Shown here: in pieces, positions 1 to 64,000 of the stretch | Layout of the letters: each line of letters opens with the position of its first letter | Position numbering within the stretch: the first letter of the stretch is position 1 | DNA from: Sulfurihydrogenibium azorense Az-Fu1 | GTDB taxonomy: Bacteria > Aquificota > Aquificia > Aquificales > Hydrogenothermaceae | Assembly: GCF_000021545.1 (NCBI RefSeq) | Contig: NC_012438.1 | Span: 434,001-498,000 of the forward strand | Reading direction: 5' to 3' | Length of the DNA stretch: 64,000 bases | Notes under the pieces: model-generated | Database searches by the model: none | Told to the model about the DNA's origin: nothing | Seen by the model: only the letters and a program-made list of their open reading frames with translations | Translations under genes and position numbers: made by a program

Positions 1-466
1 TAAACTCGTAAACTGGTTTGTTGTAGTCTTTTTTGTGTATAAATCTTAAGTCTCTGTTAGTAAGTATTCCTACAAGCTTGTTTTCATCGTCTACTACAGG
101 AACACCCGATATTTTATAGATAGACATGATGTTTAGAGCTTCTTGAACAGTTTGATTTGGTTTTATAGTTACTGGGTCTGTTATCATACCACTTTCTGCT
201 TTCTTTACCTTTTCAACCTCGTACATTTGGTCTTCAATAGACATATTCCTGTGGATTATACCTATACCACCTTCCCTTGCAAGAGCTATTGCAAGTCTGT
301 GTTCTGTAACTGTGTCCATTGCAGCTGATACAAGGGGAATGTTTACTTTTATATTTGGAGTTAAGTATGAGCTAACATCTGTTTCATGGGGCAATACATC
401 TGATTTTTGCGGTAATAGTAAAACATCGTCAAAAGTTAGTGCTTCTTCTACTGGGAATGTAAGCAA
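1..466 (-). CDS. guaB: Inosine-5'-monophosphate dehydrogenase, N-terminal part
   Basis: IMP dehydrogenase oxidises IMP to XMP with NAD, the committed step of GMP synthesis. The window holds only about the first 155 residues; the gene runs off the left edge. The protein begins with the typical [14 protein letters not shown] segment, then [25 protein letters not shown], and enters the first CBS domain ([20 protein letters not shown]). The start is unclear because no ATG precedes the conserved segment. I chose TTG at 466, which gives [10 protein letters not shown]; only a weak AGG lies upstream. A TnpB element ends about 30 bases upstream, so the native 5' region may have been displaced. Identity is certain; the start is not. 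Confidence 0.93.
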
Positions 467-493
467 GACTAAAAACCTGGTAAACCAAAGTGT

Positions 494-499
494 ATTATA
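494..499 (-). promoter_or_regulatory. Possible -10 box for guaB at the transposon end
   Basis: A perfect TATAAT on the minus strand overlaps the stop codon of the upstream tnpB and lies about 27 bases before the chosen guaB start. No good -35 is visible at 16-18 bases. It may be formed by the end of the element plus the first flanking base. This is inference only. Confidence 0.35.
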
Positions 500-2177
500 G
501 ATTCATACACTCTGGGCTGGGGTATTTGTATTCCGCCTTATTCAGATGCAAGCAACCCCCAGCTGGCGGTATTTTGCTTGCATCATAGCCCCTACCCCAA
601 GAAGTAGGAACTATCCCTAAATCGTGTTTCAAATCTTCTATTGCCTCTTTGGTTTTGAAACACGATTTATTTACTACCCTATCCCAATCCCCTTCTACCA
701 GTATTGGCTTTAAGGGTGATAAGTCTCTACTTAAAGACTTACCCAGAATAGGGATAGTAAGGGCTACCTTTACAACTTGCCACAGTTTATAGCTTGTCCA
801 ATACAAGCCCCTCATCTGTTCCTTCCTCTGGTTTACAGCCTCTTGGGTCTGTGGCTCACTGTAAAGGCTTTGGATTATCCTTATCTGTTTACTTAAATCG
901 TTTATATTTTTTATTATTGGTTTTCTTTTATACTGATTGTTTTCTGTTTTTAACTTCTCTTGTGTTTTTTGTTTTTCTTCTTGTAGTCTATCTTGTGCAA
1001 AGTTTAAATACTCTCTGTCTGTTATTAGTTTTTCGTAATTCTTAGGTAGTTTTTCTTTAAATCCTAATGCTTTTCTTCCTATTACAAATGCTCCTGCTAT
1101 GTCTTTGTCTAAATTATACTGTGGTGCATACTTTAATGACCCTACAATAGATGTGTATGCTGGATTTACTTGTATTACTTGTATTCTCTTTCTTTTGGCA
1201 AGTATTTTTATCTTGTCTAACAAGCCTTTGTATATCCATTGTTGTTTTATTTTTCTCAGTTTCTTACTCCCATCTCCTTTACTGCCTTTTGGTATGTCTT
1301 TTAAGTTTTCTATTGCTATTGCCTTATTTCTTTCTTTAGCAATGTCTGTTATTTGGTGTGCTATTTGCCAAGATATGTATTCTCTTTGGTTTTTTGTCTT
1401 GTTTAAAAGATTGTGTAAATATAATTTCTCTATATTTTCTAAATTGCCATCTTTCTTTACAAAAGCCATTGCTATGTGAAATGGATTTGCGTTTATGTCT
1501 ATCCCTATTACTCCGTTGTCTTTTGTTATTATTGGTTCTTCTGTCTTTATTTCTTCGTAGTTTATAAATGCGTAGAAATCGTTGTTTATCTTTCTTATCT
1601 CTACTGAGTATGGGAAATACTGGTTTGTTTGGTTTGCTTGTATTAGGTCTGCTATGAAGTTAGTCCATTTATCGTTTTGTCTGTTTACTGCTCTTTTTAT
1701 GTTTGCTTTTATCCAGTTTCTTTCTCCTGTGTTTATTCTTAATATTATTTTATCTTTCTCAAATTCTATTCTTGTATTTAGGTTTCCTTTTTTAGATTTA
1801 TCTCCTCTTGAGTATAGGCAGTGCTTTCTTCTATCTTGCCATTTTTGTTTTAGTTTTTCTCTGTATTTTCCGTTTATGTGTTTGTTTTTAAGGAGTTGAA
1901 ATAGTCTTTTACCTCCAAATATAACTTTTTTAGGATTTTGTTCTCTTTCTATACAGTTGTTTATTAGCCACTTTGCTTTGAATATTGCATCGTCTACGTA
2001 TCTTGAGTTTATGTTAAACATTTTTTGTAAATCTTTTTTAAGGTCTTTTCTTGAGTGTCCTTCAAGTAGTCTGTTGTATGAGTATTTAAAGCAGGAAGAG
2101 AATTTTCTCATTAGGTTTATCAACGTTTGTTTGTCTTTTTCGTTTTCAAAAGTTAGTTTGCAGTGTAGTGTTATCAT
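495..2177 (-). CDS. tnpB: TnpB-type RNA-guided nuclease/accessory protein, IS605/IS1341 group (no zinc finger)
   Basis: A 560-residue OrfB/TnpB protein of IS200/IS605-type elements. The RuvC-like core shows motif I ([11 protein letters not shown], Asp), motif II ([10 protein letters not shown], Glu) and a motif III region ([18 protein letters not shown], Asp present). The C4 zinc finger of typical TnpB is absent and replaced by a [10 protein letters not shown]-type segment, as in the larger IS1341-like lineage. About 130 residues follow motif III, and the last 35 codons overlap the candidate guide RNA. No tnpA transposase is nearby, so the element is not self-mobile. Start ATG at 2177 follows GAGAAAG. 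The three catalytic acidic residues suggest an active nuclease, but activity is not shown. Confidence 0.85.
496..600 (-). ncRNA. Candidate omega RNA (reRNA) at the 3' end of tnpB
   Basis: TnpB nucleases use a guide RNA transcribed from the 3' end of their own element, usually overlapping the tnpB coding end. On the minus strand this stretch has several perfect pairings: an 11-bp hairpin (584-574 with 555-545); CCGCC in its loop (569-565) with GGCGG downstream (537-533), which makes a pseudoknot; and GCTGGGG (563-557) with CCCCAGC (522-516). An alternative outer helix pairs TGGGGTA (599-593) with TACCCCA (524-518) and competes with the last one. The guide would start at the element end and run into the guaB 5' region. 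Structure is seen directly; the guide-RNA role is inferred from position. A similar motif occurs in the aclB leader. Confidence 0.6.
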
Positions 2178-2243
2178 TTTACTTTCTCATAAACACCTTT
2201 TAAGTTTTTTATAGTTAAGAGTTTTGGTTTCATAATAATTACT

Positions 2244-2272
2244 ATTATACAGTTTTTAATAGTTTCTGTTGA
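2244..2272 (-). promoter_or_regulatory. Putative tnpB promoter
   Basis: TCAACA (2272-2267) and TATAAT (2249-2244) are separated by 17 bases on the minus strand, about 67 bases before the tnpB start. Good -10, fair -35. Confidence 0.5.
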
Positions 2273-2322
2273 CTGTTTTTAACCTCCTGTTGATAAAAAT
2301 TATTTATATTTTAACATATTTA

Positions 2323-2331
2323 TGCTAAAAT
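2323..2331 (+). promoter_or_regulatory. Putative extended -10 for thrC
   Basis: TGCTAAAAT gives an extended -10 (TG-n-TAAAAT) about 35 bases before the thrC start. There is no clear -35. It may lie inside or at the edge of the TnpB element, in which case the element drives thrC. Confidence 0.4.
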
Positions 2332-2365
2332 TTTTAATCTATATTTCAAGATGGAGGCAATGTAA

Positions 2366-3598
2366 TTGGCAAAAGTAAAGGGGCTTAAATGTAAAGAGTG
2401 TGGAACAGAATACCCAGTTGAGCCTATTCACGTTTGTGAGTTTTGTTTTGGTCCTTTAGAGATAGTTTACGACTATCAAGAAATAAAGAAAAATATATCA
2501 AAAGAGAAAATAGAAAAAGGTCCAAAAAGTTTATGGAGGTATGTAGACCTTCTTCCTGTAGACAATCCTACAGTAGGTCTATCTGCTGGATTTACACCTT
2601 TAATAAAAGCAGAGAACCTCGGAAAAGCCTTAGGTTTAAACAATCTTTATATAAAGGATGACTCTGTAAACCATCCTACTTTATCTTTTAAAGATAGAGT
2701 TGTGGCAGTTGCTTTGTCTAAAGCAAAAGAATTTGGTTTTGATACTGCAGCTTGTGCATCTACAGGAAACCTTGCAAACTCTGTTGCAGCCCATGCAGCT
2801 TCTGCTGGAATGAAATGTTATGTCTTCATTCCTTCTAACCTTGAAACAAATAAAATAATAGGAAGTCTTGTTTTTAATCCTGTTGTTGTTGCAGTTGATG
2901 GTAACTATGACGATGTAAACAGACTTTCTTCTGAGATTGCCAACGAGTTTGGTTGGGCATTTGTCAATATAAACGTAAGACCTTTTTACTCTGAAGGTTC
3001 AAAAACTCTTGCCTTTGAAGTTGCAGAGCAGCTTGGTTGGAAGATACCTGATACTGTAGTAGCACCTTTAGCATCTGGTTCTTTATACACTAAAATATGG
3101 AAAGGATTTAATGAACTTATAGAAGTTGGCTTAGTAGAAGGAAAACCACCAAGGATGCTTGGAGCTCAAGCGGAAGGTTGTAGTCCAATATACCAAGCAC
3201 TAAAAGAAGGAAGAGACTTTATAAAGCCAGTAAAACCAAACACAATAGCAAAATCTATAGCTATAGGAAACCCAGCTGACGGTCCTTACGCTGTCAAAGT
3301 TGCAAAAGAAAGTGGAGGTGACATACAGATAGCTACAGACCAAGAGATTATAGAAGGAATCAAATTACTTGCAAAAACAGAAGGAATATTCACAGAAACA
3401 GCAGGAGGAACAACGATAGCAGTTCTTAAAAAGTTTGCTGAGGCAGGAGTTTTTGATAAAGATGAGGTTGTAGTTGCTTACATTACAGGAAACGGTTATA
3501 AAACTATGGAAGTTTTAGAAGGAAAGTTAGAAAAACCTATTCACATAAAACCATCATTAGTAGAGTTTAAAGAGAAAGTTATAAATAAAAATCAGTAA
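2366..3598 (+). CDS. thrC: Threonine synthase
   Basis: A PLP enzyme converting O-phosphohomoserine to threonine. The 410 residues begin with a small zinc-ribbon-like segment (CKEC at 9-12 and CEFC at 24-27), followed by the PLP fold with the Schiff-base lysine in PTLSFKDRV, the ASTGNLANS loop and the glycine-rich TETAGGTT near the C-terminus. Start TTG at 2366 has GGAGG eight bases upstream. The next genes are a MoaD-like sulfur carrier (10 bases away) and a NIL-domain protein. In other bacteria such neighbours accompany sulfur insertion for homocysteine or cysteine, so the synthase-like enzyme could serve sulfur amino acids as well. Threonine synthase is the safest call. Confidence 0.92.
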   Translation: MAKVKGLKCKECGTEYPVEPIHVCEFCFGPLEIVYDYQEIKKNISKEKIEKGPKSLWRYVDLLPVDNPTVGLSAGFTPLIKAENLGKALGLNNLYIKDDSVNHPTLSFKDRVVAVALSKAKEFGFDTAACASTGNLANSVAAHAASAGMKCYVFIPSNLETNKIIGSLVFNPVVVAVDGNYDDVNRLSSEIANEFGWAFVNINVRPFYSEGSKTLAFEVAEQLGWKIPDTVVAPLASGSLYTKIWKGFNELIEVGLVEGKPPRMLGAQAEGCSPIYQALKEGRDFIKPVKPNTIAKSIAIGNPADGPYAVKVAKESGGDIQIATDQEIIEGIKLLAKTEGIFTETAGGTTIAVLKKFAEAGVFDKDEVVVAYITGNGYKTMEVLEGKLEKPIHIKPSLVEFKEKVINKNQ

Positions 3599-3608
3599 GG
3601 AGGTTAGT

Positions 3609-3890
3609 ATGGCAATAACTGTAAGAATACCAACAGCTTTAAGAAGAATTACCCAAGGACAAGGAGAAGTTTCAGTAGAAGCATCTAACATAGCCGAGCT
3701 TATAGATGCTTTAGAAAAAGAGTTTCCTGGAATAAAAGAGAGGTTAGTTGACGAAAACGGAGAAATTAGAAAGTTTGTAAACTTTTTTGTTAATGATGAA
3801 GATATAAGATTTCTACAAGGTAAAGATACACCTTTAAAAGATGGAGATGTCGTTGCAATTATTCCAGCTATAGCAGGTGGAAATAAATAA
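3609..3890 (+). CDS. MoaD/ThiS-family sulfur carrier protein
   Basis: A 93-residue ubiquitin-fold protein of the MoaD type: MAITVRIPTALRRITQG at the N-terminus, the LxDGDVVAIIPAIAGG pattern at the C-terminus. These carriers accept sulfur as a C-terminal Gly-Gly thiocarboxylate. Here two residues (Asn-Lys) follow the Gly-Gly, so trimming would be needed before activation, as known for CysO- and HcyS-like carriers. It lies between thrC and a NIL-domain gene, which points to sulfur amino acid synthesis rather than molybdopterin. GGAGG precedes the ATG by a few bases. Confidence 0.85.
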   Translation: MAITVRIPTALRRITQGQGEVSVEASNIAELIDALEKEFPGIKERLVDENGEIRKFVNFFVNDEDIRFLQGKDTPLKDGDVVAIIPAIAGGNK

Positions 3891-3904
3891 AGAGGTAAAA
3901 AATC

Positions 3905-4147
3905 ATGACTTCTATGAAGCTGAAGTTAATATATCCAGAAGAAAAAATTAAAGAACCTTTACTCAGTAAAGTTTGTAAAAATTTTAATGTTGACATAAAT
4001 ATAAGAAAGGCAAATGTACAAGAAAAAATAGGATGGCTTGAACTTGAATTTATAGGGAGTGAAGAAGAGATAGAAAAAGCTATCCAATTTTTAGTGGATA
4101 ACAATGTAGAAGTACTACCTATAGAAGGTCAAGTATTTATAGAGTAA
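3905..4147 (+). CDS. NIL-domain protein
   Basis: An 80-residue ferredoxin-like (ACT-like) domain matching the NIL pattern: MKLKLIYPEEKIKEPLLSKV, NVDINIRKANVQEKIGWLELEFIG and a final VEVLPIEGQVFIE. NIL domains are found on methionine ABC transporters and in stand-alone proteins of homocysteine and sulfur metabolism, where they bind small ligands or act beside a ferredoxin. It follows the sulfur carrier by 14 bases (GAGG RBS) and likely works with it and thrC. Exact role unknown. Confidence 0.75.
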   Translation: MTSMKLKLIYPEEKIKEPLLSKVCKNFNVDINIRKANVQEKIGWLELEFIGSEEEIEKAIQFLVDNNVEVLPIEGQVFIE

Positions 4148-4184
4148 TGAAAATGTATTTTCAAAAGAAAGTTATTGAGAAAAA

Positions 4185-5105
4185 ATGAAGCCAAAGATAT
4201 TAGTACTCATTGACATTGGCACATACTCAACTCGTATGCTGATAATAGCTGTCCATAATGATGGTAGTTTTAATGAAATCTTTTCTGTGGGGAGAATTAC
4301 AGCTCTGGGTAGAAAATTAAAAGAGACTGGCTACCTACAAAAAGAAGCAATGGAAGAAACGTTAGCAGTTTTAAGAGAGTATGTTTTAATAGCAAAAGAG
4401 TACCATCCGGATAAGATAGTGGCAGTTGCAACTCAAGCCTGTAGAGAAGCAAAAAACGCACAAGAATTTTTAGAAAAAGTAAAACAGCTTGGAATAGATG
4501 TAAGAGTGATAACAGGGGAAGAAGAAGCTTCCCTCTCCTTTTTGGCAACATCAAAAGCGTTAAACATTCAAGATAAATTTGTAGTGATAGACCAAGGTGG
4601 AGGAAGTACAGAGTTTTCTTACGGAGAAAAAGATAAATTAATAAAAGCAATATCTTTCCCTTTTGGAATAGTTAACCTTACAGAGAGGTTTATAAAATCA
4701 GACCCACCAACTAAACAAGAGTTAGAATCACTACAAGAATTTTTAAAACCTCAGATAGAGACTGCTTACAAAGAGATGAAAGACGCAAATCAACTGGTAG
4801 GTCTTGGAGGGACTATAACAACAGTTGTAGCTCTTGAAAAAAATCTTTACCCTTACGACTCAAAAAAGGTTCACGGCTCAACCTTAACCTATGATAGCGT
4901 GAAAAAATGGTTTGAGAAACTCTCATCAATGACTTTAGCTCAAAGAAAATCAATACCTATGATAGAAGATAAAAGGGCTGAGAGTATAATATCCGGGATA
5001 GCTATATTTAAAGTTGCAATGGAGATATTCCAGAAGGACACCATAAGAATAAGTGAATGGGGCGTCAGACACGGACTACTTTTATCTTATCTACAACAGT
5101 TATGA
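4185..5105 (+). CDS. ppx: Ppx/GppA-family phosphatase (exopolyphosphatase / pppGpp phosphohydrolase)
   Basis: A 306-residue member of the ASKHA superfamily that removes phosphate from polyphosphate or pppGpp. Visible motifs are the N-terminal phosphate loop (LVLIDIGTYSTRML), the ATQACREAKN segment, the EEASLSFLATSKAL region, phosphate loop 2 (VVIDQGGGSTEFSYG) and the late LVGLGGTITTVVALE. The length fits the short two-domain form known from Aquifex. Its TGA overlaps the start of the next gene by four bases (ATGA), so it is translationally coupled to the toxin-antitoxin module. Confidence 0.9.
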   Translation: MKPKILVLIDIGTYSTRMLIIAVHNDGSFNEIFSVGRITALGRKLKETGYLQKEAMEETLAVLREYVLIAKEYHPDKIVAVATQACREAKNAQEFLEKVKQLGIDVRVITGEEEASLSFLATSKALNIQDKFVVIDQGGGSTEFSYGEKDKLIKAISFPFGIVNLTERFIKSDPPTKQELESLQEFLKPQIETAYKEMKDANQLVGLGGTITTVVALEKNLYPYDSKKVHGSTLTYDSVKKWFEKLSSMTLAQRKSIPMIEDKRAESIISGIAIFKVAMEIFQKDTIRISEWGVRHGLLLSYLQQL

Positions 5106-5446
5106 TAAAGGAAAAGTACATTGACTTGATAGGTCAAGCTATAGAGAAAGCTTTAAACCGAGATTGTGTAATAATTTTTTTTGGTTCTATTTTAGATGAG
5201 AGGTTTAACAAAACATCAGATATAGATGTTGCTATCTTTTGTAATCAAGAGTTAAGTTCAAAAGATTTGATTAACTTACAAGAAAGATTAGAAGATATAC
5301 CAGTTTTAAGAGATATAAATTTAGTAGATATAAGGTCGGTTAAAAATTTAGAATTTTTAAACAACATAATGAAAGGTAAAGTATGGAAAAGTTCGCCAGA
5401 TCTTTTGAAAGATTTAAAAAAGCATATAGAAAATTTGAAGAAGTAG
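5102..5446 (+). CDS. mntA: MNT-type nucleotidyltransferase antitoxin (module 1)
   Basis: A 114-residue minimal nucleotidyltransferase of the DNA polymerase beta fold. The active site pattern is FFGSILDERFNKTSDIDVAIF (Gly-Ser then Asp-x-Asp) with a later VDIRSV Asp. In HEPN-MNT systems the MNT protein neutralises the HEPN ribonuclease, in studied cases by AMP transfer to a tyrosine in its RX4HXY motif. I start at ATG 5102, which overlaps the ppx stop, rather than at the upstream in-frame codon at 5057 inside ppx. The 3' end overlaps the HEPN gene by 64 bases. Confidence 0.85.
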   Translation: MIKEKYIDLIGQAIEKALNRDCVIIFFGSILDERFNKTSDIDVAIFCNQELSSKDLINLQERLEDIPVLRDINLVDIRSVKNLEFLNNIMKGKVWKSSPDLLKDLKKHIENLKK

Positions 5447-5805
5447 TCAACAACCCATTTTTACCTGATATATTTAAAGACGAGTTTTTAATAGAAATTA
5501 CTACAAAAAGATTTGAATATACCTACGAAGCTCTCTGGAAAACTATCAAGGAATTTCTAAGATTAAGAGGATTAGAGTGTAATTCACCAAAATCTTGCTT
5601 TAAAGAAGCTTTTAAAGAAGGCTTAATTACTACAGAGTATGAAGAAGTGATTTTTGATATGATAGTTCTTAGAAATAATCTCGTTCACGTTTACGATGAA
5701 GAAATGGCAAAAGAGATTTATTCAAAAATAGAACAAGATAAATTTCTAAAAGCTTTTAAAACTATAATCAACAAAATTGAAGAAATTATTCAAAATGGAG
5801 TATAA
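5383..5805 (+). CDS. hepT: HEPN toxin, HI0074 type (module 1)
   Basis: A 140-residue four-helix HEPN protein, formerly called nucleotidyltransferase substrate-binding protein. The catalytic RX4HXY motif is intact (LRNNLVHVYDE near residue 105). Many HEPN proteins with this motif cleave RNA. The gene overlaps the upstream MNT gene by 64 bases and the downstream second MNT gene by 11, so both modules are probably one transcript. This copy looks complete. Confidence 0.85.
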   Translation: MEKFARSFERFKKAYRKFEEVVNNPFLPDIFKDEFLIEITTKRFEYTYEALWKTIKEFLRLRGLECNSPKSCFKEAFKEGLITTEYEEVIFDMIVLRNNLVHVYDEEMAKEIYSKIEQDKFLKAFKTIINKIEEIIQNGV

Positions 5806-6103
5806 ACTAAGACTTTCAAAGGAAGAGATTCAAGCAATAAAAGATACTGCATTAGATGTTTTTGGTAGCGATGTAAGGCTGTGGATTTTTGGAAGTAGAG
5901 CTGACCCAAGGAGGAGAGGTGGAGATATAGATATTTATATAGAAGTTCAAGACGTAGAAAACATACTTGAAAAACAACTAAAATACCTTTCAAGATTAAA
6001 ACTAAAGATAGGAGATCAAAAAATAGATTTGATTGTTAAACCATACGATTGTAAAGAAATTATATGTGTAGAAGCAAAAAATACGGGAGTTAGATTAATA
6101 TGA
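5795..6103 (+). CDS. mntA: MNT-type nucleotidyltransferase antitoxin (module 2)
   Basis: A 102-residue minimal nucleotidyltransferase with IFGSRADPRRRGGDIDIYIE and a third acidic residue in KIDLIVK. It differs clearly from module 1, so this is not a recent duplication. ATG at 5795 overlaps the end of the first HEPN gene and is preferred to TTG at 5777. Its TGA overlaps the ATG of the second HEPN gene. Since that toxin is interrupted, this antitoxin currently has no intact partner next to it. Confidence 0.82.
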   Translation: MEYKLRLSKEEIQAIKDTALDVFGSDVRLWIFGSRADPRRRGGDIDIYIEVQDVENILEKQLKYLSRLKLKIGDQKIDLIVKPYDCKEIICVEAKNTGVRLI

Positions 6104-6417
6104 AGCCAGAGTTAATATACAAGCAAACTTACCAAGAAAGTCAGAAGCATCTAAACAGGTTAAAAAGTGGATTTAACGCTTTAAAAACTAGAGGTTTCTT
6201 ACCCTTAGATGAAGAAAAGATTAATAGCATTTTAGAAGATGATTTTACATTAGCCATTTTAGATCAGATAGTTTACAGATTTTCAAAACTACAAGACTCT
6301 CTATCAAAACTTATTAAAAGTTATTTATACATGAAAGGAGAAAATGTTGAAAATTTGACAATGATAGATATCTTACATAAATTAGAAAAGTTAGACCTTG
6401 GTATAGGAACTAGTTAC
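6100..6417 (+). pseudogene. hepT: HEPN toxin of module 2, N-terminal fragment
   Basis: The first 106 codons of a HEPN protein (MKPELIYKQTYQES... LEKLDLGIGTSY). The reading frame stops at 6418-6420 inside the inserted TnpB element. The catalytic RX4HXY segment is missing and is found after the element at 7946-8110. If 6418-7945 is removed, the two halves join in frame into a protein of about 160 residues. Confidence 0.8.
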
Positions 6418-7945
6418 TGAATATATAGATAAACCTTGACGAATAAAAACTATTGTGTTATATCTATGACTATGAAATTGAGCAAATGTGATAGAAATAA
6501 CTTCAGATGAGTAAAGACATGATAGTAGGCGCTTACGAATATCGTTGTTTTGCAAATAAAGGAAAAATCTTGAGAGTTATTGAAGTTTTAAAAGAGTATA
6601 GAAAACTTGCTAAAATCATATCTAATCTTCAATGGGAAGCCTTTTTCAAAACTGGAAAATTTAATAAATATTTAAAGCTTAAATCAATCCATTCAAATCT
6701 TTCAGAAAGATGGAAACAAACCTGTCAATGGCAAGTTGTATCTGTGTTAGAATCGTTTATCGGTAATATTCAGAACAAATTTAAAGAAATCGTGTTAAAC
6801 TCAAATTTAAACGAGGAAACAAAACAATATCTTTTAGCTATAAACAAAAACAAAGACTGGTTTAACTCTGATATTAAGTATGATAATGAAATTAAAAAAC
6901 TTGCAAGGAAAATTTTCAAGCATATTCTTTCAAGATGGAACCTTCCATCCTTTAAACACATAAATTTACATCTTGATAGCAAAGTTGCAGTAGTAGAAGA
7001 AAACGAAAAAAGCAGAGCTTTTGACAGATGGATTAAATTATCCACTCTTGAAAAAGGAAAACCTATATTCTTACCTTTGCAAAATAATACATATGCCGAA
7101 CAACTTGAAGGTGAACTTTTGAATTTTTGTCAAATATCGGTAGAAAAAGATACCCTTATAGTAAAGCTAATTAAAAAACTAAAGGATAAAAAGAAAGAAT
7201 ATATTCCCAAAACCGAGAAAATAGCTTTGGATGTAGGATTAAACCCGTTGTTTGCTGTAAATACTGGAGACCTTTTTGGCAGAAATTTTATTGATTATCT
7301 TAAGAAACTTGATGAGAAAATAACAAAAAGAATATCTTCGCTTCAAAAGAAAGGCATAAAACCATCTCAAGATATGAAATATGTAAAACTGGTTAAAAGA
7401 TTGAGTAATTTTTTACAGAATGAAATAAACAGATATATAAATAGGATAGTAGAACTCTACAAACCAAGAGAGATTGTAATAGAAAAATTAGACTTTAGAA
7501 GTCCAGATTTATCTAAAAGAATGAACAGGTTATTAAGCAATTTTGGAAAAAGATTTATAAACGAAAAACTAAATAGATTGAAAGAAATATATGGGATACA
7601 GATAGTAGAAATAAACCCTGCTTACACATCTCAAACCTGTTCTTCCTGTGGATATGTTGATATTAAAAACAGGAAAAATACTCAAGAGTTTGAATGTAAA
7701 GCTTGTGGGAAGAAAATTAACGCTCAAGTTAATGGTGCAAGAAATATCCTTGCAAGACGTTCTTGTAAGGATGTAAAAATCTACTACTCGAAAAAGCAAA
7801 TCCTTCAGATACTGATAAAAAGGTATCTGGAGAGACTGAAAGGGTGTAATAGTGCTCCCTTGGATATTGTCAGGAGTAATCCATATTTTAAAGATTACCT
7901 TGACGATTTCCTAAACCCTGCAGTAGTAGAGAATAAACGTCTATA
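6418..7945 (+). mobile_element. TnpB-only IS605-type element 2, inserted in hepT
   Basis: The element is 1528 bp if it lies 3' of the target TTAC (6414-6417) and ends in TCTATA. TTAC is a target known from IS608-like elements. Removing exactly this interval restores the HEPN frame (TSY joined to KWGTITKEKW), which supports the ends. It carries one tnpB, no tnpA. A 7-bp inverted repeat (ATAGATA / TATCTAT, about 6425-6468) lies in the left end. Hairpins near the right end are CAGATAC/GTATCTG (about 7806-7829) and GTAATC/GATTAC (about 7875-7897). Confidence 0.7.
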
Positions 7946-7946
7946 A
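6507..7946 (+). CDS. tnpB: TnpB protein with a substituted RuvC-III aspartate
   Basis: A 479-residue TnpB with RuvC motif I (IALDVGLNPLFAV), motif II (IVIEKLDFR), the bridge-like KRMNRLLSNFGKRF, and an intact C4 zinc finger (CSSC and CKAC). Motif III normally reads AD-x-NAA-x-NI; here it is NAQVNGARNI, with CAA (Gln) at the catalytic Asp. A change from Asp to CAA needs two base changes, so this is not a single-step decay. The protein may be nuclease-dead, like the TnpB-derived repressors known as TldR, or it may use another acidic residue. The ATG at 6507 has only a weak RBS. Confidence 0.85.
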   Translation: MSKDMIVGAYEYRCFANKGKILRVIEVLKEYRKLAKIISNLQWEAFFKTGKFNKYLKLKSIHSNLSERWKQTCQWQVVSVLESFIGNIQNKFKEIVLNSNLNEETKQYLLAINKNKDWFNSDIKYDNEIKKLARKIFKHILSRWNLPSFKHINLHLDSKVAVVEENEKSRAFDRWIKLSTLEKGKPIFLPLQNNTYAEQLEGELLNFCQISVEKDTLIVKLIKKLKDKKKEYIPKTEKIALDVGLNPLFAVNTGDLFGRNFIDYLKKLDEKITKRISSLQKKGIKPSQDMKYVKLVKRLSNFLQNEINRYINRIVELYKPREIVIEKLDFRSPDLSKRMNRLLSNFGKRFINEKLNRLKEIYGIQIVEINPAYTSQTCSSCGYVDIKNRKNTQEFECKACGKKINAQVNGARNILARRSCKDVKIYYSKKQILQILIKRYLERLKGCNSAPLDIVRSNPYFKDYLDDFLNPAVVENKRL

Positions 7947-8110
7947 AATGGGGAACTATAACTAAAGAAAAATGGTTTGAGTTGAGAGAGTTAAGAAATA
8001 TTCTTGTCCATGAGTACGAAGATGAAAAAGATAAAGTTTCAAAAACTCTTAACAAAATTTACGATGAAATTCCATTTTTTGAGAACTTTTTAGAGAAGTT
8101 AAAACTATGA
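7946..8110 (+). pseudogene. hepT: HEPN toxin of module 2, C-terminal fragment
   Basis: Fifty-four codons that continue the fragment at 6100-6417: KWGTITKEKWFELRELRN then ILVHEYED, which contains the RX4HXY catalytic motif. There is no start codon with an RBS of its own. The TGA overlaps the uvrB ATG by four bases (ATGA), showing that before the insertion the toxin gene was coupled to uvrB. Confidence 0.8.
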
Positions 8111-10095
8111 GTAAGTCTATCTTTAAACTAAAAGCACCTTTTGAGCCAACAGGAGACCAGCCAAAGGCTATAAAGCAGCTGTATGAAAACTTAAAGTCAG
8201 GTATTAATGAGCAGGTCTTACTGGGAGCTACAGGAACAGGAAAAACATTTACCATAGCAAACCTTATAGAAAAGTACGGAAGACCTACACTTATCCTGTC
8301 CCACAACAAAACTCTGGCAGCTCAGTTGTACAGAGAGATAAAAGAACTCTTTCCTGATAACGCTGTAGAATACTTTGTCTCTTACTATGACTACTACCAA
8401 CCTGAGGCCTATATTCCCCAAAAAGACCTTTACATAGAAAAAGACAGTGCTATTAACGACTCCATAGACAGATTGAGACACTCAGCAACAAGAAGTTTGA
8501 TAGAAAGACCAGACACAATAGTCGTTGCATCTGTATCTTGTATATACGGACTTGGGACTCCTGAATTTTATGAAAAGTTAAGACTTCAACTTTACGTAGG
8601 AATGGAAATAGACCGTCAAACCCTTCTTAGAAAACTTGTAGAACTTCAATACCAGAGAGATGACTTTTCTCTAAAAAGAGGAACATTTAAAGTGAAAGGC
8701 GATACGGTAGAGATACTTCCAGCTTACACAGAAGATGTTATTATCCGAATTGAGTTTTTTGGAGATGAGATAGAAAACATAACTGAGATAGATATATTCA
8801 ACAGAGATGTAAAAAGAAAGTTAGAAAGAACGGTAATATTCCCTGCAAGCCACTATGTAATACCAAGACCTGATATGATAGAAGCTATAAAACAAATACA
8901 GAAAGATTTAGAAATAGAAGTAGAAGAGTTTAGAAAGCAAGGAAAAGAGATAGAAGCAAATAGGCTCTGGCAAAGGACAAACTACGATATAGAGATGATG
9001 TTAGAACTTGGAACATGTAAAGGAATAGAAAACTACTCAAGATACTTTGATGGTAGAAAACCGGGAGAACCTCCTTACACACTTATAGATTACTTTCCAG
9101 AAGACTTTTTACTTATTATAGATGAATCCCACGTTACAATTCCACAAATAAAAGCTATGTACAACGGAGATTTAGCAAGAAAAGAAAATCTTGTAAAGTA
9201 CGGTTGGAGAATGAAGTCGGCTTACGATAACAGACCTTTAAAGTTTGAAGAGTTTGTCAGTAAAATCCAAAAGGCTATCTACGTATCTGCAACACCTGCC
9301 CAGTGGGAGATAGAAAGGTCAAAAGGTGTAATAGTAGAACAGATAATAAGACCAACAGGACTTTTAGACCCTGTTATAGAAGTAAAGAAAACAGAAGGAC
9401 AGATAGATGACCTAATAAACGAAATATGGAAAGTAAAAGAGAGAAATGAAAGAGCGTTAGTAATAACTCTTACCAAAAAGATGGCAGAAAATTTGGCAGA
9501 CTACTTACAAGAAAGAGATATAAAGGCTGTGTACCTTCACTCAGAGATAGACACTATAGAAAGAGCAAAGATAATAAAAGAGTTTAGAGAAGGAAAGTAC
9601 GACGTAATAGTAGGTGTAAACTTACTTAGAGAAGGTCTTGATATGCCAGAAGTCTCTTTAGTGGCAGTTTTAGATGCAGATAAACAAGGATTTTTAAGGT
9701 CAAAGACAGCACTAATCCAAACGATAGGAAGAGCTGCAAGGAACGAAAACGGAAAAGCAATACTCTACGCAGATAAACTAACACCTGCTATGGTAGAAAC
9801 TATAGAAGAGACAAACAGAAGAAGAAAACTACAACAAGAGTATAACGAAAAACACGGTATTACACCAAAAACAGTAAAAAAAGAAATAAAAGATTTAATA
9901 TCTTTAGAAGAACTTGGAATATTAGAACTTTACCAAGAGATACCGGAGGACATATCAACAGAAGAAGATTTACTTAAAGAGATAGAAAAGTTAGAAAAAC
10001 AGATGTGGGAGTATGCTAAAAACTGGGAGTTTGAAAAGGCAGCCCAAGTGAGGGATAAGTTAGAAAAGTTAAAAAAATTAGCAACAGTATTGTAA
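8107..10095 (+). CDS. uvrB: UvrABC system protein B
   Basis: The damage-verifying DNA helicase of nucleotide excision repair; it receives lesions from UvrA and recruits UvrC. The 662 residues show Walker A ([10 protein letters not shown]), the beta-hairpin region ([12 protein letters not shown]), the DEAD-like IIDESHV, ATPAQWE, the late helicase motifs ([23 protein letters not shown]) and a C-terminal UVR domain ([27 protein letters not shown]). Length is normal. The start overlaps the broken HEPN gene, so transcription may come through the element or from inside it. uvrC is also in this window. Confidence 0.97.
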
Positions 10096-10097
10096 AA

Positions 10098-10274
10098 TCA
10101 AGCAAACAAATCTACATGACCTTCTTTTATTTTATTTTCTTTCTCTTCTTTACTTTCCTCTTTTAGAGTTTCTTTTTTAACTTTACTTTTTTTCTTTTTT
10201 AAAAACTCTCTCTTTGATTGGTCTTCTGAAACCGGTTTTATTTCAAAAACTTTATCAATGTTTAAATCGTCCAT
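10098..10274 (-). CDS. Small highly charged protein, unknown function
   Basis: A 58-codon frame on the minus strand, convergent with uvrB, starting MDDLNIDKVFEIKPVSED and ending GHVDLFA. About 40% of residues are Lys or Glu. An AAGG lies nine bases before the ATG. The ordered start and end with a charged middle, plus the RBS and the otherwise empty gap, argue for a real gene. I do not recognise the family. Confidence 0.6.
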   Translation of the reverse strand: MDDLNIDKVFEIKPVSEDQSKREFLKKKKSKVKKETLKEESKEEKENKIKEGHVDLFA

Positions 10275-10354
10275 TTTAATAACCTTAAAAAATCATTTAA
10301 TACATCTAAATTTATGGTAAAATTAGAGAAAAACAATCTCAATGAGGAGAGTAT

Positions 10355-11350
10355 ATGAAAGAGTTTATTCTTGATGCAAGAGGACTACCAAAAACTGCAA
10401 TAACTACTGCTATAGAGTCCGGAGTAGATTACATACTTATTGAAGAAGAAAAGGCAAACGAAATAAAAAAGTTAGGTAGAGTAAAACTCATACTTCAAGA
10501 CAAAGAAGGAAATCTTACAGAAGACTTCGTTATAGTAAAGATAGAAAATAAACAAGATGAAGAAAAAGCAGCAAACTTGGCAAAAAGCGGTAAAAAAGTT
10601 ATAGTTCAAACTACAGACTGGACTATAATTCCTTTAGAAAACCTTATAGCCCAATCACCTAACATATACTCTATAGTAAAGGATGCAGAGGAAGCAAAAA
10701 CATCTATAGGAATCCTTGAAAAAGGTGTAAGAGGAGTAGTTCTTAAAACAGACAACTTGAACGAAATAAAAAAAGTAGCGAAAATTATAAAAGAGGATAC
10801 AGAAAAGTTAAACATGGTAAAAGCAAAGGTGACAAGTATAAAACCCGTAGGTATGGGGGATAGAGTAGCTGTGGATACAACGTCCTTACTTAAAAAAGGA
10901 GAAGGGATGCTTGTAGGTAACTCTTCAGCTGGCATGATTTTAGTACATGCTGAGACAGAAGAGTCAGAGTATGTAGCATCACGACCTTTTAGAGTAAATG
11001 CTGGAGCTGTCCATATGTATACCCGTGTACCAAACGGTAAAACTACATATCTAAGTGAGCTTTCATCTGGAAAAGAAGTTATGGTATATGACTTTAATGG
11101 AAACGGAAGAGTTGTGTACGTAGGAAGGGCAAAAGTAGAAAGAAGACCTATGCTCTTAATAGAAGCTGAGTACGAAGGGAAAAAACTCTCTGCTATTCTA
11201 CAGAATGCAGAAACTATAAGAGTTGTAAAACCAGATGGAACACCTGTATCAGTAGTAGACTTAAAAGTTGGTGATGAAATAGTAGGGTACGTAGAAGAAG
11301 CTGGAAGACACTTTGGAATGAAAGTAGAAGAAACAATTATGGAGAAGTAA
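10355..11350 (+). CDS. 3-Dehydroquinate synthase II (archaeal type)
   Basis: 331 residues matching the archaeal-type DHQ synthase that makes 3-dehydroquinate from 2-amino-3,7-dideoxy-D-threo-hept-6-ulosonate and NAD, bypassing the classical DAHP/AroB start of the shikimate pathway. Recognisable segments are WTIIPLENLIA, GVRGVVLKTDN, GMGDRVAVDTTSLLKKGEGMLVGNSSAGM, FRVNAGAVHMY and KVGDEIVGYVEEAGRHFGM. GAGGAG precedes the ATG. It is unrelated to bacterial AroB and occurs in other Aquificota. The MCE gene follows one base later. Confidence 0.88.
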   Translation: MKEFILDARGLPKTAITTAIESGVDYILIEEEKANEIKKLGRVKLILQDKEGNLTEDFVIVKIENKQDEEKAANLAKSGKKVIVQTTDWTIIPLENLIAQSPNIYSIVKDAEEAKTSIGILEKGVRGVVLKTDNLNEIKKVAKIIKEDTEKLNMVKAKVTSIKPVGMGDRVAVDTTSLLKKGEGMLVGNSSAGMILVHAETEESEYVASRPFRVNAGAVHMYTRVPNGKTTYLSELSSGKEVMVYDFNGNGRVVYVGRAKVERRPMLLIEAEYEGKKLSAILQNAETIRVVKPDGTPVSVVDLKVGDEIVGYVEEAGRHFGMKVEETIMEK

Positions 11351-11351
11351 G

Positions 11352-12902
11352 ATGAATAATTCTGTAAAAGTAGGAATATTTGTATTAGTAATATCTGGTT
11401 TGTTAGGATTTTTAATAATAAAATTCAGTGGTAAAGAGTTTGGTCAAAACTACAAAGAATATTTTGTTTACTTTACAGATGCTCAAGGACTGTCTCAAGG
11501 AGCTGACGTTCAAGTTCAAGGTGTAAAATCTGGAAAAGTAGAAGAGATAAAATTTGAGCAGGGGAAAGTAAAGGTAAAGTTTAAAGTAAGGCAAGAAATA
11601 CCTATCTATAAAGATGCGAAGGTTGTAATAAGGACATACGGTTTAATGGGAGATAAATATCTGTATGTAGAACCTGGTAACCCATCTTCTGGAGAGTTGG
11701 TATCAGGAGGAGTTATTGAGAATACTACCAAGATAGCATCTACAGAAGAAATGATAGACCAAGTTCGGTTGTCGGCTAAGAAATTTGGAGAGTTGATGGA
11801 TAATCTAAACAAAGCATTAGGAGATGAAAGACTAAAAAAACTAATAGAAGACTTTGATAAATTTGCATACAATACTAACGAAGTTGTAGTACAAAACAAA
11901 GAAGATGTTAGACAAGCTATAGCAAATATAAGGGCTATAACTGCAGAGTTAAGACAGAAACTGCCAAGTATAACTGAAAATCTTGATAAAACATTGGAAA
12001 ACACGAAAAATATAACAGATGAAAACAGAGAAGACATAAGGAAGTTAATAGCAAACCTAAAAGATTTATCTGTAGCGTTAAAAGAAAAAGCACCAAAGAC
12101 TTTAGATTCTGTTGATAAAGCAGCAACAGAAATAGAGAAAGCCGTAAGTGAAAACAGACAGGATTTAAGATTAAGTATAGAAAACATAAAGAAAGCTTCA
12201 GACAACCTAAACCAAATCCTTGCAAAAGTTAACGAAGGAAAAGGAACTTTAGGAAAACTTGTAAATGAAGACAGTTTTTATAACAATGTTAATGAAGGAG
12301 TAAAATCCTTTGCAGAGCCATTTAAAGTTGTTAAAGAGTCTAACCTTGAAGTCATAATGCAAGGGGAAAAACATACAGGGAACAAAGACTCTAAAGCAGG
12401 AGCTGCATTTAGGTTTGTACCACCAAGTGATGATAGATACTACTATGTTGGTATTTTGTCTAACTCTCAAGGATATGTAGATAAAAAAGAGGAGATAACA
12501 GCAAACGGAACTACCACAACATACGTTACTAAAAAATATGGAATACTCTTTGATTTACAGTATGCAAGGAAGATTTTAAACCTTGGAGAGTCCCAACTTT
12601 GGGCAAGGTTTGGTATAAAAGACTCATCAGCTGACTTAGGTGGAGATTTTGTTTTAAGTCCTAATTTAAAATTTGTAGCTGATGTTTATAGATTCAACAG
12701 AAAAGATTTAGTAAACCAGCCTAACAATCCACAGTTTGATTTTGGTTTAGAGTATAGATTTTCTAAATATCCTGTCTTTGTAAAGTTAGGTGGCTCAGAC
12801 CTTTTAAACAGCTCTGTTAGAGGCTTTTATATAGGTGGAGGATTTGTATTTACAGACAACTACTTAAAGTATCTTTTAGGTTCTTTACCTAAAGTAAGAT
12901 AA
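11352..12902 (+). CDS. MlaD/MCE-family lipid-transport protein with C-terminal beta-rich domain
   Basis: A 516-residue envelope protein. An N-terminal membrane anchor (7-24) leads to an MCE domain (about 38-115; GLSQGADVQVQGVKSGKVEEI, GLMGDKYLYVEPG), then about 180 residues of helical repeats of the type NREDIRKLIANLKDLS, then a C-terminal 190-residue domain with alternating aromatic strands ending in GFVFTDNYLKYLLGSLPKVR. MCE proteins shuttle phospholipids between the inner and outer membrane. The last domain looks like an outer-membrane or surface beta-domain, so the protein may bridge the periplasm. No permease or ATPase gene is adjacent. Confidence 0.82.
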   Translation: MNNSVKVGIFVLVISGLLGFLIIKFSGKEFGQNYKEYFVYFTDAQGLSQGADVQVQGVKSGKVEEIKFEQGKVKVKFKVRQEIPIYKDAKVVIRTYGLMGDKYLYVEPGNPSSGELVSGGVIENTTKIASTEEMIDQVRLSAKKFGELMDNLNKALGDERLKKLIEDFDKFAYNTNEVVVQNKEDVRQAIANIRAITAELRQKLPSITENLDKTLENTKNITDENREDIRKLIANLKDLSVALKEKAPKTLDSVDKAATEIEKAVSENRQDLRLSIENIKKASDNLNQILAKVNEGKGTLGKLVNEDSFYNNVNEGVKSFAEPFKVVKESNLEVIMQGEKHTGNKDSKAGAAFRFVPPSDDRYYYVGILSNSQGYVDKKEEITANGTTTTYVTKKYGILFDLQYARKILNLGESQLWARFGIKDSSADLGGDFVLSPNLKFVADVYRFNRKDLVNQPNNPQFDFGLEYRFSKYPVFVKLGGSDLLNSSVRGFYIGGGFVFTDNYLKYLLGSLPKVR

Positions 12903-12915
12903 AAGAGGTGAGAAA

Positions 12916-13617
12916 ATGAGAGAGATTAAAAATATAGATAAATTAAGTGTTTTAAAAGAGATTCCACTTTTTTCTGGTTTAAAAGAAGAAGAGCTTAAAA
13001 GTATAGAAAAGTTTTTCATCTATAAAGAATATAAAAAAGGCGAGTACATCTTTTACGAGGGAGATAGGGAGCCCGGGATATACTTTGTTGTTGATGGAAT
13101 AATAAAACTTATCAAAGAGACGTCTGATGGTAAAACTGTTATTTTAAGATTAGCAACGAAAGGGGAAAGTTTTGGTTGGCTTGTTATGAAAGACTCTACA
13201 CCTACAAGTACTTACTCAGCTCAAACATTGATAGATTCAAAAGTTTTATACATATCAAACCAAGACTTTTTAAAATTACTTTTAATGTATCCTGCTTTAG
13301 CTATAAGGATAACTTGTGATTCTACAAAGAAAACCCTTGAAGCTTACGACAGACTAAAAAGTCTTGCTGTAGAGAAAGTAGAAGGAAGAATAGCTACATT
13401 ACTTTTAGAGTTGGTAGAAAAAATAGGAAAAAAAGAAGGAGATAATGTTGTAATAAACGCTCCTATAACAAGACAAGATATAGCAGAAATGGCTGGGACA
13501 ACTGTAGAAACAGCCATAAGGGTTATAAGCCGATGGAAAAAGGAGGGTATATTAGACACGGAAAGAGGAAAAATAGAGATATTTGACATAGATTACCTGC
13601 AAGATTTAGTCAGCTGA
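12916..13617 (+). CDS. Crp/Fnr-family transcriptional regulator
   Basis: 233 residues: an N-terminal cyclic-nucleotide-type sensor (IPLFSGLKEEELKSIEKFF, YIFYEGDREPGIYFVVDGIIKL) and a C-terminal winged helix-turn-helix (TRQDIAEMAGTTVETAIRVISRWKKEGIL). Only one cysteine (ITCDS) is present, so there is no Fnr-type iron-sulfur cluster. The gene sits 13 bases after the MCE gene and 87 bases before the tolC efflux operon, which it may control. The effector is unknown. Confidence 0.88.
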   Translation: MREIKNIDKLSVLKEIPLFSGLKEEELKSIEKFFIYKEYKKGEYIFYEGDREPGIYFVVDGIIKLIKETSDGKTVILRLATKGESFGWLVMKDSTPTSTYSAQTLIDSKVLYISNQDFLKLLLMYPALAIRITCDSTKKTLEAYDRLKSLAVEKVEGRIATLLLELVEKIGKKEGDNVVINAPITRQDIAEMAGTTVETAIRVISRWKKEGILDTERGKIEIFDIDYLQDLVS

Positions 13618-13656
13618 AAATATGTCAAAAATCAGAAAAGTTCTATTTCGTAGTGG

Positions 13657-13662
13657 TATAAT
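13657..13662 (+). promoter_or_regulatory. Putative -10 box of the tolC efflux operon
   Basis: TATAAT just after the crp-like gene and 42 bases before the tolC ATG; the spacing region has no strong -35, which would fit activator dependence. The tandem repeat starts at the base after it. Confidence 0.5.
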
Positions 13663-13690
13663 AATATTCTAATATTCTAATATTCTAATA
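13663..13690 (+). repeat. Tandem octamer AATATTCT, 3.5 copies
   Basis: Three perfect copies of AATATTCT followed by AATA lie between the TATAAT box and the ribosome binding site of tolC. Copy-number change would alter the promoter start region and leader length without touching the coding frame. Confidence 0.9.
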
Positions 13691-13704
13691 AAGAGGTTAA
13701 GAGA

Positions 13705-15102
13705 ATGAAGAAAAATAAAAGTTTAAGTTTATTGATTGTATCTTTTTTAACTGCCTCATCTTTTGCTAAAGAGGTATCCCTTGAAGAGGCTATCCAAACA
13801 GGATTACAAAACAACTACGAAGTAAAGGCATCAGAGAAGATGTTAAAATCAAAAGAGTACGCTTACCAATCAGCAAAGGGTTATATGTATCCTTCTTTAA
13901 ACTTTAGTGAGATGTTTATGAGGACAAACGAGCCGGGCTATGCAATGTGGAACACTATGAGCCAGAAAAAACTTGACTTTATGACTTCTTCAAAGTTTGT
14001 AGATATGACAGCTTTAAACCCTATGTTTGGTAACATGTTTGCTAAACCTTCCTATCCAGAGGTAAACAGCTGGAGAACAAAAATTGAACTACAGCTTCCA
14101 ATCTACACAGGTGGGAAGATATCTTCTGGTATAGAGATGGCTAAAAGAGATTACGAATCTTCTAAACACGAATACACAAGATCTAAAGAAAAAGCTATAT
14201 ACGATATATCAAAAGCTTACTATGGAGCTCTCCTTGCCAAAGAAGCTATAAAGCTTGCAAATCAAGCTTACAAAGATGCTGAAAAACACTACCAAACAGC
14301 TCAGTCAATGGTAAAAAACGGTCTTGCTATTCCTGCAGATGAACTTAGAGCTAAAGTTTATATGTCAGAAATGTCAGCAAAGATAAAAGAAGCTGAAAAC
14401 AACTACTTAGTAGCAAAAAGAGGATTACTTTTAGCTATGGGACTGGATAAAGTAGACCCTACAGAGATAGATGTTGTAGGAAACCTTGTTTGTGAAAATG
14501 TAGAAAAACCTGTTGGAGAGTATCAAGATTACGCTTTATCCCACAGGTCAGACCTTTTAGCTGTAAGGGAGAAAATAAAAATGGCTCAAAAGTATGTAGA
14601 TTTTAACAAATCAGACTTACTGCCTACTGTAGGAGCTTTTGCATCTTACGAACTTAATGACGGAAAATGGATGTTAGGTAATGAAGGAAAGTGGTGGATG
14701 GCTGGAGTTGCTTTAAACTGGAAAGTATTTGATGGTTTTCAATCTTTTAACAAGTATAAAAGCGCAAAAGAGATGTACGACCACTATAAACAACAAGAGA
14801 AAGGATTTGAAGAATTTATAAAGTTTAACGTGTACAAAGCTTACAAAGATTATCTAACAAGTAAAGACAAACTTAAAACAGAGATGGACAACGTAAGGTA
14901 TGCTGAAGAGATTTTAAAGGTTACAGAGACAAGGTATAAAAACCAACTTGCTTCTATGATAGACCTTTTAGATACACAAACTATGTATGATAAAATAAAG
15001 TTTGATAAGGCTCAGGCAGAGTATAACTGTCAATTATTAGTTTTAGAACTTAAATATCAATCAGGATTACTAATTCAAGAAAATCAAAAGAGAGGAGAGT
15101 AG
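13705..15102 (+). CDS. tolC: TolC-family outer membrane efflux protein
   Basis: 465 residues with a signal peptide (MKKNKSLSLLIVSFLTASSFA) and the TolC repeat pattern (SLEEAIQTGLQNNYEVKASE at the start, long helices such as AIYDISKAYYGALLAKEAIKLA, and the second repeat AYKDYLTSKDKLKTEMDNVRYAEE). TolC proteins form the outer-membrane duct of tripartite exporters. An AGAGG RBS precedes the ATG. Two bases separate it from the adaptor gene, so the three efflux genes form one operon. Confidence 0.92.
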   Translation: MKKNKSLSLLIVSFLTASSFAKEVSLEEAIQTGLQNNYEVKASEKMLKSKEYAYQSAKGYMYPSLNFSEMFMRTNEPGYAMWNTMSQKKLDFMTSSKFVDMTALNPMFGNMFAKPSYPEVNSWRTKIELQLPIYTGGKISSGIEMAKRDYESSKHEYTRSKEKAIYDISKAYYGALLAKEAIKLANQAYKDAEKHYQTAQSMVKNGLAIPADELRAKVYMSEMSAKIKEAENNYLVAKRGLLLAMGLDKVDPTEIDVVGNLVCENVEKPVGEYQDYALSHRSDLLAVREKIKMAQKYVDFNKSDLLPTVGAFASYELNDGKWMLGNEGKWWMAGVALNWKVFDGFQSFNKYKSAKEMYDHYKQQEKGFEEFIKFNVYKAYKDYLTSKDKLKTEMDNVRYAEEILKVTETRYKNQLASMIDLLDTQTMYDKIKFDKAQAEYNCQLLVLELKYQSGLLIQENQKRGE

Positions 15103-15104
15103 CT

Positions 15105-16268
15105 ATGAACAAAACAGTTAAGTTTATACTCTTTTTTGTATTACCTATTGCCATTTTTATACTTTGGCTTGGTGGATTTTTATCCCATAGGGTAGAACCC
15201 GGAGAAGCAAAAGACAAGGGTAAAGTTGTAAGTGGGTTGCCGGTTTTAACTGTTGAGGAAAAGGAAGTACCTAACGTCTACAAAGCTGACGGTATGATTA
15301 CAGCAGAAAATAACGCAAAAGTATCAACAAAATGGATGGGTAGAATACTAAAGATTTATGTAAACGAAGGAGATTATGTAAAAGCAGGTCAAACTCTCGC
15401 TGTTCTTGATGACTCCGAGATAAGACAACAAAAGAATGAAGCTTTGGCAGGTTTGGAGGAACTTTCAAAGGCAAGAGATGAAGCATTGGCAGCAAGGAAA
15501 GCAGCTTTAGAAAATTACGAGTTTGCTAAAAGAACCTATGAAAGATTTAAAAACCTTTACCAAGAAAATGCAGTATCAAAACAACAACTTGAAGAAATAG
15601 AAACTAAAATGGTCGCTGCTAAATCCATGGTTGAACAGGTAGATGCAAAATTAGCTCAACTAAAAGCAAAAGAATCCCAAGTAAAGGCTAAAATTAACCA
15701 AGTAGATATAATGGCAGGATACGCCGTTATAAAAGCTCCTTTTGATGGATATGTCATAAAGAAAATGAATGACGAAGGAGATATGGCAGCTCCGGGAATG
15801 CCTATATTTATAATAGGGGAGAAAAAACTCCAATTTGTTGCTAATTTAGACGAGTCTTTATTAGATAAGGTAAAAGTTGGAGACACTTTGAAAGTTAAAC
15901 TTGGAGATAGGGAAGTAGAAGGAAAGATTGTAGAGAAAAATCCAAATATAGACCCAATGAATAGGACTTTTAAGATTAAACTTGATATACCTTACTCTGA
16001 ATCTATAACTTCCGGAATGTACGGAAAAATTTTGATACCAATCTCAACATCTAAAAAGATTGTAATACCTAAATCTGCCGTATTTAAGTGGGGACAGCTT
16101 ACAGCTGTATACGTGGTAGGACAGGATAACGTAATTCGTTTAACTTATGTAAAGTTAGGTGAAGATTATGGAGACAGTGTAGAGGTGTTATCAGGAATAA
16201 AACCGGGAGATAAGATTATTGCATCACAAACAGAAAAAGCTTGTGATGGATGCAGGTTAGGAGGTTAA
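15105..16268 (+). CDS. RND efflux periplasmic adaptor (membrane fusion protein)
   Basis: 387 residues: N-terminal anchor (7-27), a lipoyl/barrel-sandwich half (AKVSTKWMGRILKIYVNEGDYVKAGQTLAVLDD is split around the hairpin), a coiled-coil hairpin (about 108-200, Ala/Glu/Lys rich), the second half (GYAVIKAPFDGYVIKK) and beta-barrel and membrane-proximal domains. It links the RND pump to TolC. The end reads ACDGC, a CxxC that is not usual in these proteins and could bind metal or be chance. One base separates it from the RND gene. Confidence 0.9.
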   Translation: MNKTVKFILFFVLPIAIFILWLGGFLSHRVEPGEAKDKGKVVSGLPVLTVEEKEVPNVYKADGMITAENNAKVSTKWMGRILKIYVNEGDYVKAGQTLAVLDDSEIRQQKNEALAGLEELSKARDEALAARKAALENYEFAKRTYERFKNLYQENAVSKQQLEEIETKMVAAKSMVEQVDAKLAQLKAKESQVKAKINQVDIMAGYAVIKAPFDGYVIKKMNDEGDMAAPGMPIFIIGEKKLQFVANLDESLLDKVKVGDTLKVKLGDREVEGKIVEKNPNIDPMNRTFKIKLDIPYSESITSGMYGKILIPISTSKKIVIPKSAVFKWGQLTAVYVVGQDNVIRLTYVKLGEDYGDSVEVLSGIKPGDKIIASQTEKACDGCRLGG

Positions 16269-16269
16269 A

Positions 16270-19200
16270 ATGGAGAACCTCGGACTGGCAGGAAGGATAG
16301 CAAAGTACTTTCTTAACTCTAAACTTACACCTCTTTTAGTTGTTGCATCTTTGTTACTTGGATTTTTTGCTGTATTTACTACCTCAAGAGATGAAGAACC
16401 TCAAATTGTTGTTCCTATGATAGATATTATGATTCCATATCCGGGAGCAAAATCTCAAGAGGTAAACAGTCTAGCTGTAAAGCCTCTTGAAAAATTAATG
16501 TGGGAAATTCCAGACGTAGAATATGTATACTCTTACGCTGGAGATGGTTTTGGAATAGTTACAGTTAGATTTAAAGTTGGTGCAAATCCAGAGGACTCCC
16601 TTGTAAAACTTTACAGTAAAGTTATGTCAAACTACTATAAAATGCCAAAAGGGGCTATGGACCCTATCATAAAACCAAAATCTATTGATGATGTTCCTAT
16701 ACTCTCTATAACACTACACAGTGATAAATACTCTTCATACGACTTAAGAAGAATAGCAGAAGTAGTAGAAGATGAGATAAAACAGCTCCATAACGTATCA
16801 GAAACTACCATCATAGGTTCAAAGCCAAAAGAGATAGATGTTTTATTTGACCCAGTTAAATTAAATGCTTACAACATTATGCTTCCACAAGTCGTTCAAG
16901 CTTTAGAAAATGCAAACTTCTCTTTACCTTCTGGAGAATTTGACAAAGATAATTACAGGTACAAAGTAAGAACAGGGCAGTTTTTAAAGACAAAAGAAGA
17001 TGTTGAAAATGTAGTAGTAACTGTTTACAACAACGCTCCTATTAAGATAAAGGACATAGCAAAAGTTGAAGAAGGTGAAGGAGAAATAGAAAACTACGTC
17101 CAGTTTGGATATGGACAGGCTTCTGGAAACAAAGATAAACCTCTGGAAAATGCTGTAACTATAGCTGTTGCTAAAAAAACAGGTAGTAACGCAGTAGTAG
17201 TTGCAGAAAACATAATAGAAAAACTAAACGAAATGAAAGGTAAAGTAATCCCATCTGATATAAACTTTACAATAACAAGAAACTACGGTGAAACAGCTTC
17301 TGAAAAAGCAAACGAACTTATAGAACACTTACTTATAGCTACTTTCTCAATTGTACTACTTATAGCTGTTACCCTTGGATTCAGAGAATCTTTAATTGTT
17401 GCGGTAACAATACCTGTTACATTAGCTATAGCATTATTCCTTAGTGAGATGTACGGTTATTCTCTAAACAGGGTTACACTGTTTGCTTTAATATTCTCAA
17501 TAGGTATACTTGTAGACAACTCTATCGTTGTTTTAGAAAATATCCATAGATGGTTCTCTATGAGAAAAGTACCACAGGAAGAAGCTGCTGTTATTGCAAC
17601 TGATGAAGTTGGAAACCCTACCATACTTGCAACATTTGCTGTTATAGTAGCATTACTTCCTATGGCTTTTGTTACTGGTCTTATGGGTCCGTATATGAGA
17701 CCAATACCTATAAACTCTTCCGTTGCTATGTTCTTCTCTATGCTTCTTGCATTTATCCTTACACCTTACTTAGCTATAAGATGGCTTAAACATGACGAGC
17801 ACCATGAGTCTCCAGAGTCCCTTGGAAAAGAAGATGAAGCAAGAGCTGGATTTTTGGTACGATTCTTTAATGCTGTATATATGCCTTTATTCCAAAGTAG
17901 AGCAAAAAGATGGCTATTTTTAGGCTTTGCAGGTATGCTTTTAGTTATATCGGCAATGCTTATAGTAAGTCGTGCTGTTTTAGTTAAAATGCTTCCTTAT
18001 GATAACAAAAGCGAATTACAAGTTGTTTTAGATATGCCAGAAGGAACTCCACTTCAAGAGACATATAGAGTGGCAAAACAGATTGCAGACTATATTAAAA
18101 ATACAAACGAAGTTAAAAACTATGTAATATACGTAGGACAACCAGCTCCTTTTGACTTTAACGGATTGGTAAGACACTATTACTTAAGAGAAGCTCCTAA
18201 CTTAGCTCAGATTCATATTAACCTTATAGGAAAATACGATAGAAAAGAGCAATCCCACGAAATAGCAGAAAGAATAAGAGATAAAGTAGCCCAAATAGCC
18301 AAAGAAAACGGAGCTAAGTATGTAGCTGTAGTAGAACCTCCACCAGGACCGCCTGTTTTATCTCCAATAGTTGCTGAAGTCTATGGTCCAGATTATAAAG
18401 GACAACTTCAAGTTGCAAATGAAATTAAGAAGATTTTTGAAAATACCAAAGGTGTTATAGACGTTGGAATATATACAAACTATCTACAAAGAGAGTACCA
18501 AATTGATGTAGATAGAGAAAAAGTTAAAAGATACGGCCTATCTGAGGATGTTATTGTAAAGACTTTAAGAGTGGCTTTAGCAGGACATAAAGTAGGGTTA
18601 GTTCACTCCTCAGACGATTTAAACCAAGTTCATATCGTTGTAAGACTTGATGAAAGGTACAGACAAAGTCTTGATGATATCTTATCTATGAAGATACCTT
18701 CACCAATGGGTGGTATTCCAATAGGGTCTTTAGTAACTGTTAAACCTTCTTCTACAGAAAGTGATATCTATAGGAAGAATTTACAACCTGTTGTCTATGT
18801 TATAGCAAACGTTAATGATACGTTAGGTAGCCCTGTTTATCCAATACTAGACCTATGGGATAAAATTAAAAACATAAAAACTCCTGACAGAAAACCTGTA
18901 GAAGAGTTACTTACTCACCAGCCAGAGCTTACAGATAAATACTACGTTAAATGGGACGGAGAATGGCAGGTTACCTACGAAACATTTAGAGATATGGGTA
19001 TAGCTTTCGCAGTCGCTATAGTTGTTCTATACATCCTTCTTGTTGGATGGTTTAAATCTTTCAAAATGCCAGCTGTAATAATGTCTCCTATACCTTTTAC
19101 ATTGGTAGGTATAATACCAGGCCATTTATTAATGGGAGCTTTCTTCACGGCAACATCAATGATAGGATTTATAGCTTTAGCCGGAATAATATTAAGAAAC

Positions 19201-19515
19201 TCTATACTCCTTGTTGAGTTTACAGAGCAAAAGTTAAAAGAAGGCTACTCTTTAGAAGAAGCTCTTTTAGAAGCAGGAATAGTAAGAACAAGACCAATTC
19301 TACTTACAGCAGCTGCAATAGTAGTTGGTGCGTTTGTTATCATATTTGACCCTATCTTTAACGGTCTTGCAATAGCGTTGATATTTGGAACAGTAGCTTC
19401 AACTCTCTTAACGTTAGTTGTTGTACCAGTTCTTTACTACATGATAGTAGGAGAGGAAAGAAAACTTCATCTATGTCCAGCTGTACCAGTTGATAAGAAG
19501 GAAGAAAATTGTTAA
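16270..19515 (+). CDS. RND-family efflux pump, AcrB/HAE type
   Basis: A 1081-residue inner-membrane proton-driven exporter with two repeats, each having a transmembrane segment followed by a large periplasmic loop. In TM4 the relay reads GILVDNSIVVLENI, so the usual Asp-Asp pair is Asp-Asn, and in TM10 ILRNSILLVEF has Arg where AcrB has the key Lys. This variant pattern separates it from classical AcrB and from CzcA metal pumps. The C-terminus carries two cysteines (LCPAV and final NC). Substrate cannot be read from the sequence. Confidence 0.9.
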   Translation: MENLGLAGRIAKYFLNSKLTPLLVVASLLLGFFAVFTTSRDEEPQIVVPMIDIMIPYPGAKSQEVNSLAVKPLEKLMWEIPDVEYVYSYAGDGFGIVTVRFKVGANPEDSLVKLYSKVMSNYYKMPKGAMDPIIKPKSIDDVPILSITLHSDKYSSYDLRRIAEVVEDEIKQLHNVSETTIIGSKPKEIDVLFDPVKLNAYNIMLPQVVQALENANFSLPSGEFDKDNYRYKVRTGQFLKTKEDVENVVVTVYNNAPIKIKDIAKVEEGEGEIENYVQFGYGQASGNKDKPLENAVTIAVAKKTGSNAVVVAENIIEKLNEMKGKVIPSDINFTITRNYGETASEKANELIEHLLIATFSIVLLIAVTLGFRESLIVAVTIPVTLAIALFLSEMYGYSLNRVTLFALIFSIGILVDNSIVVLENIHRWFSMRKVPQEEAAVIATDEVGNPTILATFAVIVALLPMAFVTGLMGPYMRPIPINSSVAMFFSMLLAFILTPYLAIRWLKHDEHHESPESLGKEDEARAGFLVRFFNAVYMPLFQSRAKRWLFLGFAGMLLVISAMLIVSRAVLVKMLPYDNKSELQVVLDMPEGTPLQETYRVAKQIADYIKNTNEVKNYVIYVGQPAPFDFNGLVRHYYLREAPNLAQIHINLIGKYDRKEQSHEIAERIRDKVAQIAKENGAKYVAVVEPPPGPPVLSPIVAEVYGPDYKGQLQVANEIKKIFENTKGVIDVGIYTNYLQREYQIDVDREKVKRYGLSEDVIVKTLRVALAGHKVGLVHSSDDLNQVHIVVRLDERYRQSLDDILSMKIPSPMGGIPIGSLVTVKPSSTESDIYRKNLQPVVYVIANVNDTLGSPVYPILDLWDKIKNIKTPDRKPVEELLTHQPELTDKYYVKWDGEWQVTYETFRDMGIAFAVAIVVLYILLVGWFKSFKMPAVIMSPIPFTLVGIIPGHLLMGAFFTATSMIGFIALAGIILRNSILLVEFTEQKLKEGYSLEEALLEAGIVRTRPILLTAAAIVVGAFVIIFDPIFNGLAIALIFGTVASTLLTLVVVPVLYYMIVGEERKLHLCPAVPVDKKEENC

Positions 19516-19524
19516 GATAAAATT

Positions 19525-19553
19525 CCCTCTCCTTTAAAGAGGGGAGGGTTTTT
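19525..19553. terminator. Bidirectional terminator between efflux operon and mnmA
   Basis: CCCTCTCC and GGGGAGGG (19525-19548) form an 11-bp stem with two wobbles and a two-base loop, followed by TTTTT on the plus strand. On the minus strand the same hairpin comes right after the mnmA stop and is followed by AATTTT. Confidence 0.8.
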
Positions 19554-20607
19554 AAATAATAACTCCACCACCTAAGAGAGTATCATCTTGATAAACAGCA
19601 AGTATCTGACCTGGAGCCATCTTTTGTTGTTTTTCTTTAAATGTTATTTTTAAAAGTTCTCCATCGTAATGAAAATCTCTAACTTCTATTGGTTTTTGTC
19701 TGTATCTTCCTTGTACTTGAATGTTTTTCCACTTCTCTATAGGAACTAAAAAGTTAAAGTTTTTTGCTACAACTGTGTCTGTTAATAGATGCTCTTTTTC
19801 TCCAACTATTATAGTATTTTTGATAGGGTCTTTATCTATAACATAGAGAGGTTCTTTCCATCTAATTCCTAAACCTTTTCTTTGTCCAATAGTGTAGGCT
19901 TCTAATCCTTTATGTTTTCCAAGTACTTTACCTGATACATGAACTATATCACCAATCTTTAACGGAATTCCTAAACTTTTAAAGTACTCTTCTGGTGTTT
20001 TTCCAGCTGTAAAACATATCTCAAAACTTTCTGACTTTTGACTTACAGGAATTTTATTTTCATATGCAATTTTTCTAACTTCTTCTTTAGTAAAGTCTCC
20101 AAGTGGAAAAATAAGCATATCTATCACTTCTTTTTCTACAAGTGCCATGAAGTAAGACTGGTCTTTAGATGTATCTACACCTCTTTTTATAACTTTTTCA
20201 CCGTCTAAAAAGTCAGTTTTTATATAATGTCCTGTTGCAAAAAAGTCGGCTTTCAATACTTTTTTTGCATACTTTGCTAAAAGTCCGGTTTTTACTTCTC
20301 TATTACATATACTACATGGATTGGGTGTATATCCAGATTGATACTCTCTTATGAAGTAATCTATAACTTTTTCTTTAAATATATCCTGCCAGTCTATTAC
20401 ATAATGAGGGATACCAAGAAAAGAAGCTACTTTTTTTGCATCTAAAATATCTTTTGTAGAACAACATACTTGTTTATCAAGACTACATTGGTCAACTTCT
20501 GACAGTTTTAATGTTATACCTATTACTTGGTATCCTTGTTGTTTTAAAATAAATGCAGCAGTGGAGCTGTCTACTCCACCACTTAGTCCTACTACAACCT
20601 TTTTCAA
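19552..20607 (-). CDS. mnmA: tRNA-specific 2-thiouridylase
   Basis: MnmA adds sulfur to U34 of tRNA Lys, Glu and Gln. The 351 residues show the PP-loop (VVVGLSGGVDSSTAAF), the catalytic cysteine pair (NPCSICNREVK and SFEICFTAGKTPEEYF), the ATGHYI segment and the C-terminal RYRQKPIEV barrel. The start is TTG at 20607 with GGTGG upstream. Its end lies against the bidirectional terminator. Confidence 0.95.
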   Translation of the reverse strand: MKKVVVGLSGGVDSSTAAFILKQQGYQVIGITLKLSEVDQCSLDKQVCCSTKDILDAKKVASFLGIPHYVIDWQDIFKEKVIDYFIREYQSGYTPNPCSICNREVKTGLLAKYAKKVLKADFFATGHYIKTDFLDGEKVIKRGVDTSKDQSYFMALVEKEVIDMLIFPLGDFTKEEVRKIAYENKIPVSQKSESFEICFTAGKTPEEYFKSLGIPLKIGDIVHVSGKVLGKHKGLEAYTIGQRKGLGIRWKEPLYVIDKDPIKNTIIVGEKEHLLTDTVVAKNFNFLVPIEKWKNIQVQGRYRQKPIEVRDFHYDGELLKITFKEKQQKMAPGQILAVYQDDTLLGGGVII

Positions 20608-20667
20608 GAAACCACCAGTTTAGATATTTTTATGATGATAATATATGCTAAAATTCCTTTAAATAAA

Positions 20668-21894
20668 CTACTTAACAAGTTCTCCAATTTTGAATATTGG
20701 TAGGTAGAGAGCTATAAGTATAAATCCTACAATTCCACCTATCACAACCATCATTAAAGGTTCTAAAGTAGATATTAATGCGTCTACTTCTCTGTCTACT
20801 TCATCTTCGTAAAAAGATGCTATTGTATCAAGCATCTCATCTAATCTACCTGTATTTTCTCCAACAGCTGCCATAGCTGTAAACATAAGTGGGAAGTAAT
20901 TTTTATCTAACGACTGACTAAAAGGTTTACCTTTTTCTACATCTGTTTTTGTTTTTTGCAAAGATTCTTCTATAAGAACGTTACCTACAGTTGAAGAAGC
21001 TATCTCTATAGCTCTTATAATTGAAACTCCACCGTTTATCAATGTTGCAAACGTTCTTGCAAACTTTGCTAAAGCTCCTTTGTGTAAGATTTTTCCAATT
21101 AAAGGAATTTTTAAAAACAGTTTGTGGTAGAATCTTTTACCACTGTAAGTCTTGTAAATCTGTTTATTTATAACAACTACTGCTATTATAAATCCTATAA
21201 TAAATAGAATGTTAGATTTAAGGTTGTTACTTATGTTTATAAGTATTTGTGTTAAAAATGGAAGTTCTCCTCCCATACTACTGTATATTTCTGCAAAGGT
21301 TGGGACTACAAACGTTAAAAGCCCTAAAACTATTAATGTTGCAATAACTAAAACAGCTGTAGGGTACCAAGAGGCACTTTTTATCTTCCCTTTTATGGCT
21401 GCTAATTTTTCGTAATAAACAGTTGCTCTTTTTAAAGTCTCGTCTAACTTACCAGACTCTTCTGCTGCATCTACCAAATTTACTAAAAAAGGAGGAAAAA
21501 CATTAGGATGTTTAGCCATTGTTTTAGATAAAGACATACCAGTTACTACGTCATCTCTAACTTTATTAATTGCTTCTTGTAAAGTAGGATTTGGCATCTG
21601 TTGAGCCAGTATTTCAAGAGCTTGTGTAATGCCTATACCTGCGTTTATCATAGCTCCAAGCTGTCTTGTAAATATTGCTAGATCCAGTTCTTTAACTTTA
21701 CTCTTAAAAAGCTTTATTCCACCAGAAGAAGTAGCTTTTGCATCCTTTTTATCTTTAACATTTTTTACATTTATTTGGATATCAATAAAACCTTGATTTT
21801 TTAATATTTCTTCTGCTTCTTCAATAGTAGAGGCTTCTATTTCACCTTCTCTCTTTATACCATATCTGTCTCTTGCTATATACTTAACTTTCAT
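20668..21894 (-). CDS. pilC: Type IV pilus inner-membrane platform protein PilC
   Basis: 408 residues of the GspF/PilC family: an N-terminal segment, two GspF domains (LAIFTRQLGAMINAGIGITQALEIL and LAKFARTFATLINGGVSIIRAIEI), and three membrane segments, the last VVIGGIVGFILIALYLPIF. It anchors the assembly and retraction ATPases. The ATG overlaps the pilT stop (TAATG). Confidence 0.93.
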   Translation of the reverse strand: MKVKYIARDRYGIKREGEIEASTIEEAEEILKNQGFIDIQINVKNVKDKKDAKATSSGGIKLFKSKVKELDLAIFTRQLGAMINAGIGITQALEILAQQMPNPTLQEAINKVRDDVVTGMSLSKTMAKHPNVFPPFLVNLVDAAEESGKLDETLKRATVYYEKLAAIKGKIKSASWYPTAVLVIATLIVLGLLTFVVPTFAEIYSSMGGELPFLTQILINISNNLKSNILFIIGFIIAVVVINKQIYKTYSGKRFYHKLFLKIPLIGKILHKGALAKFARTFATLINGGVSIIRAIEIASSTVGNVLIEESLQKTKTDVEKGKPFSQSLDKNYFPLMFTAMAAVGENTGRLDEMLDTIASFYEDEVDREVDALISTLEPLMMVVIGGIVGFILIALYLPIFKIGELVK

Positions 21895-22985
21895 TATCTA
21901 ATCCCTGCAGCTGATATCATTCTTTTTAGTTCTTCTGGTTCAGGAGATATTTTTAATGCATCTTCTACTGTGATTAGTCTATTTTTTAATGCTTTTAGTA
22001 GTGATTGGTTCATAGTTTGCATTCCACTTTCAGCTTGTCCCGTTTGCATTAAGCCGTATATTTGGTGTATCTTATTTTCCCTTATTAAGTTTCTTATAGC
22101 TGTGTTAGGTATCATAACTTCGTGAATTAAAACTCTCCCACCTCCTATTTTAGGTAGTAGTCTTTGAGATATAACACCTTGTAATACAAAACTAAGTTCT
22201 GTTCTTACTTGGTCTTGTTCTTCCATTGGAAAAACGTTTATTATTCTGTTTATGGTTTGGACGGCTGTATTGGTGTGAAGTGTTCCAAATACAAGGTGTC
22301 CTGTTTCAGCAGCTGTTAACGCTGCTCTTATAGTTTCTAAATCCCTCATCTCTCCAACTAGAATTACGTCTGGGTCTTCCCTTAATGCATACTTTAGTGC
22401 TCTAGCGAACGAGTCTGTGTCTGTACCTACTTCTCTTTGAGCGATTTTAGACTTTTTATGTTGATATACATACTCTATTGGATCTTCTATAGTAATAATA
22501 TGATGAGGAAAGTTTGTGTTAATGTAGTCTATCATAGATGCTAATGTAGTTGTTTTTCCCGAACCTGTTGGCCCCGTAACTAAAACTAGACCCATAGATA
22601 AATGGCACAGGTCTCTTACTTTAGGTATCAGTCCAAGCTCTTCCATTGATTTTATTTCATAGGGTATCCTTCTTAAGGCAGCTGCTACGGTGCCTCTTTG
22701 ATAGTAAACGTTTACCCTAAACCTTCCTATACCTTTAATTCCAAATGAAAAGTCTATTTCTTTATTTTCTTCAAATGTCTTTTTTTGTTTTTCGTTCATA
22801 AATGAGTATATAAGAGATTGGGAGTCCTTAGGTGTTAAAGGAGGATACATTTCAAGAGGAGTTATCTTTCCATCAACCCTTATACAAGGAGGAAGACCTG
22901 CAGTTATATGAATGTCCGAAGCTCTTCTTTCTACTGCAATTTTTGCTATCTCGTCTATTGATAATCTGGGAGCTGCTGTCTCCAT
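21894..22985 (-). CDS. pilT: Twitching motility retraction ATPase PilT
   Basis: 363 residues, a hexameric ATPase that depolymerises type IV pili. Motifs: Walker A GPTGSGKTTTLAS, Asp box ITIEDPIEYVY, Walker B DPDVILVGEMRD, His box TGHLVFGTLHTN and the late AIRNLIRE retraction signature, which distinguishes PilT from PilB. It lies between pilB and pilC. Confidence 0.95.
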   Translation of the reverse strand: METAAPRLSIDEIAKIAVERRASDIHITAGLPPCIRVDGKITPLEMYPPLTPKDSQSLIYSFMNEKQKKTFEENKEIDFSFGIKGIGRFRVNVYYQRGTVAAALRRIPYEIKSMEELGLIPKVRDLCHLSMGLVLVTGPTGSGKTTTLASMIDYINTNFPHHIITIEDPIEYVYQHKKSKIAQREVGTDTDSFARALKYALREDPDVILVGEMRDLETIRAALTAAETGHLVFGTLHTNTAVQTINRIINVFPMEEQDQVRTELSFVLQGVISQRLLPKIGGGRVLIHEVMIPNTAIRNLIRENKIHQIYGLMQTGQAESGMQTMNQSLLKALKNRLITVEDALKISPEPEELKRMISAAGIR

Positions 22986-22997
22986 CTCTCAACCTCC

Positions 22998-24731
22998 TTA
23001 CTTCATAAGCACTCTTTCTATTTCTGCTATATCGGTGATCCCTTTTTTCATCTTTATTAGACCATCTTTATATAATGTTTTCATTCCGTTTTTTATTGCA
23101 ACCTCTCTTATATCATCTGCACTTTTTCCCGCTATAATCAATTTTTTTATGTTTTCATCTAATTTTAAAATTTCATGAACAGCTGTCCTTCCTTTATAAC
23201 CAGTTCCGTTACACTTTTCACATCCTTTTGGATTATGGACAAAAAAAGTTCCTTCTTTTATATCTTCGTCAGAAAATCCAAAACTCTTTAACACTTCTGG
23301 AGGATAATTTGCAGGTTGTTTACAGTTGTTGCATAGCTTTCTTATAAGCCTTTGTGCTACTATTGTATGAACTGCAGTAGATACTAAAAATCTGTCTACT
23401 CCTATGTCTACAAGTCTTGTTATAGTAGATGGAGCGTCGTTTGTATGCAGAGTAGAAAATACTAAGTGTCCTGTCAAAGCTGCTTTTACAGCTATTTCAG
23501 CTGTTTCCCTGTCCCTTATCTCACCTACAAGGATAATATCTGGGTCCTGTCTTAAAAATGCCCGTAAAGCTGCAGCAAAAGTAAGACCAATCTCTTCCTT
23601 TACATGAACTTGATTTATACCGAATATAGATACTTCAACTGGGTCTTCCGCTGTCATAATATTTACATCATCTTTATTTCTTTCCATTAAAGCAGAGTAA
23701 AGGGTGGTTGTTTTACCTGAACCTGTTGGTCCTGTAACTAAAACCATACCCCAAGGTGAGTAAATACCCTCTCTGAATAGTTTTAAATCGTCTTCTTCAA
23801 ACCCTAAGTCTTCTAACTTTATGTTTAGATAACTCTCTGCATCTTGTATTCTCATAACAATTTTTTCGCCGTAAACAATAGGAAGTATAGAAACCCTTAA
23901 ATCGTATTTTTTTCCATTTATAACTATCCTTATCCTTCCATCTTGAGGCAACCTTTTTTCAGCTATATCAAGATTAGCCATAATCTTGTATCTAGCGGCC
24001 AAAGCATCTTTTATAGTTGGAGGAAACTCTTTTACAGTTCTTAAAATCCCATCGACCCTGTATCTTATCCTTAGCAACTTTTCCATAGGTTCTATATGAA
24101 TATCAGAAGCTTGTGAATTAATTGCATCAACTATTATGGCTCTTGAAAGTTTAACTATAGGACTTTCTTCTGCTTCAGAAAGGATATTTTCTAAATTTTG
24201 TTCTTTTTCTTGTTGTTCTTCAGTAACATCTACATCTAAAGATATATCTTCTATCATTTTTTTTGCAGGGATTAAGGGAAGTATACTTTTGTATAAATTC
24301 TCAATCTCACTTAAAGTTGCTACATATGTATCTAGAAATTTAACTCCTGTAAAAAATTTTATTTGATTTATGGCTTCTTTATCTGTCGGGTTTAAAACTG
24401 CTATTTTTAAAATGTTGTTTTCTATACTGAATGGTACTATCTTATTTTTTTCCATGAAGGATGGAGATATTTTTTCTAAGACTTCCTTACTTATATCAAT
24501 TTTATGAACTGTAGGATCAAAAGGTTTATATCCAAAAAACTTTATAAAAAACTCTTTTACTTTGTTTTCATCTACTATATTATTTTTTATTAAGTATTCA
24601 AGGACTTCTGTGAAAGTTTTTCTAGGATTAATGTTTGGATTTCCTCTGACTTTTTCTAAAGGGACAATTCCCTCATCAACCATCCTTCTGAGAACAAGAA
24701 AAACTCTTTTTTGTTGTGGATTGTTCTGCAT
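22998..24731 (-). CDS. pilB: Type IV pilus assembly ATPase PilB
   Basis: 577 residues from ATG 24731 (MQNNPQQKR), chosen over the upstream in-frame codon at 24776 because AAAGG precedes it. It has a MshEN/GspE N-domain (VEYLIKNN, FFGYKPFDP), Walker A GPTGSGKTTTLYS, Walker B DPDIILVGEIRD, and a C-terminal tetracysteine zinc site (CNNC and CEKC). It drives pilus extension. The order pilB-pilT-pilC with small gaps indicates one operon. Confidence 0.93.
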   Translation of the reverse strand: MQNNPQQKRVFLVLRRMVDEGIVPLEKVRGNPNINPRKTFTEVLEYLIKNNIVDENKVKEFFIKFFGYKPFDPTVHKIDISKEVLEKISPSFMEKNKIVPFSIENNILKIAVLNPTDKEAINQIKFFTGVKFLDTYVATLSEIENLYKSILPLIPAKKMIEDISLDVDVTEEQQEKEQNLENILSEAEESPIVKLSRAIIVDAINSQASDIHIEPMEKLLRIRYRVDGILRTVKEFPPTIKDALAARYKIMANLDIAEKRLPQDGRIRIVINGKKYDLRVSILPIVYGEKIVMRIQDAESYLNIKLEDLGFEEDDLKLFREGIYSPWGMVLVTGPTGSGKTTTLYSALMERNKDDVNIMTAEDPVEVSIFGINQVHVKEEIGLTFAAALRAFLRQDPDIILVGEIRDRETAEIAVKAALTGHLVFSTLHTNDAPSTITRLVDIGVDRFLVSTAVHTIVAQRLIRKLCNNCKQPANYPPEVLKSFGFSDEDIKEGTFFVHNPKGCEKCNGTGYKGRTAVHEILKLDENIKKLIIAGKSADDIREVAIKNGMKTLYKDGLIKMKKGITDIAEIERVLMK

Positions 24732-24796
24732 TTTTATACCTTTCGTTAAAATTTTTATAATATAATAATACAACAAAAATTTTCCGGAGAGAAAGT

Positions 24797-26143
24797 TTGC
24801 TGAAAAACATAAAAAGGATTCTTATTGCAAATAGGGGTGAAATAGCTGTCAGAGCAATTAGGAGTATAAGGGAACTTGGTGGAGAAAGTGTTGCCATATA
24901 TTCAGAGGGAGATAAAAACTCTATACATAAGGATCTTGCTGATATTTCAGTATGTATAGGAGGACCTCATCCTTCTCAGAGTTATCTAAATATTCCTGCT
25001 ATTTTATCTGCGGTTGATTTGGTACATGCAGATGCAGTTTATCCCGGATATGGATTTTTAGCTGAAAATCCAAATTTTGCTGCAATTTGTGAAAAAAGTA
25101 ATATAAAGTTTATAGGACCTTCTTCAAAAACCTTAAAACTTACAGGAGATAAGGCAGCTGCACGGGAAGCGGCTAAAAAGGCAAACGTTCCAATTATCCC
25201 AGGAAGTCCGCCTGTAGACCAGTTAAAAGATGCGTTAGAAGTAGCTTCAAAAATAGGTTATCCTGTTTTGATAAAAGCAGCTGCTGGTGGCGGTGGTAGA
25301 GGTATGAGAGTAGTCCATAACGATCAAGAGTTAACGAGACTACTACCACTGGCTCAAAGAGAAGCTGAAAGTGCTTTTGGAGATAAAACAGTTTATATAG
25401 AAAAGTTTATAGAAAATCCTAAACATATAGAGATTCAAATTCTTGCTGATGAGTATGGAAACATCATACACCTTGGAGAGAGAGAGTGCTCTGTTCAAAG
25501 AAGACATCAAAAACTTATTGAAGAGTCTCCTTCACCTTTTATAGATGAAAAAATAAGAAAGGAGATGGGAGAGGCGGCTGTAAGGTTTGCAAAAGCTGTA
25601 GGGTTTACAGGTGCAGGTACAGTTGAGTTTATAGTTGACAAAGATAAAAACTTTTACTTTATTGAGATGAATGGAAGAATTCAAGTTGAACATCCAGTTA
25701 CAGAGATGGTTACTGGGATAGATATAGTATCTTGGCAACTAAGAATAGCAGATGGCCAAAAGTTAACATTATCACAAGACGATGTAAAAATAAACGGCCA
25801 TGCAATAGAGTTTAGAATAAACGCAGAAGACCCTGAAACTTTTACTCCGTCTCCTGGAAAGATAGAAAGGCTGTACCTCCCTGGTGGATATGGAGTAAGA
25901 GTAGACACTCATATATACCAAGGATATCAAATACCACCTTACTATGACTCACTAATGGCAAAACTTATAGTGTGGGGTAAAACAAGGGAAGAAACTATAA
26001 GAAGAGCAAAGAGAGCACTTCAAGAGTTTAAGATAGAAGGACTAAAAACAACTATTCCCTTCCACCTAAAAATCCTTGAACACAAAGAGTTTTTAAAAGG
26101 AACTTATACAACTTCTTTAGTTGATAGAGAGTTTTTAAAGTGA
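24797..26143 (+). CDS. accC: Acetyl-CoA carboxylase biotin carboxylase subunit
   Basis: Biotin carboxylase carboxylates the biotin of AccB using ATP and bicarbonate. The 448 residues match the usual length and show RILIANRGEIAVRAIR, YPGYGFLAEN, the glycine loop AAAGGGGRGMR, and EMNGRIQVEHPVTEM. The normal motif is NTR; here it is NGR, with the catalytic Arg kept. TTG start at 24797 has GGAG seven bases before it. A second, different biotin carboxylase (34976-36394) belongs to the cfi pair, so this one is the likelier fatty-acid enzyme. Its stop overlaps the next gene by four bases. Confidence 0.85.
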   Translation: MLKNIKRILIANRGEIAVRAIRSIRELGGESVAIYSEGDKNSIHKDLADISVCIGGPHPSQSYLNIPAILSAVDLVHADAVYPGYGFLAENPNFAAICEKSNIKFIGPSSKTLKLTGDKAAAREAAKKANVPIIPGSPPVDQLKDALEVASKIGYPVLIKAAAGGGGRGMRVVHNDQELTRLLPLAQREAESAFGDKTVYIEKFIENPKHIEIQILADEYGNIIHLGERECSVQRRHQKLIEESPSPFIDEKIRKEMGEAAVRFAKAVGFTGAGTVEFIVDKDKNFYFIEMNGRIQVEHPVTEMVTGIDIVSWQLRIADGQKLTLSQDDVKINGHAIEFRINAEDPETFTPSPGKIERLYLPGGYGVRVDTHIYQGYQIPPYYDSLMAKLIVWGKTREETIRRAKRALQEFKIEGLKTTIPFHLKILEHKEFLKGTYTTSLVDREFLK

Positions 26144-26778
26144 TTGTAAAAGTCCTTACAGTTGGTCCTTTAGCAGAAAACTGTGTAGTTATATACGATG
26201 AAAAAACGAAAGACTGTGTGATAATAGACCCAGGAGCTGATGGTGAAGATATATTAGAAGAAGTTGAACATTTTAACGTAAAAGCTATATTAGCTACTCA
26301 TGGCCATTTAGACCACGTAGGACAAGTTGGCTTTTTAAAAAAGATTTTAGACGTTCCTTTTTATATGAATGTAAAAGATGAGTTTTTAATAAATAATGAT
26401 ATATTTCCTGGATTTTCTATGATAATCAAAGCTACAAAGTGTCCAAACCCTGATTTTGATTTAAAAGAAGGAGATAACTTAAAGTTTGGTAGTATATCCT
26501 TTTATGTTATAGAGACGCCAGGACATACTCCCGGAAGTGTGTGCTTTTACAATCAAGAAAACAAAATCCTTATAAGTGGAGATACACTTTTTGCCGGAAG
26601 TGTAGGAAGGGTTGACCTTCCTGGCGGAAATGGAGCTGAGCTTGAGAAATCTTTAAGTAAACTTATGACTCTCCCGGAAGATACAGTTGTTTATCCCGGA
26701 CATGGTGGTAGAACAACAATAGGTAAAGAAAAAAGAACAAACCCTTTTATAACTGGTGTGTTTAAGCTAAAATGGTAA
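26140..26778 (+). CDS. Metallo-beta-lactamase-fold hydrolase (glyoxalase II-like)
   Basis: 212 residues with the zinc motif ATHGHLDHVG (HxHxDH), ETPGHTPGSVCFY, SGDTLFAGSVGRVDLPGG and YPGHGGRTTIGKE. This YcbL-type group hydrolyses thioesters such as S-lactoylglutathione analogues, but the substrate here is unknown. GTG start overlaps the accC stop; the end overlaps nfo by seven bases, so the three genes are coupled. Confidence 0.87.
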   Translation: MIVKVLTVGPLAENCVVIYDEKTKDCVIIDPGADGEDILEEVEHFNVKAILATHGHLDHVGQVGFLKKILDVPFYMNVKDEFLINNDIFPGFSMIIKATKCPNPDFDLKEGDNLKFGSISFYVIETPGHTPGSVCFYNQENKILISGDTLFAGSVGRVDLPGGNGAELEKSLSKLMTLPEDTVVYPGHGGRTTIGKEKRTNPFITGVFKLKW

Positions 26779-27614
26779 ACATAGGAACCCATGTATCTTC
26801 TTCAAAATCTTTAGACCTTGTTTTTGATAGAGGAAAAGAAGTAGGAGCTAAAAGTATTCAGTTTTTCTTAAGGTCTCCAAGGTCTTGGAGCTGGATTGAA
26901 AGAAAAGAGTCAGAAAAACAGCTCTTTTTAAAGAAGAAAAATACTTACGGTATAAATCCGACTGTAGTCCATGCTTCTTATCTGTTTAACTTGGCATCTT
27001 ATGATGATGAACTTTTTAATAAATCTATTAGCTCTGTTATAGAAGAGTTAGAATTATGTGAAGAATTAAAAGTAGATTACTACGTTATTCATGCAGGAAA
27101 AACTAAAGGTAAATCAAAAGAGTATGGAATAAATAGGATATTAAAAGCTTTTGAAGTTATATTTAGTAAAGTAAGCCTAAAAAATACAACTTTCTTAGTA
27201 GAAACGTTAGCCGGTCAATCTGGTGAAGTAGGTTCTACTTTAGAAGAAGTAAAAGATCTTATAGATCCTTTTTCTACAGAAAAATTAGGAGTATGTTTAG
27301 ATACCTGCCATATTTTCGCAGCTGGATACCCTATCCATATAGAAGAAGGTTTTAAAGATTATAAATCTAAACTTCAAGATTTAATAGGTTTAGAAAAGGT
27401 TAAAGTTATTCACTGTAATGACTCAAAAACACCTTTTAACTCTCATAAAGATAGGCATGAACATATTGGAAAAGGTTTTTTAGGACTTAAAGCCTTTGAA
27501 AATTTTTTAAATGATGAATATTTTAAAACTCTCCCATTTATACTTGAAACACCAAAGGAAGGTAATATGGATATAATAAATATGAATGTACTATACTCTC
27601 TTGTGCGTCCGTAG
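26772..27614 (+). CDS. nfo: Endonuclease IV (AP endonuclease)
   Basis: 280 residues of the TIM-barrel AP endonuclease that incises DNA at abasic sites. Zinc-ligand motifs seen are VNIGTHVSSS, VVHASYLFNLAS, YYVIHAGK, TFLVETLAGQ, GVCLDTCHIFAAGY, VIHCNDSK and the HKDRHEHIGKGFLG loop. The last ten bases, which encode the end of Val-Arg-Pro and the TAG stop, are also the 5' acceptor arm of the tRNA-Arg gene. Confidence 0.94.
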   Translation: MVNIGTHVSSSKSLDLVFDRGKEVGAKSIQFFLRSPRSWSWIERKESEKQLFLKKKNTYGINPTVVHASYLFNLASYDDELFNKSISSVIEELELCEELKVDYYVIHAGKTKGKSKEYGINRILKAFEVIFSKVSLKNTTFLVETLAGQSGEVGSTLEEVKDLIDPFSTEKLGVCLDTCHIFAAGYPIHIEEGFKDYKSKLQDLIGLEKVKVIHCNDSKTPFNSHKDRHEHIGKGFLGLKAFENFLNDEYFKTLPFILETPKEGNMDIINMNVLYSLVRP

Positions 27615-27678
27615 CTCAGTTGGATAGAGCATCGGTTTCCGGGGCCGAAGGTCGCAGGTTCAAATCCTGCCGGACGCA
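27605..27678 (+). tRNA. tRNA-Arg (anticodon CCG)
   Basis: The acceptor arm GCGTCCG pairs with CGGACGC. The D arm is GCTC/GAGC, the anticodon stem TCGGT/GCCGA with loop TTCCGGG (anticodon CCG), and the T arm GCAGG-TTCAAAT-CCTGC. The discriminator is A and the CCA is not encoded. Both ends overlap protein genes: nfo by ten bases and the minus-strand thioredoxin-like gene by 19. Confidence 0.96.
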
Positions 27679-28109
27679 CTTTTAGACAGAGCTTCTCTTA
27701 AATACTTTCTAAGGTTTTCTTCCGTTAAGGCTCCGTATACTACTGCTAACTTTTTCCCAGAAGGGTTAATTATGTAGGTTGTAGGAGTACCAAATATCGG
27801 AAATAAAACCTGATTTTTGGGATTATTTGCATAGATAGGAAAATCTTTGTCTTTAAAGTTATTATCTTTACCATCTAATGCAAAAGCAATCACTATAAAC
27901 TTACCTTCAAATTCCTTTTCTTTAAGGACTTTTTTTATAGTAGGTATCTCTGCCATACAGTGTCCACAAGAATAAGCCATAAAGTTTAAGATTATAAGCT
28001 TATCAGAAGGTAAAGGTACAGGATTTGAGAATTTATCTAAAAGAAGAGTTTTCTCTTTGCTAAATGATAAAGAAAAAAGCATTAAAACTAAAAAAAATAC
28101 TTTCTTCAT
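27660..28109 (-). CDS. Secreted thioredoxin-like (TlpA-type) protein
   Basis: 149 residues with an N-terminal signal peptide (MKKVFFLVLMLFSLSFS) and a thioredoxin fold with active site SCGHC, followed by FGTPTTYIINPSGK, which contains the cis-Pro. Such proteins reduce or exchange disulfides in the periplasm, for instance for cytochrome c maturation. The C-terminal SASGRI and the stop are encoded by the complement of the tRNA T arm and acceptor, so the tail is probably a by-product of the tRNA position. Confidence 0.82.
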   Translation of the reverse strand: MKKVFFLVLMLFSLSFSKEKTLLLDKFSNPVPLPSDKLIILNFMAYSCGHCMAEIPTIKKVLKEKEFEGKFIVIAFALDGKDNNFKDKDFPIYANNPKNQVLFPIFGTPTTYIINPSGKKLAVVYGALTEENLRKYLREALSKSASGRI

Positions 28110-28111
28110 TC

Positions 28112-28513
28112 TTAAACTTTGTCCTGTATTCTTATAACCTTTCCTAAGATATTAATTGATGTAAAGTTTTCCTCTTTAACTTTTGTCTTTTTTTTTCCTT
28201 TAACATCAGATAGAATAACAGTATCTTCCTTCTTTTCAATAAATCTAAACATTCCCCATTTACCTTTTTCTTTAAAAAGTATAATATCACCACTTTGTAT
28301 AGATAAAGGAGGTACCTTACCTACTAAAACCCATAGATTTTTTATCTTCAACCAAAATGTGTTTTCCTTAAAGTTTTCTACATTTTCTACAATTATAAGA
28401 TTAGTAGGAGTTTCTTCAACAGGTTTTAATTGACCATTTTCTAAAACTTCGTAAGTTTTTAAGTAGACTTTTAAATCTTCACTATGCAAGCTTTTTTGTT
28501 GGGATTGTTGCAT
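28112..28513 (-). CDS. Protein with an S24/LexA-like beta-domain, unknown function
   Basis: 133 residues. The second half (SIQSGDIILFKEKGKWGMFRFIEKKEDTVILSD ... NILGKVIRI in pieces) resembles the C-terminal fold of LexA/CI-type S24 proteins. I see no clear Ser-Lys pair in the expected places and no DNA-binding domain. The first part contains VYLKTYEVLENGQLKPVEE. It overlaps the upstream 82-residue gene by 32 bases. Function unknown; the family link is tentative. Confidence 0.6.
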   Translation of the reverse strand: MQQSQQKSLHSEDLKVYLKTYEVLENGQLKPVEETPTNLIIVENVENFKENTFWLKIKNLWVLVGKVPPLSIQSGDIILFKEKGKWGMFRFIEKKEDTVILSDVKGKKKTKVKEENFTSINILGKVIRIQDKV

Positions 28514-28730
28514 TTCTTGTTTGTTCTTTTAGTATATTTATAGATTGAGCTACCATAAAAAACGCATGTTCTAAGTTTATGAGAGCTGCTTCAAAATCTT
28601 TGTCTTTCGTTTCAAACCTAAGTTTTCTAACTTCTTTAAAAAGTTCATCTACGTTTGTTCCAAGCTCGTAAGCTAAAGTAAAAACTCTTGCTACTAGATC
28701 ATCTAACTTTTTTCTTTCTATATCAGTCAT
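28482..28730 (-). CDS. Small helical protein, unknown function
   Basis: 82 residues, almost wholly helical with charged heptads (ERKKLDDLVARVFTLAYELG, VDELFKEVRKLRFETKDKDF, LINLEHAFFMVAQSINILKE). It lies 12 bases after purQ in the same direction and overlaps the next gene. It resembles no family I can name. Confidence 0.6.
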   Translation of the reverse strand: MTDIERKKLDDLVARVFTLAYELGTNVDELFKEVRKLRFETKDKDFEAALINLEHAFFMVAQSINILKEQTRNATIPTKKLA

Positions 28731-28742
28731 CTTTTATACTCC

Positions 28743-29423
28743 TTAGTTAATTATTGATAAAAATATTTTTAACCCATCAGATGTTCCAAGTATAGATTCA
28801 CAAGCCCTCTCTGGATGGGGCATAAGTCCAAACACGTTAAACTTCTCGTTACAAACGCCAGCTATATTAGATATAGAGCCGTTTGGATTTGATTCTTCAT
28901 TTACATTGCCGTCTTTATCACAGTATCTTAGTATTATCTGACCCTTTTCTTCCATACTTTTAAGGCTTTGATCGTCAACGAAGTAATTTCCATCGTGGTG
29001 GGCTATAGGAAGTTTTATAATTTCTTCTTTATTTAGCTTTTTTGTAAATGGTGTGTTGTTGTTTTCAACTTTTAGGTATTGATGTTTGCATATAAATTTT
29101 CCGTGGTTGTTAGGAAGTAGAGCTCCAGGAAGAAGATGGGCTTCTGTAAGTATCTGAAAACCATTACATATACCAATTACAAATTTTCCTTTTTCTACAA
29201 ACTCTTTTAAAGCGTTAGTTAGTGGTGTATGGGATGCTATAACTCCAGGTCTTAAATAATCTCCAAAAGAAAAGCCTCCGGGAACTATTATACAGTCATA
29301 CTTGTCTATTTTTGTCTCTCTGTAATCTATAAAGTCCACATCTTTGTTTAATACATCTCTTATTACGTAGTAAGTATCGTAATCACAGTTTGACCCGGGG
29401 TAAACAGCCACACCAAACTTCAT
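28743..29423 (-). CDS. purQ: Phosphoribosylformylglycinamidine synthase, glutaminase subunit
   Basis: 226 residues, a class I glutamine amidotransferase that feeds ammonia to PurL in step 4 of purine synthesis. It shows VAVYPGSNCDYD, PGGFSFGDYLRPG, the nucleophile VIGICNGFQILTEA, and the His-Glu pair GLMPHPERA. The separate small PurQ together with PurS (four bases upstream) identifies the three-subunit form of the complex; purL is not in the window. Confidence 0.96.
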   Translation of the reverse strand: MKFGVAVYPGSNCDYDTYYVIRDVLNKDVDFIDYRETKIDKYDCIIVPGGFSFGDYLRPGVIASHTPLTNALKEFVEKGKFVIGICNGFQILTEAHLLPGALLPNNHGKFICKHQYLKVENNNTPFTKKLNKEEIIKLPIAHHDGNYFVDDQSLKSMEEKGQIILRYCDKDGNVNEESNPNGSISNIAGVCNEKFNVFGLMPHPERACESILGTSDGLKIFLSIIN

Positions 29424-29427
29424 TTCA

Positions 29428-29670
29428 CTACTCCACTATCTCAAATTCGTAATCTTCTATAAGGTCGTTTACTAGAGCTTTTCTTGCCATTTCTTTTGCT
29501 TCTTCTACTGCTTTTTCTTTATCTTTATTTTCAATGTATACTTCTATATACTTTCCTACCTTTACATCTTTAACATCAGAAAAACCAAGAGATTTTAAGC
29601 TTTCTGATACAGCTCTACCTTGAGGGTCTAAAACACCTTTTCTTGGTTTGATGTAGAATTTTATAAGCAT
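29428..29670 (-). CDS. purS: Phosphoribosylformylglycinamidine synthase subunit PurS
   Basis: 80 residues when started at ATG 29670, which has GAGG six bases upstream; longer starts at 29676 and 29688 are possible. It shows the PurS signature KPRKGVLDPQGRAVSESLKSLGF and VGKYIEVYIENKD. PurS links PurL and PurQ. Confidence 0.93.
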   Translation of the reverse strand: MLIKFYIKPRKGVLDPQGRAVSESLKSLGFSDVKDVKVGKYIEVYIENKDKEKAVEEAKEMARKALVNDLIEDYEFEIVE

Positions 29671-29705
29671 TAGCATCCTCGCAAGCACAGTTTTATAAAA
29701 TTATA

Positions 29706-30524
29706 TCATAGAGTTTCGTGGGCTTGTGAAACTACCTGTTTTACCTCTTCATAACTTATAGGTTTACAGTCTTTATTTTTCCTTTCAATGTAGGCTAAAA
29801 ATTCAATATTACCTTCAGGTCCTTTAATAGGAGAAAAGTCTAAACCTTTAACACAGTAACAGCTTTCGTGTAATAAGTTTATCACAGAGATTATGGCTTT
29901 TTCGTGTAGAGATGGGTCTTTTACGACTCCGTTTTTTACTTCTTTTTTAGACAGTTCAAACTGAGGTTTTATAAGAATAACTCCTTTAAAATCTTCTTTT
30001 AAAATATCACAGATATTTGGAAGTATCTTAGTTATAGATATAAAAGATACGTCAGCAACTACTATATCTATTTCTTCTGGAATTTCTTTTTTTGATAGGT
30101 ACCTTGCGTTAAACTCTTCTATTGATACAACTCTTGGGTCTGACCTTAACTTTTCATGGAGCTGATTTTTTCCTACATCTACGGCGTAAACTTTCTTTGC
30201 ACCGTTTTGAAGAAGACAGTCTGTGAACCCTCCTGTAGAAGACCCAATATCAAGGCATACTTTATCTTTCACATCAAGATTAAACACTTTTATCCCTTTT
30301 TCAAGTTTAAAGCCTCCTCTTGATACGTAAGGTATCTTTTCTTTGATGTGTATGTTTGCATCGGTTGGTATTTTTGTTCCGGGTTTGTCTATTTTTTGAT
30401 TGTTTACAAAAACTACACCAGACATAATAAGAGCTTGGGCTTTTTCTCTCGTCTCTACAAGTCCCTTATCTACAAGAAGTTTATCTATCCTCTCTTTTTT
30501 AGGCGTAGATTGAGATTTTTCCAT
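29706..30524 (-). CDS. tlyA: TlyA-family rRNA methyltransferase
   Basis: 272 residues: an N-terminal S4 RNA-binding domain (ERIDKLLVDKGLVETREKAQ) and an FtsJ-like methyltransferase domain with SAM motif VCLDIGSSTGGFTDCLL and catalytic Lys in VILIKPQFELSK. TlyA methylates ribose 2'-OH groups in 16S and 23S rRNA. The start lies inside the end of a 52-codon gene. Confidence 0.9.
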   Translation of the reverse strand: MEKSQSTPKKERIDKLLVDKGLVETREKAQALIMSGVVFVNNQKIDKPGTKIPTDANIHIKEKIPYVSRGGFKLEKGIKVFNLDVKDKVCLDIGSSTGGFTDCLLQNGAKKVYAVDVGKNQLHEKLRSDPRVVSIEEFNARYLSKKEIPEEIDIVVADVSFISITKILPNICDILKEDFKGVILIKPQFELSKKEVKNGVVKDPSLHEKAIISVINLLHESCYCVKGLDFSPIKGPEGNIEFLAYIERKNKDCKPISYEEVKQVVSQAHETL

Positions 30525-30657
30525 CTGGATTTGGTGGTGGTTGTTTTTGCTGGCTATTTGGTATTGTTTGAAGCATCTGTTGGTTTAGCTGTTTTGAAAG
30601 CTCTAACATCTGTTTAAATAATTCTACTGCTAAAACATCTATGGGGTTTACTTGCAT
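30499..30657 (-). CDS. Small protein, unknown function
   Basis: 52 codons, MQVNPIDVLAVELFKQMLEL then a Gln-rich helix and a PPPNPDG tail ending ISIYA. GAGG lies nine bases before the ATG. It overlaps the tlyA start by 26 bases and follows def by about 10 bases, so it fits the operon. The amphipathic first half recalls small motility-type proteins, but that is only an impression. Confidence 0.6.
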   Translation of the reverse strand: MQVNPIDVLAVELFKQMLELSKQLNQQMLQTIPNSQQKQPPPNPDGKISIYA

Positions 30658-30667
30658 AACACATTCC

Positions 30668-31174
30668 TCACTTGTAAACTTTTCTTTTAAAGATATCTTT
30701 AGGTGAAACCACCTTTTCTATAAAAACTTTTCCATCTAAATGGTCTATCTCGTGCTGTATTACTACAGCTTCAAACCCTTCTGTATCAAATGTAATCAGT
30801 TTACCGTTTTCGTCAAGGGCTTCTACCTTTATATAGTAAAACCTTTTTACATTTCCTGTGTAATCTGGTACTGACATACATCCTTCCCTAAATATAATTT
30901 CTCCTTCTCCATAGATAATTTTTGGGTTGGATAGTACCATTAAACCGTGGGATACTTTATTTGTCTTGTGAGTAGATTTGGATGTATCTACTATTATCGT
31001 TCTTATATGGTTATTTACTTGAGGAGCTGCTATACCTACCCCTCCAGGTGAATTGTACATAGTGTACTTTAACTTTTCTACAAACTCTTTAAACTCTTTT
31101 CCAAAATCAACTACTTCTATAGATTTTTTCTTTAATCTTTCATCGGGATATTGAAGGATAGGAAGTTTTTCCAT
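30668..31174 (-). CDS. def: Peptide deformylase
   Basis: 168 residues; removes the formyl group from new proteins. All three signatures are present: GGVGIAAPQV (GxGxAAxQ), REGCMSVPDY (EGCxS) and QHEIDHLDG (HExxH). Start ATG overlaps the stop of the ACT-protein gene (TAATG). Confidence 0.97.
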   Translation of the reverse strand: MEKLPILQYPDERLKKKSIEVVDFGKEFKEFVEKLKYTMYNSPGGVGIAAPQVNNHIRTIIVDTSKSTHKTNKVSHGLMVLSNPKIIYGEGEIIFREGCMSVPDYTGNVKRFYYIKVEALDENGKLITFDTEGFEAVVIQHEIDHLDGKVFIEKVVSPKDIFKRKVYK

Positions 31175-31692
31175 TATAAGCTTGCCGTATCTATACTTTC
31201 TATTGCTATATCAACATTCAAAATATTCTTGAGATTTTCTATCTCTTTTTCAAACTTTTTTAAGTCTAAACTTTCTGGGATTTCTGCCTGAATAAACATA
31301 ACGTATAACTCGTTTGTTTTCTCAGTTCTTAAATCTGCTATGTTTATAGAGTTATCTGCAAGTAGTTTTGAAACATTGTAAACAATACCTGGTTTGTCTG
31401 ACCCATACACGATGATGTTGTAGTTTAAATTACTCTCTTTAATTTTTTTATCTAATCCTGTAATCTCTTTCAGTGTAACGTTAAGATTTTCTTCTTCTAG
31501 TGTATCTAAATCCTGCTTTAAGGTGTCGTAATCTATATCTCCTTTTACTATCAGTATTATAACAAATTCGTTGTTTAATCTTGTCATAGCAGAGTCTTCT
31601 ATGTTTAGGCCATTTTTGTAAAGTATCTGACTTACTTTTGCAACGATACCTGGTCTATCTTCTCCAAAAGCTGTTATTAAAAAGGTTCTCAA
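31174..31692 (-). CDS. Tandem ACT-domain protein, GcvR-like
   Basis: 172 residues with two ACT domains (LITAFGEDRPGIVAKVSQIL and IIVYGSDKPGIVYNVSKLL), each of the amino-acid-binding type. Similar two-ACT proteins include GcvR, which regulates glycine cleavage. The gene lies directly downstream of gcvH and overlaps it by four bases (TTG start in TTTTGA). That context fits a glycine- or serine-sensing regulator. Confidence 0.83.
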   Translation of the reverse strand: MRTFLITAFGEDRPGIVAKVSQILYKNGLNIEDSAMTRLNNEFVIILIVKGDIDYDTLKQDLDTLEEENLNVTLKEITGLDKKIKESNLNYNIIVYGSDKPGIVYNVSKLLADNSINIADLRTEKTNELYVMFIQAEIPESLDLKKFEKEIENLKNILNVDIAIESIDTASL

Positions 31693-32099
31693 AACTCTTC
31701 CTCTTTTTCAAGTTCTTCTAAGTATGCTTTGTAGTCTTCAGCTGTCATTAAATCTTCTACTTCTGATAGGTCCTTCATCTGGATATCAGCTATCCAACCA
31801 TCTCCGTAAGGGTCTGAGTTTATAACTGATGGATCGTTTGCTAAATCTTCGTTTATAGCTATTATTTTCCCTGTTACTGGTGAGTAGATTTCAGAAACAG
31901 CTTTTACAGACTCAACAGAAGCTATAACTTCCCCTGACTCTACCTCTCTTCCCAATTCTGGCAAATCAACAAACACAACATCTCCAAGTTGGTGCTGACC
32001 ATAGTCTGTGATACCTATAGTTGCAACATCATTTTCTATCCTTACCCATATGTGTTCTTTTGTGTAATAAAGACCTTCTGGGATTCTATACTCTTCCAT
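31689..32099 (-). CDS. gcvH: Glycine cleavage system H protein
   Basis: 136 residues with the lipoyl-lysine in ASVESVKAVSEIYSP and flanking YTKEHIWVRIE and ITDYGQHQLGDVVFVDLP. H protein carries the aminomethyl group between glycine cleavage enzymes; in thermophiles it can also act in lipoate assembly. GAGGAGG precedes the ATG. The P, T and L genes are not in the window. Confidence 0.95.
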   Translation of the reverse strand: MEEYRIPEGLYYTKEHIWVRIENDVATIGITDYGQHQLGDVVFVDLPELGREVESGEVIASVESVKAVSEIYSPVTGKIIAINEDLANDPSVINSDPYGDGWIADIQMKDLSEVEDLMTAEDYKAYLEELEKEEEF

Positions 32100-32114
32100 C
32101 TTTCCTCCTCATAT

Positions 32115-32612
32115 TTATAATCTAAATCCAGAATTTATTATATCAGAGTTCAATAAAATTTTATCGTAAAACACATTAGATAAAAAGTGTAAAACAGCTA
32201 TTAATATGAATGATTTAGTCTTTTGATACACAAAACCGTAGATTAAAGAAGGTAAAAATACAAGAAAAGAGTGTAAATCTCCATATAGTAGTATATGTGG
32301 AATTGTAAATAGAATTGAAGTGGTAAAGTTAGAAAAGAAACTCATCAGGTAAACTCTAAAAAAAAGTTCTTCTGAAAATGCAATAGAAAGTTGATTTAAA
32401 GTAGAGTATAAATCTTGGAAAAAGATAAAAGGAACGGTACAAAGCAAACCGAGACTCCACTTAGATATTAAATTTAAATTTTTTAAATCAACAAACAGTA
32501 AAGGTATGAGTAAAATTAAGGGTGTTAAAAAAGAGATGTTATAGTATTTGTTTAGTATTACAGATAATAGAAGTCCGGTGTATAAAAGTAGTGGTGTTGT
32601 ATATGTTTTCAA
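32115..32612 (-). CDS. CPBP-family intramembrane protein (putative metalloprotease)
   Basis: 165 residues, five or six hydrophobic segments, with the CPBP/Abi motifs SEELFFRVYL (EExxxR), a FTIPHILLY His segment and AVLHFLSN. This family includes intramembrane glutamic/metallo-peptidases that process prenylated or membrane proteins. Start is TTG at 32612, five bases after the upstream stop and without a good RBS, so translation is probably coupled. Confidence 0.72.
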   Translation of the reverse strand: MKTYTTPLLLYTGLLLSVILNKYYNISFLTPLILLIPLLFVDLKNLNLISKWSLGLLCTVPFIFFQDLYSTLNQLSIAFSEELFFRVYLMSFFSNFTTSILFTIPHILLYGDLHSFLVFLPSLIYGFVYQKTKSFILIAVLHFLSNVFYDKILLNSDIINSGFRL

Positions 32613-32616
32613 GGTA

Positions 32617-32910
32617 TTATGTAACTGCTATTAACCAGTTGTCTCCTAACTCTCCTATAATTTCTAACGTTGGGTCATGGTTTTTCTTTATATCATCTAG
32701 TATAAGGTATAAATCCTCTACAAAATCTGGAGATGTTATTAAGTCTAAGATTCCTTCTTTACCGTATCTTGTTCTTGGTAGAGCTATCCTGTCATAACCG
32801 TTTATTACCATTGAAATAAAGTTCATCTTCTCAGGATTACATTTAATGACTAAATTTACACTTTTTCTGGGTACATTTGAAAGTTTTTTTAAAAGTTCTT
32901 CTGACAACAA
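32617..32910 (-). CDS. Conserved protein, DUF4911-like
   Basis: 97 residues. The middle section (INGYDRIALPRTRYGKEGI and LYLILDDIKKN) resembles DUF4911 proteins, which follow amino-acid and translation genes in many thermophiles; I cannot verify the match. TTG start has AAAGG eight bases upstream. Function unknown. Confidence 0.6.
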   Translation of the reverse strand: MLSEELLKKLSNVPRKSVNLVIKCNPEKMNFISMVINGYDRIALPRTRYGKEGILDLITSPDFVEDLYLILDDIKKNHDPTLEIIGELGDNWLIAVT

Positions 32911-32969
32911 TTTTATCTACCTTTTAATAGGATATTTAAACTTATTATAGCATTTTTTCTTAGAATTTT

Positions 32970-32996
32970 TAAAGAGAGAGCCGTAAAAGGCTCTCT
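32970..32996 (-). terminator. Hairpin after cfiA
   Basis: AGAGAGCC and GGCTCTCT form a perfect 8-bp stem with a six-base loop 12 bases after the cfiA stop. The following bases on the minus strand (CTTTAAAAATTCT) give only a weak T run. Confidence 0.6.
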
Positions 32997-33007
32997 TAAG
33001 ATTAATT

Positions 33008-34951
33008 TTAAGCGGGTTCTATTCTTATTAAAGTTTCATCAGGAGTTATGTTGTCTCCAACTTTTGCGTATATTTCTTTAACTACTCCATCTATAGGAGC
33101 ATGTATTTCGTTTTCCATCTTCATTGCTTCAACCATTGCCACAACCTGACCTTTTTTAACTTTATCTCCAACGTTTACAAGGATTTTAGATACTTTTCCT
33201 GGCATAGGTGGAGCTACGTCCCCTTCTTTTTCTGGTCTTGGTCTTCCAGACCCAGAAGCTGCAGCCGGTGCACTTGCAACAAATCCAGACTTACCTACTA
33301 ATGTAACTGCTAGTGGTGTTAGTTGAACTTCTTCTAATCTTCCGTTTACGTTTACATAGAACTTTCTTGGTTTTGATGGATCTTGTTCTGGAGATACTCC
33401 TTCTATTTTTACTTTAAACTTATCACCGTGGTAGATTATTTCAAACTCTACAGGAGCTACGTTTTCTATTCCATCTGGCTTCATTTCTTTTGGTTCTACA
33501 ACATCTGGTGGAAGTGTTGTTAACTCTCCTTTTTCCCTTGCTATTAAGAACTCCTTTGCTTGTAATGGGAATAGTACCATTAAGAGTACTTCTTCGTCTG
33601 TAGGTTCTCTATTTAGTATTAACTTAACTTCGTTGTACGCTTTTTCCCACTCTTCCTTGTCTGCTAAATCACCTGCTCTGATAGAAAAGTCCGGTTCTTT
33701 ACCAGGTCCAAGTATCTTTTCTGCAAGCTCTTTAGATATAGGTCCAGGAGGTTTACCATACTTTCCTTCTACGTAGTCTCTAACTTCTTTTGTAATTATT
33801 TTGTATCTCTCTCCTGATATTACGTTTAAAACTGCTTGTACACCTACTATTTGTGATGAAGGGGTTAAAAGTGGTGGATATCCAAGGTCTCTTTCTACAT
33901 TTGGAACTTCTTCTAAAGCTTCTTCCATTTTATCTAATGCATTAGCTTCCATAAGCTGAGCAACCATATTAGATATCATTCCACCCGGTATCTTATGGAT
34001 TAGTACTTTTGCGTTTACACCTGCATACTCTGTTTCATACTTCTTATACTTTTTCTTAATTTCTCTTGTTATTTCTGCTAACTCATCTAAAACTTTTAAA
34101 TCTAAACCTGTATCGTAAGGTGTGTCCTTAAGAGCTGCAACTACACTTTCGGTTGCCGGATGGGAAGAACCAAAAGCAAGTGGTGAAAGAACTGTATCTA
34201 CCATATCTACACCTGCAAGGATAGCCATCATATGGTTCATTATAGCTGTACCACTCATGTCGTGGTTATGTAGTACTAGTTTAATTCTATCGTTAGCTTT
34301 TTCTTTTATTTTCTGTTTTATACCTCTTATTATGTTATATGTGTCCTCAGGCATAAGTATACCTGTAGCATCTTTAAAACATATCCAGTCTGGTTCTAAA
34401 TCTATTAGCTCATCTGCGTAGGACATCCACTTTTCTAAAGTATGTACAGGGCTTTTTGTATAACTTATTTCTGCGTGAACTTCTCCGCCAAACTCTTTTA
34501 TAGCTTTTACAGCAACCTCTATGTTTCTGTTATCGTTTAATGAGTCAAATACTCTAAATACGGTAATACCGTGTTCTATAGCTTTTTCAACAAACTTTTT
34601 AACAACTTTGTCTGATTTAGGTTTGTATCCAACAATGTTTTGTCCTCTAAATAGCATTTGAAGCTTTGTTCGAGGCATAACTTCTTTTATTCTTTTTAGC
34701 CTTTCCCAAGGGTCTTCCTTTAGGTATCTCAAGCATACGTCAAAAGTAGCTCCACCCCATACCTCTACAGCATAGAATCCAGCCTTATCCATCTTTTCAC
34801 ATAAAGGTAAAAGGTCATCTGTTCTTACCCTTGTAGCTAACTTACATTGTTGGCCGTCTCTTGGTGTTAAATCTGTAATTTTAATAGGTTTTGGTGGTGC
34901 AACTTCTAAGTTGCCTTGTTGAAGTAAATCTTTAAAAAGTTTAATATTCAT
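33008..34951 (-). CDS. cfiA: Biotin-dependent carboxylase large subunit, probable 2-oxoglutarate carboxylase CfiA
   Basis: 647 residues: an N-terminal carboxyltransferase TIM barrel (DLTPRDGQQCKLATRVRT, LVLHNHDMSGTAIMNHM, GGMISNMVAQL) and a C-terminal biotin domain with EAMKMENEIHAP. It pairs with the biotin carboxylase immediately upstream. In Hydrogenobacter the homologous CfiA/CfiB pair carboxylates 2-oxoglutarate to oxalosuccinate for the reductive TCA cycle. The RDGQQ in place of RDAHQ and the placement beside icd favour 2-oxoglutarate over pyruvate as substrate. A pyruvate carboxylase or oxaloacetate decarboxylase subunit is the alternative. Confidence 0.78.
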   Translation of the reverse strand: MNIKLFKDLLQQGNLEVAPPKPIKITDLTPRDGQQCKLATRVRTDDLLPLCEKMDKAGFYAVEVWGGATFDVCLRYLKEDPWERLKRIKEVMPRTKLQMLFRGQNIVGYKPKSDKVVKKFVEKAIEHGITVFRVFDSLNDNRNIEVAVKAIKEFGGEVHAEISYTKSPVHTLEKWMSYADELIDLEPDWICFKDATGILMPEDTYNIIRGIKQKIKEKANDRIKLVLHNHDMSGTAIMNHMMAILAGVDMVDTVLSPLAFGSSHPATESVVAALKDTPYDTGLDLKVLDELAEITREIKKKYKKYETEYAGVNAKVLIHKIPGGMISNMVAQLMEANALDKMEEALEEVPNVERDLGYPPLLTPSSQIVGVQAVLNVISGERYKIITKEVRDYVEGKYGKPPGPISKELAEKILGPGKEPDFSIRAGDLADKEEWEKAYNEVKLILNREPTDEEVLLMVLFPLQAKEFLIAREKGELTTLPPDVVEPKEMKPDGIENVAPVEFEIIYHGDKFKVKIEGVSPEQDPSKPRKFYVNVNGRLEEVQLTPLAVTLVGKSGFVASAPAAASGSGRPRPEKEGDVAPPMPGKVSKILVNVGDKVKKGQVVAMVEAMKMENEIHAPIDGVVKEIYAKVGDNITPDETLIRIEPA

Positions 34952-34975
34952 ATCTAAAACCTCCTAATTATATTC

Positions 34976-36394
34976 TTATAATCCATAATGTGCTGCTATA
35001 GAAGCTGCTATAAATGAGACTATGTCTTCTTTACTTAGTTCTTCTTTGTAATCTAGAAGTTGTGGATTTTCTTGTAAATACTTAGTTGTAAACATTCCTT
35101 CTTTAAACTTAGGGTCTTTCATAATTTCTTTAAGGAGGGGGATAGTTGTTTTTACTCCACTTATTTCAAAATAATCTAAAGCAGCTTTTGTTACACTTAT
35201 TGCTTCATCAAATGTTTTACCCCAACAGATAAGTTTTGCTATCATTGAGTCAAAGTAAGGAGTTACTTCAAAGCCTACAGATGCTGAGCTTTCTATCCTT
35301 ACTCCAAATCCTCCTGGAGCATAGTATCTTTTAATTGTTCCGATACTTGGAGCGTAGTTCTTTTTTGGATCTTCTGCGTTTATTCTACATTCAATAGCAA
35401 ATCCATTAAATTTAACATCTTCTTGTTTTATTGAAAGTTTTTCACCAGCTGCTATTTTAATTTGTTCTCTAACTATATCAATTCCGGTAATCATTTCTGT
35501 TACTGGGTGTTCTACTTGTATTCTTGTGTTCATTTCTATAAAGTATATGTTTCCTTCTAAGTCTGATACAAATTCCATAGTACCAGCACTGTAATAACCA
35601 ATGTTTTTAGCTGCGTTTGCACATATTTCTCCGTACTTTCTTCTCTTTTCTTCGTCTAAAACAAGTGAAGGAGCTATTTCTACTAATTTTTGATTTCTCC
35701 TTTGAATTGAACAGTCCCTTTCACCAAGATGTATTACGTTTCCATACTTGTCTCCTAAAATTTGAAACTCTATATGTTTTGGATTTTGTATATACTTTTC
35801 AAGTAGTAAGTCTCCTCTTCCAAAAGCTTTTTCAGCTTCTTTATAAGCCTGTTCATAATTTCTTTTTAACTCTTCTTCATCGTTACAAATTCTTATACCT
35901 CTACCACCACCACCTGCAGAAGCTTTAAGAAGTACAGGATATCCTATCTCTTTTGCTAGAGCTACAGCTTCCTCTACTGATTTAAGTACTCCATCACTAC
36001 CTGGAACTGTGGGAACACCAAACTTCTTCATTATCTCTTTAGACCTTGCTTTATCTCCCATCATTGCTATAACTTCAGAAGATGGTCCTATAAATGTAAT
36101 GCCGTTGTCTTCACACATTTTTGCAAACTCTTCGTTTTCGGCTAAAAATCCGTACCCTGGATGTATAGCATCTGCACCTACGGATTTAGCAAGGTCTATT
36201 ATTAACTGTTTGTTTAGATAAGTATCTAACGGATTAGCACCTATCATATAGGCTTCATCTGCCATTTTAACGTGTCTTGCTGTGGACTCTACATCTGAGT
36301 AAATAGCAACTGTAGGTATTCCAAGTTCATGAGATGCTTTTATTATTCTACAAGCTATCTCTCCTCTGTTTGCTACAAGTATTTTTTTAAACAT
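34976..36394 (-). CDS. cfiB: Biotin carboxylase subunit, probable CfiB
   Basis: 472 residues of the ATP-grasp biotin carboxylase family: FKKILVANRGEIACRIIKA, HPGYGFLAENEEF, KASAGGGGRGIRI and EMNTRIQVEHPVTEMITG, all intact. A C-terminal extension of about 20 residues (SKEDIVSFIAASIAAHYGL) is typical of the PycA/CfiB type rather than AccC. It carboxylates the biotin on CfiA. The gap to cfiA is 24 bases. Confidence 0.83.
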   Translation of the reverse strand: MFKKILVANRGEIACRIIKASHELGIPTVAIYSDVESTARHVKMADEAYMIGANPLDTYLNKQLIIDLAKSVGADAIHPGYGFLAENEEFAKMCEDNGITFIGPSSEVIAMMGDKARSKEIMKKFGVPTVPGSDGVLKSVEEAVALAKEIGYPVLLKASAGGGGRGIRICNDEEELKRNYEQAYKEAEKAFGRGDLLLEKYIQNPKHIEFQILGDKYGNVIHLGERDCSIQRRNQKLVEIAPSLVLDEEKRRKYGEICANAAKNIGYYSAGTMEFVSDLEGNIYFIEMNTRIQVEHPVTEMITGIDIVREQIKIAAGEKLSIKQEDVKFNGFAIECRINAEDPKKNYAPSIGTIKRYYAPGGFGVRIESSASVGFEVTPYFDSMIAKLICWGKTFDEAISVTKAALDYFEISGVKTTIPLLKEIMKDPKFKEGMFTTKYLQENPQLLDYKEELSKEDIVSFIAASIAAHYGL

Positions 36395-36406
36395 TGCTTT
36401 TACTCC

Positions 36407-36817
36407 TTACTTTTCTATTTTAAATTCATAGCTAATAGGAGCTACTTGATTAATCATGTAAGCTATGCTACAAGTTTTATTTAACGATGTTTCTATTGCA
36501 TCTTTAACGTCTTGTTCTGTTACATCTCCCTTGATAGTGAACTTTAAGTATATTTTTGTAAACACTTTTGGATAGGTATCTTTTCTTTCTGCATCGGTCT
36601 CTACTACTATATCATCAACTTTTTTACCTGCTTTGTGAAGAGCTTCATAAACGTGTATACCCATGCACCCTGCTATAGAGTGGAATAGTAACTCTGGAGG
36701 TCTTACTCCTCTTCCTTTACCTCCAACGTAAGCAGCTGCGTCTATTGGAAGTTCTATCCCTGCTTCACCTTTCCCTATAAAATGAAAGTCTTCTTTTTGT
36801 TTTACTACTACCTTCAT
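36407..36817 (-). CDS. OsmC-family protein
   Basis: 136 residues of the OsmC/Ohr fold with two conserved cysteines (SIAGCMGIHVYEAL and NKTCSIAYM). These proteins reduce organic peroxides or handle reactive sulfur species. It lies between icd and cfiB in the same direction (13 bases on either side), a position without an obvious metabolic reason; protection of CO2-fixing enzymes is one idea. Confidence 0.85.
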   Translation of the reverse strand: MKVVVKQKEDFHFIGKGEAGIELPIDAAAYVGGKGRGVRPPELLFHSIAGCMGIHVYEALHKAGKKVDDIVVETDAERKDTYPKVFTKIYLKFTIKGDVTEQDVKDAIETSLNKTCSIAYMINQVAPISYEFKIEK

Positions 36818-36830
36818 CTTTCACCTCTCT

Positions 36831-38096
36831 TTAGTTATTTTTTATTGCTTTTACTATTTCATCTCCAAAAGCTTGAGTAGATAATTCTACAGCCTGTTTA
36901 CCTAATTTTCTAAATCCGTTTGCAATGTCAGGAGTTCCTTTTCCTTCAGATATAACTTGTTTTACGGCTTTGTATATTACATTACTTGCATCTTTCCACC
37001 CTAAGTACTCAAGCATCATTGCACCTGAAAGTATAATTGAAAGAGGATTTGCAATACCTTTACCTGCTATATCGTTAGCTGTTCCATGGGTACTTTCAAA
37101 TAAGGCATAACCGTCTCCTATATTTCCACTTGGAACAAATCCAGGTCCTCCTACTAAAGCAGAGGCAAGGTCTGATATGTAATCTCCGTTTAGATTTTGA
37201 GTGATTATAACATCGTAGTACTCTGGTTTTAAAACAAGTTGCATTAACATTTGGTCGGTTATAACTTTGTATATTTTAGCCTGCCCTTCTTGAGGTTCTC
37301 CTTCTGTTATTATTTTCCCTTTAAATTCATCTTCTTGTGCAACTTCAAAGGCCCAATTTATAAAAGCACCTTCTGTAGCTTTCATTATGTTTCCTTTTCC
37401 GACTACAGCTATATGTTTTTTCCCGTTTTCAAGAGCGTATCTAAATGCTTTTCTAACATGTCTCTTTGTTTTATATTCAGACATAGGTTTTACAGTTATA
37501 CCCACATCTTCAGGTAAGGCATACTCGCTAACGCCCATTTGGTTTATAAAAAACTCTTTAACTTTTTTAACCTCTTCTGTTTTTGGCATATACTCTATGG
37601 CCATATAAACGTCATCAGAGTTTTCTCTAAAGACAGTTACGTTTACTCTTTCTGGATTTGGGATTGGAGATGGTTGTCCCATATAAAACACAGGTCTTAT
37701 AGCTGAGTAAAAATCCATAGATTGTCTTAAAATAGCGTTTAAGGATTTACCTCCTTTGCCTACAGGAGTACCTAAGGGGCCTTTTATACTGACTATACTT
37801 TGTTTTAATAAATCTAATGTTTCTTGAGGCATTCTATTTAAGCCGTTTTCTTCTGCTTTATCTCCAGCCAAAACTTCAAGCCAGTATATTTTTTTCGAAT
37901 TTCCGTAAACTTTTTCAACAGCTGCATTTACAACTTTTATCATTTCTGGAGTTATTTCAAAACCTATCCCATCTCCCATTATGAAAGGGATAATTGGATT
38001 GTCTGGAACTGTTATTGTTTTGTCTGGATTTAACTTTATGAAACTACCTTCTGAAGGAATTTCTACCTTACCTTTCCACCAAAAAATATTTTCCAT
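36831..38096 (-). CDS. icd: Isocitrate dehydrogenase, predicted NAD-type
   Basis: 421 residues. Substrate site: SLNAILRQSMDFYSAIRPV; metal site: DYISDLASALVGGPGFVPSGNIGD; cofactor site: HGTANDIAGKGIANPLS. In NADP-dependent enzymes the cofactor site has Lys-Tyr before AG; here it is Asp-Ile, with Ala at the later position, which is the NAD pattern. In the reductive cycle it would reduce oxalosuccinate, made by CfiAB, to isocitrate. AAGGAG lies seven bases before the ATG. It diverges from aclB. Confidence 0.93.
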   Translation of the reverse strand: MENIFWWKGKVEIPSEGSFIKLNPDKTITVPDNPIIPFIMGDGIGFEITPEMIKVVNAAVEKVYGNSKKIYWLEVLAGDKAEENGLNRMPQETLDLLKQSIVSIKGPLGTPVGKGGKSLNAILRQSMDFYSAIRPVFYMGQPSPIPNPERVNVTVFRENSDDVYMAIEYMPKTEEVKKVKEFFINQMGVSEYALPEDVGITVKPMSEYKTKRHVRKAFRYALENGKKHIAVVGKGNIMKATEGAFINWAFEVAQEDEFKGKIITEGEPQEGQAKIYKVITDQMLMQLVLKPEYYDVIITQNLNGDYISDLASALVGGPGFVPSGNIGDGYALFESTHGTANDIAGKGIANPLSIILSGAMMLEYLGWKDASNVIYKAVKQVISEGKGTPDIANGFRKLGKQAVELSTQAFGDEIVKAIKNN

Positions 38097-38136
38097 TTCA
38101 CAACTCCTTAATTTTAAAACAACGTTTTATTATTTC

Positions 38137-38166
38137 ATTATAACATTATGTTTTACAGTAAGTCAA
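38137..38166 (-). promoter_or_regulatory. Promoter of icd-osmC-cfiBA
   Basis: TTGACT (38166-38161) and TATAAT (38142-38137) with 18 bases between, on the minus strand, 41 bases before the icd start. A strong match to a housekeeping promoter. An AAAAC-AAC-GTTTT inverted repeat lies just downstream of the expected start (38116-38128). Confidence 0.78.
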
Positions 38167-38206
38167 GAAAAATCAAACAGTGTTTTATTATTAAATAAAA
38201 TTATGC

Positions 38207-38212
38207 TATAAT
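38207..38212 (+). promoter_or_regulatory. -10 box of aclBA
   Basis: TATAAT on the plus strand; transcription would begin near 38219, at the very start of the structured leader. No good -35 is present, so an activator may be needed. Confidence 0.6.
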
Positions 38213-38225
38213 ACTCTGTATACAG

Positions 38226-38290
38226 TACCGCCTGCCGGAATTAATGGCGGAATAAAAATATTCCGGCCTACAAACCTCTATAGGTTTGTA
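38226..38290 (+). ncRNA. Structured leader of aclBA, pseudoknot plus hairpin
   Basis: Three perfect pairings: CCGCC (38228-38232) with GGCGG (38246-38250); GCCGGAAT (38234-38241) with ATTCCGGC (38260-38267), which crosses the first and makes an H-type pseudoknot or a switch; and TACAAACCT (38269-38277) with AGGTTTGTA (38282-38290). The aclB RBS follows at once. The first two helices and the joining GGCGGAATAaAAATA closely match the 3' end of tnpB at 511-570 on the minus strand. It does not match a riboswitch I know. It is either a regulatory RNA or a transposon-end remnant. Confidence 0.65.
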
Positions 38291-38306
38291 AGAAGGGAAG
38301 GGTAGT

Positions 38307-39614
38307 ATGGCTCAGAGAGGAATAAGAGAATATGATGGAAAGAGAATTATAGCCCAAAACTGGAAAGATTACTTTGGTGATGCCTTTGAGTACGATTTTA
38401 AATCTGTGTTAGTAACTCCTGAAACAGATTTTGAGAAACTTCCTGAAGAACATCCTTGGTTAAAGACCACTCCTTTGGTAGCAAAACCGGACATGCTTTT
38501 TGGAAAAAGAGGAAAGTTAGGTTTAGTTTTATTTAAAATCAACGAACCGGGAGACGTTACTTACGAAGATGCGGTTAAGTGGATAAAACAAAAGATGCAG
38601 GAAGAAGTTGAGATTAACGGTGTAAAGGGGCATCTTACACATTTTTTAATAGAGCCTTTTGTTCCTCACAAACCAGAAGAAGAGTACTATGTAGCATTCT
38701 CTATGGGTGATGATTACGATACTGTTTACATGTCAGCCTTTGGTGGAATAGATGTTGAAGAGAACTGGGATAAAGTTTCTGAAGTAAAAATACCTCCTAC
38801 AGCTTCAGATGAAGAGATAGAAAAACTTATAAAACAAAACGTTCCAAAAGAGATAAAAGATAAAGAAAAATACGCAGATTTTGTAATTAGAGCTTATAAA
38901 ATGTTTAGAGACTTACATTTTGTTTACTTTGAAATAAACCCATTGGTTTTAGTTGGAAATAAGGCTTACCTATTAGACTTTGTTGGTAAAGTTGACGATA
39001 CTGCAGGATTTGTTGTTGGCAAAAAATGGGGAGAGCTTGAGTTTCCGTCTGGGTTTGGAAGAGATCTAACACCAGAGGAAAAGTATATAAAAGAGTTAGA
39101 TGAAAAATCTGGTTCTTCTCTAAAGTTAACGATACTCAATCCAGAAGGAAGAATATGGACATTAGTAGCAGGTGGTGGAGCTTCTGTTGTTTATGCTGAT
39201 ACAGTAGCAGATATGGGATATGTTAACGAGCTTGCAAACTACGGTGAGTATTCAGGAAACCCAACAAGAACAGAAACCAGAGAGTATGTAAAAACAGTTT
39301 TAGACCTTATGACAAGAAACAAACATCCATCTGGAAAACCTAAAATACTTTTAATAGGTGGAGCGATAGCTAACTTTACAGATGTTGCCAAAACCTTTGA
39401 TGGAATAATAGATGCATTTAAAGAGTACGCAGAAAAAATGAGGCAAGTGGGAGTAAGAATTTACGTAAGAAGAGGTGGACCTAACTACGAAGTGGGACTT
39501 AAAAAAATTAAACAGGCAGCTGAAGAACTTGGACTACCAATAGAAGTTTATGGTCCAGAACTTCATATGACAGATATAGTAAGAAAAGCGTTAGAAGAAG
39601 AAAAAGTAGCATAA
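38307..39614 (+). CDS. aclB: ATP-citrate lyase beta (small) subunit
   Basis: 435 residues. ATP-citrate lyase splits citrate to acetyl-CoA and oxaloacetate and closes the reductive TCA cycle. This subunit has the ATP-grasp and CoA-ligase beta-type parts: an N-terminal half resembling succinyl-CoA synthetase beta (LVAKPDMLFGKRGKLGLV, FEINPLVLV) and a C-terminal part (VAGGGASVVYADTVADMG, LLIGGAIANFTDVAKTF). In Aquificota its presence marks Hydrogenothermaceae-type cycles, in contrast to the citryl-CoA synthetase/lyase pair of Aquificaceae. Confidence 0.93.
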   Translation: MAQRGIREYDGKRIIAQNWKDYFGDAFEYDFKSVLVTPETDFEKLPEEHPWLKTTPLVAKPDMLFGKRGKLGLVLFKINEPGDVTYEDAVKWIKQKMQEEVEINGVKGHLTHFLIEPFVPHKPEEEYYVAFSMGDDYDTVYMSAFGGIDVEENWDKVSEVKIPPTASDEEIEKLIKQNVPKEIKDKEKYADFVIRAYKMFRDLHFVYFEINPLVLVGNKAYLLDFVGKVDDTAGFVVGKKWGELEFPSGFGRDLTPEEKYIKELDEKSGSSLKLTILNPEGRIWTLVAGGGASVVYADTVADMGYVNELANYGEYSGNPTRTETREYVKTVLDLMTRNKHPSGKPKILLIGGAIANFTDVAKTFDGIIDAFKEYAEKMRQVGVRIYVRRGGPNYEVGLKKIKQAAEELGLPIEVYGPELHMTDIVRKALEEEKVA

Positions 39615-39633
39615 TTTAAGGAGGAATAGAGCA

Positions 39634-41484
39634 ATGAGCAAACCTGAATACTTACTTTTTGACAGAAACACTAAGGCTATTTTCTGGAACCTTAACACAA
39701 ATGCTATTCAAAGGATGTTAGACTACGACTATGTAGTTGGAAGAAGTCCAAGTATAGCAGCAATAGTAGCTCCAACTTCAGAAAGATCTTTTGAAAAGTT
39801 TTTCTATGGAACAAAAGAGATAATAATACCTATTTATAAATCTACAAAAGAAGCTGCAAAATTCCATCCAGAAGCTGATGTTTTATTAAACTTTGCTTCT
39901 TTTAGAACGGCGTATCCTGTTACATTAGAAGCATTTGAGATACCTACAATAAGAACGATCATAATCACTGCAGAAGGTATACCAGAAAGATTTGCTAGAG
40001 ATATGAGGATAAAAGCTAAACAACTTGGTAAGTGGATTATTGGTCCTGCTACAGTTGGAGGTATAGCACCAGGAGCTTTCAGAATAGCAAACACAGGTGG
40101 AACAATAGAAAACATAATTGCGTCTAAACTCCATAGACCCGGTTCAGTTGGATTAGTGACAAGATCAGGAGGTTTATTTAACGAACTTTCCAACATAATC
40201 GCAAGAAACGCTGATGGTGTAGCAGAAGGTATAGCTATAGGTGGAGATAGATTTCCAGGGTCAGACTTTTTAGACCATATGCTAAGATTTGAGAAAAACC
40301 CTCAAGTTGAATTTATGATACTTCTTGGAGAAGTTGGTGGAGAGGCGGAGTACAAAGTAGTAGAAGCTGTTAAAAACGGACTTATTACAAAACCTGTGAT
40401 AGGTTGGTGTATTGGAACAATATCGAAATTCTTTGGAGGAGAAGTTCAATTTGGACACGCCGGAGCTAAGGCAGGAGTTGACAGAGAAACAGCAGACGCT
40501 AAAAATAGAGCAATGAGAGAAGTAGGAATCCACGTTCCAAACAACTTTAACGAACTTCCTCACGTAATAAAAGGAATATATGAAATGTTAAGAGGTGAAG
40601 GAAAAATCCGGCCTGTTGTAGAACCGGAAGTTCCTCCAATTCCTGAAGATCTCTCAAAAGCCATCAGAGAAGGAAAAGTAAGAAAACCTACAAACTTTAT
40701 ATGTACAATCTCTGATGATAGAGGAGAAGAAGCTACTTACTGTGGAGTTCCTATAAGTGAAGTTATTGAAAAAGGTTTAACGATAGCAGATGTTATAGGA
40801 TTACTTTGGTTTAAGCGTAAATTCCCTACTTGGGCATCTAATTTTATAGATATGGTTATTAGAGTAGTTGCAGACCATGGACCAGCAGTAGCAGGAGCTC
40901 ACAACGTAAAAGTAACAGCAAGAGCCGGAAAAGACCTAATGTCTTCGTTGGCAACAGGTATACTAGCAATAGGTCCAAGATTTGGAGGAGCTATAGACGG
41001 AGCTGCAAAATACTTTAAAATGGCTTATGAAAAGAACATGTTACCTCACGAATTTGTAGAGTATATGAAGAATGTTGAAAAAATACCTATTCCGGGAATA
41101 GGACACAGGGTAAAATCTACAAAAAATCCTGATAAAAGGGTAGAACTTTTAAAAGATTATGCTAGAAGAAACTTTCCTAAGGTTGAGCTTTTAGACTATG
41201 CGTTAGAAGTTGAAAAAGTAACAACCTCTAAGAAAGAGAACCTTATACTAAACGTTGACGGAACAATTGGTGTTTTACTAGTTGACCTGTTTAAAACTAT
41301 AGGTTACTCTAACGAAGAGATAGATAATATGATAGAAGCAGGTGCATTTAACGCTTTCTTCGTTCTTGGAAGATCTATAGGATTTATAGGTCACTACTTA
41401 GACGAAAAACGTTTAGATATGCCACTTTACAGACATCCAACTGATGATATCCTTTACGATGTAAAAAGACCTGAAGGAGTATAA
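39634..41484 (+). CDS. aclA: ATP-citrate lyase alpha (large) subunit
   Basis: 616 residues: an N-terminal succinyl-CoA synthetase alpha-like domain with the phospho-histidine loop FGHAGAKAG, and a C-terminal citrate synthase-like domain (IGPRFGGAIDGAAKYF, IPIPGIGHRVKS, GRSIGFIGHYLDE). It carries the phosphoryl and citryl intermediates and performs the cleavage. AAGGAGG lies before the ATG, 19 bases after aclB. Confidence 0.95.
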   Translation: MSKPEYLLFDRNTKAIFWNLNTNAIQRMLDYDYVVGRSPSIAAIVAPTSERSFEKFFYGTKEIIIPIYKSTKEAAKFHPEADVLLNFASFRTAYPVTLEAFEIPTIRTIIITAEGIPERFARDMRIKAKQLGKWIIGPATVGGIAPGAFRIANTGGTIENIIASKLHRPGSVGLVTRSGGLFNELSNIIARNADGVAEGIAIGGDRFPGSDFLDHMLRFEKNPQVEFMILLGEVGGEAEYKVVEAVKNGLITKPVIGWCIGTISKFFGGEVQFGHAGAKAGVDRETADAKNRAMREVGIHVPNNFNELPHVIKGIYEMLRGEGKIRPVVEPEVPPIPEDLSKAIREGKVRKPTNFICTISDDRGEEATYCGVPISEVIEKGLTIADVIGLLWFKRKFPTWASNFIDMVIRVVADHGPAVAGAHNVKVTARAGKDLMSSLATGILAIGPRFGGAIDGAAKYFKMAYEKNMLPHEFVEYMKNVEKIPIPGIGHRVKSTKNPDKRVELLKDYARRNFPKVELLDYALEVEKVTTSKKENLILNVDGTIGVLLVDLFKTIGYSNEEIDNMIEAGAFNAFFVLGRSIGFIGHYLDEKRLDMPLYRHPTDDILYDVKRPEGV

Positions 41485-41494
41485 TAATAAACCC

Positions 41495-41520
41495 TTAAGT
41501 CCCCTTTTTAGGGGGCTTAA
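41495..41520. terminator. Hairpin after aclA
   Basis: TTAAGTCCCC and GGGGGCTTAA form a 10-bp stem (one wobble) with a six-base loop, 10 bases after the aclA stop. No T run follows on the plus strand, so termination strength is uncertain; it also lies after the convergent minus-strand gene. Confidence 0.55.
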
Positions 41521-41539
41521 AATTTAAATTATATTCATT

Positions 41540-43105
41540 TTATCTTATATTAAGTTTTTCATACTCAAAATAAACTATATTTCTCTTTTCCTTGCTAAAC
41601 TCTATCCCTACTAAATAAATCTCCCTGCAGTTGCTTGTATACTTTTCATAATACTTCTTCTCTTTTATCTGACTTAAAGCCTTTCCTTCACTATCTTTCT
41701 CTACTACCTTAAACTCTATGATGTAAGCTCTATCTTGATAAAACACTGTTAAATCTATCTTTCCTGTGTTTGTTGTATCTTCTGCTTTTGTATCTAACCC
41801 ACTTCCGGTAAAAAGTGCATATACCACAGATGCATAAAATCCTTCATAGCTGTCTAAATCATTTCTCCTATACCAATCGTTTGGTATACTTGCAAAAAAG
41901 CTGTATAGGGCTGTTTTTATTTTTTCTAAATCGTTCTCTTCTATAGCTTCTACTATGCTGTTTTGAGCATCTTCTTTGTCTGATACTGATGGAAGTATGT
42001 CTGATAGGAAAAAGTTGTTAAAACTTGATTTTACTTCAAAGTTTGGATAAGTAAGAATATAGATAGTCCTTAATCCTAATTTTTTAGTTTCTCTTATGGT
42101 TAGATAACCTGTTTGAAAGAATAAATTCTCAATCTTCAAAAAGTCTACATCAAGATTAGCAAGTATCTCATCGTTTGCTTTTATTTCTTCAAGTTTTGGT
42201 AAAAATACTTTGTTATTTAAAATAAGCTTCATCAAAAATGTAGGAGTTCCGGTTTCAAACCAGTAAGGTCTAAAATCTTTTTTATCAAAAAATAACAAAA
42301 CATCAAAAGGATTATAAACCTTTTCACCAAGCCAGTTATAACCGTTATACCAGTATTTTAGCTCTTCTAAATTCACTCCTTCTAACCTATCTTTAAACAC
42401 TGTTTCAAGTTCTGATTGGGTATATCCGCATATAGTTGCAAATTCTGTGTCTAAGGTTATATCGTTTAACTGGTTTAAACCACTAAATATAGATATTTTT
42501 GAAAATCTTGACACGCCTGTTATAAATACGAGTTTTAAGTACTGGTCAGAAGCTTTTAAAATACTGTAAAAGTCTTTTAAAACTTCTCTTATTTCTATAG
42601 CTTTTTCTGTGTTTTCTATATTATCGTTTTCTATATTATCAAGGATTGGTTTATCGTACTCATCTACAAGGACTACAACAGGGTTTTTATACTCTTGGTA
42701 TAAGCTGTATATAGTGTCTGTAAACATAAATCTTACATTATCTGTATCTTCTACTGAGATGTTATAGGTTAACATATGACGTTTTAACTGTTTTATTATC
42801 CAATTTTTTAGGTCTTGTGGGTCTTTAACTGTTCCACCACCAAAATCTATGTGTATAACCGGATACTTTACACTCCAATCCCAGTTATTCTCTAAGTATA
42901 ATCCTTCAAACAGCTGCTTATTTCCTAAAAAAGCCTGTTTTAGTGTGTCAACAAACAATGACTTTCCAAACCTTCTTGGTCTGCTTAAGAAAAATTGATT
43001 TCCTTTGTTTACAAGTTTTTCTACAAAATGGGTTTTATCAACATAATAGCAGTTTTCTTTTCTTAACTTTTCTAAGCTTGATATTCCTATTGGTAGTTTT
43101 TTCAT
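41540..43105 (-). CDS. AAA-ATPase-like / PD-(D/E)XK nuclease-like protein
   Basis: 521 residues. The N-terminal AAA-like domain shows MKKLPIGISSLEKLRKENCYYVDKT in part, the P-loop variant SRPRRFGKSLF, and Walker B VVVLVDEYDKPI. The C-terminal nuclease-like domain has GKIDLTVFYQDRAYIIEFKVV (Asp, Glu-x-Lys). These proteins occur in many copies in anaerobes and thermophiles; their role is unproven, with mobile-element or defence links suggested. It is isolated between aclA and a tRNA gene, with no clear RBS, which fits an acquired gene. Confidence 0.82.
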   Translation of the reverse strand: MKKLPIGISSLEKLRKENCYYVDKTHFVEKLVNKGNQFFLSRPRRFGKSLFVDTLKQAFLGNKQLFEGLYLENNWDWSVKYPVIHIDFGGGTVKDPQDLKNWIIKQLKRHMLTYNISVEDTDNVRFMFTDTIYSLYQEYKNPVVVLVDEYDKPILDNIENDNIENTEKAIEIREVLKDFYSILKASDQYLKLVFITGVSRFSKISIFSGLNQLNDITLDTEFATICGYTQSELETVFKDRLEGVNLEELKYWYNGYNWLGEKVYNPFDVLLFFDKKDFRPYWFETGTPTFLMKLILNNKVFLPKLEEIKANDEILANLDVDFLKIENLFFQTGYLTIRETKKLGLRTIYILTYPNFEVKSSFNNFFLSDILPSVSDKEDAQNSIVEAIEENDLEKIKTALYSFFASIPNDWYRRNDLDSYEGFYASVVYALFTGSGLDTKAEDTTNTGKIDLTVFYQDRAYIIEFKVVEKDSEGKALSQIKEKKYYEKYTSNCREIYLVGIEFSKEKRNIVYFEYEKLNIR

Positions 43106-43141
43106 AGTTGTTTACAATAGCACCTTTTTAACATAACTTAG

Positions 43142-43215
43142 CGCGCCCAGAGGGACTCGAACCCCCAACCTTGTGATCCGTAGTCACATGCTCTATCCAA
43201 TTGAGCTATGGGCGC
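43142..43215 (-). tRNA. tRNA-Arg (anticodon ACG)
   Basis: On the minus strand GCGCCCA pairs with TGGGCGC. The D arm is GCTC/GAGC, the anticodon stem TGTGA/TCACA with loop CTACGGA (anticodon ACG), and the T arm GGGGG-TTCGAGT-CCCTC. CCA is not encoded. A34 would be edited to inosine to read CGN codons. Confidence 0.96.
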
Positions 43216-43231
43216 ACGTTTATATTTTATT

Positions 43232-44314
43232 TTATATTTCTAACTTTGCCAGTTTTTCTTCGTTTTCTTTTGCTATAAGTACTTCTATTATCTCGTCTAA
43301 ATCCCCGTCAAGAATGTCATTTATTCTATAAGATGTATAATTAACTCTGTGGTCTGTTACTCTATTTTGAGGGAAGTTGTAAGTCCTTATTTTTTCACTT
43401 CTCTCCCCTGTTCCAACTTGCTCTTTTCTTTCTTTTGCTATCTTTTCTCTTTCTAACCTATCATAGTAGTCTTTTAATCTTGCTCTTAAGATTTGCATTG
43501 CTTTTAATTTATTTTGAAGCTGAGACCTTTCATCTTGACATTGAACAACTATGCCTGTTGGTAGGTGGGTTATTCTAACGGCTGAGTCTGTAGTGTTAAC
43601 GTGCTGTCCTCCTGCTCCACCGGCTCTCATAGTTTCTATCTTTAAATCTTCAGGTTTTATTTCTATATCAACTTCTTCAGCTTCTGGTAAAACTGCTACT
43701 GTTGCAGTTGATGTATGTATTCTTCCTGAAGATTCTGTCTCTGGAACTCGTTGGACTCTATGGACACCACTTTCATACTTTAACCTTGAGTATGCTCCTT
43801 TACCTTTTATTAGTGCTATAACTTCTTTAACACCACCTCTGTCTGTAGGATGAATACTCAAAACTTCAGTTTTCCAGCCATGTCTTTCTGCATACCTTTG
43901 GTACATCCTAAAAAGCTCAGCTGCAAATAATGCAGCTTCTTCTCCTCCTGTTCCTTGTCTTATTTCTAAGATAACGTTTTTTTCATCGTTAGGGTCTTTG
44001 GGTAGAAAAGCAAGTTCTATCTTTTTTTCTAACTCTGATAATTCTTGCTTTAATTCTTCAAGTTCTAACTCTGCAAGCTCTCTTAAGTCATCTTCTGTAG
44101 TAGAGTTTATAAGTTGTTTTACTTCTTCTATCTGGAAGTTTACTTTTTCATACTGGTTATAAAGAGATAGGATCTCAGACAAATCTTTATGTTCTTTTGC
44201 TATTGATTGTATTTTAGACGGATCCTTTAAAACTTCAGGATCCGTTAATAACTGTTCTAACTTTTTAACTTTTTCTTCAATGTTTTTTATCTGGTCTAAT
44301 ATCTTCTTTTTCAT
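43232..44314 (-). CDS. prfA: Peptide chain release factor 1
   Basis: 360 residues. It recognises UAA and UAG and releases the finished protein. The catalytic GGQ loop is [18 protein letters not shown], and the codon-recognition region contains [20 protein letters not shown]. It follows rpmE and rho in one direction; the gap to rpmE is three bases. Confidence 0.97.
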
Positions 44315-44317
44315 TAA

Positions 44318-44512
44318 TTACTTTTCTGCTACTTGTCCTTGTAACTCTAAAAATTTAGGCTTAATTCTTAATTTTCCAGTGTAAAATGGGTGGCAGTTAT
44401 TACATACTTCAAGGTGAACAACCCCGCCTTTAACTGTGTAAATTTCAAACTCGTTTCCACAACCACAAGAAAACTTTGTTAACTTTAATTCTGGATGTAT
44501 TCCTTTCTTCAA
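44318..44512 (-). CDS. rpmE: 50S ribosomal protein L31
   Basis: 64 residues with the zinc-binding cysteines of the C+ form (FSCGCGNEF and [14 protein letters not shown]). TTG start has GGAGG seven bases upstream. A TATAAT lies in the rho-rpmE gap on the minus strand (about 44550-44555) and may give it its own transcript. Confidence 0.95.
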
Positions 44513-44558
44513 TTTAATTCCTCCTATAGAAATTTTGAAACTAATATTATACCAAATT

Positions 44559-45827
44559 TTATGCGTTCATAGATTTTAAAAACTCTTCGTTTGTTTTAAA
44601 CTTACCAAGTTTGCTTAATAAAAATTCCATAGCCTCTACTTCGTCCATAGTAGATAAAAATTTTCTAAGTATCCAAAGTCTTTGTAATTCCCAGTCTTGA
44701 ACAAGTAGCTCTTCTTTCCTTGTTCCAGATTTTGCAATATTTATTGCAGGGAAGATTCTTTTCTCCATAAGTCTTCTATCAAGGTAAAGTTCCATATTAC
44801 CTGTACCTTTGAATTCTTCAAATATAACATCGTCCATTCTTGAACCTGTTTCAACTAAAGCTGTTGCCAGTATTGTAAGACTTCCACCACCTTCTATGTT
44901 TCTTGCAGCTCCGAAAAACTTTTTAGGTCTCTGTAATGCAGTAGCCTCAATACCACCAGATAAAACTCTTCCAGATGGTGGTGTAACTGAGTTAGAAGCC
45001 CTTGCCAGTCTTGTCATAGAGTCAAGAAGTATTACTACGTCTCTTCCTTCTTCAACTAACCTTTTTGCTTTTTCAATTACAAGTTCAGATATTTGGATGT
45101 GTCTTTCCGGTGGTTCGTCAAATGTAGATGCAACTACCTCAGCTCCAGATCCTACAATTCTTCTCATTTCTGTAACTTCTTCTGGTCTTTCATCTATAAG
45201 AAGTATTATTAGCACTACTTCTGGATGGTTTTTTATTATGGCTTTTGCAAGTCTTTGAATTAAAACAGTTTTACCCGCTTTAGGAGGTGCAACTATTAAA
45301 CCTCTCTGACCTTTACCTATCGGTGCAACTAAACTTACGACTCTTGTTGAAAGGTCAGAAGGATCATACTCAAGGTTAAACCTTTCAGTAGGATGGTAAG
45401 GTACAAGTTTATCAAAAGATACCCTTTTCTTTAGATCATCTGGATGAAGACCACCGACTTTATCTATCCTGACTAATGCTCTGTACTTTTCCCCTTCTTT
45501 TGGGTTTCTTGCTACACCTATTATTGTATCTCCTGTTTTTAAACCAGTTTTCTTTATTTGATAAGGAGATACATATACGTCAGAAGGACTTGGAGCGTAA
45601 TTATTTTCTAAAAATCTTATAAAACCAAACCCTTCAGGAAGAACCTCTAATACACCGTTTATTTTCATTAAACCTTCTTTTTCTTCTTTCTTTTCTATGA
45701 TTTTTTGTATAAGTTCTTCTTTCTTCAGTCCTGTCACTCTTTCTAACTCTAACTCTTCTCCAATTTTTCTAAGCTCTGCTAAAGTCATATCCTTTAACTT
45801 TTCCGGAGTTAATGTAGATAAGTCCAT
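44559..45827 (-). CDS. rho: Transcription termination factor Rho
   Basis: 422 residues: an N-terminal helical SAP-like part ([21 protein letters not shown]), a cold-shock-type RNA-binding domain ([15 protein letters not shown]), and the RecA-like ATPase with Walker A ([16 protein letters not shown]), Walker B ([14 protein letters not shown]), and the Q/R-loop [20 protein letters not shown]. It forms a hexamer that unwinds RNA and ends transcription. Confidence 0.97.
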
Positions 45828-45847
45828 AACGCCTCCTTGGGTTAGTT

Positions 45848-47191
45848 TTATTTACCTATGCAGAATTTACTGAAAATATTGCCTAAAACATCTTCAGTAG
45901 TTATATGACCTACTATTTCTTCTAAATAGTTAAGTACTTCTTGTAAATCCAACATAAGTATTTCTTTGTTTTCTATTAAAAAATCTATGTTCTCTACAAC
46001 TTTTTCTATTTTTTCTATTGCTTGTTTTAAAAGTGTGTAATGTCTGAGATTAATAATAATTTCATCTTCTGTTTCTGTAATTCCTAAGATTTCTATGATT
46101 TTTTCTTCTAAATCTTTTATTCCTTGGAATGTTACACTACTAGTATAAATTATATTATCAGATTTTTCAAAAATATCAAGTGGTTTTGTTATTAAATCTG
46201 CTTTGTTTATTACAATAATATGTATTTTGTTTTTAATTTCATCGTATATTTTTTTATCTTCGTCTGTAAAACCTTGTGACCCATCTATAACAAAAAGAAT
46301 AATATCTGCTTCTTCTATTTTTTGTTTAGACCTTTCTATACCTAATTTTTCTACATACTCTGCTGTTTCTCTTATACCAGCTGTATCAAGTAAAATTATA
46401 GGAATATCTTTTATCTTTAAGGTTTCTTCTATAAAATCTCTTGTAGTCCCTTGATAGCTAGATACTATGGACCTTTCATAGCCAACCATTGCATTAAAAA
46501 GGGAAGATTTTCCAACGTTTGGCCTTCCAACTATTGCTAATTTTATACCTTCTTTTATTAAACTACCCTTTTTGTAAGATCCAACTAGTTTATCTATAGA
46601 CTTTTTAACTTTTAATAAATTTTCTACGATTAGTTGAGAATCTATCTCTTCTACATCCTCAGGAAAATTTATCTCTGCCTCTATTAAAGATATTAAATTT
46701 AGCAAAGTTTCCCTTAAAGAGTTTATCTTTTCTGAGAGTTTACCTTCAAGTAATCTTACAGCTGCTTTTGATGCTTTTTCTGTTTTGGCCGATATAAGGT
46801 CTGCTATAGCTTCTGCTTGAGTAAGGTCTATCTTTCCATTTAAAAAAGCACGGTATGTAAACTCTCCAGGGTTTGCTAACCTTCCTCCTAAAGTTATAAC
46901 ATTTTCTATAATTTTTTTTATAACTGGTACACTTCCATGGGGATAAATTTCTACAACATCTTCTCCTGTAAAGCTTTTAGGAGCTTTAAAGTAAATAAAT
47001 AATCCTTCATCCAAAACAGATCCATCTAAGTCTAAAATTTTTCCAAAGTACGCTTTTCTCTCTTGTATTTCCTGTGGAAGTGTGAAAATTTGTTTTCCTA
47101 TTTTTAGAGCATCTTCTCCACTTATCCGAACTATTCCTACAGCTGATGGGATAAGTGGAGTTGCATTTGCTACAATAGTGTCTTTCTTCAT
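45848..47191 (-). CDS. mnmE: tRNA modification GTPase MnmE
   Basis: 447 residues. With MnmG it makes the carboxymethylaminomethyl group on U34 of several tRNAs. N-terminal folate-binding domain ([31 protein letters not shown]), central GTPase ([29 protein letters not shown]) and the C-terminal FCIGK with the catalytic cysteine. The start overlaps the yidC stop by four bases. Confidence 0.96.
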
Positions 47192-48732
47192 TTTTTCATA
47201 GTTTTATTTACTATAAAGCTTTGTAATAATCCTAATATATTATTCGTAAGCCAGTATAAAACAAGTCCTGCAGGAAAATTCATAAACATGAAAGTAAACA
47301 CGCCTGCCATTATATACATAATCATCTTTTGGTTTTTATCTGAAGAAGGTGTTATCCACTGTTGAGCTATCATAGATAATCCCATTAAAATAGGTAGTAT
47401 GTAGTATGGGTCTTTATCAGATAGGTCTTTTATCCATAGTATAAAAGGTGCATTTTTTAGTTCTACCGTAACCATTAGGACGTTGTATAGAGCTATAAAA
47501 ACAGGAATTTGAACTAAAATAGGTAAACAACCACTCATTGGGTTTGCTCCAGCTTCTGCATAGAGCTTCATTATCTCTTCCTGCAATTTTTGAGGGTCTT
47601 TTGCATACTTTTTCTTTAACTTTTCTATTTCTGGAGCTAAGTCTGCCATTTTTCTCATTGCTTTTAGAGACTTATGGTTTAGAGGGAAGAATAGAATTCT
47701 AATTAAGACTGTAAGAATGATTATAGCTACACCCCAGTTAGGAATGTAAGTGTAGAAGAAGTGTAGGAGTAAAAATAGAGGTTTTCCAAGTATACCAAAA
47801 AATCCAAAGTCTATACTACTTCTTAAATCTAAATCCACTTTCCAAAGGTCTTTGTAGTAATCTGTTATTTGGCCTAAAATTGAGTACAGTTTAGCACCAC
47901 TGTAAATAAAACCTTCAAAGTCAGGGCTTACATTAACTAAGACTGCAGTAGTATCTTTAGCTACTGGGATTACGTTAACAGTGTTTGTTCCATTTTTGGG
48001 AGCAAATATCTGTAAAAAGTATTTATTTTCTTCCCCAGCCCATAGGATGTTATCTCTAATAATTTGAGGTTGTTTTAATTCTTTATCTATTCTAATTAAA
48101 TCTTTATCAGTTTTTATTATTGCTCCTTCATGTCCAAACGAACCCTCAGAGTTTAGAGAAACCCCAGATAGTAAAGCTACAGAGGTGTTTTCTATACCTT
48201 TGGTTTTAACGGCTATACTTATAACACCATCGTCTTGTATAGTATAGGTTTTTTCTATACTTACATTTTCTTTTTCTAATTTAAATGTAATTTCTTTATT
48301 GTTTTGTGATACTGTGTACTCTGAGAAGTTAAGTATCCTTGTTAGGTTTGGATTGGAAGTTATCAACTCTCCTATAAATATTTTATTTTTCTTTGAAAAA
48401 TCACTTATCATATCGTGGTTATACTTTTCAACATAAACAGAAGTTATTCTTCCACCAAAGGGAGTAAACTCTATATAACCAAACTTTGTTTTTACTTTAA
48501 TATTTTTGGAAGTATCTAAGTTGACTCTCTCGTTTGTTAGGATTAAGTCAAAATTACCTGACGTTTGTATTGGAATATTTTGATTGTTAATCTCTTGTTT
48601 TTGGCTTGACTGTGGACTTTCTTTTTTGTTTTCTGGAAAGAAAAACTGACTTATAACAGTAAAACTTATAAATAAAAAAGATACAACTGCAAAAAATATT
48701 AACATTCGTTTTTGCATATCTTCTTGTTGCAT
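47188..48732 (-). CDS. yidC: Membrane protein insertase YidC
   Basis: 514 residues: an N-terminal membrane segment, a large periplasmic beta domain (about 55-310) and a C-terminal insertase core of five membrane segments containing FPLNHKSLKAMRKMADLAPEIE, MSGCLPILVQIPVFIALYNVL and WITPSSDKNQKMIMYIM. It inserts inner-membrane proteins, such as the ATP synthase c subunit encoded nearby. Confidence 0.96.
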   Translation of the reverse strand: MQQEDMQKRMLIFFAVVSFLFISFTVISQFFFPENKKESPQSSQKQEINNQNIPIQTSGNFDLILTNERVNLDTSKNIKVKTKFGYIEFTPFGGRITSVYVEKYNHDMISDFSKKNKIFIGELITSNPNLTRILNFSEYTVSQNNKEITFKLEKENVSIEKTYTIQDDGVISIAVKTKGIENTSVALLSGVSLNSEGSFGHEGAIIKTDKDLIRIDKELKQPQIIRDNILWAGEENKYFLQIFAPKNGTNTVNVIPVAKDTTAVLVNVSPDFEGFIYSGAKLYSILGQITDYYKDLWKVDLDLRSSIDFGFFGILGKPLFLLLHFFYTYIPNWGVAIIILTVLIRILFFPLNHKSLKAMRKMADLAPEIEKLKKKYAKDPQKLQEEIMKLYAEAGANPMSGCLPILVQIPVFIALYNVLMVTVELKNAPFILWIKDLSDKDPYYILPILMGLSMIAQQWITPSSDKNQKMIMYIMAGVFTFMFMNFPAGLVLYWLTNNILGLLQSFIVNKTMKK

Positions 48733-48746
48733 TTTCTCACCTCACC

Positions 48747-48956
48747 TTAGGGATAATCAACTCCACCTTTTGAAAAAGGATTACATCTTAAAACTCTCCA
48801 TACAGCCTTTAAACTACCCTTTAAAAAACCATACTTTTCTATTGCAAGTATGGCATAGTTAGAGCAAGTAGGGTAGAACCTACAGGAAGGTTTTTTTAAA
48901 GGAGATACATACTTTTGGTAAAGTTTTATTAAATTTATCAAAAGCTTACTTAACAT
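48747..48956 (-). CDS. yidD: Membrane protein insertion efficiency factor YidD
   Basis: 69 residues with the family signature [23 protein letters not shown] and [13 protein letters not shown]. The ATG overlaps the rnpA stop. It completes the conserved rpmH-rnpA-yidD-yidC-mnmE cluster. Confidence 0.95.
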
Positions 48957-49278
48957 TCCCTTTCCAATTTTTCCAAAATACTTATAAAGTTCTCTTTCAA
49001 CTGAAACGATTTTAAATTAAGTATCTCTGATTTTCCAACTAGTATAATATCACAACTTAAAACATTTAGTTTAGGTAAGAGAAGTCTTACGACTTCCCTT
49101 AGAAGCCTTTTAACTCTATTTCTTTGAGTTGATTTTTTAAAAATCTTTTTAGATGCAATAAAAGCAAATCTTGGATAACCAATTTGATTTTTTTTAAATA
49201 CTAGATAAAAGTATCGACTGTTAATTTTGTTTCCAGTTTCAAATACTTCTTGAATATCTTTTTTTTTAAGGTTTCCAT
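48950..49278 (-). CDS. rnpA: Ribonuclease P protein component, frame interrupted near the start
   Basis: The RnpA frame ([16 protein letters not shown] ... [20 protein letters not shown] ... ending LEREC) is open for about 105 codons and contains the RNA-binding RNR motif, but it has no ATG, GTG or TTG before the conserved region; an in-frame TAG closes it upstream, with only CTG and ATT available. ATG at 49278, overlapping the rpmH stop (TAATG), is in another frame and enters a run of nine A. One more A would join METLKKK to the RnpA frame. Either RNA polymerase slips on A9, a rare start is used, or the assembly lost one A. The product binds the RNase P RNA. Confidence 0.8.
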
Positions 49279-49421
49279 TAAGCAGCTAAACGTTTTCTTC
49301 CTTTAGCCCTTCTTCTTGCTATTATCTTTCTTCCAGACTTAGTTCTCATCCTTGCTAAAAATCCTGACACTCTCTTTCTCTTTTTGTTAGAAAGATGAGA
49401 CTTTGCTTTCATATTTGCCAT
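49278..49421 (-). CDS. rpmH: 50S ribosomal protein L34
   Basis: 47 residues: [20 protein letters not shown] then [27 protein letters not shown], the standard L34 core. The N-terminus differs from the usual MKRTYQPS. GGAGG precedes the ATG. Its stop overlaps the rnpA ATG. Confidence 0.95.
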
Positions 49422-49440
49422 GTTGACAACCTCCTTAAAA

Positions 49441-49469
49441 TAAAATAAAGGCAGCTTGTAGCTGCCTTG
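49441..49469 (-). terminator. Terminator after atpE
   Basis: AAGGCAGC (49448-49455) and GCTGCCTT (49461-49468) form a perfect 8-bp stem with a five-base loop, followed on the minus strand by TTTATTTTATTTT. It separates atpE from rpmH. Confidence 0.85.
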
Positions 49470-49490
49470 TTAGATAAGTAAGATATTATA

Positions 49491-49835
49491 TTAGAATCCT
49501 GCTTTAGAGTCAAATATTCCTGTAAAGATGAAGATGATAGCAATTAATAGTGCATAGAGAACAAACGTTTCAATTAATGCCATACCAATGAACATAGTTG
49601 TTAAAAGTTTTGGACCCATGTTTGGGTTTCTTGCCATTCCTTCAAGAACACCTCTTATCGCGTTACCAAGACCTGCAGCACCTCCACCAGCAGCGGCACC
49701 AATAGCTACACCTGCACCGATAGCCAATGCACCATAGAATACAGCTCTTGCCATAGGGTCTCCTTCAGCTGCAAAAGCCGCTGAAACTGTTCCTGCAAGT
49801 ACCATCAGCATTAAGACTCTTGAAAACTTAACCAT
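49491..49835 (-). CDS. atpE: ATP synthase F0 subunit c with signal peptide
   Basis: 114 residues, longer than the usual 75-85 because of an N-terminal signal sequence ([22 protein letters not shown]). The mature part is the two-helix hairpin: [26 protein letters not shown] and [14 protein letters not shown] with the ion-binding Glu. The position of the Na-specific Gln in helix 1 is Leu, so proton coupling is predicted. Subunit c with a signal peptide is also known from Aquifex. RBS GGAGG. Confidence 0.95.
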
Positions 49836-49861
49836 TATTTATACAACCTCCTATAAGTGAT

Positions 49862-50260
49862 TTATTTTACAATTAACGTGTTTACATTTACCTTCTTGCT
49901 TATGTACTCGTACTCATCAGTTATAACAACTAAATCTGGTTTTTCTTCGTTTACAAACTTAGGTAAAGTATCTTTCACTCTTCCTGATATATCGACTATA
50001 ACTTTTCTATTTCCATTAAAATCTAACAATAAATCCTCTATTTTTTCTAAAGCGCTTTTTTTACTTTTTTCTTCTGTATCAGGAGGAACTGGCATTCCAA
50101 AACTTGCAGCTACCTTTTTCATCATATAAACATCAACTATTTCGTGGAACACCACAAGTTGACTGTTGTACTTTTCAGCTAAATCTTTTGCCAATTCTAA
50201 AGCCCTTAAAGATGCTCCATCAAACTGTATGTTAACCATTATCTTTTTAATCTCTACCAT
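49862..50260 (-). CDS. Universal stress protein (UspA family)
   Basis: 132 residues of the Usp Rossmann-like fold: KKIMVNIQFDGASLRALELAKDLAEKY, GRVKDTLPKFVNEEKPDLVVITD and a final VNTLIVK. The usual G-x2-G-x9-G nucleotide loop is not evident, so ATP binding is doubtful. The gene lies between atpB and atpE (10 and 26 bases), an unusual insert in an ATP synthase operon. Confidence 0.82.
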   Translation of the reverse strand: MVEIKKIMVNIQFDGASLRALELAKDLAEKYNSQLVVFHEIVDVYMMKKVAASFGMPVPPDTEEKSKKSALEKIEDLLLDFNGNRKVIVDISGRVKDTLPKFVNEEKPDLVVITDEYEYISKKVNVNTLIVK

Positions 50261-50270
50261 ATTCCCTCCA

Positions 50271-50900
50271 TTAATGTTCAGCGTGAGTTATTGCTCCAGC
50301 AATATAAACAGTTGTTAAAACTACAAAAACGTAAGTTTGTAAAAAGACTGCTATAAGGTGTATTAATATTACAGGCATAGGAACTAAGAATGGAACAAGC
50401 ATTATTAAAACAACGCTAACAAGCTCTCCACCTGTCATATTTGCAAATAAACGTAAAGCAAGGGTAACTGGTCTACTTAAATGGCTAAGTAGTTCTATTA
50501 TAACAAATACAGGAGCCATTGCAGGAACAGGACCTAAAAAGTGTTTAAAGTAAGATAAACCTTGTTCCCTTATTCCTTCAAAGTTGTATATGAAAAATAC
50601 CATTAAAGCCAATGCCATAGTTGTGTTTAAGTTAGCAGTTGGAGACTCAAATCCGGGAATCATACCAAGAAGGTTTCCAAAAAATACAAACAAACCAATT
50701 GCAGCTATTAAAGTAAAGTATTTCGTACCTTTTTCTCCCATATTTTCTTTTATTAAGTTATCTATAAACTGTATGTAAATTTCAAAAATGTTTTGAACTG
50801 GTGTTGGAATCAACGAAGGTTTTTTAGCTAAAATCGAAAAAAGTATTGGCACCGCTATTACAACAATAACTGCCATAACTACATGAGTTTGAAGTTCCAA
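50271..50900 (-). CDS. atpB: ATP synthase F0 subunit a
   Basis: 209 residues, five or six membrane helices, with the essential arginine in SRPVTLALRLFANMTGGEL and the conserved C-terminal LQTYVFVVLTTVYIAGAI. It forms the ion path against the c ring. Start TTG at 50900 follows GGAGG. The F1 genes and subunit b are not in this window. Confidence 0.93.
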   Translation of the reverse strand: MELQTHVVMAVIVVIAVPILFSILAKKPSLIPTPVQNIFEIYIQFIDNLIKENMGEKGTKYFTLIAAIGLFVFFGNLLGMIPGFESPTANLNTTMALALMVFFIYNFEGIREQGLSYFKHFLGPVPAMAPVFVIIELLSHLSRPVTLALRLFANMTGGELVSVVLIMLVPFLVPMPVILIHLIAVFLQTYVFVVLTTVYIAGAITHAEH

Positions 50901-50941
50901 CTTTTTCCTCCATTTGTTAATTTGTTTACCATCTTTGAAAT

Positions 50942-50970
50942 ATTATACAGGAATTTTTTAATGTTGTAAA
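50942..50970 (-). promoter_or_regulatory. Promoter of atpB-usp-atpE
   Basis: TTTACA (50970-50965) and TATAAT (50947-50942) with exactly 17 bases between, on the minus strand, 42 bases before the atpB start. Confidence 0.78.
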
Positions 50971-50983
50971 TCTTCTTTTAAAA

Positions 50984-51015
50984 TGGTAAACTATTTTAAA
51001 ATTTATAGTTAACAA
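50984..51015 (+). promoter_or_regulatory. BirA-like operator of bioB
   Basis: TGGTAAAC (50984-50991) and GTTAACAA (51008-51015) are separated by 16 bases. The BirA operator in many bacteria is TTGTAAAC / GTTTACAA or TTGTTAAC / GTTAACAA with a 14-16 base gap. The site ends 13 bases before the bioB ATG and touches its RBS, fitting biotin-dependent repression. Confidence 0.62.
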
Positions 51016-51028
51016 AGGAGGAAAAGAT

Positions 51029-52036
51029 ATGGAATTTATAAAAAGCCTTGCTGAAAGAGTTTTAAACGGCGAGAAGTTATCAAAGGAAGATGGTTTAAAG
51101 ATACTATCTATAGACGATCAGTACGTCATGGATTTAGTAGAAGAAGCTGCTAAGGTTAGAGAAGCTGTGTTTAAAAATCAGATGGAGTTTTGTAGTCTTA
51201 TAAATGCAAAAAATGGAGCTTGTACTGAAGATTGTTCTTTTTGTGCCCAGTCTGCTCATTTTAAGACTCCTATCAACGCTTACTCTCTTGTAAGTAAAGA
51301 TCAAATGCTTGAAGGAGCAGAAAAAGCTGTGATGATAAATGCGAATAGATACTGTATAGTTGTAAGTGGTAGAAGAGCATCAAAAGAAGAAGTACAAAAG
51401 ATAGCAGAAGCTGTTAAGGAGATAAATAAAACCTATCCTGTAAAAGTATGTTGTTCTTTAGGTACTGTAGATGAAGAAGACTTACGACTTTTAAAAGAGG
51501 CTGGTGTTGATAGAATAAACCATAATCTTGAAGCATCAGAAAACTTCTTTAAAAATATTGTAACTACTCATACTTGGAAAGAAAGGTATGAAACGATTAA
51601 AAAAGTACAAAAAGTAGGACTTTCAACTTGTAGTGGTGGAATATTTGGAATGGGAGAATCTGATGAGGATATTGTAGATTTAGCAATGACTTATAGAGAT
51701 TTAAATGTTGACTCTATACCTCTTAACTTTTTAATGCCTATTCCAGGAACACCTCTTGGTAATGCCCATAATCTTACTCCTTTAAAGTGTTTAAAGATTG
51801 TTGCCTTGTTTAGACTTTTTAATCCAAATGCAGAAATAAGATTGTGTGGAGGAAGGGAAGCAAACCTTAAAGAGTATCACGATATTGCCTTTGAAGTGGC
51901 TAACTGTTTAATGGCAGGTGGATACCTAACCAGAGCCGGAAGAGAGCCGGGTAAAGACGAAGAGATGGCAAGAAGGCTCGGCAGGTATCTTGTAAAGAAT
52001 AGAGAGAGCTTTAACAAAAATCCTCTCAATGCTTAA
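51029..52036 (+). CDS. bioB: Biotin synthase
   Basis: 335 residues, a radical-SAM enzyme inserting sulfur into dethiobiotin. The SAM-cluster motif is CTEDCSFC; the second cluster and substrate regions include FCAQSAHF, VCCSLGTVD, NHNLEAS, STCSGGIFGMGES and AEIRLCGGRE. AAGGAGG precedes the ATG. No other bio genes are adjacent. Its biotin serves CfiA and acetyl-CoA carboxylase. Confidence 0.97.
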   Translation: MEFIKSLAERVLNGEKLSKEDGLKILSIDDQYVMDLVEEAAKVREAVFKNQMEFCSLINAKNGACTEDCSFCAQSAHFKTPINAYSLVSKDQMLEGAEKAVMINANRYCIVVSGRRASKEEVQKIAEAVKEINKTYPVKVCCSLGTVDEEDLRLLKEAGVDRINHNLEASENFFKNIVTTHTWKERYETIKKVQKVGLSTCSGGIFGMGESDEDIVDLAMTYRDLNVDSIPLNFLMPIPGTPLGNAHNLTPLKCLKIVALFRLFNPNAEIRLCGGREANLKEYHDIAFEVANCLMAGGYLTRAGREPGKDEEMARRLGRYLVKNRESFNKNPLNA

Positions 52037-52797
52037 TTACTTTCTAATATGTACCTACTGTTTATAGGTTGGGTAGGTCTGTTATTATTATGTTTCATAA
52101 TAGATTTGAATAACTCTATTTGTTGTTTTGAAGCGGTAATAGGTTGTTTTAAAACGATCCATAAGACTCCTTCTGTACAGGGAGGAGTTGTTAAAGATCC
52201 TGAGTATGTATAGTAATTTTTTACAGGTGGAAGTAAAGCATTTATATTTATACTTCCATCAAAAACTTTACTGCCTTCTTCTTTTAAAGCATTTTTAAAT
52301 ACTTTATCTAACTCTGGATTGGCTTTCCCTTCTTTGAAGAAGACTCCTATAACAGCTATATTTCCATCCTTGTCTTTATGAACTAAATGCATCTCTAATG
52401 GATAATATTTACCATTTACAGTGTGTTCACTTGGAGCATGGAAGTGAAACTGTTTTAAGTGGTACTCCTTACCTTTGATATTTAGTTTAAAATCTTCTAA
52501 AACGTTTACTTGAATAGTATGACCATTATTTACTATCTCTGGGTTAACTGCCTTATTGTAATTTATATGAAGCTTTTCTAATTTTGCATGAACTTTATAG
52601 TTATCTGAAATATCTACAGGTGATTGATTTTTCAAATTACACCAAAAGTACTCTGGGTTTAATTTTGCCCAGTTTTCTGGTCCGTTTTCTCCTTCATAAC
52701 TCCAGTGGTGCACTTCTGCATTTTTTTGTAAGATTGCATGTTCACCAGCAATAGAAACGATACTTAAAGATAAAATAGAAAGTATAAACTTTTTCAC
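52033..52797 (-). CDS. Secreted alpha-carbonic anhydrase
   Basis: 254 residues with a signal peptide (MKKFILSILSLSIVSIAG). The three zinc histidines are in KQFHFHAPSEH (two) and EMHLVHKD (one); the SLTTPPCTEGVLWIVL motif and two cysteines (WCNLKNQSPVDIS and PPCTEG), which can form the stabilising disulfide, are present. It hydrates CO2 in the periplasm and so can feed bicarbonate to the carboxylases. From memory it is close to identical to SspCA of Sulfurihydrogenibium. GTG start has GGAGG upstream. The end overlaps the bioB end by four bases. Confidence 0.95.
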   Translation of the reverse strand: MKKFILSILSLSIVSIAGEHAILQKNAEVHHWSYEGENGPENWAKLNPEYFWCNLKNQSPVDISDNYKVHAKLEKLHINYNKAVNPEIVNNGHTIQVNVLEDFKLNIKGKEYHLKQFHFHAPSEHTVNGKYYPLEMHLVHKDKDGNIAVIGVFFKEGKANPELDKVFKNALKEEGSKVFDGSININALLPPVKNYYTYSGSLTTPPCTEGVLWIVLKQPITASKQQIELFKSIMKHNNNRPTQPINSRYILESN

Positions 52798-52906
52798 GTC
52801 ATGCCTCCTTAAATTCTAAATTGTTTTATTAACCATTTTATCATAGAAATATTTAATGGAAATGTTCTAAAATATAATTAAGTAACAATTTTAAAAGGTG
52901 AGAAGA

Positions 52907-54136
52907 ATGGAAAAAATTCTTGTGCATATATGTTGTGGTGTTGATAGTATTTATGCTTTAAGAAAGCTTAAAGAGGATTATCCAAACAGTAAGCTTATAG
53001 GATACTTTTATGACCCTAACATTCATCCTCAGGAAGAGTTTGAACTTAGATGGATTGAGACTAAAAGGGTTTGTGATCAGCTTGGTATAGAATGTATAAA
53101 AGGAGATTATGAATTAGACAAATGGATGGAAGCTGTAAAAGGTTATGAAAATGAGCCGGAAAGAGGAGAAAGGTGTACCATATGCCACGATTTGAGACTT
53201 GAAAAATCTGCACAGGTTGCAAAAGATTTAGGTTGTAATAAAATCACAACTGTTTTGATGATGAGTCCTAAAAAAGATTTTGATGTTTTAAAAGAAGTAG
53301 GAGAAAAGGTAGCCCAAAAGTATGGTCTGGAGTTTTTAGCCGTTGATTTTAGAAAAAACGGTGGAACTCAGATAATGAATAAGCTTTCTAAAGAGTCTCA
53401 ACTTTATCATCAAAACTACTGTGGTTGTATATACGGACTTTTCAACCAACGAAAAAATTTAGATTTTTACCCTGAACTTGTGTCTTTTGGTAAAGGAAGA
53501 CTGGCAGGAAGTAGAGAAGAGCTTTTATTTATAAAACAGATAAGACTTTATGCAGAAAATTTAGGTTTAAACTGTTTTGAAGAAGAGTTTAATTTTATAG
53601 GTTGGAGGTTAATCTCTTCCTCTGTAAAACTAAATAATGAATATATACCTCACAAAGTTTTACCTTACTCTGTAAGCATAAACGGAATTTTAAGAACTTC
53701 TGTTTTAGATGTTAAGGAAAATAGTTTGGTCTTAAATAAAAACAATGTAGAAGTTTATCTTACAACAAATTTAAACGAACCTGTTTTAAAAGATCCAAGG
53801 TATATAACGAAACCAGTATTTTTAATAAAAGAGGAAGTAAAAGTAGGAGATAAGCTTGAACTACAACTTAAAACTGAGTTTAACCCATCTATGAAATCTC
53901 AAAACCTTTATATAGGAAATAAAGGCACATTCAAAGAGATTGTAGAGTTCTACAGTGATACTGATATTGAAGGGAACCAAGGGTATAGGTTAGAAGAGAT
54001 TTGTTACTTTGTAAAGGATAACATGGAGAAAATAGAGAAGGGAGATCTTCTTGTTGCTGTTTACGGAGCTCATCTGGTTGGTCAGATAGGAAAGAAATTC
54101 TCTACTCTACGTATTCAGGAATTTTCTGTTGTATAA
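52907..54136 (+). CDS. queH: QueH-like epoxyqueuosine reductase with C-terminal extension
   Basis: 409 residues. The first 200 match QueH (DUF208): VHICCGVDS with paired cysteines, GYFYDPNIHPQEEFELRW, RCTICHDLRL, TTVLMMSPKKD and YHQNYCGCIYGL. QueH reduces epoxyqueuosine to queuosine in tRNA. The last 200 residues (from about 215) contain beta-rich segments ending LLVAVYGAHLVGQIGKKFS and are not part of known short QueH proteins. I chose ATG 52907 with AGGTGAG upstream over the GTG at 52898. The end overlaps the convergent GH15 gene by 35 bases. Confidence 0.8.
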   Translation: MEKILVHICCGVDSIYALRKLKEDYPNSKLIGYFYDPNIHPQEEFELRWIETKRVCDQLGIECIKGDYELDKWMEAVKGYENEPERGERCTICHDLRLEKSAQVAKDLGCNKITTVLMMSPKKDFDVLKEVGEKVAQKYGLEFLAVDFRKNGGTQIMNKLSKESQLYHQNYCGCIYGLFNQRKNLDFYPELVSFGKGRLAGSREELLFIKQIRLYAENLGLNCFEEEFNFIGWRLISSSVKLNNEYIPHKVLPYSVSINGILRTSVLDVKENSLVLNKNNVEVYLTTNLNEPVLKDPRYITKPVFLIKEEVKVGDKLELQLKTEFNPSMKSQNLYIGNKGTFKEIVEFYSDTDIEGNQGYRLEEICYFVKDNMEKIEKGDLLVAVYGAHLVGQIGKKFSTLRIQEFSVV

Positions 54137-56045
54137 GTTTTTTGTTTAACTTTTGAACACTGTAGCAAAAAGAAGAGTGGGACCAAGTAAGTGGGCATAC
54201 AGACAAAGGCTCTCCAGTAAAGGGGTTGTACTGCTCTGCTAAAAGTCCAGCTTGAGTTTTTCTTTTTAAAACCCAGTTTAAAAGTGAAAATGTTTTATCA
54301 AACAGACCGACTTCTGTGTACCAGTTTGCAAGCCAAAGTGTTGTGATTATCCAAGGGTTTCCAGGAACGTTATCACTAACTCTATGGTAGTAGTCATTTT
54401 CATACCTTGCAAGACCCCCTATCCCTTCTTTTATCCAAAGTCCTTCTTCTATCGCTTTTACCGTGTTTATCATTCTATAATCTTCTGGGTCTACTACCCC
54501 AAACTCGTGTATTAAAAGTAAACTACTTTCTAAAGTTTTATCCTTTATAATGTTTCCATTTTTATCTTGGTATATACCCCTCAAAAATCTGCCTGACTCT
54601 TCATCGTAAAGGTACTTTAAAATACCTTCCCTAATTTTTTCTGCTTTTTCTTCGTATATCAGTCCTTCCTCTTTATTCCCAACTAAATATGCAAGTTTAG
54701 ATGCAGATAATAAACCTGCGTAAACCGTAGAAGCTGTATATGTAAAAACTCCTCTTCTTTCTTCCCACAAATCATAGCTTTCAAGGGGTAGATTAGTGTT
54801 TGGGTCTGTGTAATTAACCATAAAGTTAGCAGCTTTTCTAACAAAACCGTTGTACATCATATCTATAAACTCAATATCTTTACTGTTTATGTAATGGTTG
54901 TATAGAGCAAATATAACTAAAGCTGTTTCATCTTCTTGAATAGGAAGCTGATAGTTTTCGTCCTCATCACACCAAGGATGCCACGAAGACCCTGCAGTTC
55001 CGTCAGGAGAGTACTTGTGAAGTAAATAACCTTCTTCTGTTATGTGTTTTTTACAAAACTTATAAAACTTCTGAGTTAGATTTGTATAGCCTGCATTATC
55101 TAATGTCATACAGATAAAAGCTCCATCCCTTGGCCAAAGATAACTGTAGTGATCTTTATTAAATTTGTATATTGATGTGTCGTTTGCAGCAACGACAGCT
55201 CCTTCGTTATCAAAGTGTGATCTTATTATTAAAAGGCTTCTGTAGTACTGATTTTTTAAATCTTTAGACAAAGATGGAAGAAGCCTATCTTTTGTTTTGA
55301 TCCATCCTTTCCAGTATTCGTCAGTCTCTTCAAGTAAATGTTGTAGTCCTTCCCTTTCTACCTTCCTTTTTAGGTTTACTATATCTTCGTACCTTTTTCC
55401 TACCAAAATGTAGTAGAAAAACTCTTTAGACTCTAATGGTAATAACTCTCCTTTTACTCCCCATGCACTGTCTATCTCACCTTGCATTATTTTTGTTTTT
55501 AATAGTTTTCCAGATTCTATCTCTTTCCACGCACCTGTCTCATGGTTCTTTTTTGATACTGTATACTCGTACTCTAAACCTTCTGACGAAATATATATGT
55601 AAGTAGCTCCTTTGTAGTGGATAAGTCCTTTTAACTTTGGGTCGTAGTAAGCTGTATTACCAATCTCAGACTCATTTAACCTAAAACAGTGATAAAAGAA
55701 TACTTTAAAATCTTGTTTTTCCATAGATAAATTAGTAACTTTTACTTTATGGATAAGTATATCACTATATTTATGAATAGCTGTTGTAAAATCTAATTTA
55801 ATTTGTAGCTCTTCTGATATTGCCTGTAGTTTAGCTACTAAAGAGTTTTCATAGTAATCAAACGATTTTTGCCAAGAGTCATCAATCCATCGAAACTTTC
55901 CACCTGTCCATACTCCTATACTGTTTGCTTGAGAGTTTAGATGGTTATACATTCCAACGTAAGGAAAGTAGAAATCTCTTATAGCTAAATCTTTATCTAT
56001 GTTTATAAAAAATTTACCGTTGCTTAAAACTATCTCTTTTTTCAT
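54102..56045 (-). CDS. Glycoside hydrolase family 15 (glucoamylase-like)
   Basis: 647 residues: an N-terminal beta-sandwich (about 1-250; LSNGKFFINIDKDLAIRDFYFPYVG) and a C-terminal (alpha/alpha)6 barrel with YSYLWPRDGAFI, the acid Glu region YDLWEERRGVFTYT, and the base region LLAEQYNPFTGEPL near the end. It removes glucose from alpha-glucans or trehalose; no signal peptide, so it likely acts on stored glycogen inside the cell. It overlaps the rluB-like gene by 32 bases. Confidence 0.88.
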   Translation of the reverse strand: MKKEIVLSNGKFFINIDKDLAIRDFYFPYVGMYNHLNSQANSIGVWTGGKFRWIDDSWQKSFDYYENSLVAKLQAISEELQIKLDFTTAIHKYSDILIHKVKVTNLSMEKQDFKVFFYHCFRLNESEIGNTAYYDPKLKGLIHYKGATYIYISSEGLEYEYTVSKKNHETGAWKEIESGKLLKTKIMQGEIDSAWGVKGELLPLESKEFFYYILVGKRYEDIVNLKRKVEREGLQHLLEETDEYWKGWIKTKDRLLPSLSKDLKNQYYRSLLIIRSHFDNEGAVVAANDTSIYKFNKDHYSYLWPRDGAFICMTLDNAGYTNLTQKFYKFCKKHITEEGYLLHKYSPDGTAGSSWHPWCDEDENYQLPIQEDETALVIFALYNHYINSKDIEFIDMMYNGFVRKAANFMVNYTDPNTNLPLESYDLWEERRGVFTYTASTVYAGLLSASKLAYLVGNKEEGLIYEEKAEKIREGILKYLYDEESGRFLRGIYQDKNGNIIKDKTLESSLLLIHEFGVVDPEDYRMINTVKAIEEGLWIKEGIGGLARYENDYYHRVSDNVPGNPWIITTLWLANWYTEVGLFDKTFSLLNWVLKRKTQAGLLAEQYNPFTGEPLSVCPLTWSHSSFCYSVQKLNKKLIQQKIPEYVE

Positions 56046-56757
56046 CTAAGATGCTCCTTATCTCCTTTTCAGACAAGTATCTGTAATCAAAAGGTTTAAG
56101 ATTTCCGATATCTATACTTCCTATTTTAACTCTAATTAACCTTTTTACTCTATGACCAAAGCTATCCATAAACCTTCTTATTATTCTTTTTTTTCCACTA
56201 TGTATCTCTACTAAAAGCCAAGTTCCATCTTCTTCTCTTTTAAGCATCTTTATTTTATCAGGTTTAAAAAAGCCATCTTCTAAAATTGTTCCTTCTTCCA
56301 TCTTTTTTAAGGTTTCTTGGGAAACTTCTCCTGCAACTTTTACTTTATAAACTTTTTTAATCTCATTTCTTGGGTGGGCTACTTTATTTGCAAACTCACC
56401 GTCGTTGGTAAGAATTAGTAGTCCTTCACTGTTGTAGTCAAGTCTTCCAACAGGAAAGAGTTTGTAAGGGATTTTAAGCTCGTTTAAAAAGTCTGTTAAT
56501 GTTTTTCTTCCAAATCTGTCTTTACCTACAGCTGATAAATATCCTACAGGCTTGTAAATGGCTAAATATATCTTTTTCTCAGTAGGTTTTACTATCTTTC
56601 CTTCAACTTCTACAACATCTTTTTTAGGGTCTATTTTTAGGCCTAAATTTTTTACAGTTTTACCGTTTACTTTTACTTTTCCTTCAAGAATAAGCTCATC
56701 TGCTTTTCTTCTTGAACATATTCCTGATTTTGCTATATATTTATTGAGCCTTTCCAT
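56014..56757 (-). CDS. rluB: rRNA pseudouridine synthase, RluB/RsuA family
   Basis: 247 residues: an S4 domain (MERLNKYIAKSGICSRRKAD) and the RsuA-type catalytic motif PVGRLDYNSEGLLILTNDG with the nucleophilic Asp. RluB modifies 23S rRNA; RluE, RluF or RsuA specificity cannot be excluded. The start overlaps the rsmG end by 17 bases. Confidence 0.87.
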   Translation of the reverse strand: MERLNKYIAKSGICSRRKADELILEGKVKVNGKTVKNLGLKIDPKKDVVEVEGKIVKPTEKKIYLAIYKPVGYLSAVGKDRFGRKTLTDFLNELKIPYKLFPVGRLDYNSEGLLILTNDGEFANKVAHPRNEIKKVYKVKVAGEVSQETLKKMEEGTILEDGFFKPDKIKMLKREEDGTWLLVEIHSGKKRIIRRFMDSFGHRVKRLIRVKIGSIDIGNLKPFDYRYLSEKEIRSILDEKRDSFKQR

Positions 56758-57358
56758 CTTTCTGGATCAAGATAAATTTTCTTTCTGGAAGCCCTTTGAA
56801 AGACATAGAAGTTGTAAAGGGTCGTAGCTCTTCTTCTACCTCTTTACCTTTCATTATAACTATAATTCCGCCTTCTTTAAGTAAATTTTTACCGATTTTT
56901 AAAACTTCAAAAGTTTTACCTGTTGCTCTACTAACTACTATATCAAACTTTTCTTGGATATCTTCAGCTCTCTTACACAAAACAGTGTATTTTAACTTTA
57001 ACTCTTTAGATAACATTTCTAAAAAGATACACTTTTTTGTAATAGATTCAATTAGGTAAAGGTCTATTTTATCTTGATAGTATATCTTCAGTGGCACTCC
57101 AGGAAAGCCAGCTCCAGTTCCAAAGTCTGCTACTTTTTTCCCTGACAAATCTATACCTTTTGCTTCAAAAAGTTTAACTAAAGTAAGGCTGTCTAAAAAG
57201 TGTTTAACTATTATCTCTTCTTTTTTTCTTATTGAAGTAAGATTATAAGCTTTATTCCATTTTAAAAGCATGTATAAGTAAATCTCAAACTTCTCAATTT
57301 TGTCTTTAGAAAGTTCTATAGAGTTTTCTTTTGCAAGTTTTTCAAGCAGATCCATCAT
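56741..57358 (-). CDS. rsmG: 16S rRNA (guanine-527-N7)-methyltransferase
   Basis: 205 residues with the SAM motif VADFGTGAGFPGVPLKI, the ITKKCIFLE segment and IVVSRATGKTFEVL. It methylates G527 in the 530 loop. It overlaps both neighbours by a few bases. Confidence 0.95.
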   Translation of the reverse strand: MMDLLEKLAKENSIELSKDKIEKFEIYLYMLLKWNKAYNLTSIRKKEEIIVKHFLDSLTLVKLFEAKGIDLSGKKVADFGTGAGFPGVPLKIYYQDKIDLYLIESITKKCIFLEMLSKELKLKYTVLCKRAEDIQEKFDIVVSRATGKTFEVLKIGKNLLKEGGIIVIMKGKEVEEELRPFTTSMSFKGLPERKFILIQKDGKAQ

Positions 57359-58023
57359 TTTAAAACTTTACCTGTTTTAATATAAAAAATGTACAAGTCT
57401 AATTCTGATTGAGTTAAGTTTAAATCTTGACAGATTTTTTCCAATGCTTCCTCGCACTCTAAGTATACTTTTTTCGTTATGGTTTTTCTTGGTTTAACTA
57501 ATCCTGATTCAAATAAAAATCTTGATATATGTCTGTCTATAATGGCTACATCGTCAAAGCCTACGTTTCTTAAAAAGTGAGAAGCTTCTTTGTAGCCGTA
57601 GCCATTTACTTTTTCTACAAGCTTTTCCCTTGCTTTTTTTCCATCTTTTTCTTTTACAATGTTTTCTAAAAATTCTTTTAGGTCTCTTAAAGCTACTATT
57701 CTTTCTGCCCTTTGCATTGCGAATCTGTGTCCATGGGATTGTATTATTTGGTAGAGTTTTTCGAGGGGATAGTTTTTAAATCCTTCAATTCCAACTTCTG
57801 CTTGAATTTTTATTCCTGTAGCTGCTTTAAAGTTTGCTGTTAGTATACAAAAACATGCTTCTGAGAATATGTCAGCTTGGTAAGGCTGTACATCTAAAAA
57901 AGGTTTAAAATCAAAAGTTGTAATACCTTTTTGTTTTAGGTTTTTAAACTGCTGAATTCTCTCCTTTACTTTGTCTGATACTTGTAATATTGCTTTTTCT
58001 ATAGCTTCTTTTGGGGGAATCAA
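57355..58023 (-). CDS. ogg: 8-oxoguanine DNA glycosylase/AP lyase, Ogg2 type
   Basis: 222 residues of the archaeal and thermophile Ogg2 family, a helix-hairpin-helix glycosylase. The motif is VNGYGYKEASHFLRNVGFDD with the catalytic Lys, followed by AIIDRHISRF with the Asp. It removes 8-oxoguanine and cuts the strand. TTG start overlaps the rodZ stop. Confidence 0.9.
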   Translation of the reverse strand: MIPPKEAIEKAILQVSDKVKERIQQFKNLKQKGITTFDFKPFLDVQPYQADIFSEACFCILTANFKAATGIKIQAEVGIEGFKNYPLEKLYQIIQSHGHRFAMQRAERIVALRDLKEFLENIVKEKDGKKAREKLVEKVNGYGYKEASHFLRNVGFDDVAIIDRHISRFLFESGLVKPRKTITKKVYLECEEALEKICQDLNLTQSELDLYIFYIKTGKVLK

Positions 58024-58739
58024 ATCTTAGGAACACCTCTCAAGACGTTGTATCCGTTGTAGAAAATACCGTCTGAGTCAACAAAAACATTGTGTATAAT
58101 CTCTCTTCCTGTTATTTTAACTTCTTTTCCATCGTATATAATCTTTAATTTATCAGCGTTTCCTATAGTCTCAAAGGCTATTTTATTGTTAAATTTTATA
58201 GTTTTACTTTCTCCTTCTTTAAGGTTTATAATACTTTTTTCTCCATCAACAGAGATAGTAATCCAAACATCACCTTCTGATACAAGTGTAATACTGTCTA
58301 TAACTTTTTGGTCTTGGGTTTGGTCTTTGGTTGTGTTAACTGTATTTACATACTTTTCTGGAATATTGTTTACTTGTACTTCCATTTTATTTGAAAAGAA
58401 GTTTGCGTTTGCATAGATAAATAAAGCTAACACTAAAATTGTTAAAGTGTGAGGTAATACACTAACTAAAGGATTTAAAATCTTAGTAGTTATTTTTGGG
58501 GTTTCTTCTACTACTTCCTGTTTTTCTTCATAAGGTACATCAACACCAAAGAATTTTAGCACTTTTCTTGCGTATAATTTTCCATATGGGTCTTGAGTTG
58601 CGTAATTTTCATCATTTTCTAACTTTTCTATTATGTAAGATGGTATCTCTACTTGTTCTGATAGTTGATTTATACTTAAATTTCTTTGTTCTCTCTCTAA
58701 CTTTATAATCTTGCTAATTTCCACTTTTCGACATCCCAC
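58020..58739 (-). CDS. rodZ: RodZ-like helix-turn-helix membrane protein
   Basis: 239 residues: a cytoplasmic HTH domain (ISKIIKLEREQRNLSINQLSEQ), one membrane segment (about 97-117) and a periplasmic beta domain of the DUF4115 type (VWITISVDGEKSIINLKEGESK). RodZ ties MreB to the cell-wall machinery. GTG at 58739 is the longest start; GTG at 58724 (beginning VEISK) is also possible. Confidence 0.83.
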   Translation of the reverse strand: MGCRKVEISKIIKLEREQRNLSINQLSEQVEIPSYIIEKLENDENYATQDPYGKLYARKVLKFFGVDVPYEEKQEVVEETPKITTKILNPLVSVLPHTLTILVLALFIYANANFFSNKMEVQVNNIPEKYVNTVNTTKDQTQDQKVIDSITLVSEGDVWITISVDGEKSIINLKEGESKTIKFNNKIAFETIGNADKLKIIYDGKEVKITGREIIHNVFVDSDGIFYNGYNVLRGVPKI

Positions 58740-58764
58740 ATGATTTTCTTTAGTATCTATTTTA

Positions 58765-59691
58765 TCATAAGTTGTAAATTTTAGTTAGTATATCTTTACC
58801 ACCTCTTTTAAGTAGTATGTTTGCAAGCCTTTGCCCTAACTCTTTTGCTTGATTTATGTTAGTTAACTTCTCTGATAAACTCTCTTTTATAAATGTTTTT
58901 CCTTCTAAATCTGCTATAAAGCCTGTTATATGAATAAAGTCATCTTTAATCTCACAGTAAGCTCCCAGTGGAACCTGACATCCTCCCTCTAGTGTTTTTA
59001 AGAAGCTCCTTTCTGCAGTTGCCCTTATAAAACTTTCTTGGTTGTTTATCGGCTCTAAAATTTTCTTTATTCTTTCATCGTCAACCCTTGCCTCAATACC
59101 TAAAAATCCTTGACAAACGGCAGGAATCATCTCTTGGGGAGAAAAGATGTAGGAAGCTTTACTATCAAGTCCTAACCTTTTTAAGCCAGCATAGGCAAGG
59201 ATTATAGCATCGTACTGACCTTCTTCAAGTTTTCTTATCCTTGTGTCAACGTTTCCTCTTAAATCATTTATTATTAAATCATCTCTCATTTTCATAATTT
59301 GAGACTTTCTTCTTAAACTACTTGTCCCAACTACTGCACCGGCTGGTAGGTCTTTTAAAGATTTATATTTAGTAGATAAGAAAGCATCTCTTGGGTCTTC
59401 TCTTTCTGTTATTGCAATTATATCAAGTCCTTCAGGGAGCTGTGTAGGAACATCTTTAAGAGAGTGAACGGCTATATCTATCTCACCTTTTAACATTGCA
59501 TCTTCTATCTCTTTTACAAAGAGACCTTTACCTCCTATCTTTGCAAGGGGGACGTCTAATATTTTGTCTCCTGATGTAGTAATTTTTACAAGCTCTACTT
59601 CTACACCGTGAATTTGATTAATTAAGTTAGCTATGTAGTTTGCTTGCCAAAGTGCAAGTTGACTTTTTCTTGTACCAATCCTTACCTTCAA
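58765..59691 (-). CDS. hemC: Hydroxymethylbilane synthase (porphobilinogen deaminase)
   Basis: 308 residues. It joins four porphobilinogens to hydroxymethylbilane for heme, siroheme and cobamide. Motifs: RIGTRKSQLALWQ, VHSLKDVPTQLP, GTSSLRRKSQ, RGNVDTRIRKL and the cofactor cysteine EGGCQVPLGAY. TTG 59691 with GGAG six bases upstream is preferred over TTG 59703. Confidence 0.96.
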   Translation of the reverse strand: MKVRIGTRKSQLALWQANYIANLINQIHGVEVELVKITTSGDKILDVPLAKIGGKGLFVKEIEDAMLKGEIDIAVHSLKDVPTQLPEGLDIIAITEREDPRDAFLSTKYKSLKDLPAGAVVGTSSLRRKSQIMKMRDDLIINDLRGNVDTRIRKLEEGQYDAIILAYAGLKRLGLDSKASYIFSPQEMIPAVCQGFLGIEARVDDERIKKILEPINNQESFIRATAERSFLKTLEGGCQVPLGAYCEIKDDFIHITGFIADLEGKTFIKESLSEKLTNINQAKELGQRLANILLKRGGKDILTKIYNL

Positions 59692-59779
59692 CACACTCTC
59701 CAAAGTTTTTTTGTTAATCTATTATAATAGAAATGAGGAAAAAGGCAATTTTGATACACTCCTTAGAAGAGTTTTAGAA

Positions 59780-61318
59780 TCAAAAATTTTTAAGTAAAAC
59801 AGAGGTGGGATTTTCAAAAAGGTCTTTCTTTTTAACTACAACTTTTAAACCTTTTACATCTCTTAACTCTTCTAAAAACTCCTCTCTTGTAAGTATGTTA
59901 ACTTTCCCTTGTTTTATAAACTCTTCTACCTCTTGTGGACTTTCTAACTTAACTATCCTCTTTTTGAGGTAGAAAGAGAAAGCAGGGTTGTACCTTTTGT
60001 AGTAGCCAATAGGTAAGTCTTTATCTATGTATGGTAAGATTACCTTTACTGAAGACTCTTTATCTATTCTTGGCATTAAGATAAAAAAGAAGACTAAAGT
60101 CATCAAAATAGAAGATAGTGATAGAGAAATGATAACTTTTTTGATATTTTTATAAAAAATTAGCGACAAGAAAGCTCCAACTGTTAAAATAAAGAAGAAA
60201 AATGAGTGCTGAGCTACTAAATAAAGATTTTCATCGTTTTTTAAGATAAAGTAAAGAGCTATAGGAATAATCAAAGTCAAGATAAAATAAAAAAGTAAAC
60301 TGTAAAAATACTTATAAATTTTCAACTTGGTCAGGGTAATACCTATCAAAACTGCCAAAGATGGGTAAACAACAACTGTGTAGTTAGGGAGCTTCGTTTT
60401 AGATATACTAAAAAATAGTGTATAAATAAACACAAACAAAGATAAAAACAAGACAGCTGGATTTGTTTTATTCTTTAAAACCTCCTTTACAGTTTGTGGT
60501 AAAAAAATACTAAAAGGAAGCATTCCAATGATAACAAACAGAAAAGTTATTAAAAATATACCTCCATGTCCTTCCATAGAATCTGAAAATCTTGATATGT
60601 TGTGTTTTAGCAAAAACTCTTTAACCCAAATCCAGTCTGTCTTTATACCTACTGCTATATACCAAGGAAGAGATATTAAAATTGTTATAAGCAATCCTTT
60701 TGAAATACTCATACTTTTTAAAAATCCTAGCTCCCTTCTTAAAGCCAAGAAAACCAAAACTGTAAAAGTTGGTAAGACAATAGCAACTAAACCTTTTGAA
60801 AGTATACCAAAACCCAAACAAATATAAAAAAGCCATAAGAATATTTTTTTACCTTCTTTATAGAATATATAGAAACTAAAGACGGCTGACGTTATAAAAA
60901 AGATCAAAAATGGATCTGGAACGGCCATATGAAACTGGAACACAAAGTGTAGAGAAGATAAAAGGACTAAGTAGCTAAGTAAAGCTATTTTCTCGTCAAA
61001 AACCCTTTTAGCAAACAAAAATGTAACTAAAACAGTAAAACTTCCAAACAAAGAAGAAAAAAATCTTGCAGAAAACTCATTTACTCCAAAGAGTTTGTAG
61101 GCTATCATCATAAAGTAGTAGTGAAGGGGTGGTTTATCTGTACGAAGTTCGTAGTTAAATGTAGGAACTATCAAGTCTCCCCTCTCTAACATCTCCCTTG
61201 CACAGGAAGCATTTTTTGCTTCGTCAAGACTAAATATAGAAATACCCCATATATTAGAAACCATCAAAACAAAGGCAATAAACCATAAAGTAAAATAGTT
61301 TGAAAATCTTTTCTCCAT
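59780..61318 (-). CDS. ArnT/PMT-like membrane glycosyltransferase (GT83 type)
   Basis: 512 residues, about 11-12 membrane helices and a C-terminal soluble part. The first external loop carries FSLDEAKNASCAREMLERGD and RTDKPPLHYYFM, typical of polyprenyl-phosphate sugar transferases that modify lipid A or protein. The acceptor cannot be told. It diverges from uvrC with 18 bases between the starts. Confidence 0.8.
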   Translation of the reverse strand: MEKRFSNYFTLWFIAFVLMVSNIWGISIFSLDEAKNASCAREMLERGDLIVPTFNYELRTDKPPLHYYFMMIAYKLFGVNEFSARFFSSLFGSFTVLVTFLFAKRVFDEKIALLSYLVLLSSLHFVFQFHMAVPDPFLIFFITSAVFSFYIFYKEGKKIFLWLFYICLGFGILSKGLVAIVLPTFTVLVFLALRRELGFLKSMSISKGLLITILISLPWYIAVGIKTDWIWVKEFLLKHNISRFSDSMEGHGGIFLITFLFVIIGMLPFSIFLPQTVKEVLKNKTNPAVLFLSLFVFIYTLFFSISKTKLPNYTVVVYPSLAVLIGITLTKLKIYKYFYSLLFYFILTLIIPIALYFILKNDENLYLVAQHSFFFFILTVGAFLSLIFYKNIKKVIISLSLSSILMTLVFFFILMPRIDKESSVKVILPYIDKDLPIGYYKRYNPAFSFYLKKRIVKLESPQEVEEFIKQGKVNILTREEFLEELRDVKGLKVVVKKKDLFENPTSVLLKNF

Positions 61319-61326
61319 GCTATAAT
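61299..61326 (+). promoter_or_regulatory. Putative uvrC promoter
   Basis: TTTGAA (61299-61304) and a perfect TATAAT (61321-61326) with 16 bases between. Transcription would start near 61333, only about four bases before the uvrC ATG, and no ribosome binding site is visible, so the message may be leaderless. Confidence 0.5.
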
Positions 61327-61336
61327 TTATTCTATC

Positions 61337-63055
61337 ATGAGTTATGAATGGGCTTTAGAGTTTATAGAAAACGCTCCCCAAGAGTCAGGAGTTTATCTTT
61401 TTAAAAATAAAAAGAAGCAGTATATCTACATAGGAAAAGCTGTAAACATAAAAAACCGCCTAAAAAACCATTACCAACAGATAAAAACAGATCCAAAAGA
61501 GAGAAAGATATTTGCAGAAAGCAGTCAGATAGAGTGGATAATAACAAAGTCAGATTACGAAGCTTTCGTCCTTGAAAATGAACTTATAAAACAGTACAAA
61601 CCAAAGTACAACGTTAGACTAAAATCTGGAAGTAGCTATCCTATGGTAGTTATTACAGATGAAGAATACCCAACAGTCAAAATAAGTAGAAAGTATGGAG
61701 AGATTAAAGGAAGCTACTTTGGACCTTTTTTACCTGCAAAGACAGCAAGACATATGAAAGACCTTATTCATAAACTCTTTAAACTCAGAACCTGTGACCC
61801 TATGCCTATTAGGAATATAGTATGTTTTGATTATCATTTAGGTTTATGCTCAGGACCTTGTGCAAACAAAATATCTAAAAAAGATTACAACGAAGATGCG
61901 AAAATAGCAAAAACTTTTCTCTCAGGAAACGCTAAAGACGTACTTTACAACCTTTACGATAAAATAAATGAGTACACCCAAAAGTTAATGTTTGAGAAAG
62001 CTGCTGTCATAAGAGACCAGATAAAAGCCATAGAAACGGTCATAAGAAAGCAAGAAGTGTTAGGTATTCCTATTCAAGAAGCTGATGTATTTTACTTTAT
62101 TGATAAAAGAGTATTTCTCATAGTTGTAAGGGGTCATACTATAATAGGTAAAGAGGAGCTAAGAATATCTAACCAAGATTTTGAAGAAGGAAGTGAAGTT
62201 TTTGTTTTAACTTCTTACTATGAAAACAACTATATCCCTGAAAAGATAATCTTAAATAAAAAGGTACAAGATATTGATAACTTGAAACAGTGGCTTTATC
62301 AAAGTAAAGGTAAGAAAGTTGAGATAGATTTTGCAATTCTACCCCAGATTAAAAATTTTATAGACCGGAATATAAATATAGCAGATTTAGAAACTTTAAA
62401 AGAAGTGTTTGAAAAAACTTTTAATTTCCCACTTCCAAGAAGGATAGAATGTTTTGATATATCACACCTACAGGGAGAGTTTACTGTTGGGTCTTGCGTT
62501 GTTTGGGAAGATGGTTATATGAACAAAAAAGAGTACAGAAGGTTTAAAGTAAAAACCGTTGATAAGGTTGATGATTATGCCTCTTTAAGAGAAGTCCTTA
62601 CAAGAAGATTTAGAAAGTATTTAGAGATGGAAAATCCTCCCCAGCTGATTTTAATAGACGGTGGCAAAGGTCAACTCTCCCAAGGAATAGAAGTTAGGGA
62701 GAAGTTAGGTTTGAATATAAAGGTATTTTCTATAGCAAAAAAAGAAGAAATACTTTACACCGATGATGGGAAAGAGATAAAACTTTTTGATAGTTTACCA
62801 CTTTTAAAACTTTTTACTCAACTTCGGGATGAAGCCCACAGGTTCGCAATTAGCTACAATAGAAAGTTAAGAGAAAAAGAAGGATTAAAAAGTATTTTAG
62901 ATAACATAGAAGGGATAGGAGAAAAAAGAAAAGAAGTACTTTACAGAACTTACAAAACCCTTGACAACATCTTGAAAGCTCCTGATGAAGAGTTGAAAAA
63001 GTTGGGTATACCTACCTCCGTTGCCCAGAAGATAAAGGAGTATCTAAATTCTTAA
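61337..63055 (+). CDS. uvrC: UvrABC system protein C
   Basis: 572 residues; makes both incisions in nucleotide excision repair. The GIY-YIG domain (QESGVYLFKN, YIYIGKAVNIKNRLKNHY), the CxC zone FDYHLGLCSGPC, a UVR motif (NEYTQKLMFEKAAVIRDQI), the RNase H-like second nuclease (RRIECFDISHLQGEFTVGSCV, LILIDGGKGQL) and C-terminal helix-hairpin-helix repeats are all present. Partner of uvrB in this window. The end overlaps the convergent PBP gene by 44 bases. Confidence 0.96.
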   Translation: MSYEWALEFIENAPQESGVYLFKNKKKQYIYIGKAVNIKNRLKNHYQQIKTDPKERKIFAESSQIEWIITKSDYEAFVLENELIKQYKPKYNVRLKSGSSYPMVVITDEEYPTVKISRKYGEIKGSYFGPFLPAKTARHMKDLIHKLFKLRTCDPMPIRNIVCFDYHLGLCSGPCANKISKKDYNEDAKIAKTFLSGNAKDVLYNLYDKINEYTQKLMFEKAAVIRDQIKAIETVIRKQEVLGIPIQEADVFYFIDKRVFLIVVRGHTIIGKEELRISNQDFEEGSEVFVLTSYYENNYIPEKIILNKKVQDIDNLKQWLYQSKGKKVEIDFAILPQIKNFIDRNINIADLETLKEVFEKTFNFPLPRRIECFDISHLQGEFTVGSCVVWEDGYMNKKEYRRFKVKTVDKVDDYASLREVLTRRFRKYLEMENPPQLILIDGGKGQLSQGIEVREKLGLNIKVFSIAKKEEILYTDDGKEIKLFDSLPLLKLFTQLRDEAHRFAISYNRKLREKEGLKSILDNIEGIGEKRKEVLYRTYKTLDNILKAPDEELKKLGIPTSVAQKIKEYLNS

Positions 63056-64000
63056 CTTTATCAGGTTTTTGTTTATAGTAAAACATAATCCTATCAACTA
63101 AGTTTTTTAAAACTGTTGCAGAAACTCCACCTCCACCTATATGTTCTCCCGTAAATTTGGGTTTTGGCTCGTTAGCAAATACTACAACTGTAAACATTGG
63201 CTTTTCTACAGGGAAAAAGCCAGCAAACCAAGTGTACCACTTTGTGTTAGATAGTGCCTTTATAGTAGGGTCGTACTTTTGAGCTGTACCAGTTTTTCCA
63301 GCGATTGTAAAAAAGTCTGATTTTCCAGATTTAGCCGTTCCATCTTCTACAACAAGTTTTAATATTGGTTTTATCTTTTCTATACTTTCATCACTTAAAA
63401 CTTTCTTAACAACCTGTGGCTGAAAAACTTTAACGTAATTGCCCGAATCATCAGTTAAACCTTTTAAGAGCATTGGTTTTACTAAGTATCCACCGTTTGC
63501 AAAAGCTGAGTAAGCAACACCTACCTGTAAGACAGTTGCAGTCCAGTTCTGACCTATAGAGGCGTAGGCTATGTTAACTGGTCTGTAATCTTCCTTTAAA
63601 GACCCGCTTGCTTCCCCCGGGAATATACCAGTTTTCTGACCAAATCCTAAATCTCTTAGTTTTTTATAAACTGACTTTGGGTCTAACCTTAATGCTATCT
63701 TTATTGCTCCAACGTTAGAAGAGTGCTGAATTATCTGAGCAGGAGTTAAAAGACCAAATTTTTTATGGTCTCTTATCCTTATACCATCTACGTATATGGA
63801 ACCATTTTGACAGTCTATTATCTCATTTAGATTAACCTTTTTCTCATCTATAGCCTCTGCTAAAAATATAGGTTTTGCAACAGAACCAACTTCATAAGCG
63901 TGCTGAAAAACGATATTTTTCCTGTACTTGAAAGCTTGATAGTTGTTAGGGTCATAGTTAGGGTAAGACGCAGCTGCTAGTATCTCACCTGTGTAAGGGT
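63012..64000 (-). CDS. ftsI: Penicillin-binding protein 2 / FtsI transpeptidase, C-terminal part
   Basis: About 329 codons of the transpeptidase domain; the 5' end lies beyond the window. Visible from the right edge: PYTGEILAAASYPNYDPNNY, the active-site motif EVGSVAKPIF (SxxK), IIQHSSNVGAIKI (SxN) and IAGKTGTAQKYDP (KTG). It cross-links peptidoglycan at the septum. The last 19 residues are encoded opposite the 3' end of uvrC. FtsI is more likely than the elongation PBP2, but the N-terminus is needed to tell. Confidence 0.88.
   Translation of the reverse strand, partial: PYTGEILAAASYPNYDPNNYQAFKYRKNIVFQHAYEVGSVAKPIFLAEAIDEKKVNLNEIIDCQNGSIYVDGIRIRDHKKFGLLTPAQIIQHSSNVGAIKIALRLDPKSVYKKLRDLGFGQKTGIFPGEASGSLKEDYRPVNIAYASIGQNWTATVLQVGVAYSAFANGGYLVKPMLLKGLTDDSGNYVKVFQPQVVKKVLSDESIEKIKPILKLVVEDGTAKSGKSDFFTIAGKTGTAQKYDPTIKALSNTKWYTWFAGFFPVEKPMFTVVVFANEPKPKFTGEHIGGGGVSATVLKNLVDRIMFYYKQKPDKVKNLDTPLSSGQRR

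What the first reader, a model, noticed from the sequence alone, without database searches (positions are those of the whole stretch)
511..585. Same pseudoknot motif at the tnpB end and in the aclBA leader, with one helix covarying
Minus strand 575-510 and plus strand 38226-38269 share TACCGCC-n-GC at the front and TAA-n-GGCGGAATA-n-AAATA later (14 of 15 positions identical in the second block). Both have CCGCC pairing with GGCGG. Between them lies a second helix whose sequence is entirely different but still pairs in each: GCTGGGG with CCCCAGC at tnpB, GCCGGAAT with ATTCCGGC at aclB. Changed sequence with kept pairing is what selection on RNA structure looks like. Two readings: the aclB leader is a remnant or domesticated guide-RNA end of a TnpB element, or both are copies of an unknown cis-regulatory RNA, one upstream of guaB (about 45 bases from the start) and one upstream of aclB (40 bases).
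Basis: partly seen in the sequence, partly recalled or inferred. Interest (0 to 1): 0.87.

Follow-up and report, generated by a model that had tools for sequence, protein, structure and literature searches.

The report
Transposon-borne pseudoknot leader before genes
A knotted RNA structure found both at the end of an RNA-guided jumping gene and just before a key carbon-fixation gene turns out to be an undescribed RNA family that sits right in front of the start of many everyday genes in heat-loving bacteria, probably left there by jumping genes that land in ribosome-binding sites.

Summary
The minus-strand RNA at 585-513 (right end of a TnpB element) and the aclBA leader at 38212-38270 belong to one RNA family that no Rfam model matches: a pseudoknot (P1 CCGCC/GGCGG, variable P2, usually a third crossing helix P0), then hairpin P3, ribosome-binding site and start codon. 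A covariance model finds it in 85 of 136 Aquificota genomes, up to 35 copies per genome, and in other phyla; four unrelated genomes give none. In 100 distinct standalone leaders 99.2% of P1/P2 cells pair and 8 of 12 pairs show compensatory changes. Leaders precede napA, rpoA, infC, hfq, rho, htpX and ribosomal-protein genes, also in genomes without a related TnpB. The window's TnpB element is IS607-like and sits exactly in the Shine-Dalgarno sequence of guaB (empty sites in six relatives); several standalone leaders keep the element's terminus TAACCAGG. Best reading: the right end brings a structured leader and a replacement ribosome-binding site; after tnpB loss it stays and is selected as a 5' leader. 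Structure, placement and kinship are shown; a role in translation initiation or mRNA protection is inferred.

The parts
478..2282 (-). IS607-like TnpB element; left end at 2282 (TTAAAAACAG...), right end at 478 followed by the shared GG (477-476)
   Evidence: Empty site in G038 is identical on both sides; same arrangement in G034, G035, G036, G037, G039
2283..2288 (-). AGGAGG, the original Shine-Dalgarno sequence of guaB, now split from the gene by the element
   Evidence: Left flanks of 11 elements, empty sites
495..2177 (-). TnpB-family protein, 560 aa; its frame runs through the pseudoknot into P3
   Evidence: TIGR01765, TIGR01766 and weak NF040570 matches; no Pfam TnpB domain match
513..585 (-). 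Right-end RNA: P0 584-576/553-545, P1 569-565/537-533, P2 563-557/522-516
   Evidence: R2 match 76.0 bits, E 3.8e-16; covariation
485..515 (-). Hairpin P3 of the right end (515-506 with 494-485)
   Evidence: Sequence; equivalent hairpin in nearly all copies
476..480 (-). CCAGG at the element end, replacement Shine-Dalgarno-like sequence 9 nt before the guaB TTG start (466)
   Evidence: Sequence; same terminus before start codons in other copies
2..466 (-). guaB (IMP dehydrogenase), 5' part
   Evidence: Pfam IMPDH
38207..38212 (+). TATAAT, likely -10 box of aclBA
   Evidence: Sequence; conserved in the genus
38212..38270 (+). aclBA leader pseudoknot: P1 38228-38232/38246-38250, P2 38234-38241/38260-38267; no P0
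   Evidence: R2 match 56.7 bits, E 1.3e-11; orthologous leaders in 6 of 7 genomes
38269..38290 (+). Hairpin P3 of the aclBA leader (38269-38276 with 38283-38290)
   Evidence: Sequence; different sequence with kept pairing in G035, G037, G039
38290..38302 (+). Purine-rich ribosome-binding site of aclB
   Evidence: Sequence
38307..39614 (+). aclB (ATP citrate lyase, ATP-grasp and citrate-binding domains)
   Evidence: Pfam
39634..41484 (+). aclA (ATP citrate lyase, second subunit)
   Evidence: Pfam Citrate_synt and Ligase_CoA

Best explanation
One RNA family, two contexts. (1) It forms the right end, and probably the 3' part of the guide RNA, of IS607-like TnpB elements that insert at the GG of Shine-Dalgarno sequences (AGGAGG). 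Insertion separates a gene from its ribosome-binding site; the right end supplies a new leader (crossing helices P0/P1/P2, hairpin P3) and a new Shine-Dalgarno-like sequence (CCAGG) a few bases before the start codon. (2) When tnpB and the left end are lost, the solo right end stays as the gene's 5' leader and is kept by selection on its structure. Most likely function: a constitutive translation-initiation leader, a rigid fold directly 5' of the ribosome-binding site that keeps it accessible, helps 30S binding and shields the mRNA. Shown: structure by covariation, placement before start codons, insertion in the Shine-Dalgarno sequence, kinship of right ends and leaders, persistence without a related TnpB. 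Inferred: direction from element to leader, the guide-RNA role, and the translational function.
For: Covariation in 100 distinct standalone leaders and of P0. 104 of 106 leaders have a frame starting 5-46 nt downstream. 11 of 11 readable left ends follow a Shine-Dalgarno-like sequence, and the guaB site is empty in six relatives. Standalone copies in G091 keep TAACCAGG. Right end of a second TnpB, P0002, resembles G091 and G055 leaders. Leaders without a related TnpB in G013, G015, G016, G024, and nearly so in G091 with 35 copies. napA leader kept with replaced P2 in five genera. Mixed core genes. Literature: GG crossover of IS607 (PMC10711439), AGGAG target-adjacent motif (PMC11061315), a 5' pseudoknot needed for translation of tisB (PMC7708055).
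Against: No expression, probing or translation data. No tree, so capture of a host leader by elements is not excluded. The same genes (rpoA, infC, rho, hfq, rpsT, rpmF) recur in different genera, and the loop bases are more constant than a plain spacer would need, which could mean a specific binding partner. Only two TnpB queries were used to call TnpB absent.
Confidence: 0.55

Rival explanations
1. A regulatory leader that senses a ligand, temperature or a protein (for example a global RNA-binding protein or the ribosome) and controls translation of a housekeeping regulon; TnpB elements captured it secondarily.
For: Very constant unpaired bases; many copies per genome before translation and RNA genes in G091; recurrence at rpoA, infC, rho and hfq across genera.
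Against: Gene set is mixed and differs between genera; the ribosome-binding site lies outside the fold and no consistent masking was found; no Rfam riboswitch match.
Confidence: 0.2
2. A block to 5'-to-3' mRNA decay: the crossing helices stop an exonuclease so that the downstream cistron keeps an intact ribosome-binding site.
For: The 5' edge of P0 abuts a promoter or the stop codon of the upstream gene in many copies; crossing helices next to the ribosome-binding site; fits both 5'-terminal and operon-internal copies.
Against: No decay data; which nucleases these genomes have was not examined; P0 is missing in the aclB and some napA leaders.
Confidence: 0.14
3. The leaders work only through TnpB: bound in trans, they let TnpB process or repress the mRNA or guide it to targets.
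For: Same core as TnpB right ends.
Against: Leaders persist in genomes with no hit to either TnpB query; standalone leaders end at P0 and lack the upstream part of the right-end RNA that elements and their short derivatives keep.
Confidence: 0.07
4. Neutral relics of transposon ends without function.
For: Variable presence between genera and species: G034 lacks the aclB leader and 4 of 22 napA genes lack theirs.
Against: Compensatory replacement of P2 and P0 over several genera, invariant loop bases, and almost no half-broken copies at napA (one low-quality assembly, G030).
Confidence: 0.04

Closest known systems
IS607 TnpB elements with right-end RNAs (ISFba1 with RAGATH-18 RNA, PMC11061315; ISXfa1, PMC10711439)
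   Same: GG crossover, AGGAG(G) at the left flank, TnpB with RuvC motifs, structured right-end RNA with a pseudoknot next to the guide
   Different: The RNA does not match RAGATH-18 or any Rfam model; the tnpB frame overlaps the right-end RNA, unlike the RAGATH-18 elements; standalone copies of the RNA serve as mRNA leaders
H-type pseudoknot riboswitches near the start codon (preQ1, SAM-II)
   Same: Small pseudoknot with an A-rich loop, directly upstream of the start codon
   Different: Ribosome-binding site outside the fold; mixed gene set; no Rfam match
Pseudoknot-dependent standby translation of E. coli tisB (PMC7708055)
   Same: A 5' pseudoknot that supports translation initiation
   Different: tisB is one mRNA with a masked distant ribosome-binding site; here a family of leaders with the site directly adjacent
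Ribosomal-protein and alpha-operon leaders (Alpha_RBS and relatives)
   Same: Pseudoknots before genes of ribosomal-protein operons (rpoA, infC, rpsK, rpsT)
   Different: One core before unrelated genes as well; no Rfam leader model matches

Membership tests
IS607-type TnpB element (window copy, 478-2282) | Insertion between matching GG dinucleotides without target duplication | tested here: met
   Joined flanks equal the empty site of G038
IS607-type TnpB element (window copy, 478-2282) | AGGAG-type motif at the left flank | tested here: met
   AGGAGG at 2288-2283; Shine-Dalgarno-like in 11 of 11 readable left ends
IS607-type TnpB element (window copy, 478-2282) | TnpB protein with RuvC motifs | tested here: met
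   TIGR01766 and TIGR01765 above cut-off, NF040570 below its cut-off; D, E, D motifs readable
IS607-type TnpB element (window copy, 478-2282) | Serine recombinase TnpA in the element | tested here: inconclusive
   Absent from the window copy; relatives L095, L096, L097, L099 have an upstream frame ending like IS607 TnpA, judged by eye
RAGATH-18 right-end RNA | Match to the RNA family model | tested here: not met
   No Rfam match at gathering or at E up to 5
TnpB guide (omega) RNA, right-end copies | RNA bound by TnpB and ending in a guide from the flank | not testable with these tools
   Position at the right end only
Riboswitch | Coherent gene set around one ligand | tested here: not met
   Ribosomal, RNA, protease, redox and biosynthetic genes
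Riboswitch | Ligand binding | not testable with these tools
   Needs in-line probing with candidate ligands
One conserved RNA family (this report) | Compensatory changes in the same helices across copies | tested here: met
   8 of 12 pairs, 113 cells against 32.7 in shuffles; P0 in 91 of 106
One conserved RNA family (this report) | Model hits absent from unrelated sequence | tested here: met
   0 hits in four genomes of 19.1 Mb and in 135 kb of leader-less loci

The most novel reading that the evidence does not exclude
An undescribed class of mobile translation leaders: RNA-guided transposons that destroy ribosome-binding sites carry a compact, triple-crossing pseudoknot that replaces the lost site, and hosts keep these ends as permanent 5' leaders on tens of core genes, a transposon-built layer of translation control in Aquificota and other thermophiles.
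Probability: 0.45. Interest if true: 0.92.

Novelty: new variant of a known kind. Interest (0 to 1): 0.82.

Why it matters
It adds an abundant, covariation-supported RNA family to bacterial genomes (about 2% of genes in one Aquificota genome if about 1,600 genes are assumed) that Rfam lacks. It links TnpB elements, the ancestors of Cas12, to the expression of host core genes. It suggests how an element can sit in front of genes such as guaB, rpsM and adk: it targets the Shine-Dalgarno sequence but brings a replacement. The function is directly testable with reporter fusions and double-mutant cycles.

Tried and rejected
Rfam at gathering and at permissive threshold: no match. Viral contigs: no match to the exact pattern. 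A switch in which P2's 3' strand masks the Shine-Dalgarno sequence: only a small excess over permuted leaders (-6.80 against -6.44 kcal/mol); not accepted. Plain folding of the aclB leader (z -2.1) cannot show pseudoknots and was not used as evidence. My first pair count on A3 used a P2 string one column off; corrected. A single-ligand riboswitch for amino-acid or carbon metabolism was considered because of thrC, metF, leuB and aclB, and dropped when the full gene list appeared. Literature searches found no description of this family or of Shine-Dalgarno targeting by these elements, but the library holds only open-licence papers.

Full report
1. What was checked. Both copies are in the sequence as described. 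The tnpB copy (minus strand) reads GATGCAAGC-AAAATA-CCGCC-A-GCTGGGG-GTT-GCTTGCATC-TGAATAA-GGCGG-AATACAAATA-CCCCAGC, then the hairpin CCAGAGTGTA...TACACTTTGG and the terminus TTTACCAGG. The aclB copy reads TA-CCGCC-T-GCCGGAAT-TAAT-GGCGG-AATAAAAAT-ATTCCGGC, then the hairpin TACAAACC...GGTTTGTA, the ribosome-binding site and ATG. The joint pattern is absent from 100 shuffles of the window. It is found in 31 of 41 genomes of the family, while the reversed control pattern is never found.

2. The aclB leader is conserved at its locus. Of seven genomes of the genus, six carry it between the -10 box and the aclB start codon; G034 does not, nor do the other genera read. Three genomes have P2 = GCCGGAA(T)/(A)TTCCGGC and three have GCTGGG/CCCAGC. 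P3 is TACAAACC/GGTTTGTA or close to it in one group and TGTAGC/GCTACA in the other. So P2 and P3 changed with pairing kept; P1 stayed the same.

3. A wider family. Model R1, built from 30 sequences, found further standalone leaders: napA in g1, g3, g5, g7 and g8; rpoA in all seven genomes of the genus and two of g6; infC with P1 = GCGCC/GGCGC; and one gene in g4 with P1 = CTGCC/GGCAG or similar. Model R2, built from 68 sequences, gave hits in 85 of 136 Aquificota genomes (58 of 88 good ones), up to 35 per genome. In the other families most copies read are far from any TnpB and stand directly before start codons: htpX in the seven g16 genomes read, hsp20 in three g13 genomes, infC, hfq (twice in G091), rpsT, rpsU, rplY, rpmF, rpsR, rpsK, rpoA, rho, ftsH, nuoB, trxA, metE, glyA, ilvC, ndk and others (names by profile, otherwise by eye). 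Outside the phylum an exact-pattern scan found 72 stretches. With R2, 13 of 13 plausible source genomes have 1-23 copies, and the four genomes whose pattern match looked accidental have none in 19.1 Mb; contexts are. Loci of aclB, napA and guaB without the leader gave no hit.

4. Structure. Alignment A3 holds 106 standalone leaders, 100 distinct. P1 and P2 cells are 99.2% paired; 8 of 12 pairs have changes on both sides; 113 such cells against 32.7 in shuffles and at most 7 when partners are slid. A3 was fitted to P2, which favours P2, but P1 was not part of the fitted structure, and its variable pair changes from C-G to G-C in 15 sequences. P0, sought independently, is at least 6 bp in 91 of 106 and at least 9 bp in 68, against 0.8% of shuffles with 9 or more, in about 70 different sequences. 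P3 stems are longer than in shuffles. P0, P1 and P2 cross each other in the order 0-1-2-0-1-2. P0 is absent in aclB and in some napA leaders, so it is optional. Constant unpaired bases are about AAAUR before P1 and RAUAnAAnUA in the loop after P1.

5. Placement. 104 of 106 leaders have an open reading frame starting 5-46 nt after P2 (median 32), usually with a Shine-Dalgarno-like sequence; starts come from the longest frame, so single distances may be off. In 46 of 106 the stop codon of an upstream frame lies within -14 to +24 nt of the P0 edge; of the other 60, 23 have a TATAAT-like box 2-14 nt upstream against 6 in a control window. The retained unit therefore runs roughly from P0 to the ribosome-binding site.

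6. The elements. Of the eight right-end copies in the window's genome, five have a full-length TnpB frame and three are short derivatives that keep only its 3' part. Right ends are followed by a start codon within a few bases in most copies. Left ends read GGAGG or a close variant followed by TTAACAACAGTTG or a variant in the 11 elements whose left end could be read. At guaB the empty site in G038 is identical on both sides (...CAACAGGAGG-TTTTTAGTCTTGC), and five other genomes have the same arrangement with AGGAGG. This fits the GG crossover of IS607 elements (PMC10711439) and the AGGAG target-adjacent motif of related TnpBs (PMC11061315). Some copies carry an upstream frame ending like the IS607 serine recombinase (L095, L096, L097, L099; by eye).

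7. Kinship and direction. Standalone copies in G091 before a 2-oxoacid:ferredoxin-type gene, an unnamed gene and nuoB keep TAACCAGG. A second TnpB (P0002, G042) has a right end close to leaders of G091 and G055. This favours element to leader. Against it, the same genes recur in different genera, and cores are nearly identical within G091 while P3 differs, so an ancient leader captured by elements is not excluded. No tree was built.

8. Independence from TnpB. G013, G015, G016 and G024 have leaders but no hit to either TnpB query; G091 has 35 leaders and only weak matches, best E 2.4e-5. Only two TnpB queries were used, and several of these genomes are drafts. At napA, 18 of 22 genes in the family have the leader; one of these (G030, a 55%-complete assembly) has a disturbed P2 strand.

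9. Mechanism. The right end sits where a ribosome-binding site was; the fold lies directly 5' of the new one; the genes are mixed and include many translation genes. A constitutive translation-initiation leader fits best; a 5' pseudoknot needed for translation is known for tisB (PMC7708055). Protection from 5'-to-3' decay is a near rival. A ligand- or protein-responsive device is possible because the loop bases are so constant. No tool here can decide between these.

10. Novelty. No Rfam family matches, and no paper found in the open library describes the family. The element is a member of a known kind; the RNA family, its use as a portable leader and its retention on core genes appear undescribed.

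Noticed in passing
window 38119-38192 (icd-aclB intergenic region): Palindromes of the form AAAACANNGTTTKATT, once or more before aclB in this genus and in some other genera of the family: a possible operator for a regulator of the reductive TCA cycle.
   Followed up: no
G000:C1 1608230, 1610476, 1616361 (L087, L088): Three right-end copies in or next to the ribosomal-protein operon of the window's genome; two are short derivatives with most of tnpB deleted.
   Followed up: partly
window 495-2177: The TnpB protein has readable D, E, D motifs but no zinc-ribbon match in Pfam; its C-terminal codons overlap the right-end RNA.
   Followed up: no
G144 (source genome of L189): A deltaproteobacterial assembly with 12 AT-rich copies, several before genes with no TnpB match nearby.
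   Followed up: partly
L178, L205, L213, L220: The same leader before a LigB/AMMECR1-domain gene in four Thermosediminibacterales-type genomes.
   Followed up: no

Follow-up and report, generated by a model that had tools for sequence, protein, structure and literature searches.

A folded leader precedes the ATP-citrate lyase genes

The window analysed here, a 64,000-nt stretch of the Sulfurihydrogenibium azorense Az-Fu1 genome (NC_012438.1, positions 434,001 to 498,000 of the forward strand), contains the ATP-citrate lyase genes aclB and aclA, preceded by a structured leader. We verified the sequence and coordinates of the leader as first described, with a pseudoknot, a hairpin, and a Shine-Dalgarno (SD) sequence upstream of aclB. 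In particular, the leader RNA (38228-38290) comprises an H-type pseudoknot, formed by crossing helices of 5 bp and 8 bp, followed by a 9-bp hairpin, and then by the SD sequence. The features of the locus are:

about 38171-38189, no strand: operator-like palindrome AAACA-N-YGTTT plus flanks, centred at about −40 of the aclB start
38207-38212, plus strand: −10 box TATAAT of the extended type (TG in front), which lines up across all six acl promoters that have the RNA
38228-38232 with 38246-38250, plus strand: helix A, CCGCC paired with GGCGG, 5 bp, nearly invariant
38233, plus strand: single U between helices A and B
38234-38241 with 38260-38267, plus strand: helix B, GCCGGAAT paired with ATTCCGGC, 8 bp, crossing helix A
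38251-38259, plus strand: A-rich linker AATAAAAAT, with AATANAARTA conserved across most of the RNA family
38269-38277 with 38282-38290, plus strand: hairpin H, TACAAACCT paired with AGGTTTGTA, 9 bp, perfect, with a 4-nt loop
38293-38302, plus strand: SD-like sequence AAGGGAAGGG
38307-39614, plus strand: aclB, ATP-grasp subunit of ATP-citrate lyase, ATG at 38307 (profile match succinyl-CoA ligase beta-like, below the named cut-offs)
39634-41484, plus strand: aclA, with CoA-ligase and citrate-synthase domains

The position of the −10 box places the predicted start of the acl transcript near 38219, and the pseudoknot would thus cap the 5′ end of the mRNA. The A-rich linker is positioned to serve as the groove-crossing loop of the pseudoknot. 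When computed with a model lacking pseudoknots, the leader folds with an energy of −35.1 kcal/mol (z = −2.94), and 1 of 200 shuffled sequences is equally stable. No transcription terminator was found between 37600 and 39000. The region 38100-38340 matches no Rfam family at the gathering threshold, in agreement with the original prediction, which could name no riboswitch class for this leader.

A conserved palindrome lies upstream of the acl promoter

A search of the plus strand at the aclB promoter found no σ70 site with a −35 element. The promoter had been described as one without a −35 element, and that much stands, but it is not simply −35-less: a conserved palindrome lies at about −40. The palindrome AAACA-N-YGTTT is present 30-33 nt before TATAAT in 10 of 12 tabulated acl upstream regions, irrespective of whether the leader RNA is present, with the 12 regions having been picked from 30 for seeming to hold the palindrome (it is more distant in L004, and L017 was left uncounted). 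In its extended form the palindrome has 11 matches in the genome, both strands together (7 places), versus 1 for the control. Places of the palindrome lie near genes, named by Pfam, for a fumarate reductase/succinate dehydrogenase-type flavoprotein, a nuoH-like NADH dehydrogenase subunit, a malate/lactate dehydrogenase, and an acetyl-CoA synthetase. Judged from the sequence, these places near reverse-TCA and related genes are a candidate regulon of some factor. Because the palindrome sits at about −40, the lack of a −35 element would be explained by activator-dependent transcription, which is probably how acl is transcribed.

The palindrome also occurs at 38117-38131, between the isocitrate-dehydrogenase-like gene idh and aclB, and at another genomic place near an AhpC-like gene. 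The divergent idh has a near-consensus σ70 promoter at 38166-38137 on the minus strand (TTGACT-18-TATAAT, 11/12, with TG before the −10).

The leader belongs to a widespread pseudoknot RNA family

The pattern ACCGCCTGC..GGCGGAA occurs in 16 of 41 genomes of the family Hydrogenothermaceae, and its reversed control occurs in none. A covariance model, R1, built with helix B only and partly from the acl leader, gives 104 matches in 35 of the 41 genomes, and the feature thus extends beyond acl. With this model, to which it contributed, the acl copy reaches 63.8 bits. Across the phylum, R1 matches 84 of 136 genomes and 23 of 30 genera. A pattern scan of named genomes places the RNA also in Thermosediminibacterales, Thermodesulfobacteriota, and others, although its 85 stretches include clear chance matches, such as coding ones in Flavonifractor.

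For structural comparison we used 170 copies. Of these, 102 are from the family (the 104 matches less L170 and L171, dropped at 27.8 bits as likely coding) and 68 are from elsewhere (70 matches less L248, at 26.2 bits, and L278, a duplicate of L263), the latter being a selection of the matches listed (40 stretches plus loci already in the set). Solo copies number 113 of the 170, a figure that holds for a selected sample and should not be taken as a rate across genomes. Within the family, 53 of 102 copies are solo, including 7 with less than 300 nt of upstream sequence, where a TnpB gene could be missed, and 49 adjoin TnpB or TnpB remnants. Of the 170 copies, 146 are on the coding strand and no more than 60 nt from a start codon.

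In copies linked to TnpB, three helices all cross one another (strand order X A B X′ A′ B′), and hairpin H follows. The geometry of the core is fixed: the spacing between A and B is 1 nt in 158/170 copies, and the linker between the 3′ strands of A and B is 10 nt in 159/170. The proposal that the two crossing helices are alternatives of a switch is therefore not borne out; both stay paired, as a single pseudoknot. Standard pairs fill 98.6% of the cells of helices A and B (65 rows, 61 distinct sequences of the family), and both-sided changes occur at 9 of 12 pairs (2 of 5 in helix A, and all 7 counted in helix B). In 500 shuffles, which ignore kinship, none reached any of the five observed measures of pairing and covariation in A and B, and sliding the structures by 1-3 columns lowers pairing to 30-51% of cells; the alignment was fitted to helix B and not to helix A, and one of its rows is a TnpB remnant (rpsM). 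This comparative covariation supports the view that the folded leader before aclB, which prediction places at the 5′ end of the aclBA mRNA as had been proposed, is a genuine RNA structure that has been conserved. The RNA structure in the leader is very probably under selection.

A helix X of at least 7 bp can be formed in 56 of 57 TnpB-linked copies and in 80 of 112 solo copies (Fisher p = 7e-6, kinship ignored), and nearly all copies that lack it are ones that have lost their link to TnpB. The acl leaders have no clear helix X: the longest possible stem is shorter than 7 bp in five of six, and the stem is longer than the shuffled mean in two of six only (L104 and L044).

The leader is present at acl loci of one genus

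A match to aclB was found in 37 of 41 genomes of the family, and DNA upstream of acl was compared at 30 loci. The leader RNA is present in six of the seven genomes of the genus (G000, G035, G036, G037, G038, and G039). It is absent from the other 24 loci, namely that of the seventh member, G034, and 23 from other genera of the family, and a covariance-model search of these 24 gave no real match and one partial match at E 0.25. A related fold thus recurs in sister species, but only within the genus and not in every member of it. Because G034 and the other genera carry acl without the leader, the leader is dispensable in principle.

In an acl tree, several forks of which are weak, the RNA-bearing genomes fall into two clades: G000, G036, and G038, joined by G034 (support 95/96), and G035, G037, and G039. 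One gain plus one loss of the leader, or two gains, are equally short on this tree. The distance from the −10 box to the RNA, counted by eye, is 13-14 nt in all six leaders, and since this spacing is shared by all six we favour a single gain. Helix B changes between the two acl groups from GCCGGAA/TTCCGGC to GCTGGG/CCCAGC with pairing kept, and hairpin H is replaced as a whole, again with pairing kept.

The same RNA lies at the right end of IS607-type TnpB elements

The link to TnpB was first seen at locus L042, where a match to the pattern overlaps the 3′ end of a long open reading frame named TnpB-related by NCBIfam. Pfam gave no name to TnpB at its own cut-offs; NCBIfam identified it as TIGR01766, with 54 and 65 bits against a cut-off of 32 (copies L072 and L042). 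Among 30 TnpB loci retrieved, 26 were scanned, and R1 matches the 3′ end of all 26 at E 2.6e-8 or better. In L069, the open reading frame that immediately precedes tnpB encodes an IS607 transposase (NF033518, 223.7 bits, cut-off 110) carrying PF00239 and PF00376 (serine transposase with MerR-like domain). All three RuvC motifs are present in 17 of 18 aligned TnpB copies; the third was not found in L065. The window itself contains one such element:

476-2282, minus strand: complete IS607-type element inserted in the guaB SD, with ..CAACAGGAGG as the left flank and ..TTTACCAGG as the right end (boundaries placed by eye)
511-585, minus strand: second copy of the leader RNA, at the 3′ end of the TnpB gene (L087), R1 73.6 bits, helix X present
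669-2111, minus strand: tnpB, RuvC nuclease with catalytic motifs present (family identity from the related copies L072 and L042)

No IS607 transposase gene lies between the left end of this element and tnpB, and the region 300-800, containing the second RNA copy, has no Rfam match beyond chance level at E up to 10. The gene downstream of the element is, judging by its sequence, presumably guaB. The occupied site reads AACAGGAGG, then the element ending in ..TTTACCAGG, then TTTTTAGTC, such that the element sits between the guaB SD and start. The corresponding site is empty in all six sister genomes, where AGGAGG-TTTT is uninterrupted (..AACAGGAGGTTTTTAGTC in G038, with comparable sequences in the other five). 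Insertion occurred at the GG of the gene's SD, and the right end of the element supplies a replacement, 'CCAGG'. In several other copies of the element, the left end also follows AGGAGG or a near form (by eye). As far as the excerpted text of the two papers goes, IS607 recombination uses a GG overlap dinucleotide (PMC4058570), and one IS607 TnpB requires the TAM AGGAG (PMC11061315).

By analogy, the right-end RNA is probably the guide-RNA scaffold of TnpB (reRNA/ωRNA), and from its position it would guide the neighbouring TnpB. Upstream of the acl RNA, no similarity to TnpB was found in any of the six acl copies. An intermediate stage is present in the S. azorense genome, where the rpsM leader overlaps a stop-ridden TnpB remnant.

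Solo copies form conserved leaders of housekeeping genes

Grouped by downstream gene, solo copies among the 170 form orthologous sets before napA (18 genomes), htpX (10), rpoA (9), aclB (6), and trxB (4), along with some smaller sets. For htpX, 10 members of a cluster of 11 were counted, L158 being attached by a weak link. The rpoA set consists of all seven members of the genus and both g6 genomes, and the position of the RNA in the napA and rpoA leaders is kept over several genera. RpoA, TrxB, and HtpX were identified by NCBIfam, and NapA by best match, with a partial sequence below the cut-off; the names hfq, acpP, rho, infC, HPF, Hsp20, rpsT, rpsM, guaB, and LigB/MEMO-like were assigned by reading of sequences. 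The RNA is kept in five genomes with no TIGR01766 match in a single profile search (G014, G015, G016, and G034 in the family, and G098 in the order). One of the two RNA copies in G014 adjoins a TnpB remnant.

Three other distributions were observed. Genome G091 (1.5 Mb) has 28 RNA copies and 5 TnpB-family matches, and none of the five copies examined (L292-L296) is linked to TnpB, which suggests a spread of RNA-only, MITE-like units. In the uncultured genome CAKZQG01, a GCAGACC-type variant precedes start codons (L185, L207, L210, L212, L215, L231, L233, L246, and L251), with a trace of TnpB at only one of these copies. In Thermosediminibacterales, solo RNAs (L202, L239, and L249) stand upstream of orthologues of a LigB/MEMO-like gene (MGIVGC..) and may represent a separate domestication, independent of that in Aquificota.

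Discussion

We favour, with reasonable confidence, the reading in which the leader of aclB originated as the right-end RNA of an IS607-family TnpB transposon and is now fixed as a 5′-UTR module. The transposon origin itself is highly likely. An ancestor inside the genus would have received the element in its acl SD, a step read from the RNA alone; TnpA and TnpB would then have been lost, and the pseudoknot, the hairpin, and the SD retained. At acl, helices A and B, hairpin H, and the SD survive, and helix X and TnpB do not; we therefore propose a role in the mRNA itself. Specifically, the leader would work constitutively, protecting the 5′ end of the mRNA and leaving the SD accessible at growth temperature, with no ligand switch. 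For this putative role in stability or translation we put the chances at about even.

A different proposal keeps the protein in play: TnpB from intact copies would bind the pseudoknot and process, repress, or stabilise the acl mRNA, or take the acl start region as guide. TnpB co-occurs with the acl RNA (8, 7, 1, 11, 1, and 6 matches in G000, G035, G036, G037, G038, and G039, respectively, and none in G034, which lacks the RNA), its catalytic motifs are largely intact, and TnpB is able to process its own mRNA, according to the excerpted text of PMC10278001. However, the co-occurrence rests on seven genomes, the acl leaders lack the clear helix X that nearly all TnpB-linked copies keep, and solo leaders, among them those of napA and rpoA, are kept in genomes that have no TIGR01766 match. 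We regard a TnpB-responsive leader or guide source as unlikely, though not far-fetched. We are more doubtful still of a neutral remnant, an old transposon end without a role: nearly half of the family's copies (49/102) still adjoin TnpB or its remnants, and acl of G034 manages without the RNA, but pairing is kept through changes in B and H in the acl leaders and solo sets, and the position is unchanged in 18 napA and 9 rpoA leaders over several genera. Some solo copies may nonetheless be young remnants.

A ligand riboswitch responding to citrate, 2-oxoglutarate, acetyl-CoA, or a nucleotide, with the crossing helices as alternatives, would suit a compact pseudoknot with a conserved A-rich linker beside the SD, and in three of the acl leaders (those of G000, G036, and G038) the 5′ strand is able to occupy the SD by pairing (0.18-0.30 of SD positions at 65 °C). 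It is very unlikely, given the missing Rfam match, the core shared with transposon ends, the fixed geometry with A and B always paired, and the downstream genes (napA, rpoA, htpX, trxB, and many others), which are unrelated and lack functional coherence. Across the leaders, computed pairing of the 5′ strand with the SD is 0.08-0.30 in the six acl leaders, 0 to 0.12 in napA and rpoA, and up to 0.20 in one htpX leader (65 °C, model without pseudoknots); SD sequestration as a switch, weak in some acl leaders, near absent in napA and rpoA, and not conserved, was rejected. We give as little credence to the reverse direction, in which the leader RNA is older and was captured by TnpB elements as their end. 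Solo copies do outnumber linked ones in the examined set and span several phyla, but the remnant intermediates and the empty and occupied guaB sites run from element to leader, and singletons before unrelated genes look like insertions. Finally, there is next to no chance that the inverted repeats are protein-binding operators at the DNA level: the separate upstream palindrome does look operator-like, but A and B cross and covary, and the copies keep to the coding strand close to start codons.

Returning to the transposon-derived leader, we lean, by a modest degree, towards a broader claim: that the RNA half of TnpB systems has been domesticated alone several times, with IS607 right-end scaffolds becoming pseudoknot 5′-UTR modules with a nuclease-free function before napA, rpoA, htpX, acl, and trxB in Aquificota, and before the LigB/MEMO-like gene in Thermosediminibacterales. 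Among open PMC papers, as far as their excerpted text goes, we found neither this RNA described nor any report of conserved leaders formed by TnpB right ends; a survey of ncRNAs in Aquificales (PMC4227106) covers S. azorense and strain YO3AOP1, and its main text, as excerpted, does not mention the RNA. If the transposon reading is true, insertion of a transposon into an essential gene's ribosome-binding site need not kill the cell, the transposon's own end bringing a replacement site and a fold, and the reverse-TCA-cycle operon has a concrete leader of this kind.

The ωRNA (reRNA) of IS200/IS605 TnpB, as in ISDra2, is a right-end scaffold that overlaps the 3′ end of tnpB and takes its guide from flanking DNA. 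The RNA described here shares the right-end position and the overlap with tnpB, and its guide would be expected from the flank; it differs in belonging to a serine-recombinase (IS607) element, in being used without protein, and in that its scaffold role is deduced from sequence. H-type pseudoknot riboswitches such as preQ1-I and SAM-II have two crossing helices and an A-rich linker near the SD. The acl leader resembles them in these respects, but the RNA family shows no ligand logic in its downstream genes, has no Rfam match, and has transposon homology. Known exaptations of TnpB systems concern the protein, as in Cas12 and TldR. A guide-RNA scaffold kept alone as an mRNA leader, if true, would be a different route from either.

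The following two comparisons are with the excerpted text of the cited papers. RAGATH-18, from which the reRNA of the IS607 TnpB of ISFba1 derives, is alike in its IS607 TnpB element, in an RNA downstream of tnpB, in a pseudoknotted scaffold, and in an SD-like TAM, AGGAG; 10,258 of 16,029 RAGATH-18 RNAs adjoin IS607 TnpB, and the remainder do not (PMC11061315). In contrast, the acl-family RNA has no Rfam RAGATH-18 match (300-800 and 38100-38340), has a different fold, with three crossing helices X, A, and B, overlaps the 3′ end of tnpB, and has solo copies that are orthologous mRNA leaders. TldRs, TnpB homologues that have lost nuclease activity and been co-opted as RNA-guided regulators (PMC13418256), are likewise a TnpB system turned to the control of host genes, but here it is the RNA half that is kept, with TnpB absent in cis at acl and elsewhere still of the nuclease type.
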